Shown: positions 1 to 41,326 of the stretch, piece by piece
Position numbering within the stretch: position 1 is the stretch's first letter
How the letters are laid out: the number at the start of each line of letters is the position of its first letter
Source of the DNA: Polyangia bacterium
Lineage (GTDB): Bacteria; Myxococcota_A; Polyangia; Polyangiales; Sandaracinaceae
Reading direction: 5' to 3'
DNA: 41,326 nt
Assembly: GCA_030426845.1 (NCBI GenBank)
Contig: JAUHXR010000044.1
Location: forward strand, 1 to 41,326
Translations under genes and position numbers: made by a program
The notes under the pieces: model-generated
Databases searched by the model: none
The model's input: only the letters and a program-made list of their open reading frames with translations
What the model was told of the DNA's origin: nothing

Positions 1-110
1 TCGCGGTTGCCGGGCGTCCGGGGCGGATGGGCCGGCGCGCGCGCAGCCTGCGTGAAGGAGCCGAGCCCGGATGCCCGTCGTCGACTGCTTCGACCTCACC
101 GCGAGTCGCT

Positions 111-524
111 CTACGCCGCGCGCTCCGCGCCCTCCGCGAACAGCCGCCGCGCCGCGGCCTGCCCGCGCACCCACTTGCGGTCGGTCTGGGCCGCGCGCTC
201 CCGCATCGCCTCGGGCCGCCCGACCACCCCGAAGTAGCGGAGCCCCGAGCCCGTCATCATCCGCTCCCACGCGTGCGGGTCGATCCCCGCCCGCACCAGC
301 AGGGTCGGCGGTGGACCCGCAAGTGAGCCTGCGCCCACCTTCAGCGCCCGCCCCGTCCAGTCGAGCAGATGCACGTAGTCGAGCAGCGTCATCGGCAACG
401 CCTCCGGGCCGTCCACCGCGGCCGGCTCGTCCGCGAACGGTGCGAGCGGGCACGGATCATGTGGGACACGAGCGGGCGAGATCGGAGAGACGGCACAGCA
501 TCTGCACGCGCCGAGTGGGGGCAA
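111..524 (-). pseudogene. C-terminal remnant of a Y1_Tnp-type (REP-associated-like) transposase gene
   Basis: The frame carries the C-terminal part of transposase-like proteins of the IS200/Y1 superfamily that are abundant in myxobacteria. The recognisable stretch runs from MTLLDYVHLLDWTGRALK through LLVRAGIDPHAWERMM to VGRPEAMRERA, where full members read D-Y-x-E-L-V-D-W-T-G-R-A. The N-terminal catalytic half with the HUH motif and Tyr is missing, and the first 40 or so residues of the open frame do not look like the family, so this is a truncated copy. An in-frame start cannot be assigned with meaning; the coordinates give the open frame. It lies just outside the low-GC operon at 990-5072 and probably marks one edge of an acquired segment. 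The family assignment is by eye and moderately sure. Confidence 0.55.
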
Positions 525-989
525 GCTCTGGCACGCTGCACGGCTCCGGTACGACGCAGGGCCACCCGACCGCGGGACCTACGGTTTCGGTCGCGAAACG
601 CGGGGCCCGATCTCCGGCAGGGCCATCATTCGGCCTCTCCTCGCTCTGGGCCATTCGGCTGAGGGGCGCAGCGAACGGCACCCCAACAGAAGATGCGGCC
701 AGCGCGTGTGCGTGCGCATGCGTGATCGTTGGCGACCGAGACCTGCACGATCGAGTTGGGAAGAGTCTCGATGCGCCTCGGCGTCCATGGGTCCACGGAC
801 CTCGCTCGACCGGCCCCGGGCCGATGCCCCGCCTCCGGCCGGCGATTCGACCCGCGTCACGCTCCACGTCGAAGAAATCGACGAGGGACATCTCGGTGTC
901 GGCCGGCTCGACTCCCTCACGCAGCCTGCGCGACGTCGGACTCGAACGCCTCAGCAGGGGTGCGCGCTAACACTTGCTTCTGACGCTCC
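525..989. other. Stretch without a recognisable gene
   Basis: Short open frames exist on both strands here, but none has family-like sequence, a good ribosome-binding site or consistent codon use. It lies downstream of the protease gene that ends at 990 and could hold its transcription end. I saw no clear hairpin followed by a T-run. Confidence 0.5.
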
Positions 990-1772
990 TCACGATTGAG
1001 GCGGCCGACTTGACGGAGGCTCTGGAGCCCGTTCGCCGTCATTCCCAGCAGCCGCACAAGCGCTCGCAACGATTGGCCCGTAGTCCTCACAGAGTCTCGT
1101 AAGTGACCGCACTGCCTGAGAAAGAACCGATTCGGGATCCTCGCGGTGGACCGCGAGCGGCCACCCCTCAATGTCGTCGACGAATAGTCGTTCGTGATGG
1201 GAGGCCGTAGAGTGCACAAGCTCTTCTAGCAGTCGGTCTGCAGCCGCTCTAGACTTGCCGGAGTAGCGACGAAGAGCCCGCTCCACCTGACCGAGCTGGG
1301 CAGTCGCCCGCGCGCCCAGAGTTTCTCCGACTGTAGGCAGCGACGTGGCTACCTCAGTGGGCAGCAGCCAGTCGCCTGACGAACGGTGTATCAGGGGCTG
1401 AAACCGAGTTAGAAAGCTGTCCTGGCACATCGACAGCTCGTCTGCACATGTAGCGATAAAGGCTCCGGCACTTATCGCGTAGTAGGGAACTACCACGGTC
1501 ACGTGGCGACTGTGCGCACGGATCGTCCTTACGATGCCGACTGCACTATCCGCGTTGCCACCGAACGTATTCACGACAACGTGTAGCCTACGCGTCGTCC
1601 CAAGCTCGCCCAACGCTTGAGCTACGGCAGCTTCTGTGGCGAGAGATATGCCGCCCCCCTCGCCAGCGTGATCGGTAATAACAGCGAGGACTGGTTCTCC
1701 GACCGTGGCTCTAATCAGGAGGAGTAGCTCTTCGATCGTTTCTTGAGTCGACCAAGCTTCGGTAGAGTGCAT
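990..1772 (-). CDS. SDH_sah-type (ClpP/SppA-like) serine protease
   Basis: Predicted 260-residue protease of the serine dehydrogenase proteinase (SDH_sah) family, which has the ClpP/crotonase fold. Visible family features are VVVNTFGGNADSA at about residues 65-77 (equivalent to the L-H-T-P-G-G oxyanion loop), then VTVVVPYYAISAGAFIA at 91-107. Ser-101 sits in the position of the nucleophile (S-G-G or S-A-G-A context), followed by the usual A-D-E-L-S-M. I cannot assign the second catalytic residue. There is no signal peptide, so it is probably cytosolic. The start overlaps the 3' end of the ATP-grasp gene by 62 nt, so it is the last gene of the operon and may be translationally coupled. In this context it could cut the small proteins encoded upstream, for example as leader or follower peptidase. 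That role is inference. Confidence 0.8.
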   Translation of the reverse strand: MHSTEAWSTQETIEELLLLIRATVGEPVLAVITDHAGEGGGISLATEAAVAQALGELGTTRRLHVVVNTFGGNADSAVGIVRTIRAHSRHVTVVVPYYAISAGAFIATCADELSMCQDSFLTRFQPLIHRSSGDWLLPTEVATSLPTVGETLGARATAQLGQVERALRRYSGKSRAAADRLLEELVHSTASHHERLFVDDIEGWPLAVHREDPESVLSQAVRSLTRLCEDYGPIVASACAAAGNDGERAPEPPSSRPPQS

Positions 1773-2637
1773 CGTTGATCGGTCCCCCTAGCCGGAGATC
1801 GTATCCCGTGTACCCAGGCATGGGATTACATTCTAAGCAGTACCAAGTACCTGTGCTCGCACAGATCCGAAAATCGAAGCCCGCAAGCACAAGGCTCTCC
1901 CGCCGGCAATGCACGATGCAGGCGTCCCTAACACCGTGAGGAACGTCGATAGGGCGATAGTCTGGCCGCGTCTCCGCATAGCGGTAGTCGACAGCATCGG
2001 TCACGATCTCGATGCCGAAGAAGTCCGAACCAACACAGTGGACACGAGCTTCACTTCCGGCGATGTGCCGCTGGAGCAACACGGGAACCTGCGCTAATGC
2101 TCCGGCGCGATCCCGTATGTCATGAGGCTGCGCAAGCTCGACTATCGTACGGATCGAGCTGACGGACTTTGAAACCGCGGGGCCCAGACTGAGGAATGCC
2201 AGCAACTCTGACTCGTTGTTTGAGACGATCGTCTCGGGCACTTCGAGTCCAGAGCGCGCTAGGACGCGGAGGTGACGGGCCTTCGACGCGTTGGAGGCGC
2301 CTCCGAATGGTCGATTGACTACGACGGTCGGGGTTGTACTAAGGCAGAAACGAAGCCCCTGGAGCGTCTGCAAAGCACGCACATCGGAAGCGGCGGCAGC
2401 CTCGTAGTGTGGAGGTAGCTCATAGACCCGGGCGTACACCCCCGGAACCTCGTCCAAGTTGACCTCGAACTCTCCGACTTGAAGAGCTCTATTCTCGAGG
2501 TCGATTCGACCACGACATAGAAGCTCATTCAGCTCAACGAAATGGGCATCGTAGCCCTTCCCGTGCCAACGGTTGAGCGTGTACGCAATATTGCGATCAA
2601 CAGCGTAGCCTATTACGACGGGGGGGGCTGATCCCAT
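1711..2637 (-). CDS. ATP-grasp ligase, candidate peptide-modifying (graspetide-like) enzyme
   Basis: 308-residue ATP-grasp protein of the RimK/MvdD-like type, which joins a carboxylate (activated as acyl phosphate) to an amine or hydroxyl. The N-terminal pre-ATP-grasp part includes VPGVYARVYELPP (64-76) and VVVNRPFGGASNASK (105-119). Lys-157 in AVSKSVSSIRTIVEL is the likely phosphate-binding lysine. LLQRHIAGSEARVHCVG (187-203) is the adenine/ribose segment, and WYCLECNPMPGYTGYD (265-280) carries the Mg-binding Glu-269 and Asn-271. All core motifs are present, so it should be active. Length matches graspetide ligases (about 300-330). It overlaps the preceding gene by 25 nt, including a run of eight C. 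Cognate substrates are probably the three Ser/Asp/Glu-rich proteins encoded just upstream. Similar ATP-grasps of unknown function are common, so the RiPP role rests on context. Confidence 0.85.
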   Translation of the reverse strand: MGSAPPVVIGYAVDRNIAYTLNRWHGKGYDAHFVELNELLCRGRIDLENRALQVGEFEVNLDEVPGVYARVYELPPHYEAAAASDVRALQTLQGLRFCLSTTPTVVVNRPFGGASNASKARHLRVLARSGLEVPETIVSNNESELLAFLSLGPAVSKSVSSIRTIVELAQPHDIRDRAGALAQVPVLLQRHIAGSEARVHCVGSDFFGIEIVTDAVDYRYAETRPDYRPIDVPHGVRDACIVHCRRESLVLAGFDFRICASTGTWYCLECNPMPGYTGYDLRLGGPINDALYRSLVDSRNDRRATPPD

Positions 2638-3314
2638 TGCTCCGCCACTAGCTCAGCAACCCATTGCCAGGTGTCGTCGTTCGATGGAGAAACCGACTGC
2701 CTCACGTCCACAATATGTGCGCCACTGTCGTCGATTCGGGCTGCGAGCGTCAGTTCATCTAGCTCAAACTCACGCACTACTCGCTCGCCAATCTCATACA
2801 GAACATCGAGCCCCGCTGGGGCGACCTCGGCCGAATGGTAGAGTCGCATGTCGCCTAGGAAATAGACCAACTCGCAGTCCCAGACGGCGCCGTCGAACGG
2901 CCTCGATGCCCCGAGCGCCATCAGACAGATATCATCGCCGAAGACTGTTGGCCTCATCGCCGGCATCACCGGCGCTGAGATTACCGTGCCAGTAGCCGAG
3001 TCACCTATCAACGTGGCCAGTGCGGCGACTTCGCTGCTCTCATACACCTCATCATCCGAGGCGAGATCGGGGCGTCGGCAGGGAACCCCACGGAACCACA
3101 GATGGTGAATCTCGCGCCATTCCGTCGTACTGCGAGGACGAAACAGCGGAGGACCGAGCGGCACCCGAAGAGAGAACTCCGCCTCAGCGAGCGAGGTGAC
3201 AGCCTCTACCGGAATACCCTTAACCTCGCGCCCGATCAGGTCGACTACCCACGGGGGCACAGGATGATCGGGGCTACTGAGGATCAGGGCACAGCGCTCA
3301 GGAGAGGAGCTCAT
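2613..3314 (-). CDS. ATP-grasp-like protein lacking the nucleotide-binding core (pseudo-ligase partner)
   Basis: 233-residue protein with no firm family match by eye. Its ends resemble those of its neighbour, the ATP-grasp ligase. HHLWFRGVPCRRP (70-82) and GTVISAPVMPAM (109-120) parallel GVYARVYELPP and VVVNRPFGGAS; ELVYFLGDMRLYHSAEV (148-164) parallels EARVHCVGSDFFGIEIV. AARIDDSGAHIVDVRQSVSP (191-210) lines up with the Mg-binding strand. There the ligase has Glu and Asn, and here Asp-203 and Arg-205. The middle segment with the phosphate-binding lysine appears to be missing. I infer a degenerate ATP-grasp that binds peptide or forms a heterodimer with the active enzyme. It starts at ATG directly behind the stop of the third small gene (4 nt gap, no strong Shine-Dalgarno), which suggests coupled translation. 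Confidence 0.6.
   Translation of the reverse strand: MSSSPERCALILSSPDHPVPPWVVDLIGREVKGIPVEAVTSLAEAEFSLRVPLGPPLFRPRSTTEWREIHHLWFRGVPCRRPDLASDDEVYESSEVAALATLIGDSATGTVISAPVMPAMRPTVFGDDICLMALGASRPFDGAVWDCELVYFLGDMRLYHSAEVAPAGLDVLYEIGERVVREFELDELTLAARIDDSGAHIVDVRQSVSPSNDDTWQWVAELVAEQWDQPPPS
2620..2627 (-). other. C8 homopolymer in the overlap of two genes
   Basis: On the coding strand, eight consecutive C bases lie inside the 25-nt overlap between the pseudo-ligase gene (end 2613) and the ATP-grasp gene (start 2637). In the upstream frame this reads C-CCC-CCG, a slippery arrangement for a -1 shift. A -1 shift here would join the upstream protein in frame to the ATP-grasp ligase just past its start. 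Whether slippage occurs is unknown. Confidence 0.4.
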
Positions 3315-3318
3315 TCCG

Positions 3319-3714
3319 TCACTGATTCTTGGCTTTCACCTGCAAAGCAGCGAGGACGCCCGGGGGGAGGACGACCTTAGAAGCTTGCCTACTCTGCGCT
3401 CGGGCATGACTCCGACGATCGCGACTAGTTCGCAGCCTGGACTTGAGGTCGGTAAGTGCCAACTGGTCCACCAAGGAGAACCACTGCGCCACCAGGTCCT
3501 CAGAACCCTCGCTCGACTCACTGTGGGTATCGTCTTTGTCCTTACACGACGACATCTGCGACGAGAACTCCTGCACATACCAGCCGTCGACCGGCCCGGA
3601 GAACGCCGTCGTCCGTCCATCGTTGAGACGCTCGGACATCTCGCGTCGGGGCTGTGGTCGCCGGGCAGCCGCGACGAAGACACGCTGCTCGCGATTCCTG
3701 CTCTCAGCTACCAA
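3319..3714 (-). CDS. Small Ser/Asp/Glu-block protein, third tandem copy (candidate RiPP precursor)
   Basis: 131 residues, paralogous to the two preceding genes. Shared blocks are RVFVAAARRPQPRREMSERL (11-30), TAFSG (36-40), QMSSCKDKDDT plus HSESSEGSED (53-73), DLKSRL with RDRR (89-101), and SKVVLPPGVLAAL (112-124). The 53-73 block is packed with Ser/Thr/Lys and Asp/Glu, the side chains that graspetide ligases cross-link. This copy is the most divergent: His replaces Val after DDT, Leu replaces His after GSED, and the tail KAKNQ differs. The start is TTG at 3714; AGGGGA lies 4-5 nt upstream and there is no in-frame ATG nearby. The start codon and divergence suggest lower or distinct expression. 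Function is inferred from context only. Confidence 0.65.
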   Translation of the reverse strand: MVAESRNREQRVFVAAARRPQPRREMSERLNDGRTTAFSGPVDGWYVQEFSSQMSSCKDKDDTHSESSEGSEDLVAQWFSLVDQLALTDLKSRLRTSRDRRSHARAQSRQASKVVLPPGVLAALQVKAKNQ

Positions 3715-3718
3715 CGCT

Positions 3719-3724
3719 TCCCCT
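3719..3724 (-). promoter_or_regulatory. Shine-Dalgarno AGGGGA deciding a TTG start
   Basis: AGGGGA follows directly after the TGA stop of the second small gene and lies 4 nt before TTG at 3714. It supports the TTG start of the third small gene and coupling to its upstream neighbour. Confidence 0.55.
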
Positions 3725-4120
3725 TCACTTGGTCACATGTTGCTTTAGCGCTGCAATGACTCCAGGCGGCAGCGACACCTTAGAGATCCTCTTGCTCTGC
3801 GTTCTCGCCGTCCTGCGGCGATCCCGCTTGCTCTTGAGTCGGGCGCGCAGGTCAATCACAGTCAGTTGGTCACTTAACGAGAAGAGCGAGGTCACGTGAT
3901 CTTCGCTGCCCTCGCTCGCCTCGGACACTGTATCGTCCTTGTCCTTGCAACACGACATCTGCGAGGAGAACTCGTGCTCGCACCAGGCCTCGACCGGCCC
4001 GGAGTATGCCGTCATCTCACCGTTGTCGAGGCGCTCGGACATCTCGCGCCGGGGCTGTGGTCGACGGGCGGCCGCAACGAACACCCGCTGTCCGCTCTTC
4101 TTCTTCTCGTCTACCAACAT
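3725..4120 (-). CDS. Small Ser/Asp/Glu-block protein, second tandem copy (candidate RiPP precursor)
   Basis: 131 residues from ATG at 4120. A GTG two codons upstream lies inside the Shine-Dalgarno sequence, so I reject it as the start. Conserved segments are RVFVAAARRPQPRREMSERL (12-31), TAYSG (37-41), QMSCCKDKDDT plus VSEASEGSED (54-74), HVTSLFSLSDQL (75-86), LKSKRDRR (95-102) and SKVSLPPGVIAALKQHV (113-129). It is very close to the first copy in the second half. The N-terminus is Arg-rich and helical-looking like a leader. The acidic Ser/Thr/Lys block is central, and the C-terminal LPPGVIAAL segment could be a follower or recognition element. No signal peptide or membrane helix is seen. The alternative is that these are structural or regulatory small proteins rather than precursors. 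Confidence 0.68.
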   Translation of the reverse strand: MLVDEKKKSGQRVFVAAARRPQPRREMSERLDNGEMTAYSGPVEAWCEHEFSSQMSCCKDKDDTVSEASEGSEDHVTSLFSLSDQLTVIDLRARLKSKRDRRRTARTQSKRISKVSLPPGVIAALKQHVTK

Positions 4121-4122
4121 CG

Positions 4123-4129
4123 CCACCTC
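4123..4129 (-). promoter_or_regulatory. Shine-Dalgarno GAGGTGG overlapping the upstream stop codon
   Basis: The TGA stop of the first small gene (4130-4128) runs into GGTGG, giving TGAGGTGG two nucleotides before ATG at 4120. The strong site and 7-nt gap between stop and start imply translational coupling of copies one and two. Confidence 0.6.
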
Positions 4130-4511
4130 ACTGGGTCACATGCTGCTTCAACGCCGCGATTACTCCGGGCGGCAGCGTCACTTTGGAGACTTTCCTGCTC
4201 TGGCTGCTCGCTGACTTCCGGCGGTCGCGCTTGCTCTTCAGACGAGACCGCAGGTCGATCACAGCTAGTTGATCGCTTAGCGAGAACAGGGAGGTCACGT
4301 GATCTTCGCTCCCCTCGCTCGACTCGGACACCGTGTCGTCTTTCTCCTTGCATGACGACATCTGAGCGTTGAAGTCGCAGCTCCACGCCCGCCCCAGCCC
4401 CGAGTAGCTGGTGGTCTCAGCATCGCCGAGCCGGTCGGCGATCTCGCGCCGCGGCTGAGGTCGCCTCGCCGAAGAGATGAAGACCCTCGCACGGTCTCGA
4501 ATGTCGTCCAT
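4128..4511 (-). CDS. Small Ser/Asp/Glu-block protein, first tandem copy (candidate RiPP precursor)
   Basis: 127 residues from ATG at 4511, with AGGGGAG 5 nt upstream. Blocks match the two paralogues: RVFISSARRPQPRREIADRL (9-28), TSYSG (34-38), QMSSCKEKDDT plus VSESSEGSED (50-70), HVTSLFSLSDQL (71-82), LKSKRDRR (91-98) and SKVTLPPGVIAALKQHV (109-125). The first ten residues and the segment between TSYSG and QMS vary among copies while the Ser/Glu block is nearly fixed. That pattern means the block itself is selected. Cross-link donors (Lys-55, Lys-57, Thr-60, Ser-62, 64, 65, 68) and acceptors (Asp/Glu 56, 58, 59, 63, 66, 69, 70) are all present. Cys-54 is conserved in all three copies. The assignment as ATP-grasp substrate is inference from the operon. 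Confidence 0.68.
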   Translation of the reverse strand: MDDIRDRARVFISSARRPQPRREIADRLGDAETTSYSGLGRAWSCDFNAQMSSCKEKDDTVSESSEGSEDHVTSLFSLSDQLAVIDLRSRLKSKRDRRKSASSQSRKVSKVTLPPGVIAALKQHVTQ

Positions 4512-4547
4512 GGCTGCTCCCCTGTCGTCTGCCCGGCCAGGGCTGCT

Positions 4548-5072
4548 CTACTTGCTGCCTCGCAGGGCGAAGAAGTGAATGTCCTCGTCCTCAGCGAAGA
4601 GGCCCTCGACCGTGCCGATGCGGACAAAGCCCATCTTCTCGATCGTCGACCCGAGGACCTTGAGATCCTCGTCCCGCATCATCACGACTGCCTGTCGAGC
4701 GTTGAGTTGGTTCGCTAGTTCCACGTGGTGCTTGGCGCCCGCAACGAAGAGCCCGGACCGCTGATACTCGGGATGCACTGCTGCTCCACGAATGAGCAGG
4801 GTATCGGTCGAGAAGTCGGAGTCCCACCAGTACCAAGCGACTATCTTGCCCGAGGCTACACCGACAACGTACCGGCCACGATCGACCTCTTTGGCTATCT
4901 CGGTGGTCTTCTGGCCGTTCAGTGGCTCCCAGCCCGAAGGCCAACACTCAAGGATACCGAAGAGGTCGAACGCGGTTGCCTCTCTGTAGAGCACACGCCG
5001 GGGACGCTTGAGTCGGGTGGACGCGCGTCGAGTCGTGGATTGGGTCTTTCGGACCGTCTTCCGAGTAGCCAT
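4548..5072 (-). CDS. GNAT-family N-acetyltransferase
   Basis: 174 residues. After a basic, Ser/Thr/Arg-rich extension of about 27 residues comes a GNAT domain: YREATAFDLFGILE, then VVGVASGKIVAWYWWDSD, then the acetyl-CoA segment LLIRGAAVHPEYQRSGLFVA. The pyrophosphate-binding loop is Q-R-S-G-L-F rather than the usual R-x-x-G-x-G/A. It is the first gene of the operon, 36 nt before the first small protein. GNATs are known partners in microviridin clusters, where MvdB acetylates the mature peptide's N-terminus, so acetylation of the processed product is the natural guess. The long basic N-terminus is unusual for a tailoring GNAT. Substrate unknown. Confidence 0.75.
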   Translation of the reverse strand: MATRKTVRKTQSTTRRASTRLKRPRRVLYREATAFDLFGILECWPSGWEPLNGQKTTEIAKEVDRGRYVVGVASGKIVAWYWWDSDFSTDTLLIRGAAVHPEYQRSGLFVAGAKHHVELANQLNARQAVVMMRDEDLKVLGSTIEKMGFVRIGTVEGLFAEDEDIHFFALRGSK

Positions 5073-5544
5073 GAGTCGAGCCTACTAGACGTGAGCAGTC
5101 GTTGTCACCAGGGTAATCTGCCGCTCGCCAAGTTGGCCACGGGCTCCAACGTGGACCGAGCTGGTCGCGTTCGGAGTTTCGACGGTTGCTAGGGGCGCGG
5201 CGCGCCGCGCGGAGGTCCGCGCGCCAGGAACCGAACTGACCTACGGACCGGCTACCCTAGGTCGCAGCGAGATCGTCCCAGCGGTCCGGCTAACGGACTA
5301 CACCATCGTTGTTCCCGGGGGTCTCTGCGATTTGACGTGCTCGTGCGTGAGTTCGGCGACTGGTCCCGGGAGTCTGTTCAGGGAGGGACGATGCCTTCCC
5401 GTACTCGAACAGCCCGTGCCCAGTCGGGCGTACGCCCCGTGCGCCACCCGTCGGTTGCGGCCGTATAAACGCGTCGGGGACGGCGAATGGGTCCGCGCTC
5501 GGGACGGCGATCGGGATCCTCTTCCTGCTGAGCTGCACGGGGGT
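5073..5544. other. Intergenic region upstream of the island operon; GC palindrome
   Basis: No gene recognised. A perfect 16-bp palindrome (GCGCGGCGCGCCGCGC, 5195-5210) lies about 125 bp upstream of the GNAT gene and could be an operator or a terminator stem, but no T-run follows. The promoter of the operon should be here; I found no convincing -35/-10 pair. Confidence 0.45.
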
Positions 5545-5576
5545 TCAGGGACAATGCGGGAGTGGTTTGTCCCTGA
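5545..5576. repeat. 10-bp inverted repeat at the end of the IS21 remnant
   Basis: TCAGGGACAA (5545-5554) and its exact complement TTGTCCCTGA (5567-5576) flank 12 bp. The position, about 70 bp before the istA-like reading frame, fits the terminal-repeat region of an IS21-family element. Confidence 0.5.
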
Positions 5577-5642
5577 CGCAGAGGGAGTGGTCGATCGGAC
5601 TCTTGGGGCCGGGCGCGGATGCGCTCCGGGAGGGAGTCCAGG

Positions 5643-5990
5643 ATGGCGGCGAGGAGGGTGGTGATGCATCGGCTGGAGGAGCTGGTGCGGCTGTACCGCC
5701 TTGGTACGCCCACGAGGGAGGTGGCGCGGCTGCTGCGGATGAGCCCGCGGACCGAGCGGAGCTATCGCACGGCCCTCGAGGCCGCCGGCCTACTGAGCGG
5801 TCCGGCAGACGAGCTGCCCGGGGTGAGCGAGCTGAGGGACGCGGTGCTCGCACGCCGTCCCGCGCCTGCGGTTCCCACGCAGCAGGTCTCGCGGATCGAG
5901 CCGTGGCGTCCGACGATCGCGCTGCTGCTGGAGAAGGGTCTTGAAACAGCGCCGAGTGCTCAGGCCGTGATCTGCACCCGGCAGAGGTAG
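5643..5990 (+). pseudogene. istA: Truncated IS21-family transposase (istA) N-terminus
   Basis: The frame begins MAARRVVMHRLEELVRLYRL and continues GTPTREVARLLRMSPRTE, the N-terminal helix-turn-helix of IS21 IstA proteins. It then reads ALEAAGLLSGPADELP and QQVSRIEPWRPTIALLLEKG, all typical of the family. After about residue 100 (near 5945) the sequence leaves the family, which should continue G-L-x-x-x-A-I-x-D-R-L-R, and stops at 5990. The DDE catalytic domain and istB are absent. The break coincides with the truncated 3' end of the convergent SUKH gene, so an element was cut here. It cannot transpose by itself. Confidence 0.75.
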
Positions 5991-6320
5991 TCACCCCCGT
6001 ACAATACCGCGAAGACAACAAGCCTACACTCAATCTCATCATCCTCGGACCATGGAAGCCTGTCATTCAGCGGCTCCTCCGTTTCGAACATATCGGGAAC
6101 CCGCCACCGCGCTCCACGAGGACAAAAGCCAAGAATCCGAGCGATCATGAAACCAGTAGTTCGCACAAACGGGGTATCGTGGCGGCCCACCGTTCTGTCT
6201 CAGATAGGTCTGGTGTAGCTCAGGCGGCAGCACACATCCGCCGAGCGCCCGCTCGAGGGCGTCAATGTCTGCCTCGGAAGCCGGGGGCAGATCCGGGACG
6301 ACTATGTGAATTCGTGCCAC
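5960..6320 (-). pseudogene. Frameshifted, 3'-truncated SMI1/KNR4 (SUKH) family gene
   Basis: SUKH proteins are commonly immunity proteins against polymorphic toxins. From GTG at 6320 (AAGGGAG 5 nt upstream) the first frame reads PPASEADIDALERALGGC, then VLPPELHQTYLRQNGGPPRY, the typical SMI1/KNR4 N-terminal helix and NGG turn. That frame stops at 6063. The family-like C-terminal part, RLVVFAVLYGGDYLCRV (compare F-A-x-D-x-G-G-N-Y-F-C), continues in a second frame to 5960, so a one-base shift lies at about 6070-6150. The usual last 30 or so residues are missing, where the gene meets the IS21 remnant. A sequencing error could explain the shift but not the truncation. Confidence 0.65.
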
Positions 6321-6338
6321 TTTTTCTCCCTTTGAGAA

Positions 6339-6359
6339 GGGATCCGTCCCGGGTAGCCA
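6339..6359 (+). repeat. 21-bp dispersed repeat, copy 1
   Basis: Begins GGGATCCGTC and ends CCGGGTAGCCA; identical over 21 bp to 8496-8516. It contains a small stem GGGA-TCCG-TCCC. It lies just upstream of the SUKH start. A diverged inverted copy (TACCGGGGACGGATCCG) lies at 6420-6436. Confidence 0.6.
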
Positions 6360-6447
6360 TGAGTCTTGAACGAGTCCGCATGCGCGGGTCGGCGCGGGAT
6401 GGGGGGCGCTCAAGCGGAGTACCGGGGACGGATCCGCATGCCGTTGT

Positions 6448-7206
6448 TCAGCGCGAGAAGCAGCTCGCGTCGTCGGGCACGAAGCGCGCTCCGTCGAAGC
6501 GCAGCTCCGTCTGGCAGATCGTGCGACGGCGACCCTGGGCCGTCGTGTCGACGACGCGAAAGCGGATCGACGCCGGGCGCGTCTGCCGGTACACGACATA
6601 GCGCCTCGTGGTCGGGCCGTCGGCGCGGTCGGGGCCCGCCTCCGTCTCCTCCCGAACGATCGTGTCGAGCGCGACGACGACGCGGTCGTCGACCAGGCCG
6701 AGGAGGAGGAACCTCCGCCGGACGTAGCGCGGATCGTAGCCGCCACGGACGTCCACGTGCTCCACCCGAAGCAGCGCGTGTCCCACCCCCTCGATCGACT
6801 CGGCGCGCAGCGCGCGCACCCCCGGCCGTTCGTCGAGCGTCCCATTCCAGGAGTCGTCGATCTCGAGTCGCACGCGCCCGAGCGTCCTCCATCGCCCCTC
6901 ACGACAGCCGAGCACCCACACGAGGCTGCGGGCCGCGTCGTCATGGAGATCGCCCAGGAGAGCGTCGATCGCGAAGACCGCCTCGGCCGGCGGAGCGCCG
7001 TCGAGGTCGACCATGTGGACCTGGGGCGCGCCGATCCCTTCGGCGTCGCGGCGCACCCCATCGCGCTCGGCCTCCGGGATCGCGGCCCAGAGCGCGCCGG
7101 TATCGCTCGCGCACGCCGCGGCACGGGCGCGGGTCAGATCGCTCGCCAGGAGGAGGAACGCGATCGCGACGAGCTCACGAACACGAAACGGGGTCCGGCA
7201 GCGCAT
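6448..7206 (-). CDS. Secreted protein of unknown function
   Basis: 252 residues from ATG at 7206. The N-terminus RELVAIAFLLLASDLTRA followed by RAAAC looks like a Sec signal peptide with cleavage near Ala-Ala. The mature part is a beta-rich domain with pairs such as AEAVFAIDALLGDLHDD and DVRGGYDPRYVRRRF, and ends in a Cys-containing segment. Family not recognised. It faces the lipoprotein gene at 7503 head to head across about 300 bp, and both products seem to be envelope proteins. The high GC and codon use are like the main chromosome, so it lies outside the island. Confidence 0.7.
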   Translation of the reverse strand: MRCRTPFRVRELVAIAFLLLASDLTRARAAACASDTGALWAAIPEAERDGVRRDAEGIGAPQVHMVDLDGAPPAEAVFAIDALLGDLHDDAARSLVWVLGCREGRWRTLGRVRLEIDDSWNGTLDERPGVRALRAESIEGVGHALLRVEHVDVRGGYDPRYVRRRFLLLGLVDDRVVVALDTIVREETEAGPDRADGPTTRRYVVYRQTRPASIRFRVVDTTAQGRRRTICQTELRFDGARFVPDDASCFSR

Positions 7207-7502
7207 CGTTCGATTCAACCCGGGAAGAGGAAGCGGAGCAAGGCTCGAGCCGCGCAACGGCGCGTGAGCTGAATGGTGGAGGCAACGATGGATGGGTGTC
7301 TCATGCGGGTGCCCGCTGGCCGATACAGTTGCCCGCTGGCCGTTCATGCGGGCTATCCGCGTCGCTCGCGGGTCCCGTCGCGTAGTCCACGGCTCGGGTA
7401 CGCGCGAGGACACCGGTGTGTCGGACTGCCCTCGTGGCGATGGAGAGCCGCTCTTCGGCGGCAGGGATTCGGCGCGGTACGCGCCTTGCTGCGCGGGCCG
7501 GC
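7207..7502. other. Divergent intergenic region with a 13-bp direct repeat
   Basis: Between the divergent genes at 7206 and 7503. TGCCCGCTGGCCG occurs twice at 7310-7322 and 7330-7342 with 20-bp periodicity, a spacing compatible with a regulator binding two turns of one DNA face. Promoters for both genes should be here; no clear core elements were seen. Confidence 0.4.
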
Positions 7503-8486
7503 ATGCGGAACCTGACCTTGGTGTCGTCGCTCCTGCCGCTCTTGTCGTTCGGGTGCGGAGGCAGGGTGGAGTGGGAGGTGGGGCCGGAGCGCAGAGCGCT
7601 TGCAGCCGAGCACGAGGTGGATGGCAGCGCGCCCGAAGCCGGCAGCGCGCCCGAAGCGATACCTGGGTCTCCTTCGGTGCGGTCCATCGCGAGCGGGCTG
7701 GAGCTCGAGGTGACCACCTCGCAGATGGCCTCGCGACCGTACGACGGCTCACCGCGCTGGCGGTGCGTCCTCACGGCGCGCGCGTTGGACGAGGGGATCG
7801 CGGCGGAGGAGAGCTGGGTCGCGTGGGGCCGGGAGCCTGACTGCGGCGATACCTTGTTGCCGGGATCGGTTCACCGAAGCGACCTCGACGGTGACGGGGT
7901 GGCGGAGACGTTCTTCGCGGTGCGGAGCACCGGTCCGCGGCTCCTGGCGGTGCGGTGGCTGGCGCTCGTCTCGGGCCGCGCGCAGCTGGTGCAGGTGCCC
8001 TCCATGGGGTCGGAGCGGGGCGCAGTGACGCTGCACGGGGTGGAAGGGGAGGAGCGTCGGTTCGTGGAGGCTTGGTTGACCACCGGCCAGCCCCCGAGCG
8101 ACGCCCGGAGCGTCATGTCGCTCCCCAACGGTCCCTCAGGATGCGATCACAACGAGAGGGTCGTGGTCGAGGTCGACGGCCGGCGCGAGACGCTCGTGCT
8201 GCAGTCCGAGGCGTGGGAGGAGTGCCAGGGGCACGACGACCGCGTCTGGCGTGACGAGGGGGCTGGCCTCCGGCTGCTCGGCGCGGTCGGGGTCGACCAG
8301 TTCGAGGGGCACACGGGCGGCGTCGCGCGGCGGCTCGACGCGGTGCAAAGCCACCTCCTGGCGCTCTCCGAGTCGTTGTCGTGGGGGACGGACTGGGAGT
8401 ACTCCCACGAGCTCGGTCGCATCGCGGATGCGGACGGGCTCGCGCGCTACGTGGAGAACCAGGTCGGCGCGGTCCCGGGACCCTGA
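7503..8486 (+). CDS. Lipoprotein with an Asp-rich DLDGDGVAE motif
   Basis: 327 residues from ATG at 7503. An upstream in-frame ATG exists, but only this start gives a signal sequence: MRNLTLVSSLLPLLSFGC with lipobox S-F-G-C. A low-complexity Ala/Gly/Pro/Glu linker follows the lipidated Cys, then a globular region containing HRSDLDGDGVAETFFAV. This is similar to the FG-GAP/EF-like calcium loops of beta-propeller repeats, so a Ca-binding beta structure is possible. The rest is not recognised. Probably anchored in the outer membrane facing the periplasm. It ends about 90 bp from the convergent UbiB gene. Confidence 0.75.
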   Translation: MRNLTLVSSLLPLLSFGCGGRVEWEVGPERRALAAEHEVDGSAPEAGSAPEAIPGSPSVRSIASGLELEVTTSQMASRPYDGSPRWRCVLTARALDEGIAAEESWVAWGREPDCGDTLLPGSVHRSDLDGDGVAETFFAVRSTGPRLLAVRWLALVSGRAQLVQVPSMGSERGAVTLHGVEGEERRFVEAWLTTGQPPSDARSVMSLPNGPSGCDHNERVVVEVDGRRETLVLQSEAWEECQGHDDRVWRDEGAGLRLLGAVGVDQFEGHTGGVARRLDAVQSHLLALSESLSWGTDWEYSHELGRIADADGLARYVENQVGAVPGP

Positions 8487-8495
8487 CGCCGGAAC

Positions 8496-8516
8496 GGGAT
8501 CCGTCCCGGGTAGCCA
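8496..8516 (+). repeat. 21-bp dispersed repeat, copy 2
   Basis: Identical to 6339-6359. It lies between two convergent genes (ends 8486 and 8579). Here the stem extends to CGGGA-TCCG-TCCCG, and a 12-bp palindrome GGTCCCGGGACC lies just upstream at 8471-8482. It may act as a bidirectional terminator. Confidence 0.55.
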
Positions 8517-8578
8517 CGACCGTCGCGTTCGCGGCATGCGCAGAGGCGGTCGCGCGACAGCTCGCACGCGATGAGCCC

Positions 8579-10300
8579 TCACCGCCGGCGGCGGAAGAAG
8601 TTGAGGAACGGCGCGATGCTGAAGGTGCGCTCCCGCCCGAGCCAGTGCCACCACCAGGTGACCGTCCAGCCGCCGATCGCGAGGGACGTGAACAGCCCGA
8701 AGATCGCGAGCCGGGCCCAGTCCATGTAGCCCTGGTAGTCGGCCGGCAGGCTCATCGCCGCGCTCACCGTCATCGAGGCGGCGAAGAGCGCGACCGCAAG
8801 GCGCGTGGCGCTCTGGTAGACGACGTCCGGCAGCCGATCGAGCTTCGGGGTGAGCGGCTTGACCTGCACGTTGCCGGTCTCGAAGTCGTGGAGGATCTGG
8901 TCGAGGTGCGTCGGCATCGTGCGCAGCAGCGAGGCCATCCCGACGCCCCCTCCGAGGGCCTGCTGGATCATCTGCTGGGGCGCCCACCGCTCGTTGAAGA
9001 TCTGCTCGACGTAGGGCCGCGTGACCTCGAGCGCGTCGACCTCGGGGTAGAGCGTTCGCACGAGCCCCTCGACCGTCCCGGCCGCCTTCACGAGGATCGA
9101 GTACTCGGTCGCGAGCTTCACCCGGTACTTGCCGACCGCGGTCGTCAGCTCGTCGATGAAGCCCTGCGTGTCGAGGTCCCCGACCGAGCGGACCATCACG
9201 TACTGGCTCCGGACGCGCGTGATGTCCGCCTTGAGCTCGCCGATGTCGACCCGCTGGGTCGGCGTGCCCATCTTCAGCAGCACCCGCGCGACCGTCGCCG
9301 CGTCGTCCATGATGGTGCCGAGCACCAGGGTCACGAGGTCGTCGCGCTGCTCCGGCGAGAGCGTGCCGACCAGGCCGAGGTCGAGGAAGCAGAGCGTGCC
9401 GTCCTCGCCGATCAGGATGTTCCCGGCGTGCGGGTCGCCGTGGAAGAAGCCGTCGAGGAAGACCCCGCGGCACATCATGTGGAGCACCTCCTGGATCGCG
9501 TGCTCGGCCTCCTCCGAGCCGGGCTCGACGTCGCGCAGCGGCTTGCCCTCGAAGTAGCTCATCGTGAGCACGGTCCGGCAGCTCAGCTCGGGGAGCGGCT
9601 CGGGCACGGTGACCGGCCGCTCGGGGTCGAGCAGGCCGCGCATCCGCACGAGGCTCGCGAGCTCGGCCGTGAAGTTCAGCTCGCGCAGGAGGTTCGTCTC
9701 GAACTCGGCGACGATCGTCGACGGCTGGATGAGCTGCAGCTCCTCGATGCTCGCCTCGAGCCCGCGCGCCGCGAGGTAGAGGAGGTCGAGGTCGCCGCGC
9801 ATCGTCTCGCCGATCCCCGGGCGCTGCACCTTCACCACCACCCGGCGGCCGGCGCGGGTGGTCGCGAGGTGGGTCTGCCCGATCGACGCGGTCGCGAGCG
9901 GGGTCTCGCTGATCTCCTGGAACAGGTCCTCGAGCGGCTGCCCGAGGCCGGCCTCGATCACCGTGCGGACGTCGGCGAACGGGATCTCGGGCGCCTGATC
10001 CTGGAGGGTCGAGAGCGCCTTGACGTACTCCGCGGGCAGCAGGTCCCCGCGCATCGAGAGCACCTGACCGAGCTTGATGTAGGTGGGCCCGAGGGCGCCC
10101 AGCAGGCGGGTGAACCGCTCCGGCGCGCTGCCCTTGGCCTCTTCGCCCTCCGTCGCGCTGGTGACCAGCTGCTTGGCGAAGGGCATGCGCAGCAGCACCT
10201 CGCCGAAGCCGTGCCGCACGACGACGGTAGCGACCTTGCGGAGGCGCGCCACGTCGCGGACCGCGACCCCGAAGATCGACTTCGTCTCGCCGTCGGCCAC
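8579..10300 (-). CDS. ubiB: UbiB/ABC1 (AarF) family atypical protein kinase
   Basis: 573 residues from GTG at 10300. Family hallmarks are the KxGQ motif in GPTYIKLGQVLSMRGDLLP (near residue 75), the Ala-rich loop ATASIGQTHLA replacing the Gly-rich loop, VVVKVQRPG with the invariant lysine, the catalytic HGDPHAGNI, and FLDLGLVG in place of DFG. Two C-terminal membrane helices follow (about 500-518 and 530-550), and the tail is basic (NFFRRRR). UbiB proteins are ATPases that support ubiquinone or other isoprenoid-lipid metabolism at the inner membrane. No ubi genes lie nearby. It lies 40 nt behind the Ser/Thr kinase gene on the same strand, so the two kinases are probably co-transcribed. Specific lipid target unknown; the gene symbol denotes the family. 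Confidence 0.9.
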   Translation of the reverse strand: MADGETKSIFGVAVRDVARLRKVATVVVRHGFGEVLLRMPFAKQLVTSATEGEEAKGSAPERFTRLLGALGPTYIKLGQVLSMRGDLLPAEYVKALSTLQDQAPEIPFADVRTVIEAGLGQPLEDLFQEISETPLATASIGQTHLATTRAGRRVVVKVQRPGIGETMRGDLDLLYLAARGLEASIEELQLIQPSTIVAEFETNLLRELNFTAELASLVRMRGLLDPERPVTVPEPLPELSCRTVLTMSYFEGKPLRDVEPGSEEAEHAIQEVLHMMCRGVFLDGFFHGDPHAGNILIGEDGTLCFLDLGLVGTLSPEQRDDLVTLVLGTIMDDAATVARVLLKMGTPTQRVDIGELKADITRVRSQYVMVRSVGDLDTQGFIDELTTAVGKYRVKLATEYSILVKAAGTVEGLVRTLYPEVDALEVTRPYVEQIFNERWAPQQMIQQALGGGVGMASLLRTMPTHLDQILHDFETGNVQVKPLTPKLDRLPDVVYQSATRLAVALFAASMTVSAAMSLPADYQGYMDWARLAIFGLFTSLAIGGWTVTWWWHWLGRERTFSIAPFLNFFRRRR

Positions 10301-10340
10301 GGGGCGGATGGTAGCGCGGATGCTCCCGCGCCGGGGCCGG

Positions 10341-11729
10341 TCACGTGACCGTGAGCACGACCAGGACGATCACCGCGGTGAGCGCGGCCGCGAGCGCGCC
10401 GACCACGACGAGGAGCACGACGAAGAGCGCGGGGCTCATCCCAAAGGCCCGCCGCAGGCGGGAAGCCGCGGGGCTGTCGGCGGGCTTGTCGGTGGGGGCG
10501 GCGCCGCGCGCCGGCTCGAGGGGGGCGCGCGGCGAGGTCACTCGCTCGTGGGCGACGCGGCCGGTCGGGTCGCCCTCGGCGGCGTCGAGCGGGACCGCGA
10601 TCGACTCGCTCGTGATGGGCAGGTCCGGGCCGATCGGGGTGTCGCGGAGCGTGACGAGGGGCTCTCGCTCCCAGCCGTCGGGCGAGGTCGGGCCGCCGAG
10701 ATCGTCGGCCAGGTCCGCCGCGAGCTCGCCCGCGCGATCGTCGACGAGCGGCATCGGGGGCTGCTTCATCGGCACGGTGCGCGCCGCGTCCCGCTCGCTC
10801 GGGGCGTCGGCGGTCGAGGCGAAGGCCTGCGGCGAGCGGTCCGCGGGGCGCAGCAGCGGCCGCAGCGCCTCGAGGGCCTCCCCCGCGTCGCGGAACCGCT
10901 CGGTGCTCGGGCGCTGCATCGCGCGGAGAAACCACGCGTCGAGGCCCGCGGGCAGCCGCACGTGAGGCGCGAGGAGCGCGGCGCGCGTCGAGGGCGGATC
11001 GACGGGGTCGAGGTGCAGCTCGCGCAGGAGCCCGCCCACGCCGGAGTCGTCCTGCGCCGCCTTCCAGTAGAAGCGGCCGGTCAGCACGAAGAAGGTCAGC
11101 AGCGCGTAGGCCCAGACGTCGGTCGACGGGGCGATCCGCCCGCCGGCGGAGGTCTGCTCGGGCGCCATCCACATGGGCGAGCCGATCGCGCCGGTGCCGG
11201 TCGCGCTCGTGCGGTGCAGGTCGATCACCTTGGCGACGCCGAAGTCGAGGAGCTTCACCACCGTCGTCCCGCCCTGGTCGTGGAGGAAGACGTTCTCCGG
11301 TTTGAGGTCGCGGTGGACCAGCCCGCGGCGGTGCGCGGCCGCGAGGGCGCTGCCGACCTGGTCGAGGATCGGCCGCGCCTCCTCGAGCCCGAGCGCGCCG
11401 CGCTCGCGGATGTGCTGGCGCAGATCGCGCCCCTCGAGCAGCTCCATCGCGATCCACGGGATGCCGCGCTCGTCGATGCCGCTCCCGAACACGCGCGGCA
11501 CGTAGGGGCTGTCGATCTGCGCCCCGACTCGCGCCTCCTGATTGAACCGGATGCGCGAGCGCTCCTCCACCACCAGCTCCGGCAGCAGGACCTTGAGCGC
11601 GCGGCTCGAGCCGTCGGCGCGATCGGTGACCGCGTAGACCGTCCCCATCCCGCCCTCCGCGAGCGCCGCGCGGATCTCGAAGCGGGACGCGAAGACCTCG
11701 CCGGGGGTCAACCGCAGGAGCCCGGCCAT
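10341..11729 (-). CDS. Membrane-anchored Hanks-type Ser/Thr protein kinase
   Basis: 462 residues from ATG at 11729; a GTG three codons earlier is embedded in the likely Shine-Dalgarno GGTGAG. The kinase domain shows the Gly-loop LAEGGMGTVYAV, ALKVL lysine, HRDLKPENV catalytic loop, LDFGVAK metal site and MAPEQ. A disordered Pro/Ala/Asp-rich linker (about 290-420) leads to one C-terminal membrane helix, ALFVVLLVVVGALAAAL and onward, so the kinase faces the cytoplasm and nothing substantial lies outside. Such PknB-like enzymes without a sensor domain are plentiful in myxobacteria. All catalytic residues are present. It heads a two-gene unit with the UbiB-like kinase. Confidence 0.9.
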   Translation of the reverse strand: MAGLLRLTPGEVFASRFEIRAALAEGGMGTVYAVTDRADGSSRALKVLLPELVVEERSRIRFNQEARVGAQIDSPYVPRVFGSGIDERGIPWIAMELLEGRDLRQHIRERGALGLEEARPILDQVGSALAAAHRRGLVHRDLKPENVFLHDQGGTTVVKLLDFGVAKVIDLHRTSATGTGAIGSPMWMAPEQTSAGGRIAPSTDVWAYALLTFFVLTGRFYWKAAQDDSGVGGLLRELHLDPVDPPSTRAALLAPHVRLPAGLDAWFLRAMQRPSTERFRDAGEALEALRPLLRPADRSPQAFASTADAPSERDAARTVPMKQPPMPLVDDRAGELAADLADDLGGPTSPDGWEREPLVTLRDTPIGPDLPITSESIAVPLDAAEGDPTGRVAHERVTSPRAPLEPARGAAPTDKPADSPAASRLRRAFGMSPALFVVLLVVVGALAAALTAVIVLVVLTVT

Positions 11730-11837
11730 GACGCTCACCCTACCACGCCCTCGCGTGGCAAGACGGTCGAGGGGGCTGGGTCATTCCGTCGGGTCCGCGC
11801 GCTGGCCCCCGGAGACCGGGCCGCGTAGGCTCGTCCG

Positions 11838-12278
11838 ATGCGATGGCAGACGATCGCGGGGTGGGCCCTCGCGGCGGCGCTGGGCGCGGCCGGCTGCGGC
11901 GAGGAGGGCGCGCCGCTCGAGGCGCCCCCGGAGGCCCCGGCGGAGCTCGCGGCACAGACGCCGGCGGAGCCCGACCTGGCCGAGCGCTCGCCGGACGAGC
12001 TCGAGCCCCCGGTGCCCATCGACCCCGCGCACGCGTCCGGCGCCTTCGTCGCGGCCCGGCACCAGGCGGCCCTGCAGGCGCGCGCCGCCGAGCCGGCACG
12101 CGCCGCGACCATGCTCGAGGGCGCGTGTGACGACGGCTTCGCCCCGTCCTGCCTGGCGCTGGCGGACATGCTCGAGGCGGGCGAAGGCGTCGACGCGGAC
12201 CCGGACCGCGCGCGCGGCCTCCTCGAGCAGGCGTGCATGGACGGCTCGACCCTCGCGTGCGACCGGCTCGGCCACTGA
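11838..12278 (+). CDS. Lipoprotein with Sel1-like repeats
   Basis: 146 residues. The signal peptide MRWQTIAGWALAAALGAAGC ends in lipobox G-A-A-G-C. After an acidic Pro/Glu linker come about two Sel1/TPR-like helix pairs with paired cysteines: GACDDGFAPSCLALADMLEA and ARGLLEQACMDGSTLACDRL. The Cys spacing recalls HcpA-type disulfide-bridged Sel1 repeats. Probably periplasmic and involved in protein contacts. Transcribed away from the kinase gene at 11729. Confidence 0.75.
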   Translation: MRWQTIAGWALAAALGAAGCGEEGAPLEAPPEAPAELAAQTPAEPDLAERSPDELEPPVPIDPAHASGAFVAARHQAALQARAAEPARAATMLEGACDDGFAPSCLALADMLEAGEGVDADPDRARGLLEQACMDGSTLACDRLGH

Positions 12279-12381
12279 GCTCCGGCGCGCGTAGCCCGCG
12301 GACGCGCCCCTCGCACGGCTCATTGCTCCCCTGCTCGGGGGTTTCGCGGCTCCCCGGTCGCGCCGTAAGCTGTCGGCCGTC

Positions 12382-12951
12382 GTGGGGAACGACCGACGGC
12401 TCAAGGGGATCAACTTCTTCGGCACGCTCGACGCGTTCGAGCGCGAGTACGGGCGCGTGGCGCGCGACGCCTTGCTCGAGGAGCTCTCCGAGCCGCTGCG
12501 CGGCGCGATGACCCACGGCGAGGTGGTCGCGAGCGGCTGGTACCCGGCCGCCTGGTACGACGCCCTGCTGCAAGGGATCGTCGCGCGCACCGGCGGCGAC
12601 GTCGACCTGGCGCGCCGCCTCTCGCGCGAGGCGGTCCACAACGACTTCCGCACCCTCTTCCGGGTGGTGCGGCTGTTCATGACCCCCGCCCGCGCGCTCC
12701 AGCAGTCGGTGCGGGTCGCGAGCCGCTACATCGACGGCGGCGAGATCGAGGTCCTCGAGGCTCAGGATCAAGCGGTCCGCTACCGCTTCCGGGAGTACCG
12801 CGGCTACACCCGCCTCATGTGGTGGGACTTCATCGGGGGCATCGAGGGCGTCCTCACGAGCCTCGGCTGCGAGGACATCACCGCGCGCGTCCTCGCGGGC
12901 GGCAACGACGGCGACCACCACCTCGAGCTCCAGCTTCGCTGGCGGAGCTGA
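12382..12951 (+). CDS. DUF2378/TIGR02265-like myxobacterial protein
   Basis: 189 residues from GTG at 12382. The layout (INFFGTLDAFEREYG, then SGWYPAAWYDALLQGIV, a helical part ARRLSREAVHNDFRTLFRVV, and a C-terminal GGIEGVLTSLGC followed by a beta strand ending LQLRWRS) resembles the DUF2378 family. That family is expanded in myxobacteria and related to the V4R/HNOB-associated fold. The expected Cys pair of the V4R end is only partly present. No signal peptide; cytosolic. Function of the family is unknown. Family call is by eye. Confidence 0.55.
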   Translation: MGNDRRLKGINFFGTLDAFEREYGRVARDALLEELSEPLRGAMTHGEVVASGWYPAAWYDALLQGIVARTGGDVDLARRLSREAVHNDFRTLFRVVRLFMTPARALQQSVRVASRYIDGGEIEVLEAQDQAVRYRFREYRGYTRLMWWDFIGGIEGVLTSLGCEDITARVLAGGNDGDHHLELQLRWRS

Positions 12952-13023
12952 GCACCCGGTCTGGGCCCGCGCTCGGCACAGGGAACCGCTCCGCAGTTGG
13001 ACGCGGGCGAGGTCATCCCGAGC

Positions 13024-13056
13024 GCGATCGCGAGTACCCCGCGATCGCGAGTACCC
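13024..13056 (+). repeat. 17-bp tandem duplication containing GCGATCGC
   Basis: GCGATCGCGAGTACCC occurs at 13024-13039 and 13041-13056, one base apart. Each copy carries the palindrome GCGATCGC and a GTAC. It lies 8 bp before the ATG of the pectate-lyase-like gene, where it occupies the 5' untranslated region or an operator position. Confidence 0.6.
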
Positions 13057-13064
13057 TCAGCGGG

Positions 13065-14303
13065 ATGACGACCGCCCAGTCAGTGACCGTCGCCCTCCTG
13101 CTCGCGCTCACGGCCGCCGCCTGCGACGACGCGGGCGCCGAGGACGGCGGCCCGCCGACGGGCACGGACGCGGCGGTCGACGGGGGCGCGCGCGATGGAG
13201 GCGCGGACGCGGGAGAGGCCCGGGACGCGGGGGGAGGCGTCGACCTCGACGGCGGCGCCGACGCCAGCGTCACGCCGCTCGACGGTGGGCTGGACTGCGC
13301 TTCGCCCGATCGCGACCTGCGCGCTTGTCTCCTCGCGAGCCCTGACCGCGTCGGGTTCGGTGCGGCGACGACCGGCGGCACGGACTACGTCTACGTGACC
13401 ACGTTCGACGAGTTTCGCGCCGCCGCCGCGACCGACGGCGCGTTCGTGGTGATCGATCCCTCCGCGGCCGGTCAGACGTGGCGGATCACCGGCACCGTCC
13501 GGGTCGCCGCCAACGTGACCCTCTACGGCGCCCTCGCGCCGGGGCACCGGTTCGTGCAGGGCGCTACCCGAACGGGCTTCGTCAGCCGCCAGGGGAACAA
13601 CATCTACCACGGGCTCCGCATCGAGGGGCGCCCCCCCGACACCATGGCGCGCACCGCGGTGATGCTGCGGACGGGCGCCGACTACTGGGTCGACCACCTC
13701 GAGATCCTCGACTACCGCGACGACGCCCTCGCGATCGGCCAGCTCGACATGGGCCTCGACAGCGCGGACCGGATCACCGTGTCGAACTACTGGCCGCACG
13801 ACACCTCCAAGTCGCTCCTCGTCGACGCCGATTCGAGGGAACAGCGGGTCGCACACGTGACCGTGCTGCGCTCCATGCTCCACGGCGAAGACCGCTCGGT
13901 ACGCAACTCCGGGGGCATCGTGCATGTCTTCAACTGCTGGGTCCGGAGCCGGCTCGGCGTGAACGGCGCCTACGCGTCCGCGGTCCACGCCGACGCCGTG
14001 CTCGGAGGCCTCACGCTCGCCGAGGGCCTCGTCTACGACGCCGACCTCCAGCGCAACCCCGCGATCAGCGAGCGCGGCGATCTACCGGGAGGGGGCGCAC
14101 GCATCCAGACGACCGGGCACATGTTCACCGACGGGAGCTCGATCTATCGGGGCGGCCCGCCGGGGACGGTGTCTCCGGGAGGCTACCAGACCGGCTCGGT
14201 GAACCCGACCGGCGTGGCGCCGCCGACGATCCCCTACCGGTATCGGCTCATGGCGACCGACTCCGTCGAGGCATATGTCCGGGCCAACGCGGGCGCCTTC
14301 TGA
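13065..14303 (+). CDS. Pectate lyase-like (PL1) lipoprotein
   Basis: 412 residues from ATG at 13065. The signal peptide ends at lipobox T-A-A-A-C (about residue 20), then a long Asp/Gly/Ala linker typical of myxobacterial surface lipoproteins. The catalytic region is a right-handed beta-helix: FDEFRAAAATDGAFVVIDP, VRVAANVTLYGALAPG, NNIYHGLRIEGRPPD, DYWVDHLEILDYRDDALAI, RITVSNYWPHDTSKSLL, and GEDRSVRNSGGIVHVFNCWV. The last two parallel V-T-I-S-N-x-F-x-x-H-x-K and R-x-P-x-x-R-x-G-x-x-H-V-x-N of family PL1. It probably cleaves polygalacturonate or a similar polysaccharide at the cell surface. Several normally conserved acidic Ca ligands cannot be checked by eye. Confidence 0.8.
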   Translation: MTTAQSVTVALLLALTAAACDDAGAEDGGPPTGTDAAVDGGARDGGADAGEARDAGGGVDLDGGADASVTPLDGGLDCASPDRDLRACLLASPDRVGFGAATTGGTDYVYVTTFDEFRAAAATDGAFVVIDPSAAGQTWRITGTVRVAANVTLYGALAPGHRFVQGATRTGFVSRQGNNIYHGLRIEGRPPDTMARTAVMLRTGADYWVDHLEILDYRDDALAIGQLDMGLDSADRITVSNYWPHDTSKSLLVDADSREQRVAHVTVLRSMLHGEDRSVRNSGGIVHVFNCWVRSRLGVNGAYASAVHADAVLGGLTLAEGLVYDADLQRNPAISERGDLPGGGARIQTTGHMFTDGSSIYRGGPPGTVSPGGYQTGSVNPTGVAPPTIPYRYRLMATDSVEAYVRANAGAF

Positions 14304-14345
14304 GCGCGAGCCAAGCCACCCCGCGGCCCCCGGGTCTCAGGGGCC

Positions 14346-15029
14346 ATGTCGACCCGTGCCTGCCTCCTCGCCCTGCTGACCCTGAGCGCCGCCCCCGCCT
14401 CCGCCCAGCGCGGGGTCGCCCCGGTGACGCCGCTGACGCACGGCTCGCTCAGCCAGGCGCTGCACCAGCAGCGCGCCGCCGTCTCGCGGTGCGCTTCGGC
14501 CGAGGACTCGGGGGCGTACCTGGTCGAGCTGCGCGCCTCCGTCCGACCGGGGCCCCGCCCGTCGTCGATGTTCAACGCGCGGATCGCGGTCCAGGTGCGC
14601 AGCCGGCCGCGCGACGGCGGCTTCGAGGCCTGCGTTCGCCGCGGCGTCCAGAACGCGCTCCAGGATCAGCCCTACGCGGTCGAGCGCTCGGTGTCCGGGC
14701 AGGTCACCTTCCGCCTCGACGAGCGACCGGACCGCTACCGGCCGCGGCCGCCCGCGCCCGAGTACTCCGAGGCCGAGGCGAGTCAGGCGCTGCGGCGGCG
14801 CGACCCGCGCTTCGCCCAGTGCATCGACCTGGCCGGCGTCCCGGAGCGGATCACGATGCGCGTGGCCGTCGAGGCCGACGGACGCCTCACCCTCCTGCGC
14901 GCCGACGTCCCGCCCGGCTCCTCGACCCGCGCGCTCGAGTGCCTGCGCCGCACCGTCGAGGGGCTCCGGGTCCGCGGCGCGCCCGCTCGACGCCGCGAGC
15001 TGACCCACACCGTCGCCGTGCGCGGCTGA
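14346..15029 (+). CDS. Periplasmic protein of unknown function
   Basis: 227 residues with signal peptide MSTRACLLALLTLSAAPASA. The mature part has two similar halves of about 90 residues. Each begins with a Cys-containing helix (QALHQQRAAVSRCAS and QALRRRDPRFAQCIDL), then strands (YLVELRASVRPG and ITMRVAVEADGRLTLL), then a second Cys helix (GFEACVRRGVQNAL and ALECLRRTVEGL). This looks like a duplicated AgmX/TonB-C-like fold with one disulfide per half, a layout known from myxobacterial envelope proteins. Not assigned to a family with certainty. Confidence 0.7.
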   Translation: MSTRACLLALLTLSAAPASAQRGVAPVTPLTHGSLSQALHQQRAAVSRCASAEDSGAYLVELRASVRPGPRPSSMFNARIAVQVRSRPRDGGFEACVRRGVQNALQDQPYAVERSVSGQVTFRLDERPDRYRPRPPAPEYSEAEASQALRRRDPRFAQCIDLAGVPERITMRVAVEADGRLTLLRADVPPGSSTRALECLRRTVEGLRVRGAPARRRELTHTVAVRG

Positions 15030-15059
15030 GGGAGCCGGCCTCTCGCTGACGGCCGCGGC

Positions 15060-16967
15060 TCAGCGTCGGGGCAGGGCCCAGCCGTCGTCGAAGAAGCCGC
15101 GAGCGACGACGCCGCCCGCCGGCAGGTTGGTCCGCCGCTCGGGGAGCCGGTCCGCGTCATAGACCACCCAGTCCGGCAGGAACGCGGGCAGCCGGGCGCC
15201 GGCGAGGACCGCCTCGGGGCGCGTGCCCGTCTGGACGATCAGGTAGCGCGAGGGCCGGAGCGGGTTGGGCAGGAGGTAGCGCGCGCCGATCCGGCGCCCC
15301 GCAAACCGGGCGTCCCCGACCACCACCGCGGCGCCGTCGACGCGGAGCGGCAACCGGGAAGCGACCCGCGCCAGGACCGCGTTGTCCTCCGGGGTGCCGT
15401 AGAGCACGAGGTGGGCGTCGGCGAGGTCGGCGTCAGAGAGCGCGGAGTCGGCCAGGACGCGCTGGCGCACCCCGCGCAGGTTCCCGAGCCAGCCGCGCGC
15501 GCCCGCCTCGGCCGCCTCCCGGAGGATCGCGGCGCGGGCCGGGTCGCGGGTGCCGTAGACGTGGACCATGCGGTCGTAGCTCGCGTCGGGCAGCGGGCCG
15601 CTGAGCCCCGGGCGCTTGCCTCGCGCCGGGGGCGCGCCGCGACGCCAGGCCGCGCCATCGCGCACCAGCTCGACCCGGGCGCGGGGCACCCGGCCGAGGC
15701 GCGTGCCGTCGATCGCGAGGGTCAGCGGGCCCTCTCCCGGCGCCTCGTCGAGGTGGAGCGCGAGCGCGCGGGCGCCGTCGGTGCGCACCGTGATGTGGCC
15801 GCCGCGGAGCGCGGCGTGGACGTGGGCGATCGAGGGATAGGCGTCGATCCGCGTGACCTCCACCCAGTGCTGCCGGGCGGCGCGGTAGTCCCCGGTCACG
15901 AGCGTCACCTCGGCGGGGCGGGCCTCGCGTCGCGCGCTGGCGAGCCCGCCGAAGATCCGGCCCGAGCGCTGGACCGGCCCGACCAGGTCGTGGCCGGTGG
16001 TGTACCAGTCGAGCGCGAAAGGCACGTTCAGGGTCTGCGCGTGCGCGCTCAGCCGCTCGACGAACTCCGGCTCCATCCGGCCCGGGTCCCGCGTGCCGTG
16101 GTGCGCGTGGAAGCGCGTGTTGCGCGCGTTCTCGAACAGGCTCCATCCGCTGAGTGGACGCAGCAACCGATCTTGCGTTGGGTCCGGGTGCGCGCCGAGG
16201 TAGTGGACCCAGCCCGGCGCGCCGGCCATCGGCGCGACCGCGCTGAAGCGCCACGCGTGACGCGCGCCGACGTTGTAGCTCCCGAGCCCGCCGTTGCTCA
16301 GCCCCGAGAGGACCACGCGATCGGGGTCGACCGCGTAGCGGCGCGTCACGTCGTCGAGCACGTCGAGCACGTCGCGCTCGCCGAGGAAGCGCCACATCGA
16401 GTTCCCGAAGCCGTCCGGCGCGACCACGATCCACGGCGGGTTCTGGCCGGGCTCGTGCGGGCGATCCCAGTGGTCGCGGTAGTCGGTCCAGGGCACGCGC
16501 GCGCCGAGCATGAGCGCGGCGAAGAGGTTGCCGTTCGAGCTGCCGCCGTGGAGCGCGACGAGGAGCGGGTAGCGCCGCGACGGATCGTAGTCGGGCGGGA
16601 CGTAGACCGCGTAGGGCGCGGGCAGCTCGCTCACCGGCGTGCGGTAGACGCGCAGCGTGATCTCGCCGCGCGCCTCGGTCGCGTAGGGATCGCGCCCCGA
16701 CTCGAGCGCGTCCAGGTAGCGCTCGGCCCGCTCGGTCCACGGCAGCGCGTGCCGGCGCCGGCGGACCCGGCGGTCGCCCTGGTAGGCGAGCAGCGCCTCG
16801 ATCGAGTCGAGCGTCCCGTCGTCGGCCCGGCCCCGGAGCTCCGCGATCCGCGCCCGGAGCGGCGCCGCCCGGGCGGCCGGGTCGAGCCACGCACCGTCCT
16901 GCGCGCGGGCCGCCGCCGGCGAGAGGACGAGCGCCCCGATCACCGAGGCGATGAGACCGGCGCGCAT
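15060..16967 (-). CDS. Secreted alpha/beta hydrolase (esterase/prolyl-oligopeptidase-like)
   Basis: 635 residues; signal peptide MRAGLIASVIGALVLSPAAA then RAQ. The hydrolase core starts YAVYVPPDYDPSRRYPLLVA with oxyanion LHGGSSNG. It continues to WIVVAPDGFGNSMW and the nucleophile elbow VVLSGLSNGGLGSY (G-L-S-N-G). A plausible acid lies in FHAHHGTRDPG and a catalytic His in DWYTTGHDLVG. The C-terminal 250 residues form one or two extra beta-rich domains that I do not recognise, including MVHVYGTRDPARAAILREAA, a segment common in large feruloyl-esterase/peptidase-like secreted hydrolases. The likely substrate is an ester or peptide outside the cell. It is divergent from the YVTN gene starting at 17053. 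Confidence 0.8.
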   Translation of the reverse strand: MRAGLIASVIGALVLSPAAARAQDGAWLDPAARAAPLRARIAELRGRADDGTLDSIEALLAYQGDRRVRRRRHALPWTERAERYLDALESGRDPYATEARGEITLRVYRTPVSELPAPYAVYVPPDYDPSRRYPLLVALHGGSSNGNLFAALMLGARVPWTDYRDHWDRPHEPGQNPPWIVVAPDGFGNSMWRFLGERDVLDVLDDVTRRYAVDPDRVVLSGLSNGGLGSYNVGARHAWRFSAVAPMAGAPGWVHYLGAHPDPTQDRLLRPLSGWSLFENARNTRFHAHHGTRDPGRMEPEFVERLSAHAQTLNVPFALDWYTTGHDLVGPVQRSGRIFGGLASARREARPAEVTLVTGDYRAARQHWVEVTRIDAYPSIAHVHAALRGGHITVRTDGARALALHLDEAPGEGPLTLAIDGTRLGRVPRARVELVRDGAAWRRGAPPARGKRPGLSGPLPDASYDRMVHVYGTRDPARAAILREAAEAGARGWLGNLRGVRQRVLADSALSDADLADAHLVLYGTPEDNAVLARVASRLPLRVDGAAVVVGDARFAGRRIGARYLLPNPLRPSRYLIVQTGTRPEAVLAGARLPAFLPDWVVYDADRLPERRTNLPAGGVVARGFFDDGWALPRR

Positions 16968-17052
16968 CGCGGGCCATCATACCGATCGGGCCAGGCTGCG
17001 CATTCCGCGCCTGACGGTGCGCGCGCGCGGCCGGCGTGCCAGCATCCGCGGC

Positions 17053-18087
17053 GTGCGTCGTCCCGGCTCGCTCCTCGCTCTGTCGGTCGCGGCCCTCGGG
17101 CTCGCGATCGTGCTGCCGTTGCCCGGGCCGTCGGCCGACGCGCAGCGGCCGCGGGTCACGCGCTCCGAGGGGCGGGCGCCGTGGCTGCGGGTGGTGGGGC
17201 GGGTCCGCACCGGGATCCAGCCGAAGAGCGTGGAGGTCACCCCCGACGGCGCGCAGGTCTGGGTGTGCAACTTCGGCCGCCCCGACGAAGAGAACGTGCG
17301 GGTCTACGACGCGGAGACGCTCGAGCTGATCGGCACGATCGAGTTCGAGGGCAACGCGGTCGAGACGACCTTCGGCCCGGACGGGCGCTTCGCCTACGTG
17401 ACCAACTTCCGGCGGCACGCCATCGAGGTGATCGACCGGGAGACGCTGCAGGTGGTGCGCGAGGTGGAGGTCGGCGGCCACCCCAAGGTGATGACCATCT
17501 CGCCCGGCGGGCGGCGGCTCTACGTCGCGAACTGGGCCACCGAGCAGGTCACCGAGCTCGACCGCGAGACGCTCACGATCACCCGGCGGCTGCGCACCGG
17601 CGAGCACCCCCGCGGGATGGCGATCGCCCAGGGCGGCCAGCGCATCTTCGTGGCCGCGATGTACTCGCACCTCATCCACGTCTTCGATCGCGGCGCGACG
17701 AGCGAGCGGACGCGGTTCCGGCCGTGCGAGTTCCCGCGCCACCTCGTGCTCTCGCCCGACGAGTCGCGGCTCTACGTGAGCTGCTCCTGCTGCCGCCAGG
17801 TCCGCTGGTTCGACCCGGTCACCTACCGGATGGGCGGGATCCTCCAGACCGGCGAGAACCCGCGCACGATCGCGCTCTCGAGCGACGGGCGCTGGCTCGC
17901 CGCGGCCGACTTCGACGACAGCACGGTGACCTTCATCGACACGGTCGAGAACACCCACCGCGTCAGCCCGGTCGAGGGCGCCAACCAGATCGTGGGGATC
18001 GCGATCCGCTCGAGCGACCCGCCCCGCGTCTACGCCACGAGCTGGCTCACCGGCGAGCTGATCGCGCTCGAGCCGGTCGTCCGCTGA
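17053..18087 (+). CDS. Secreted YVTN-type beta-propeller protein
   Basis: 344 residues from GTG at 17053, chosen because it gives a clean signal peptide (PGSLLALSVAALGLAIVLPL then PSADAQ) and avoids overlap with the divergent hydrolase gene. About seven repeats of the YVTN/NHL type follow, for example SVEVTPDGAQVWVCNFG, TTFGPDGRFAYVTNFR, VMTISPGGRRLYVANW, MAIAQGGQRIFVAAMYS, LVLSPDESRLYVSCS and IALSSDGRWLAAADF. A Cys-Ser-Cys-Cys lies in the fifth blade. Such propellers bind proteins or cofactors in the periplasm. No enzymatic signature is seen. Confidence 0.85.
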   Translation: MRRPGSLLALSVAALGLAIVLPLPGPSADAQRPRVTRSEGRAPWLRVVGRVRTGIQPKSVEVTPDGAQVWVCNFGRPDEENVRVYDAETLELIGTIEFEGNAVETTFGPDGRFAYVTNFRRHAIEVIDRETLQVVREVEVGGHPKVMTISPGGRRLYVANWATEQVTELDRETLTITRRLRTGEHPRGMAIAQGGQRIFVAAMYSHLIHVFDRGATSERTRFRPCEFPRHLVLSPDESRLYVSCSCCRQVRWFDPVTYRMGGILQTGENPRTIALSSDGRWLAAADFDDSTVTFIDTVENTHRVSPVEGANQIVGIAIRSSDPPRVYATSWLTGELIALEPVVR

Positions 18088-18208
18088 CCGCGGCGCGGCG
18101 GTCCAAGCTCGGCGCGCGTCCCCGGGTCCAGCCGCTGCGCTACTCTGTCGCGCGGAGGGAGGGCGTCTGCGAGAGCTGCTTGGCTGGGTCGTCGGGATCG
18201 CGCTGTGG

Positions 18209-20533
18209 ATGCTGCCGGTGTCCGGGCTGGTCACCCTCGCCGCGCCGTTCGCCGTCCCGCTGTTCGTGCCGCTGGCCATCGGGGTGGCTTGCCTGGCGCT
18301 CCCCGGCCTGTGGCTCCTCTCACGGCGGCTCCGCGACCCCTCCCGCGAGGAGGTCGCGGAGGCGGACGGACGGCGCCCAGTGCTCGTCCTGCACGCCTTC
18401 GCGCGGAGCCGGCTCCCCCTCTGGCGGCGGCTGTTCTTCCCGACGCCGGGTCTGCTCGCCGACGTGCGCGACCACCGGCTCGAGGGCGCGCTCGACCGCG
18501 CGCTGAGCGACGCGGGCCCGGTGCTGCACCTCGCGCGCCCCGCCGCGGCCGCGAGCCAGGGCCCGGTCGCGGTCGTCACCGCCGAGCGCGACGCGTGGCG
18601 CGCGGCGCTCGACGAGCGGCTCGCGGGCGCGCGCCTCGTCGCGATCGTGATCGACGCCACCGAAGAGAACGCGCACGAGCTCGACCGGGCCTCGGCCCTC
18701 GTTGGCCCGAGCCGGATCGTCCTCGTCCCGCCCCCCGAGGTCACGCCGGAGCTGATCGCCCGCTGGGAGGGACTGCGCGCGCGCCTGCCGGGCCTGCCGC
18801 CCCTCGACCCCTCCGTCGCGGCGATGCGCTTCGACGCCCAGGTGCGCCCCACCCTGCTCGGATCGGGCGCGCCCACCTTCGGCGCGCGGCGCGCCGCGTT
18901 GACGAGCGCCCACGTGCTCCGCGATCACGAGCGGAGCCCCGCCCCGAGGCCTCCGCTCTGGAGCTGGCTGTTCACCGCCGCGCCGCTCCTCGCGGCCGTC
19001 GTCGGCGGGGTCGCGGTCGCGCCGCTGATGCAGGAGGCGGGCGCGCGCGTGCGCAACGGCGACGCCCGCGGCTTCGGCCTCGTGATGGGAGTCTGCGCGG
19101 TGCTCATGGCCTTCGCGAGCCGCCGCGCGATGCGCCTGGTCCCTGGCGGCGTGCTGCCGATCGTCCTGCTCGCGGTCGCCCCGTGGCTCACCGCGGAGCT
19201 CGTCGGCGGGCTGAACGTCGCCTTCCGGAGCGCGGAGCTCGCGAGCGCGCTGCGGTCGTCGAGCGCGGGGGCCGCCTACGCGATCCCGCTGCTCTGTGCG
19301 GCCGCGGTGGTGCTCGCCGGGAGCTCGCTCATCCGCAAGAGCCCGGGCCGCTCGCTCGCGTACGGCGCGTTCGGCCTCGCCCCGCTGATCCCCTTCGCCG
19401 CGCTCTACCCGTCGGCCAACGGCGACCGCGACGCGCTCCTCGTCGGGCTGATCTTCCTGGCGCCGATCGCCGTCTCCGCGATCCTCGTGGCGGTGGCCGC
19501 GAGCGGCGACGCGGGGCGGAGGCACGCGCCGCTGCCGATCGGCGCGGCCGCCTGCGTGGGCCTCGCGGCCGCCGCGTTCGGGGTGGCGCTCGCCCACGAC
19601 GCGTGGCGCGATCGCATCCTCCAGATCGACGACCCGGGCGGGCTCGCGGCGAGCGGGGACGCGCTCGAGACCGTCAGCGGCACGTGGCCCTGGTTCGCCC
19701 TCGCCGTGCCCGGCACGGTCGCCCTCCTCGCGATGCTGTTCCACGGGCGAGCCTCGCGCCCGGCGACCACCGGCTCGCTCTCGCTCGTGGTGATGGGGAC
19801 GCTCATCGCCCTCGCGGTGACCGCGGACGGAAGCGCCGCCGCGTGGGTGAGCGGCGCGCGGGCGCTGCGCGGCGACGGCGCGCTCCTCGCGGCGGCCGGG
19901 CCCGCGGTGGAGCCGGGGTTCCGCGCGACCCGGATCCCGGGCGCTCGGCCCTCCCCCGGGGCGGTCGACCTCGTGATCGATCGCGGCGGCGCGATCGCCC
20001 GCGGGAGGCGCGTCGCGACCGCGGCCGAGCTGATGAGCGCCGGCGGCACCGCGTTCCCCCGTGTGGGCGCCGCGGTGGGGCCGAGCGCCGCGCTCGACGG
20101 TCACGTCCGGATCGCCCCGGAGGCGGACGCGAGCGGCGAGGCGCTGCGCGGCGCGGTAGACGGCGCGATCGCGGCCGGCGCGACCACGGTGGAGGTGGTG
20201 GGCCGCGCGGACGACGGCCGGCTCACCGGCCTCGAGCTGCGCCCCCCTCCCCGCCCCGGGGCCCTCTCCATCAACCTCGTCATCGTCGTTCGCCCCGACG
20301 CGATGGTGCTGACGAGCAACGACGGGACCTACGTCGAGGTCAGCGAAGGGAGGCGCGGCGACCCGCGGCCGGACCTCGACTCCGTCCTGCGCGACCGGCG
20401 GCGCTACGAGCCGAACCGCGCCCAGATCACCGTCGCCCCGGCCGCGGGCGCCTCGGTCGAGCGGACCCTCGCCGCGGCCGCGATCGCCTCGCGCCACTAC
20501 GACCGGCTCGCCCTCGGCCCCGCCGTTGAGTAG
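18209..20533 (+). CDS. Large multi-span membrane protein with N-terminal Rossmann-like domain
   Basis: 774 residues from ATG at 18209. The real start may lie upstream: GGAGGGAGGG at 18154-18163 precedes an in-frame CTG at 18167 that would add LRELLGWVVGIALW and complete the first membrane helix. A hydrophobic hairpin (1-40) is followed by a soluble domain (about 55-185) with RPVLVLHAFARSR, LEGALDRALSDAGPVLHL and ARLVAIVIDATEENAHEL. This is reminiscent of a TIR-like family whose core reads V-L-R-S-F and G-P-V-x-x-I-G-x-P. Then come 9-10 membrane helices (about 250-560) and a C-terminal periplasmic region with two ExbD/TolR-like halves (VDLVIDRGGAIARGRRV and INLVIVVRPDAMVLTSNDG). Function unknown. 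Confidence 0.65.
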   Translation: MLPVSGLVTLAAPFAVPLFVPLAIGVACLALPGLWLLSRRLRDPSREEVAEADGRRPVLVLHAFARSRLPLWRRLFFPTPGLLADVRDHRLEGALDRALSDAGPVLHLARPAAAASQGPVAVVTAERDAWRAALDERLAGARLVAIVIDATEENAHELDRASALVGPSRIVLVPPPEVTPELIARWEGLRARLPGLPPLDPSVAAMRFDAQVRPTLLGSGAPTFGARRAALTSAHVLRDHERSPAPRPPLWSWLFTAAPLLAAVVGGVAVAPLMQEAGARVRNGDARGFGLVMGVCAVLMAFASRRAMRLVPGGVLPIVLLAVAPWLTAELVGGLNVAFRSAELASALRSSSAGAAYAIPLLCAAAVVLAGSSLIRKSPGRSLAYGAFGLAPLIPFAALYPSANGDRDALLVGLIFLAPIAVSAILVAVAASGDAGRRHAPLPIGAAACVGLAAAAFGVALAHDAWRDRILQIDDPGGLAASGDALETVSGTWPWFALAVPGTVALLAMLFHGRASRPATTGSLSLVVMGTLIALAVTADGSAAAWVSGARALRGDGALLAAAGPAVEPGFRATRIPGARPSPGAVDLVIDRGGAIARGRRVATAAELMSAGGTAFPRVGAAVGPSAALDGHVRIAPEADASGEALRGAVDGAIAAGATTVEVVGRADDGRLTGLELRPPPRPGALSINLVIVVRPDAMVLTSNDGTYVEVSEGRRGDPRPDLDSVLRDRRRYEPNRAQITVAPAAGASVERTLAAAAIASRHYDRLALGPAVE

Positions 20534-20560
20534 CCCGGCGAATCGCGCTACTCAGTCTCG

Positions 20561-21619
20561 ATGATTCGGACCACCATCCTGGGCCTCGGCAGCTACGTCC
20601 CGGAGCGGATCGTCACGAACGACGAGATCCCGTTCCTCAACGACCAGCACGAGCGCTGCGACGAGCAGCAGACCGAGACGAACGACGCGTGGATCCGGAC
20701 CCGCACCGGGATCGAGCAGCGGCACTACGTCGACAACGACAAGGACGTGCGCACGAGCGACCTCGGGGTCGAGGCGGCCAAGGCCGCGCTCGCCGACGCG
20801 GGGCTCGAGGCCAAGGACATCGACTGCATCATCCTCGGGACGCTCTCGCCCGACATCCACTTCCCGGGCACCGCGGTGTTCGTGCAGTCCAAGCTCGGCA
20901 TCGACGGCGAGCGGGGGTGCGCCTGCTACGACATCCGCCAGCAGTGCAGCGGCTTCGTCTACGGCCTCGAGATGGCCGACGCGTTCATCCGCACCGGCAA
21001 GTACGAGAAGATCCTCCTCATCGGCGCCGAGGTGCACAGCCACTCGCTCGACTACTCGACGCGCGGGCGCGACGTGATGGTCCTCTTCGGCGACGGCGCG
21101 GGCGCGATGATCCTCGGCAAGGAGGAGTCCGACGACGAGCGCTCGGGGGTGATCTACACCTCGGCCGGCGCCGACGGATCCGGCGCGATGAACCTCTACC
21201 TGAAGGTCTTCGACATCGGCAAGCGGCCTTACGTCTGGTACGACGCGAACGACCGCGAGCAGAACGAGATCAAGTACCCGCAGATGAACGGCAAGCGGGT
21301 CTTCCTGCAGGCGGTGCGCAACATGGTCGTGTCGACCAACGAGGCGCTCGCGAAGACCGGCCTGACCTGGGACGACATCGACTGGTTCGTGCCGCACCAG
21401 GCCAACCTCCGCATCAACGAGGCGGTCGCCGAGTACGCGGAGATCCCGCGCGACAAGTGCCTCAACTCGATCATGTGGTACGGCAACACCACCGCCGCGA
21501 CGGTGCCGCTCACGATCGACCACTGGCGCCGCGAGGGGAAGGTCAAGAAGGGCGACCTGATCTGCTCGACGGTGTTCGGCGCGGGCTTCACCTGGGGCAC
21601 CGCGATCTTCCGGCTGTAG
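20561..21619 (+). CDS. fabH: Beta-ketoacyl-ACP synthase III family protein (FabH-like)
   Basis: 352 residues. The thiolase-fold triad is intact: Cys-129 in DIRQQCSGFVYGL, His-279 in DWFVPHQANLRI and Asn-309 in MWYGNTTAATVP. GLGSYVPERIVTNDE at the start and CSTVFGAGFTWGTAIFRL at the end are typical of KAS III. It should condense acyl-CoA with malonyl-ACP to start fatty acid (or a related secondary) synthesis. The insert DEQQTETNDAW and the absence of other fab genes nearby suggest an extra, specialised copy rather than the housekeeping one; many myxobacteria carry several. It begins 28 nt after the membrane protein gene. Confidence 0.9.
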   Translation: MIRTTILGLGSYVPERIVTNDEIPFLNDQHERCDEQQTETNDAWIRTRTGIEQRHYVDNDKDVRTSDLGVEAAKAALADAGLEAKDIDCIILGTLSPDIHFPGTAVFVQSKLGIDGERGCACYDIRQQCSGFVYGLEMADAFIRTGKYEKILLIGAEVHSHSLDYSTRGRDVMVLFGDGAGAMILGKEESDDERSGVIYTSAGADGSGAMNLYLKVFDIGKRPYVWYDANDREQNEIKYPQMNGKRVFLQAVRNMVVSTNEALAKTGLTWDDIDWFVPHQANLRINEAVAEYAEIPRDKCLNSIMWYGNTTAATVPLTIDHWRREGKVKKGDLICSTVFGAGFTWGTAIFRL

Positions 21620-21702
21620 CGGGAGCCGCGGCCGGGCGCGCCCGCCATGAACGATCTGACCACCGCGAGTCGTCCCCCGGTCGGAGACGCGGCTGGGTCG
21701 TG

Positions 21703-21733
21703 TCGTGCATGTCAACGTGCACGTACACGACGA
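21703..21733. repeat. GTGCAC/ACGTG-rich inverted element
   Basis: Short region rich in the words CGTGCA, AACGTGCACGT and TACACGACG between the FabH and oxidoreductase genes. It recalls the longer element at 39156-39235. Each forms overlapping dyads centred on GTGCAC. Confidence 0.4.
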
Positions 21734-21789
21734 CCGAAGACGGCGCCCGCGCCAGTCAGGACTCAGGCCTCGCCCGGGAGGACCGCCCC

Positions 21790-22899
21790 GTGCGCGCGCT
21801 GGTGATCGGCGGCGGGATCGCGGGGCTCTCGGTCGCGAGCGCGCTCGCGGAGCGGGGGCACGCGGTGACGCTCCTCGAGGCCGAGCCCGCGCTCGGGACG
21901 CACTCGAGCGCGCGCAACGCGCAGATCTGGCTGCCGGTCGACGACGACGCGACGACCGGGCCGCTCGCCCGGCGGAGCGCGGCCCGGATGACCGCGCTCC
22001 TCGGCGAGGAGGCGGCGTGGCTGCGCCGGACCGGGGCGCTCGCGCTCGTCCGCGGCGAGACCGAGGCGGCGGCGATGGCCCGCGGCGCGGCGCGCGGCGG
22101 GGTCGAGGCGCGGCCGATCCCGATGGCCGAGGCGCGCGCGCGGTGCCCCGCCCTCGGGCCCCTCGAGGACGAGGCGCTCGAGGTGATCGGCGCGGGCGTC
22201 CTCGATCCGCACGCGATGCTCGAGGCGCTCGCGCGGCGGGCGCGGGCCGGCGGCGCGACCCTGCGCACCGGCGCGCGCGTCCAGGAAGTTTGCCTCCATC
22301 CACGCCGCGAGGCGCGGCTCTCGGGCGGCGAGCGCGTCGCCTTCGACGCGCTGGTGATCGCCGCGGGCGCCTGGGCGGGCGCCCTCGGCGCGGGCCTCGG
22401 CCTGGACGCGCACCTCGTCCCGCTGCGGCGCCACCTCGCGGTCCTCGAGGCCTCGCCCGCGGAGGCCGGCACGATCGTCTGGCGCTTCGGCGACGAGAGC
22501 GTCTACTGGCGCCCCGAGTCCGGCGGCGTGCTGGTCAGCCCCTGCGACGAGGTCGCCCTCGCGCCGTGCCTCCCCGCGCCGGCCGACGACGTGGCGGAGC
22601 GCCTGGTGGCGGCGCTGCGCCCGGCCGCGCCTCGGTGGATCGACGCGCCGCTCCGCACCGCCTGGGCGTGCCTCCGCACCTACGCGCACGACCGCGAGCT
22701 CGTGCTTGGGCCGGACCCGCGCCTCGACGGAGTCGCGTGGGTCGCGGGCCTCGGTGGCCGCGGGATGACGGTCGGGGTCGCGGCGGGCGAGCTCTGCGCG
22801 CGCGCCCTCGCGGGGGAGCCGCTCGACGACGAGTCGGCCGCGCTCCTGGCGCGCGCCCGCCCGGACCGGGCTCAGCCCTCGGGGCTCTGCGAGCCGTAG
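21790..22899 (+). CDS. FAD-dependent oxidoreductase of the DAO family
   Basis: 369 residues from GTG at 21790. The Rossmann signature sits at the very N-terminus, RALVIGGGIAGLSVASALAE (GxGxxG), followed by VTLLEAE, the ribose-binding Glu. An ATG at 21709 would add a 27-residue tail of no family character, so GTG is preferred. THSSARNAQIW is the FAD-binding R-x-x-x family segment, and GLGGRGMTVGVAAGELCARA is the C-terminal FAD-binding strand. Members (glycine, sarcosine or D-amino acid oxidase-like, L-2-hydroxyglutarate dehydrogenase-like) oxidise amines or hydroxy acids; substrate not predictable. Its last 28 bp overlap the 3' end of the convergent gene. Confidence 0.85.
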   Translation: MRALVIGGGIAGLSVASALAERGHAVTLLEAEPALGTHSSARNAQIWLPVDDDATTGPLARRSAARMTALLGEEAAWLRRTGALALVRGETEAAAMARGAARGGVEARPIPMAEARARCPALGPLEDEALEVIGAGVLDPHAMLEALARRARAGGATLRTGARVQEVCLHPRREARLSGGERVAFDALVIAAGAWAGALGAGLGLDAHLVPLRRHLAVLEASPAEAGTIVWRFGDESVYWRPESGGVLVSPCDEVALAPCLPAPADDVAERLVAALRPAAPRWIDAPLRTAWACLRTYAHDRELVLGPDPRLDGVAWVAGLGGRGMTVGVAAGELCARALAGEPLDDESAALLARARPDRAQPSGLCEP

Positions 22900-23636
22900 A
22901 CCCAGGCCTCGAGGGCCTCGCGCTTGTCGGGGAGCATGTAGAGCTCGGCGTCCTCGAGGCAGAGCTGTACCGCCCACTTCGCCTCCTCGCCCAGCTCGCG
23001 CAGGCGCAGCTCGGTCTCGTCGCCCGACTGCACGAGGAGCTCGTAGACGAGCTCGGTGCCGAGCCGTCGGTCGCCGCGGTCCTCGGAGCGGAGCAGCTCG
23101 AGGTGGAGCTCCGGATCGAACGGGAGCTGGATCGCGCAGCCGGCCGCGACCCGCGCGCGGATCTTCCCCTCGCGCGCCGCCCGGAAGATCGCGGCCGCGT
23201 GGTGCGCCTCGCCGATCTCGCACAGGCCGAGCGCGGCGCCCTCGCGCCCCTCGCGCTCGGGCGCGGCCCAGAGCGCGACGATCAGATCGGAGTCGGCCTC
23301 GGGTCCGGCGATGCGAGCCATCGCGATGCCGGCCGCGAAGGCCGCGTCGCGCCGGTCTGCGTTGTAGAGGCACGAGCGCGCGAGCGAGTAGCCCGCGCGG
23401 TGCCGCACGCAGCCGAGGAGCTCGACCGCGATGTCCGGCCGGATCGCGTCCCGGTCGAGCGCCGCCTGCAGCAAGGCGGCGGGCGCCTCGGTCGGCTGGT
23501 GCGAGGCGAGCGCCATCCCGATCAGGCGCGCTCGCCGGGGCTCCTCGATCGCGAGCTGCACGAGGTCAGTCGGCCCCGGCGGCGCCATGTCCGACGGGAG
23601 TCCCAGCAACCTCCGCAATGTCTCCCAGGGGAGCAC
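22872..23636 (-). CDS. HEAT-like repeat protein
   Basis: 254 residues from GTG at 23636 (ATG at 23588 is an alternative). It is helical throughout with repeat-like segments such as RARLIGMALASHQPTEAP, FAAGIAMARIAG, GREGAALGLCEIGEAHHAA and GKIRARVAAGCAI. It resembles the TIGR02270-type HEAT proteins of Proteobacteria, but I cannot confirm this by eye. No signal peptide or membrane helix. Probably a protein-interaction scaffold. Tail-to-tail overlap of 28 bp with the oxidoreductase gene. Confidence 0.7.
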   Translation of the reverse strand: MLPWETLRRLLGLPSDMAPPGPTDLVQLAIEEPRRARLIGMALASHQPTEAPAALLQAALDRDAIRPDIAVELLGCVRHRAGYSLARSCLYNADRRDAAFAAGIAMARIAGPEADSDLIVALWAAPEREGREGAALGLCEIGEAHHAAAIFRAAREGKIRARVAAGCAIQLPFDPELHLELLRSEDRGDRRLGTELVYELLVQSGDETELRLRELGEEAKWAVQLCLEDAELYMLPDKREALEAWVYGSQSPEG

Positions 23637-23699
23637 CGCTCGACAGCGTAGCCAGGCTGGCGGTCGGCTGCACGGGGCGACGCGTCGATCGCGCCGGCC

Positions 23700-23783
23700 C
23701 AGCCCCGACGGCTCAGCCCCGACGGTTCAGCCCCGCCGGCCCAGCCCCGACGGCTCAGCCCCGACGGCTCAGCCCCGCCGGGT
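23700..23783 (-). repeat. Six 14-bp tandem units on a gene's stop codon
   Basis: Plus-strand unit CAGCCCCGACGGCT, six copies with one to three substitutions, at 23700, 23714, 23728, 23742, 23756 and 23770. Read on the minus strand each junction is GGGGCTGA or GGGGCTGG. The gene ending at 23769 stops at the first TGA, and the last codons before it (PTRRG) are part of the array. Because 14 is not a multiple of 3, the repeated TGAs fall in all three frames. Confidence 0.85.
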
Positions 23784-24344
23784 CGGCTTCGCGTCCGCTG
23801 CCGGTCGGCGCCGCGCGAAGCCGGCGAGCCCGAGCCACCCGAGCGCCAGGATCGCGAGCACGACGTGGTGCGGCGTCACCGGCGATCGCGCCTCGGCGGC
23901 GGCCGGTCGCGGTGTCACCTCGTGCGGTGTCGCCTCGTGGGGCGTCTCCTCCGGCGCGGCCTCCTCCGGCGAAGGGGTCGACCCGACGGGGCTGACCCAG
24001 CGGAGCGGATCCCCCTGGCGGAGGCTCGCTTCGATCCGCGCGCGCAGCGCGGGGTCCGCCGGCTCGAGGACGAGGGCCGAGCCGCGCACCGGCGCGACGT
24101 CCGGCGCGGCGCCAGGGTGGACGAGCCGGGCGGTGAACGCGACCGCGTCGCAGGTCAGCTGGGCGCGCACCTCGGTCGGCCACACCTGGGCGCGCTCGAG
24201 CGCGCAGCCGTCCACCGTGAACAGGCTCCGCACCAGCGCCTCCTGCCCGCCGGGGAGGACCTGGGCGCGCGCGGGGGCGCCGACCAGGAGGCCCGCCCCG
24301 GCCAGGAGGCCCGTCGCGATCGCCGCCACACCCCACGCCCGCAC
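23769..24344 (-). CDS. Exported protein with C-terminal membrane anchor
   Basis: 191 residues from GTG at 24344, selected because it gives the signal peptide VAAIATGLLAGAGLLVGAPARAQ. The mature part has two Cys (VDGCALERAQVW and LTCDAVAFTARLVHP) likely bridged, a segment repeated around ASLRQGDPLRWVSPVG, then a Pro/Glu/Thr-rich linker with TPHE repeats, and a final helix HHVVLAILALGWLGLAGF with RRR behind it. The topology fits an envelope protein anchored by its C-terminus, similar to MYXO-CTERM-like anchors but without the Cys motif. Function unknown. Divergent from the gene at 24375, only 30 bp away. Confidence 0.7.
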   Translation of the reverse strand: MRAWGVAAIATGLLAGAGLLVGAPARAQVLPGGQEALVRSLFTVDGCALERAQVWPTEVRAQLTCDAVAFTARLVHPGAAPDVAPVRGSALVLEPADPALRARIEASLRQGDPLRWVSPVGSTPSPEEAAPEETPHEATPHEVTPRPAAAEARSPVTPHHVVLAILALGWLGLAGFARRRPAADAKPTRRG

Positions 24345-24374
24345 GCGGGGATCGTAGCGCGGTACCCTCTCCGC

Positions 24375-24818
24375 GTGGTGCCCGCCTCGCGCGCCTCGCT
24401 CGCCTTCGGCGCCCTCGCCCTCGTGGGGATCCTCGGGATCGCCTTCGAGCTGGGCGAGCGCTACCCCTTCGCGCGCTTCCACATGTTCGACCACCGCGCG
24501 ACGGCCGCGTCCCGCGTGATCGCGCGCCTCCCCGGCGGCGAGGCGATCGAGCTGTCCTCGCTGCGGGCGCTGCACTGCCCGGACGGCGTCGAGCTGTTCA
24601 CCGCGGACCCCGACGCGCCGGTCCCGCGGTGCCCGGTCGCCGCGGCCTACCCCGAGGCGGAGCGGCGCGTCGCGCGCTACCTCGAGCGCGAGCGCGCCGA
24701 CGTCCCGTCGAGCCAGCCGGTGGAGCTCGTCCGCCGCACCTTCTCGTTCCCCGACCCCTGGGCTCCACCCGACACCGACGATTGCGTCATCGCGGTGTGC
24801 ACCGCGGAGCGGCGATGA
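24375..24818 (+). CDS. Small membrane-anchored protein, partner of the following HTTM-like protein
   Basis: 147 residues from GTG at 24375 (GTG at 24378 also possible). One N-terminal membrane helix, ASLAFGALALVGILGIAFEL, leads to GERYPFARFHMFDHR, which resembles the W-P-x-x-x-Y-P-M-Y motif of small proteins encoded beside HTTM (vitamin-K-carboxylase-like) membrane proteins. The soluble part has paired Cys (ALHCPDGVELF with VPRCPVAAAY, and a C-terminal DDCVIAVC). It overlaps the next gene by 4 nt (ATGA), so the two are coupled. Confidence 0.65.
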   Translation: MVPASRASLAFGALALVGILGIAFELGERYPFARFHMFDHRATAASRVIARLPGGEAIELSSLRALHCPDGVELFTADPDAPVPRCPVAAAYPEAERRVARYLERERADVPSSQPVELVRRTFSFPDPWAPPDTDDCVIAVCTAERR

Positions 24819-25024
24819 GCCGCGAAGCTCAAAGACAACCCAGCGGAGCGGCGATGAGCCGCGAAGCTCAAAGACAACCCAGCGGAGCGGCGATCAGCCG
24901 CGAAGATCAAAGACAACCCAGCGGAGCGGCGATCAGCCGCGAAGATCAAAGACAACCCAGCGGAGCGGCGATCAGCCGCGAAGATCAAAGACAACCCAGC
25001 GGAGCGGCGATCAGCCGCGAAGCC
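24804..25024 (+). repeat. 39-bp tandem repeat spanning a stop/start overlap
   Basis: Five full 39-bp units (starting at 24816, 24855, 24894, 24933 and 24972) plus partial units at both ends. Unit one begins at the TGA of the upstream gene inside the ATGA overlap. Each unit contains the hairpin CGGC-GAT(G/C)A-GCCG. Units one and two keep ATGA, and the later ones have ATCA. In the downstream frame it encodes a 13-residue repeat (SREDQRQPSGAAI). Confidence 0.9.
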
Positions 25025-26110
25025 ACGGGCTCCTCCGTCCGTAGAGCGCTCGCGCTCGCGCTCGCCGCCGATCTCCTCGTCGCCCCTTTGCTCACCGCCC
25101 GGCTGGGCGCGCCCGGCGACCCCGACCCCTTCGTCGCTGCCGCCCAGGGTCCGCTCGGGCTCGCCCTCGCCGCCGTCGGCATCGGCTGCGCCCTCCAGCT
25201 CGCGCGCGGCCGCGGCGCCGCCTGGCTGCTCGGCGCCCTCGCCGCCCTCGCCGTCCTCGAGGAAGGCGTCGGCCGCGCGAGCGGCGTCTACTTCGAGCCG
25301 GCCTTCGTCTCGGGCACCGCCGCGGTCGGCTACCTCCTCGGTGTCGGCTTCGCGCGCGCGACCGGCGCGTCCGCCTCGCGCTACGCGACGCTCGGGGTCG
25401 CCGCCGGCCTCGCCGCCGTCTACGTCGCGGCCGGCCTCTCCAAGCTCCTCGCGAGCGGCGCCGCCTGGGGCCTCGATCCGGTGGTCGTCCGCGCGATGGT
25501 CGCCGCTCACCACGACGTCGAGGCGAGCGCGCCCCGGGCCGCGATCGGCGACCTCGTGATCGCCTCACCTCTCGCGGGCGTCGCGATGGCCGGCGGCGCG
25601 CTCCTCGTCGAGCTCGGCGCGGCGAGCCTCGTCGTCGGCCCGCGTGCCCGACGGTTCGCGAGCGGCGGGCTCCTCGTCTTCCACGCCGTGCTCTACTGGC
25701 TCACCGGCATCCTCTTCGTCGAGGGCGCGCTGCTCCTCTTCGTCGTCGGCGGGTGGGGCGAGCCGGTCGCGCGACGCCTGCGCGGCCGCCCGGTCACCGC
25801 GATCTACGGCGCGATCGCCGTCGTCGCCGCCCTCGCGTGGGGCGCCACCCAGGCCCGCGTCGCCGGCCTCCCGGGGCCGGCGATGGTGGGCCTGATCGGT
25901 GCGTGGCTCGCGGGCGAGTCGCTCGCGCCGGTGGCGCCTCCGACGAGCCCCCCGCGCCCCGTGGATCGCCGCCGCGCCGCCCTCGCGCTCGGCGCGTGGC
26001 TCACCGTCGCGACCCTCGCGTGGGCGCTCCCGACCGAGCCCCGCGGTCACCCGCTCGACGCGCGCGCGGAGGACGCCACGTCACGTGAGCGGCGCAGCTC
26101 AGCCCGGTGA
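24815..26110 (+). CDS. HTTM-like multi-span membrane protein with repetitive N-terminus
   Basis: 431 residues from ATG at 24815. Residues 1-66 are five 13-residue repeats (M/ISREAQRQPSGAA); the second repeat carries another Met (24854), so translation could begin there too. About ten membrane helices follow. YVAAGLSKLLASGAAWGLDP with LLVELGAASLVVGPRARR and LVFHAVLYWLTGILFVEGAL resemble the HTTM domain (horizontally transferred transmembrane, vitamin-K-dependent carboxylase-like). The catalytic lysine region of true carboxylases is not obvious. It is coupled to the small membrane protein upstream. Its stop lies inside the 14-bp array at 26099-26171. Confidence 0.65.
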   Translation: MSREAQRQPSGAAMSREAQRQPSGAAISREDQRQPSGAAISREDQRQPSGAAISREDQRQPSGAAISREATGSSVRRALALALAADLLVAPLLTARLGAPGDPDPFVAAAQGPLGLALAAVGIGCALQLARGRGAAWLLGALAALAVLEEGVGRASGVYFEPAFVSGTAAVGYLLGVGFARATGASASRYATLGVAAGLAAVYVAAGLSKLLASGAAWGLDPVVVRAMVAAHHDVEASAPRAAIGDLVIASPLAGVAMAGGALLVELGAASLVVGPRARRFASGGLLVFHAVLYWLTGILFVEGALLLFVVGGWGEPVARRLRGRPVTAIYGAIAVVAALAWGATQARVAGLPGPAMVGLIGAWLAGESLAPVAPPTSPPRPVDRRRAALALGAWLTVATLAWALPTEPRGHPLDARAEDATSRERRSSAR

Positions 26111-26171
26111 GCTCAACCCGAGGAGCTCAGCCCGAGGAGCTCAGCCCGAGGAGCTCAGCCCGAGGAGCTCA
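26099..26171 (-). repeat. 14-bp tandem array carrying the stops of two convergent genes
   Basis: Plus-strand unit TCAGCCCGAGGAGC at 26099, 26113, 26127, 26141 and 26155, with a sixth partial start at 26169. On the minus strand the unit is TGA-led only at its junctions: each GGGC-TGA repeats the stop codon of the gene ending at 26169. The first unit also contains the TGA (26108-26110) of the plus-strand gene. Unit length and the TCAGCCC start match the array at 23700. Confidence 0.85.
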
Positions 26172-26963
26172 GCGCGGGGAGAACAGCGAGCGGATCGCGG
26201 TGGCGAGGAGCGAGAAGGCGGCCACGAGCGCGATGAAGAAGAGCAGGTTGGTGATCAGGCGCCCGAGGAACCAGCCGATCACCACCACCCCCAGCGCCGC
26301 CGCGAGGAGCTTCCCCGCGGTGCGCAGCCGGGTCCCGAGCGGCCGCGGCGTCCCCTCGGCGATGAGCCGCTCGGCCTGGGCCGTGGCGCCCGCCACCGCA
26401 GCGCGGAGCCGCGCGATCTCCTGGCGGGCGCGCTCGGTGTCCAGGAGCAGCCGCTCGGCCCCTACGTGACGATCGGCCACCTGGACCGCGAACCGCTCCG
26501 CGTCCGAGCCCTCGCGCTCCACCCGCTGCAGCTCCGCGACGTGCGGCTCGAGCACCGCCACGACCTCCTCGAGGTGCGCCTCCGCCGCGTCGAGCTGCCC
26601 CTGCTGCGCGAGCAGGTTGCCGCGGAGCGCGAGCCCCATCACCTCGAGGATCGGCGCCGGCGGCTCCATCGCGGTCAGGCGCTCGAGCGCCGCGTCGCAG
26701 CGACGCAGCGCGTCTTCCATCCTCGCGTCGTCGCCGGTCAGCGCGCCGACCTGCGCGGTCACGTTGGCCACCATCAGCTCGACCTTGGCGCGCTGCGCGC
26801 CGGGTCCGGCCGGCTCCACGTCGTCAAGGAGCGTTGCGGCCTCGGTCAGGCGGGTGAGCGCGTGCGCGCAGCGAGCCACCGCCTCCTCGGTCGAGAGCCC
26901 CTCGACCTCCAGCTCGTGCACCTCATCCAGGATGCGGTCGAGGGCCTCGGGCGCGTCGTCCAT
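26169..26963 (-). CDS. TPR-like protein with two C-terminal membrane helices
   Basis: 264 residues from ATG at 26963. Residues 1-200 are helical with TPR-like pairs (MGLALRGNLLAQQGQLDAAEAHLEEV is the clearest segment, about 110-135) and coiled-coil character (LLLDTERARQEIARLRAAV). The end is a membrane hairpin, KLLAAALGVVVIGWFLG and LITNLLFFIALVAAFSLLA. Probably a cytoplasmic scaffold held at the inner membrane. Not recognised beyond this. Confidence 0.7.
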   Translation of the reverse strand: MDDAPEALDRILDEVHELEVEGLSTEEAVARCAHALTRLTEAATLLDDVEPAGPGAQRAKVELMVANVTAQVGALTGDDARMEDALRRCDAALERLTAMEPPAPILEVMGLALRGNLLAQQGQLDAAEAHLEEVVAVLEPHVAELQRVEREGSDAERFAVQVADRHVGAERLLLDTERARQEIARLRAAVAGATAQAERLIAEGTPRPLGTRLRTAGKLLAAALGVVVIGWFLGRLITNLLFFIALVAAFSLLATAIRSLFSPR

Positions 26964-27025
26964 CCCCCGGCTCTACGAGGGCCCCGACTCGCGGGCAACG
27001 CGCCGCGGCGCGTCCTTACCAATCT

Positions 27026-27733
27026 TCACCCGCGCGCGCGCTCCTCACGGCGACGGATCATCGCCTTGGGGAGCCAGGACCAGCGGACCTCCGGGAGCGG
27101 CGCGATGACCTCGGCCCGAGCGCCCGACTCCTGGAGCGACAGCGCGCCGGTGGCCACGTCGTCGCCGTAGGGATCGGTGAGGGTCGAGGTGGGCGGGGCG
27201 TCCGCGCCGTTGCCGTCGACGACCCCGAGGTAGAACGTCACCCGCCCCGCGCCCGCGTCCGGCGCCGTCCAGCGGAACGTCCACTCCGTCTCGCCCACCG
27301 TGGTCGAGTCGGTCGCGAGCGTCTGGCGCCCGAGGAGGAAGAAGCCTTGACCCGCGCTCAGCGAGCCGGCCGCGCCGGCGGGGTCGTCCGCGAGGACGGT
27401 CAGCGCCATCCCGTTGAAGTTGCTCCGCGTGCTCGAGCGCCCCAGCCGCTCGTTCTCGATCCGCACCGTGATCTGGTGCACCTCGCCCGGGGTGTATGTG
27501 CCCGCGTCGAACGCGCCGAGGTCGTCGCGCACCGTGACCTGCATCTCTTGCGGGGCGAGGACGTGGCAGGCCGCGCAGGTCCAGCCGCGCTCGGTGGGTG
27601 CCCCGGTGTAGAAGACGCCGCCGCCGCCCCCGCGGCCCGGCGCCTCGTTGAACGTCGAGCCGGTGTGGAAGGCGCGGGCCACGCCCGGCGCGGCCAGGAG
27701 CCCAAGACACACGAACAGGACGGCGCGGCTCAT
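27026..27733 (-). CDS. Secreted CxxCH protein, choice-of-anchor V/Reeler-like domain (second copy)
   Basis: 235 residues from ATG at 27733 with signal peptide MSRAVLFVCLGLLAAPGVARA. A single c-type haem motif CAACH lies in TGAPTERGWTCAACHVL, followed by a beta-sandwich domain (MQVTVRDDLGAFDAG, YTPGEVHQITVRIENERLG, WTFRWTAPDAGAGRVTFYLG), which is the layout of choice-of-anchor V/Reeler-type proteins. It is a paralogue of the protein at 29527-30228. The end is basic (MIRRREERARG) without an anchor helix. It is the last gene of the operon and overlaps its neighbour by 4 nt (ATGA). Probably periplasmic or cell-surface electron transfer or haem-dependent binding. Confidence 0.8.
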   Translation of the reverse strand: MSRAVLFVCLGLLAAPGVARAFHTGSTFNEAPGRGGGGGVFYTGAPTERGWTCAACHVLAPQEMQVTVRDDLGAFDAGTYTPGEVHQITVRIENERLGRSSTRSNFNGMALTVLADDPAGAAGSLSAGQGFFLLGRQTLATDSTTVGETEWTFRWTAPDAGAGRVTFYLGVVDGNGADAPPTSTLTDPYGDDVATGALSLQESGARAEVIAPLPEVRWSWLPKAMIRRREERARG

Positions 27734-28221
27734 CGATCGCTCCCGGGCTCGACGCAGGTGGGGTCCTCGGTCGCCCCCTCGATCCACGTCAGGATGGTCT
27801 GGTAGTCGCGGTCGTCCTCGCTCGCGAAGACGTCGCCGCCGCCGAAGGGCTCGTGCGCCCCCTGGTGGAAGTAGCCGCCCACGTCCGCCTCGAGCGGCTT
27901 GAGCAGGAGCAGGCTCGCGCGCGGGTCGTCGAGGTCGACCATCGCGAGCGCGGCCTGGAAGTTGTGCTGACGTTCCTCGGCCGTCATGAAGGACGCGCGG
28001 TCGGCCTCGCTCTGGCTGATGCGCAGGCGGTTGCGACCGAAGATCGTGAAGAAGCGATCCCCCGCGCCGTGGCAGGTGAAGGTGCCGCAGCTCTTGGTGA
28101 GGATCGGCTGCACGCGGCAGCGGAAGTAGGCCTCGTCGAGGGCCGCGATCTCGCCGTCGTCGGTGAGCCCGGGCTGACAGCCCGCGAGGGCGACCGCGGC
28201 CAGGAGCAGCGCGCGCCTCAC
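27730..28221 (-). CDS. Cytochrome c-like lipoprotein with CX4CH motif (second copy)
   Basis: 163 residues from GTG at 28221; signal peptide RRALLLAAVALAGC with lipobox L-A-G-C. The motif YFRCRVQPILTKSCGTFTCH has the haem-binding CH preceded by Cys five residues earlier (C-x4-C-H), wider than the standard C-x2-C-H. LLLLKPLEADVGGYFHQGAH and YQTILTWIEGA are typical of planctomycete/myxobacterial surface cytochromes, where a distal Met or His closes the haem. Paralogue of 30240-31067. It overlaps the beta-barrel gene by 4 nt (GTGA), so it is coupled. Confidence 0.8.
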   Translation of the reverse strand: MRRALLLAAVALAGCQPGLTDDGEIAALDEAYFRCRVQPILTKSCGTFTCHGAGDRFFTIFGRNRLRISQSEADRASFMTAEERQHNFQAALAMVDLDDPRASLLLLKPLEADVGGYFHQGAHEPFGGGDVFASEDDRDYQTILTWIEGATEDPTCVEPGSDR

Positions 28222-29321
28222 AGGTTCCCCCCGAGCGCCATCTCGGCCACGAACCCGTAGCGCGTCTCGAGCCGCGAGAACTCCGGCAGGTAGAACGCGA
28301 AGCCCATCACCTTCAGCTCCCACCGCAGCTCCGCGAACGGCCCCTGGTGCTGGCCGCGCCACGCGAGGCGCGGGCCGAGGAACGCGTCGACGAAGGAGCT
28401 CAGCTCGCGGTCGCTCGTCATGAAGCGCATCGGCCGCTGGTAGACGTCCTGGTAGAAGCTCGCGCCGAGCTGGCCGTAGCCGCGCACCATCGCCCCGAGC
28501 TGCCAGCCGTCGCCGACGTCGGCCCGCAGCTCGGTGCCGATCGTCAGCGACGCGATGCCCCAGTCGTCGAGGTAGGCCCGGGCGTGCGTGCGGAGCGCGG
28601 CGTCGGGGCTGACGGCCGAGTTCCACCGGAACACCAGGGCGTGGCGCATCCGCTGCCGGGGGTGGCGCTCCGGCAAGTAGAGTAGGACGGGTACGTTGTC
28701 GCTGTTCGCGAGGCGCGCCATCCGGTAGGGGCTCGCCTGGTAGCCGTCGACGTAGCTGAAGTTGTAGTTGAGCTGGAGGATGTTGCTCGGGTCGGCGACG
28801 CCGACGAGCGACGCCGAGCCGGACGCCTGCCACTGCTGCTCGCGGAAGGTCGGGTCGGACGCGCGCCAGATCGTGTTGTAGACGAAGGCCCCGCCGAGCC
28901 CGAGGGTCAGGTTGTGGTCGTCGAGGTCCTGACTGAAGCCGGCGCTCCCCGTGTGCGACTCCCAGTCGTTCTCGCGCGAGTAGACGTAGCCGCCGCTCAA
29001 GGTCGACCAGCCGTCGGTCCACGCGAGGTTGCCCGCGCCCTCGTTGCGCGCCTCGTCCCAGCGGCCGGTGGCCGCGCTGACGACGTCGACCGACGCGCTC
29101 GTCGTGATGTCGACGAGGTAGTGCGCGCCGATCGTCCACTCGGGCGTCGGTCGCGCGCGCACCGCGACGACGCCGCTGCCGATCGTCGTCTGGTCGCTGT
29201 CCTGGTAGACCGAGGTGCGCAGGTCCGCGACCACCGCGCCGCTCGGGGGCGGGGAGCTCCCGCCGCAGCCGGCGAGCGCGGCCGCGAGGACCGACCCCAG
29301 CAAGCTCAGTTGCAGCCGCAC
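28218..29321 (-). CDS. DUF3570 outer-membrane beta-barrel protein
   Basis: 367 residues from GTG at 29321, which gives a signal sequence (LSLLGSVLAAALAGCGG). The mature protein is rich in alternating amphipathic strands, for example ADLRTSVYQDSDQTTIGSGV, WTIGAHYLVDITTSASVDVV, LTLGLGGAFVYNTIW, ALVFRWNSAVSPDAALRTHA and GFVAEMALGGNL, and matches DUF3570. In many Gram-negatives this family is encoded directly behind a DUF4266 lipoprotein, exactly as here (16-nt overlap). No measured function; a porin or electron-conduit role is suggested by cytochrome genes on both sides. A lipobox-like A-G-C near residue 20 is odd for a beta-barrel. Confidence 0.85.
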   Translation of the reverse strand: MRLQLSLLGSVLAAALAGCGGSSPPPSGAVVADLRTSVYQDSDQTTIGSGVVAVRARPTPEWTIGAHYLVDITTSASVDVVSAATGRWDEARNEGAGNLAWTDGWSTLSGGYVYSRENDWESHTGSAGFSQDLDDHNLTLGLGGAFVYNTIWRASDPTFREQQWQASGSASLVGVADPSNILQLNYNFSYVDGYQASPYRMARLANSDNVPVLLYLPERHPRQRMRHALVFRWNSAVSPDAALRTHARAYLDDWGIASLTIGTELRADVGDGWQLGAMVRGYGQLGASFYQDVYQRPMRFMTSDRELSSFVDAFLGPRLAWRGQHQGPFAELRWELKVMGFAFYLPEFSRLETRYGFVAEMALGGNL

Positions 29322-29527
29322 CCGCCGCCTCCGCCGCCGTAGCCGCCCGCCGCGCCCTCGCGGTACTGGTAGACGTGCTGCTCGAGCGCGGTCGCCTCCG
29401 GGTCCGGCTCGAACTGCATCTTCGGCGCGGCGAGGTCCCCGCGCTCCCACGGACGCGCGCCGACGCACCCGCCGAGCGCGAGCAGCCCCATCACCGCGAT
29501 CGAGGCGGAGCGCAGGGACCTCGTCAT
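29306..29527 (-). CDS. DUF4266 lipoprotein with Gly-rich GGGCGCN tail
   Basis: 73 residues: signal peptide with lipobox L-G-G-C, then VGARPWERGDLAAPKMQF and TALEQHVYQYREGAAGGYGG, ending GGGGCGCN. This is the complete DUF4266 signature, in which the Trp-Glu-Arg-Gly and the terminal Gly-Cys-Gly-Cys-Asn are conserved. The start ATG shares its A with the preceding stop (TGATG), and its end overlaps the DUF3570 gene by 16 nt, so both are translationally coupled. The tail looks designed for metal binding, disulfide formation or modification. Acts with DUF3570 by strict co-occurrence known for these families. Confidence 0.88.
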   Translation of the reverse strand: MTRSLRSASIAVMGLLALGGCVGARPWERGDLAAPKMQFEPDPEATALEQHVYQYREGAAGGYGGGGGGCGCN

Positions 29528-30228
29528 CAGCTCCCCTCGTGGAGCGGGAGCACGCGCTCGACCACGTCATCCCCGAGGGACGAGTCGCCGAGGGTGTTTC
29601 CGTCGACGACCGCGACGAACATGTTGAGGTCGCCCGCGCCGGCCGCGGGCGCGACCCAGTCGAACGTCCACGACGTCTGGTCGTCGAGCCCGGTGGAGAG
29701 CACCGCGTGGCAGTCGTGCGAGACGAAGGTGGTCGAGCCCGCCGGCACCATCCGCCGGTCGCCGTTGAACGCGTTGGCCGGGCACGACTGGGAGTCGGTC
29801 CCCGAGTCGGTGATGAACCGCCCGGTGGTCTGGCCGTTCGCGTCCTCGATGGCGAGGGCCATGCCGTTGATGCTCCGCCCCGACGGCCCGCGGAGGTCGC
29901 CGCCCGTCATCGTGACGGTGATCGTGTAGCGCTGGCCCGGGACGTAGGCGTCCACGCCACCCGCGCTCTGGAACGCCGGCGACGCGGTGAGCGTGAAGTC
30001 GATGTTCCCGTCCGCCTCGATGTGGCAGTGCGAGCAGAGGATGCCGTGGTCCTGCGCCCCGCCCGTGCCGTAGAGCCCGCCCGCGCCCGCGCGGTTCATC
30101 CCCGCGACGCCCGACGCCGGCATGTGCCAGAAGTCGATGTGCGGGAACGCCGAGGCGCCCGTCGTCCAGCCGAGGGTGGCGGCCCCGAGGGCCGCGGTCA
30201 CCGCCGCGATCGTCAGCTTGTTGTTCAT
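29527..30228 (-). CDS. Secreted CxxCH protein, choice-of-anchor V/Reeler-like domain (first copy)
   Basis: 233 residues from ATG at 30228; a Shine-Dalgarno GAGG overlaps the upstream stop (TGAGGGTG). The signal peptide ends ATLGWTTGASA. The motif HGILCSHCHIEADGNIDF has one CxxCH haem site. The following beta-sandwich (YTITVTMTGGDLRG, INGMALAIEDANG, TSWTFDWVAPAAGAGDLNMF, VAVVDGN) parallels the paralogue at 27026. An additional Cys pair (SQSCPANAF and VSHDCHAVL) is specific to this copy. Likely periplasmic or surface haem protein that works with the neighbouring lipoprotein cytochrome. Confidence 0.8.
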   Translation of the reverse strand: MNNKLTIAAVTAALGAATLGWTTGASAFPHIDFWHMPASGVAGMNRAGAGGLYGTGGAQDHGILCSHCHIEADGNIDFTLTASPAFQSAGGVDAYVPGQRYTITVTMTGGDLRGPSGRSINGMALAIEDANGQTTGRFITDSGTDSQSCPANAFNGDRRMVPAGSTTFVSHDCHAVLSTGLDDQTSWTFDWVAPAAGAGDLNMFVAVVDGNTLGDSSLGDDVVERVLPLHEGS

Positions 30229-30239
30229 CGCCGTCACCC

Positions 30240-31067
30240 TCAGTTCTGCGAGTTGCACGTGCGGCCGAGGGACGCGCCCTCGAGCCAGCTCAGGATGGTC
30301 TGGTAGTCCGCGTCGCCCGGGCGCCAGAAGTGGATGTCCTGGTGCTGGAAGGGCCCGCCGATCTCGGGCTGGCGGAGCAGCTCGCTCTGGCTCATGTCGC
30401 TCAGGGCCGCGCCGCTCGCGTCCATCGCGAAGCCGCGCGCCGCGTCGAAGTTGCGGATCCACTCGCGCGGCGTGTGCGGAAGCTGCCAGCAGGAGCACTC
30501 CACCGAGCCGTGGCAGTCCTGCGGCGGGATGATCACCGCCGGGTTGCCGAGGCAGGCGCGCAGCTCGTGGAGCTGCTCCGACGGGGGGTCGCTCGGCACA
30601 GTGGTGATGCGCCGGCGGCCTCGGTGGTACGTGCGCAGCGCGCGGCCGTTCTCGGTGCCGTGGCAGGCCATGTGGGCGCAGCCGCGGTCGAGGATCGGCT
30701 CGACGTTGCACTCGTAGAAGTCGAAGTCGAGCGACGGCAGCGTGGCGCTCGTCGCCGGCATGTCGAAGGTGGTCCCGCAGCCGTTCGCGTCGGCGCAGGT
30801 CCGCGTGCCGGTGTCGCTCGTGCCGTCGGTCTCCCACGGCGTGCAGACCCACGCCTCGGTGCAGGTGCCCGGCGGGCCCGCGTCGCCCTCGAACGGGCCC
30901 GCGTCGACCGTCGGGTCGATCCGTCCTGCGTCGCGACGCGGGCCGGCGTCGGTCCCGTTGCAGATCATCCCCGGGGGGCAGCCGTCGTCCCCGTCGTCGC
31001 AGCCGGCTGCGAGCAGCGTGACCGCGAGCGCGATCGACGCCGCGCTGGCTCTCGTGTTGCGTCCCAT
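30240..31067 (-). CDS. Cytochrome c-like lipoprotein with CX4CH motif (first copy)
   Basis: 275 residues; signal peptide ends at lipobox A-A-G-C, then an Asp/Gly-rich linker. The haem motif is FYECNVEPILDRGCAHMACH (C-x4-C-H), aligned with the smaller paralogue at 27730. The central insert with AVIIPPQDCHGSVECSCWQL holds a second possible haem or disulfide cluster (D-C-H and C-S-C). The end DADYQTILSWLEGASLGRTC matches the paralogue. The ATG at 31067 follows a strong GGAGGGA that is folded into a hairpin with the sequence right behind the upstream stop codon. Surface or periplasmic electron carrier by inference. Confidence 0.8.
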   Translation of the reverse strand: MGRNTRASAASIALAVTLLAAGCDDGDDGCPPGMICNGTDAGPRRDAGRIDPTVDAGPFEGDAGPPGTCTEAWVCTPWETDGTSDTGTRTCADANGCGTTFDMPATSATLPSLDFDFYECNVEPILDRGCAHMACHGTENGRALRTYHRGRRRITTVPSDPPSEQLHELRACLGNPAVIIPPQDCHGSVECSCWQLPHTPREWIRNFDAARGFAMDASGAALSDMSQSELLRQPEIGGPFQHQDIHFWRPGDADYQTILSWLEGASLGRTCNSQN

Positions 31068-31071
31068 CTCG

Positions 31072-31104
31072 TCCCTCCATCCCGCCCGCGCGGGGGTGGA
31101 GGGA
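31072..31104 (-). promoter_or_regulatory. Hairpin hiding a ribosome-binding site between two genes
   Basis: The coding strand reads TGA (31107-31105), then TCCCTCCA, a GC-rich middle, then TGGAGGGA, CGAG, ATG (31067). The two 8-nt arms are exact complements and the middle adds more pairs. The 3' arm contains the Shine-Dalgarno GGAGG, six bases before ATG. A ribosome ending at the TGA would cover the 5' arm and free the site, so the pair is built for translational coupling. It could also serve as a weak terminator or RNA-processing site, but no U-run follows. Confidence 0.65.
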
Positions 31105-31779
31105 TCAGCGCGCGACGCCGACGAGCGTGACGAAGCGGCGGTCCTGCGTGGGGCCCTGCCGCAGGTCGACGCTGAGGATGTCGTCGGCGAGCCCCGGCGC
31201 GGCCGGCGTCAGGTCGACGAGCAGGCGCGCCTCGCTCCCGGGCGGGACCGCCTGCGGGAGCGCGAGATCGGTCACGAAGCCGCGCGCGCCGAAGCGCAGG
31301 AAGGTGAAGTCGGCGTTCACCTCGATCGCGTCGAGGCAGTTGTTCGCCACCACCACCTCCGCCCGCGTGCGCACCCCGATCGGGACCTCGCCGAGGTCCA
31401 GCTCCGGCTCCAGCACCACGCAGTCGAGCGGCTGCTCCACCGGCACCGGGAGCCCCAGCTCGAAGTCCACGTCCACCACCGGGCTCCGACCCTCGCCCAC
31501 CCGGACCTCGACCCGGGTCCGCGTCTGCCCCGCCGGCGCCTCGAGCGGGACCGGTCCGAAGCTCCCGTCCGGGTTCACCACCGCCACCGAGGGCGGCATC
31601 TCCCCGAACAGCGCCGTCGCCACCACGATCCCCTCGCCCCCCGGCACCGTCCCCGGCGCCCCGCGCAGGCCGCTGTCGTCCAGGCTCATCGTGGTCGCGC
31701 CCGGCGGCTCGGGCTGAGGGCTCACCACGCAGCCCATCAGGGCCAGCGCAAAGAGCGTCCGTACGAGGGTGCTGCTCAC
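31105..31779 (-). CDS. Lipoprotein with Ig-like/ASPM-type beta domain, first gene of the redox operon
   Basis: 224 residues from GTG at 31779 (AGGGA seven bases upstream), giving VSSTLVRTLFALALMGC with lipobox L-M-G-C. ATG codons upstream (31821 and earlier) would put the signal sequence too deep. The body looks like two Ig-like sandwiches: GSFGPVPLEAPAGQTRTRVE and, near the end, LDLGEVPIGVRTRAEVVVAN, then PPGSEARLLVDLTPAAPG, typical of ASPM/SPD-2/Hydin-like domains. Such lipoproteins often act as adaptors. A GG-N10-GC element lies 26-41 bp upstream of the start. Confidence 0.65.
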   Translation of the reverse strand: MSSTLVRTLFALALMGCVVSPQPEPPGATTMSLDDSGLRGAPGTVPGGEGIVVATALFGEMPPSVAVVNPDGSFGPVPLEAPAGQTRTRVEVRVGEGRSPVVDVDFELGLPVPVEQPLDCVVLEPELDLGEVPIGVRTRAEVVVANNCLDAIEVNADFTFLRFGARGFVTDLALPQAVPPGSEARLLVDLTPAAPGLADDILSVDLRQGPTQDRRFVTLVGVAR

Positions 31780-31804
31780 GGTCCATTCCCTGGGGAGCGC
31801 CTTC

Positions 31805-31820
31805 AGCAGCGCCCGTGCCA
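31805..31820 (-). promoter_or_regulatory. Candidate sigma54 promoter of the redox operon
   Basis: On the coding strand TGGCAC-GGGCG-CTGCT has the invariant GG-N10-GC spacing of -24/-12 promoters; consensus TGGCAC matches fully and TTGC has one change. Transcription would begin near 31794, just before AGGGA and GTG at 31779. The gene on its upstream side encodes a sigma54 activator. GG-N10-GC is frequent by chance in such GC-rich DNA, so this is only a candidate. Confidence 0.35.
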
Positions 31821-31884
31821 TCGGGAGATCACCCTCGAGCCACGTCATCGAACGGCGATAGTGTCTCACAAATCGTCTCACGTC

Positions 31885-36531
<4,647 letters not shown>

Positions 36532-36573
36532 TCGCTCAGCCTATCAGCCGCGCGCGACGCGACGGCGGCGAGC

Positions 36574-36906
36574 CTAGTCCTCGCCGCCCTCGTCCTCGTC
36601 GTCGTCGTCGTCGCCGCCGTCGACGCCCTTGGAGAAGTCGATGACCTCGCCGAGCTTCTTGTGCAGCACGACCTTGTCCCCGATGCCGCTGACGAAATCG
36701 ACCGGTATGTCGAGCGGAACGGTGCCGAACATCGGCTTCTTCAGGTCGAACTGGTCGAGGAGGTCGCGGTCGAGCTTGACCACCAGCGCCCGGACCCGCC
36801 ACGACGCCGAGTCGACCACCAGGTCGGACAGCTTGCCGATCTCGCGACCATCCTGGGTGAGCACGCCCTTACCGCTCAGGTTCTCGTCGAACTTGGTCTC
36901 GCTCAT
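36574..36906 (-). CDS. PRC-barrel domain protein with acidic tail
   Basis: 110 residues. LSGKGVLTQDGREIGKLSDL followed by VVDSASWRVRALVVKLDRDL is the PRC-barrel fold (compare R-x-V-x-x-x-x-G-x-x-x-G-x-V-x-D-L). The last 20 residues are nearly all Asp/Glu/Gly (DGGDDDDDEDEGGED), a low-complexity tail. PRC-barrels bind RNA or proteins (RimM, photosynthetic reaction centre H subunit). No membrane segment. Partner unknown. Confidence 0.8.
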   Translation of the reverse strand: MSETKFDENLSGKGVLTQDGREIGKLSDLVVDSASWRVRALVVKLDRDLLDQFDLKKPMFGTVPLDIPVDFVSGIGDKVVLHKKLGEVIDFSKGVDGGDDDDDEDEGGED

Positions 36907-36981
36907 GGCGTCAGCCTTACTGCAACCGCGCCCCGGCGGGAAGCCGAAACTCAGCCCGCGCCGCCGCCCTGGGCCCGGAGC

Positions 36982-39027
36982 TCAGCGCCGGGCGGCGAGC
37001 GCGCGATCCAGGTCCTCGCGGGTCACGACCTCCTCCACGTCGAGCGCGTCGGCGTCGTCCATCCGGAACAGGATCCGGTGGTGGATCCCGACCCGGGCCG
37101 AGCAGAGCCCGTGCATGCCCTCGAGCCGCTTGGCGTGCCTCCACGCCTCGGGCCGCCCCGCGCCGAGCAGGCCCGTGGTCGCGATCGCGCTCGCGACGAC
37201 GTGCTTGGGCAGCTTCTCGAGGGAGGCCCGCGCCTTGTCGCTCCACACCGGCAGCCGCACCCCGTGCGCGATCACCGGCTCGCCCGCCTCCTCGGCCGGC
37301 TCGGCCGGCGCGTCGTCGTCCTCGTCGCGGCGCCCGCGCTGGAGCTCCTCCGCCTTGCGCCGCAGGTCCGCGCGCTCGGCCTGGCCCTCGCGGATGCGGC
37401 CCTGCAGCTCCTCGATCTTGCGCCGCAGCGTCCGCGCCGCCTCCGCCTCCGCCGCCGCGCCTTTGGAGTCGTCCTGGGCCTCCGCCTCCACCGCGCGCGC
37501 CTCCGCGTCCTGGGCCCGCGCCTCGAGCTCGTCGAGCTGATCGCGCTGCTGGCCGAGCTCGCGCGCGAGCACGTGGGCCTGGGCCCGCGCCTCGGTCGCG
37601 TCGGCGCGCAGCCGCTCGAGCTCCTCGCGCAGCGCCGCCTTCTCCGCGTCGGTCGCGCGCTCGAGGGTCCGCTCCATGAGCATGCGGTCGAGGACGCCCC
37701 AGTAGGGATCGCCCGGCGGCGCGCCGAGCCGGTCGCGCGCCCACTCGATCTCGTCGAGGAGCGCCCGGCTGTCGCGCTCGCCCTCCGGGTCGAGGCAGCC
37801 GCGGCTCACGAGGACGCCGAGCGCGGGGAACGGCTCGAGAAGCTCGTAGGCCAGCGAGACCGGCGGCGGGGCGCCCTCCACGAGGTGAGGCCGCGCGATC
37901 GCCTCGAGCTCCGCCAGCGTCTCGGCGGTCGGCTGCCGCACCGCGCGCCCGATGCGGACGTGGGGCGACACGAGCGCCGGGTCCGAGAGCGCGTCCATCA
38001 TCCGCGTCGCGAGCGCGTCGTCGCCGTACTCGTGCGCGTAGTCGACCAGCTCGGCGCGGTAGTCGTCGATCGAGCGGCCCTCGCCGAGGCTCTCGCGCGA
38101 GGCGAGCTCCTCCACGATCGCCACCGCCTCGTCCATCCGCTCGCAGTCGAGGAACACGCGGAAGCACGCGGTGGCCTGGTCGACGTCGAGCGCGTCGAAC
38201 GGTAGCCGCGCGAGGTCCGCCGGGTGCTGCGACAGCAGCTCCTCGGCCGTGCACAGCTCGTGGAGCCGCAGCCGGTACTCGCGCATCGTCAGGCCGGCGG
38301 CCGGCGAGAGCGCGCGGTCCTCCTTGCCGAAGCAACACTTCTTGTACTTCTTGCCGCTGCCGCAGTGGCAAGGGTCGTTGCGCCCGATCTTGGGCGTGGC
38401 CCGGCGCGCGGTGAACCCGGCCGCGAGCACCTTGGAGCGCGACGCGGGGAGCGCGTCGACGGTGGCCCCGGGCGCGAGGCCCTCGAAGATCGTCTCGTCG
38501 AGGACGTCGAGCTTCGGGTCGATCCGGTAGCGCGCGTGCAGATCCGGGTCCTCGAGCCGCAGCACCGCCTGGACCGCCCAGCCCTCACCGGCCCAGCCGG
38601 GGCGCGAGCGAGAGAGCGTCCGGAGCACCCCGAGCAGCACGTCGGGCGGCCGCTCGCCGGGGTGGAGGTGCAGGTAGAGCGCGGCCGCCATCGCGAGCTG
38701 GTAGCGGTCCGGCCGGCGCGAGCCGAGGACCCGCTCGAGGATCGCGCCGCGCTCGGGGTGAGCCGCGATGAGGACCTGGGCGGCCCGCTCGTCGATCGCG
38801 TCGGGGTAGATCCGCTCGACCGTCTCGGCGTCCGGCATCCGGCCCTGGGCGAGCTGGACGAGCGCGAGCGCGGTGGCGCCGTCGATCTCGCGCTGGCTCT
38901 CGGCCCGCGCGAAGGCCGCGTCGACGACCTCGGGCGCGAGCTCGCGCGCGAGCGCGCCGATCCGATCGGCGACCAGGTCGGTGCGCGCAGCCCGCTCGAC
39001 GAGCGCCGTGAGCTCAGCCTCGTCCAT
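36982..39027 (-). CDS. SEC-C zinc-ribbon, coiled-coil and RelE/ParE-like fusion protein
   Basis: 681 residues from ATG at 39027. Residues 1-210 are helical repeats. Residues 212-232, [20 protein letters not shown] plus C, are a SEC-C motif (Cys-220, Cys-222, Cys-231, Cys-232), a zinc ribbon often used to bind SecB or ribosomes. More helical repeats follow, then a long coiled coil (about 460-565; [40 protein letters not shown]). The last 95 residues, from [20 protein letters not shown] to [20 protein letters not shown], resemble the RelE/ParE toxin fold with the typical R-x-x-H-R-I-x-F. A fused toxin-like domain without an antitoxin gene beside it is unusual. Confidence 0.75.
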
Positions 39028-39155
39028 CGCCCGACCGACCGAGAGTGCCCGGGTGCATCACCGGCGGACCCTGCCAAGCCCGCGCGCCGGCCGCAACGGC
39101 GATCGCCGTCGGCGCGAAAGGTCGGGCCCTCCGGGCTCGCGGCCGTGGGCCGGGC

Positions 39156-39235
39156 ACGCGGACGTGCACCAAGGACGTGCGCGTCCACGCTCGTCCACGT
39201 GCACGAGGCCGGTTCACGTGGACGTGCCCGGCTGC
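39156..39235. repeat. GACGTGCAC-type inverted-repeat cluster
   Basis: Between the SEC-C fusion gene and the HD gene lies a run of related words: GGACGTGCAC, GGACGTGCGCGTCC, CGTCCACGTGCACG and CACGTGGACGTGCC. They form overlapping dyads that could fold into several alternative stems. A smaller relative lies at 21703-21733. It may be a myxobacterial intergenic repeat or an operator cluster. Confidence 0.5.
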
Positions 39236-39252
39236 GCCGGGCATCCGAGGCG

Positions 39253-40248
39253 CTACTCCGTGAGGCGCGCGAGCGCGCGACGGTAGCGCTCGGCGCGGGC
39301 GTGGTCGGCCGCGGTGGGCTCGGCGATGCGCGACCCATCGAGGTTGTCCTCGAGGTCGAGGCGCTTCACCCGCGCGGCGAGCGGGCAGGCGCGCGCGCGA
39401 TCGATGAACGCCTCGTAGCTCTCGCCCGCGCGGCGCGTGAGGTGATCGATCGCGACGAGGACCTCGTCGGGGAAGCCCTCGCGGCGCAGGTCGTCGAGCG
39501 TCCACGGGCTGTCCTCGACGACGTCGTGGAGGACCGCGACCATCGCCTCCGTCTCGGTCGCCGCCTGGGCGCGGAGGCGCAGCGGGTGATCGATGTAGGG
39601 CGCGCCCGCCTTGTCGCGCTGACCGAGGTGCGCCTCGGCCGCGATCATCACCGCGCGCCCCGGCAGCCACCGCGCGATCAGATCCAGCAGCGCGACCCGC
39701 GCGTGATCGAAGCGCAGCCGCAGCGCGTCGTTGACCACCGGCCGGTAGACCGCCTCGAGCCGCGAGAGCTGCGCGCGGTGCTCGCCGGGCCGCGTGCTGA
39801 GCCGGAGCAGCAGCGGCCGCCCCGCCTCCTCGTCCTCCACCAGGCTCTGGAGGTTGTGCACCTTGTCCGCGCAGCTCACCGGGATCGCCCGGCGGGCCGC
39901 GTCGGTGTCGGCCGCGATCTGGGCGAGGTAGCCGTCGAAGCGGTCGCGCTTGTCGCGCAGCCGCCCGGACCGGTCGAGCTTCGTCTCGGTCAGCACCTCG
40001 ACGATCGCGACGACCGCCTCCGGCATCTGCTCGCGCAGCTCCGGCTCGAACATGGGCCGGTCCTCGAGCAGGTCGTGGAGGTAGGCGGCCGCGAGCTGAT
40101 CCTCGTCCCGGTAGCCGGTGTCCACGAGGATCCGCGCGACCGCGTCGAGGTGGTCGAAGTACGGCCCGCCCGCCTTGCGCTCGTGCCCGGCGTGGGCGAG
40201 CCGCGCCAGCTCACGCGCGCGGTGGACGAGGGGTCGGTCGAGGGGCAT
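39253..40248 (-). CDS. Tandem HD-domain protein (SpoT/Mesh1-like hydrolase pair)
   Basis: 331 residues from ATG at 40248. Two HD domains in a row. First: AHAGHERKAGGPYFDHLDAV (His-33), AAAYLHDLLED (His-58, Asp-59) and VSCADKVHNL (Asp-128, Asn-132). Second: AEAHLGQRDKAGAPYIDHPL (His-221), AVLHDVVEDSPW (His-241, Asp-242), DDLRREGFPDEVLVAIDHLT and VKRLDLEDNL (Asp-301, Asn-302). The second copy closely fits the (p)ppGpp hydrolase/Mesh1 type; the first keeps all metal ligands too. Likely substrate is (p)ppGpp or another nucleotide or phosphate ester. No synthetase, TGS or ACT domain. The duplication in one chain is unusual. Confidence 0.85.
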   Translation of the reverse strand: MPLDRPLVHRARELARLAHAGHERKAGGPYFDHLDAVARILVDTGYRDEDQLAAAYLHDLLEDRPMFEPELREQMPEAVVAIVEVLTETKLDRSGRLRDKRDRFDGYLAQIAADTDAARRAIPVSCADKVHNLQSLVEDEEAGRPLLLRLSTRPGEHRAQLSRLEAVYRPVVNDALRLRFDHARVALLDLIARWLPGRAVMIAAEAHLGQRDKAGAPYIDHPLRLRAQAATETEAMVAVLHDVVEDSPWTLDDLRREGFPDEVLVAIDHLTRRAGESYEAFIDRARACPLAARVKRLDLEDNLDGSRIAEPTAADHARAERYRRALARLTE

Positions 40249-40368
40249 CGCGAGGATCAAGGTAGCAGCCCGCGCGCCCGAGATCTGCCGCGGCCCTGTG
40301 ACGGCGGTGGCGCACGATCGGGCGAACGCGAGGGGGGGGATCCGCCCCGGTCGCGCGTACAGACCGGC

Positions 40369-40827
40369 ATGACCCCCGAGCGACAGACCGTCCTGTCCGA
40401 GTTCGTAGCCACCCAGATGATGCGGACCCCCAAGACCTTGCGTGTCCTCTCGGTCGTCATGCTCGTCCTCTGCGGCGGGGGCCTCGCGCTCCTGGCCGCG
40501 GTCTACCTCGACGGCGCCGCGACCCTCGACGACGTCGGCCTGCCGCTCGTCCTCTTCGGCGTCTTCACCGCGCTCGCACTCGTCGGCGTGATCGTCCCGA
40601 CGCGGCAGATCCGCGGGATGCCGCAGCACCCGCTCATCGTCGCGCTGCGCGAGCACCCGGACGACATCGTCGGCCTGACCCCGACCACCATCGTCGGCCG
40701 CGGCGGCCACACCCCCGCGCTCAACTTCGCGCTCCGCTCGGGCAAGCGGCACCTCGTCATCATGGGCGAGGCCACCCGCGCCGAGATCATGGCGTGGCTC
40801 TCGCAGCGGGGGACCCGTGTCGGCTGA
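40369..40827 (+). CDS. Two-helix membrane protein, first of two tandem paralogues
   Basis: 152 residues. Two N-terminal membrane helices (LRVLSVVMLVLCGGGLALLA and LPLVLFGVFTALALVGVIVP) and a cytoplasmic domain beginning MPQHPLIVALREHPDDIVGL, with IVGRGGHTPALNFALRSG and HLVIMGEATRAEIMAWLSQ. The second part resembles a small PH-like or bPH-type beta domain closed by a helix. Overlaps the next gene by 11 nt. No function known. Confidence 0.7.
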   Translation: MTPERQTVLSEFVATQMMRTPKTLRVLSVVMLVLCGGGLALLAAVYLDGAATLDDVGLPLVLFGVFTALALVGVIVPTRQIRGMPQHPLIVALREHPDDIVGLTPTTIVGRGGHTPALNFALRSGKRHLVIMGEATRAEIMAWLSQRGTRVG

Positions 40828-41302
40828 CCTCACGCCGCTCCTCGAGCAGATCCGCAAGGCCAAGCGGCGCCTCGCCTACCTCGCGATCGCCCCGATCGTG
40901 ATGGCGCCGGCGGTGTTCCTCCTGCCCACGCCCGACAGCACCGTCGGCCACGTCGTGCGCCTCGTCTTCGTCGCGTTCCTCGTCGGCCTCGGCGGCCTCT
41001 TGCTCTGGGAGGGCGTGCGCTCGCCCGAGAGCCACCCCGCGATCGCCGCGTTGCGGACCGAGGGCCGAGTGAGCTGGATCTACATCGAGCAGCCGCGCAA
41101 CGCGCAGAGCGGCAAGATGCTCGAGCCCCAGCTCCGCCTCGGCACCGTCACCGGCGAGCGCCTGCTCCTCCACGTCCCCGAGGGACGCGCCGACGAGATG
41201 CTCGCGCTCGTCCGCGCGTGCGCCCCCCGCGCGATCGTCGGCTGGAACCCCGAGCTCGAGCTCGCCTTCGTCACCGCCCCGGCCTCGCTGCTCCAGGCGT
41301 AG
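40817..41302 (+). CDS. Two-helix membrane protein, second of two tandem paralogues
   Basis: 161 residues from GTG at 40817. Same architecture as the preceding protein: helices LAYLAIAPIVMAPAVFLLP and VVRLVFVAFLVGLGGLLLW, then SHPAIAALRTEGRVSWIYIE (compare HPLIVALREHPDD), MLEPQLRLGTVTGERLLLHV and MLALVRACAPRA. The two genes arose by duplication, overlap, and are surely co-expressed; the products may form a heterodimer. The insert EQPRNAQSGKM replaces the shorter loop of its sister. Confidence 0.7.
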   Translation: MSADLTPLLEQIRKAKRRLAYLAIAPIVMAPAVFLLPTPDSTVGHVVRLVFVAFLVGLGGLLLWEGVRSPESHPAIAALRTEGRVSWIYIEQPRNAQSGKMLEPQLRLGTVTGERLLLHVPEGRADEMLALVRACAPRAIVGWNPELELAFVTAPASLLQA

Positions 41303-41326
41303 GACGCTCCCCCCGCCCGGCGAAGC

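Follow-up and report, generated by a model that had tools for sequence, protein, structure and literature searches.

What would an operon make that places an ATP-grasp ligase beside three tandem sister proteins, and which residues would that ligase act on? We addressed this question in a 41,326-nt stretch of DNA from a Polyangia bacterium (Sandaracinaceae; GCA_030426845.1, contig JAUHXR010000044.1; hereafter "the window"), where positions 990-5072 of the minus strand hold a seven-gene myxobacterial operon. The original prediction had described a one-strand set of seven genes, 1-36 nt apart or overlapping, and had read it as a graspetide-like system. That layout is borne out: all seven ORFs were located on the same strand, with successive gaps of 36, 1, 10 and 4 nt followed by overlaps of 25 and 62 nt. 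In gene order they are:

4548-5072, minus strand: GNAT-family acetyltransferase, first gene of the operon (PF00583, E 4e-4)
4128-4511, minus strand: small protein 1, proposed precursor, 127 aa, without a Pfam or NCBIfam match
3725-4126, minus strand: small protein 2, proposed precursor, 69% identical to small protein 1
3319-3714, minus strand: small protein 3, proposed precursor, 131 aa from a TTG start, 59% identical to small protein 1
2613-3314, minus strand: 233-aa protein, proposed catalytically dead ATP-grasp partner (position, motif and low-confidence fold)
1711-2637, minus strand: ATP-grasp graspetide synthetase, 308 aa (TIGR04187, E 1.3e-24)
990-1772, minus strand: SDH/ClpP-like serine peptidase, 260 aa, last gene of the operon (PF01972, E 8e-10)

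We consider it about three-quarters probable (0.74) that this operon is a graspetide-type RiPP modification system with three tandem precursors, a predicted partner and a predicted linkage chemistry; most likely, it cross-links side chains within the three small sister proteins. Scans for promoters and terminators gave nothing exceeding shuffles, Rfam and tRNA scans were empty, and the flanking ORFs at 114-524 and 5619-5990 were checked as transposases, an identity that was not confirmed.

The ligase classifies as a graspetide synthetase on three counts: profile, PDB relatives and tree. Its TIGR04187 match (87 bits, under the model's curated cut-off of 350) is accompanied by one to MvdC (E 9.5e-12), and RimK is reached at just E 0.02. 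In a PDB profile search, graspetide synthetases (7drm, i.e., PsnB, at 2.5e-43; 9bou, i.e., PruB; 7m4s, i.e., AMdnB; and 7mgv) came far ahead of RimK (3e-10), and 7drm was also the best PDB relative of the single ligase sequence (E 5.9e-14). All clade-invariant catalytic positions are retained (K157, Q189, R198, H200, D255, E269 and N271), the DFR motif is present, and a TIGR04187 search of the genome returned one active ligase. Phylogenetically, the enzyme falls, on a long branch (1.5-1.6), within a 13-row clade supported at 99/98 and in 100% of bootstraps; a tree of 11 rows supported the clade at 100/98.

The clade's other members suggest what the 233-aa protein is. Of these 12 members, 11 have a profile-detectable dead ATP-grasp homologue directly 5' of the ligase (on the Megaera plasmid, a diverged protein follows the ligase immediately), and the 233-aa gene occupies the same place, immediately before the focal ligase. 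By profile comparison, this partner family is homologous to graspetide synthetases (98.5%, E 1.7e-15, a match driven by the other members and not by the focal 233-aa protein), and its profile reaches unrelated synthetases at E 4e-10. The family motif D..[YF]...E..A occurs in 9/10 partners and 0.12% of shuffles, and no other ORF of 180-330 aa shows it at the corresponding residues; in the 233-aa protein it is found as follows:

3021-3053, minus strand: partner-family motif DEVYESSEVAA, residues 88-98 of the 233-aa protein

Profile detection was rejected as proof of identity for the 233-aa protein itself: in hhalign comparisons with 8-10 partners or 8-41 synthetases its probability stayed <0.5%, like that of shuffles. 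Its structure model, built on an alignment of presumed orthologues, has a mean pLDDT of 49.6 and reached E no better than 0.018 in Foldseek. With VIA-align, the graspetide synthetases MdnC, PsnB and AMdnB ranked first (Z at most 6.8, with unrelated Rossmann folds just ~1 Z lower). Taken together, position, phylogenetic bracketing, motif and low-confidence model suggest that the 233-aa protein is the dead ATP-grasp partner. The earlier description of an ATP-grasp-like protein lacking its core appears right in substance, but, taken alone, the protein cannot be matched by sequence to ATP-grasps or to its proposed orthologues.

The three small proteins are, as had been proposed, paralogues (59-69% identity; small protein 2 is 133 aa long from its GTG start or 130 aa from an inner TTG). 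Each contains a block packed with Ser, Thr, Lys, Asp and Glu, which we propose as the core:

4302-4364, minus strand: proposed core of small protein 1, QMSSCKEKDDTVSESSEGSED, near-invariant among the paralogues at high dS
3899-3961, minus strand: proposed core of small protein 2, QMSCCKDKDDTVSEASEGSED, conserved among the paralogues
3496-3558, minus strand: proposed core of small protein 3, QMSSCKDKDDTHSESSEGSED, conserved among the paralogues

Among the paralogues, dS across this block is saturated or high and dN is low (pS up to 0.86; dN 0.06-0.20). The block is under strong purifying selection, since high dS combined with low dN indicates that it was kept by selection and not by recent copying. 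Three tandem candidates offer Ser/Thr/Lys donors and Asp/Glu acceptors within the operon; the small proteins are probably the ligase's substrates, and the block is the probable site of modification. Inspection of their sequences showed no microviridin-like PFFARFL leader or GG site, and they have no TxKxPSD-type core; the leader motif of the Phhx(1,2)h type was seen in only about half of graspetide precursors (Makarova et al., 2022; PMC8939145). A structure model of small protein 1 (mean pLDDT 58) was uninformative, showing a C-terminal helix at 78-108 only. The small proteins are orphans that occur only in the focal genome, adjoining the ligase, and scans of genome, viral, phage and plasmid collections, which detect close relatives only, found no others. 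The original prediction had asked whether their relatives are widespread away from ATP-grasp genes; in these scans, which reach close relatives, the proteins occur only beside the ligase. This confinement, together with the ligase's profile, PDB relatives and tree, supports the graspetide-type peptide-modifying reading.

How would the ligase find these substrates? Within an invariant N-terminal block, each small protein carries a match to F[IV]xxxxRP:

4458-4481, minus strand: FISSARRP, residues 11-18 of small protein 1, proposed recognition sequence (shuffle frequency 0.00175)
4058-4081, minus strand: FVAAARRP in small protein 2
3655-3678, minus strand: FVAAARRP in small protein 3

The same tag appears in unrelated proteins that adjoin the clade's other non-EKKK pairs of ligase and partner: C13 and S8 peptidases with C-terminal K/E tails, a 988-aa protein and a 41-aa peptide. 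With a pattern drawn up post hoc from the sequences, V being admitted to fit two focal copies, carriers number 8 of 298 neighbourhood proteins, all encoded next to a ligase-partner pair; a wider count gave 13 matches among 547 proteins, some of them duplicates. Away from such pairs, no match was found among about 540 proteins inspected. Out-group synthetase loci have neither partner nor tag. Two points count against the proposed system: the sister EKKK precursors are without the tag, and elsewhere in the clade the tag mostly lies at the C-terminus, preceded by a K/E or K/D stretch, whereas the focal tag is N-terminal and followed by the Lys/Asp/Glu block. Core-like K/D-rich segments also recur in the clade, as KDGKD repeats in one member (L065) and as CSKDKKDGKDCSKDGKD in Megaera. 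From these sequence patterns, we propose F[IV]xxxxRP as a recognition tag that accompanies a cross-linked K/D/S/T/E core.

The predicted pathway would run as follows. Ligase and dead ATP-grasp partner would act together, recognising the N-terminal tag VF[IV]xxARRPQP on each small protein. Within the block CK[DE]KDDTxSExSEGSED, the ligase would then activate Asp/Glu side chains with ATP and join them to Lys (lactam) and/or Ser/Thr (lactone), each link costing 18 Da. Trimming or release of the modified segment may fall to the SDH/ClpP-like peptidase, and the GNAT may cap or tailor that segment or serve self-protection; the linkage chemistry and both of these roles are predictions. Assignment of the last gene to the SDH_sah protease family, as originally suggested, is supported by its PF01972 match; it also matches NF047768 (E 1.3e-14), has an ISAGAF nucleophile motif by inspection, and gave no match in a PDB sequence search. 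The GNAT, encoded by a single-copy gene in the genome, scored 21.0 bits against PF00583, just above the 20.7 cut-off, and its best hit in a PDB sequence search was only E 0.09. No focal-like GNAT or SDH gene was found in 23 neighbourhoods of related ligases.

The peptidase could also be a client: the modified small proteins would inhibit or regulate it, making the operon a self-controlled protease module, and it would have no part in maturation. All graspetides characterised by 2022 are protease inhibitors (PMC8939145), and known graspetides inhibit serine proteases; unrelated peptidase families also recur in the clade and bear the tag in three members. However, the gene for the peptidase closes the operon and overlaps that of the ligase, an arrangement that also suits maturation. 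We regard this client role as rather unlikely; it is a variant of the best explanation as regards the peptidase, and the two likelihoods are not exclusive. A quite improbable alternative is RimK- or amidoligase-like tagging, in which the ligase would attach a peptide or free amino acids to the C-terminus or to Asp/Glu side chains of the small proteins; the GNAT would work on that same tail, and the peptidase would take the added tag off again. Operons that combine a GNAT with an ATP-grasp amidoligase are known, RimK-family ligases are distant relatives of the ligase, and the block has many acidic side chains; yet the ligase is far nearer graspetide synthetases than RimK, and clade members adjoin K/E- or K/D-repeat substrates suited to internal lactams. 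More improbable still are ordinary structural or regulatory small proteins unrelated to the ligase, with the block, whose composition does resemble acidic Ser-rich phosphorylation tails, serving as a phosphorylation or metal-binding tail, given three copies between GNAT and ligase at gaps of 1-10 nt, a tag common only to proteins that adjoin ligase pairs of this kind, and no relatives elsewhere in scans that detect close ones.

The preferred graspetide-type reading can be set against known systems. Plesiocin, whose synthetase PsnB is the focal ligase's nearest PDB relative, is also myxobacterial; its system has TTxxxxEE repeats and a single ligase with no known partner. Microviridin clusters (MvdC/MvdD, MvdB) share the graspetide synthetase family and a GNAT, but, unlike the focal operon, they have two active ligases, a short precursor with a PFFARFL leader and a TxKxPSD-type core, and they are not known to include a dead partner or an SDH peptidase (PMC8939145); paired active MvdC/MvdD ligases with such a core do not occur in the focal operon. 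Rosaritide (MirB/MirC) and corallotide are partner-dependent graspetides with a TIGR04187 ligase (PMC13097080). As proposed here, rosaritide requires a second protein for activity, and corallotide has Lys-Asp isopeptide (KxxxD) linkages in a large precursor; however, the rosaritide partner is SurA/PpiC-like and not a dead ATP-grasp, and GNAT and ClpP-like peptidase are lacking from both (PMC13097080).

Also close in description are the ATP-grasp branches with peptidases of unrelated families surveyed by Makarova et al. (2022; PMC8939145), specifically branch 8, which combines a graspetide-type ATP-grasp, a truncated, catalytically inactive ATP-grasp and unrelated peptidases; the focal locus has such a ligase, a proposed inactive partner and a peptidase (PF01972, E 8e-10). 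Precursors were not predictable there, whereas the focal operon offers three tandem tagged candidates, and the SDH/ClpP-like peptidase and GNAT of the focal operon are unnamed there (PMC8939145). The original view that no known graspetide class matches stands in part: pseudo-ligase plus protease is partly precedented (PMC8939145), and the tandem precursors, the shared tag, and an SDH/ClpP-like peptidase and GNAT at a locus of this kind are new.

A broader reading, which we hold only tentatively, is that this widespread ligase branch, spanning Myxococcota, Chloroflexota, Bacteroidota, Actinomycetota, Pseudomonadota and others, is a two-subunit enzyme in which a dead partner joins the active ligase, and that a portable F[IV]xxxxRP tag directs the non-EKKK members of the branch. 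Just as tentatively, this tag would sit at the N-terminus of small precursors or the C-terminus of carriers such as C13 and S8 peptidases. An engineered fuscimiditide construct (ThfA/ThfB) with a repositioned leader shows that a synthetase can work with its recognition sequence after the core (PMC13003496), and the C-terminal tag of the focal ligase's relatives would be a natural case. A portable tag on full-size carriers would imply that the enzyme cross-links not just peptides but also tails on folded enzymes, and this broader reading would explain why the 2022 survey found no precursors (PMC8939145).

The tag may mark the substrates that a whole branch of graspetide-type ligases has so far lacked, giving a concrete rule for locating substrates of enzymes that the published survey left without any. 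In the focal operon, three natural precursor variants, ligase, presumed pseudo-enzyme partner and protease together make a compact test case. If confirmed, the reading would show that a dead ATP-grasp can be an obligate partner, and would supply both a new recognition sequence and a means of cross-linking that accepts tags at either end. More generally, the finding suggests that graspetide-type chemistry is applied to the tails of whole proteins, peptidases included.

All seven open reading frames claimed in the original prediction are present as a tight single-strand array, separated by gaps of 36, 1, 10 and 4 nt and then joined by overlaps of 25 and 62 nt:

5072–990, minus strand: in order, GNAT, three small paralogues, 233-aa protein, ATP-grasp ligase, SDH/ClpP-like peptidase

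The operon region looks acquired, since its G+C content is 60.5% vs. 74% in the remaining window (13 points under its flanks) and an adjoining segment (5523–5851) recurs at 92% identity on another contig (C93). This segment is possibly a mobile-element remnant; an ORF there (5619–5990) gives a weak HTH match.

Profile searches place the ligase, as had been proposed, with graspetide synthetases, and far ahead of RimK, both in NCBIfam (GRASP_SAV_5884 [TIGR04187] 1.3e-24, MvdC 9.5e-12, RimK 0.02) and against the PDB, where a profile of the focal ligase and seven relatives matched PsnB, PruB, AMdnB, CdnC and MdnB/MdnC structures at 1e-26 to 1e-43 and RimK at just 3e-10. Lys157, Gln189, Arg198, His200, Asp255 (in DFR), Glu269 and Asn271 are invariant, and no other protein in the genome matches TIGR04187. 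In a 41-synthetase tree the ligase falls inside an 11-row clade (support 100/98), which in an enlarged tree has 13 members (99/98; recovered in all bootstrap trees); the nearest sisters of the focal ligase (98/94) are ligases of four loci (L027–L030) whose precursors carry repeated EKKKxELE cores.

A survey of ligase neighbourhoods, suggested with the original prediction, revealed a 220–305-aa protein encoded directly upstream of the ligase in 11 of the 12 other clade members, while out-group synthetase neighbourhoods held no protein of this family, the ligases themselves aside. Profile comparison shows this partner family and the synthetases to be homologous (98.5%, E 1.7e-15; the partner profile also matches unrelated synthetases down to 4e-10), yet the family is without the ATP-site residues. 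On a Megaera plasmid, a diverged protein lies directly downstream of the ligase. The focal 233-aa protein, predicted to be ATP-grasp-like but coreless, is itself undetectable as a member of the partner or synthetase families by profile methods; what ties it to the partner family are two sequence observations, position and motif. It occupies the partner's gene position, overlapping the ligase start, and carries at residue 88 the motif D..[YF]...E..A, which 9/10 partners share (residues 75–94); no other ORF of 180–330 aa has the motif there, and it arises in 0.12% of shuffles. The structure prediction for this protein is weak (mean pLDDT 49.6, with roughly 61–77 for the N-terminal domain), and MdnC, PsnB and AMdnB are the best PDB matches, none significant.

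The three small proteins are indeed paralogues (59–69% identity to the first copy) with the predicted Ser/Thr/Lys and Asp/Glu block; their lengths are 127, 133 and 131 aa. The three copies hardly differ in their N-terminal block (RVF[IV]xxARRPQPRRE), in their central block (QMS[SC]CK[DE]KDDTxSExSEGSED) and in portions of a C-terminal helix. Because synonymous change in the central block is high to saturated (pS 0.45–0.86) while dN is 0.06–0.20, its sequence must be maintained by selection. The proteins match no Pfam or NCBIfam family at those families' cut-offs, and relatives widespread without an ATP-grasp neighbour, which would have counted against the prediction, did not appear: we found none in the genome besides the three copies, none in 379 genomes of the phylum (a single marginal match, E 0.007) and none in collections of genomes, viruses, phages and plasmids.

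Comparison of genes adjoining ligase pairs yielded a shared tag, F[IV]xxxxRP, its pattern fixed after inspection, with V admitted to fit the focal copies:

L031/L079, C13-like peptidase: PFIGGAARPNL
L033, C13-like peptidase: PFIDSELRPDL
L064, subtilase: HFIGGELRPDL
L066: TFIEANERPTL
L065: AFIRPEERPPV
L032: PFIDPGERPPL
L106, 988-aa protein (viral-collection contig): AFIRADERPMI
Megaera, 41-aa ORF: SFISFDLRPDL
Three focal small proteins: VFISSARRPQP (once), VFVAAARRPQP (twice)

The tag occurs in 8/298 neighbourhood proteins, all eight encoded beside ligase pairs, and in 13 matches among the 547 proteins of all loci retrieved, again solely in those genes; chance per protein by shuffling is 0.001–0.02 (0.00175 for the first focal protein). 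In L079, L033, L064 and L065 a repeat tail of Lys/Glu or Lys/Asp precedes the tag; such a tail is not evident in L066, L032 and L106, and the tag is absent from the four EKKK-type precursors.

Several of these loci merit description. The peptidases of L079 (4005–5540), L033 (2530–4113; both C13-like) and L064 (8003–9868; S8 subtilase) end in Lys/Glu repeat tails followed by FIxxxxRPxL, and their genes directly precede a dead ATP-grasp partner and graspetide-type ligase; these peptidases are candidate self-carried substrates. In L106 (2304–6915; IMGVR_UViG_3300047160_027034), the only partner–ligase pair found in the viral collection, the 988-aa protein ends with its tag directly before the pair. 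On the Candidatus Megaera polyxenophila plasmid pPCS109 (L105:4543–8043), a short ORF containing CSKDKKDGKDCSKDGKD and another containing FISFDLRPDL are followed by the ligase, the diverged partner-like protein and a pair of genes resembling 2OG-Fe(II) oxygenases, an arrangement that recalls the hydroxylated Lys-Asp links of corallotide. L027–L030, spanning Myxococcota, Bacteroidota, Pseudomonadota and Chloroflexota, combine partner and ligase with precursors bearing repeats such as PEKKKxELExEP and a leader ISAADFLxAL; a literature search for the string EKKKYELE gave no match. Two graspetide-type ligases have neither partner nor tag: one neighbours a predicted metallopeptidase on a plasmid of Burkholderia stagnalis (L118:2439–4948), the other a protein with QEGxDD repeats on a scaffold from the phage collection (L120:3071–4600).

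Among known systems, branches 7 and 8 of Makarova et al. (2022; PMC8939145) have peptidases of unrelated families, and branch 8 includes a truncated inactive ATP-grasp; precursors were found for neither. That paper was the sole match in a literature search on "truncated ATP-grasp", and the present clade is probably its branch 8, matched by description rather than accession. Carter et al. (2026; PMC13097080) describe ligase dependence on a SurA-like partner protein and large precursors with Lys-Asp links, and note a serine proteinase for group 9 and a variety of proteases for group 32; the text consulted contains no description of a dead ATP-grasp partner.

The best-supported reading is tag-guided cross-linking of the central block by ligase and partner. 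The sequences show the ligase's family, its catalytic residues and its clade, as well as the conservation and the shared tag; which proteins are the substrates, how they are linked, whether the ligase depends on the partner and what the peptidase does we infer. Ligase and partner would recognize the tag of the small proteins and join Lys/Ser/Thr side chains of the central block to Asp/Glu side chains there, and peptidase and GNAT would finish or control the product. A recognition sequence placed after the core is workable, since the ThfA leader moved C-terminal to its core still allows modification (PMC13003496). The odds are about even that, more widely, tagged carrier proteins are substrates.
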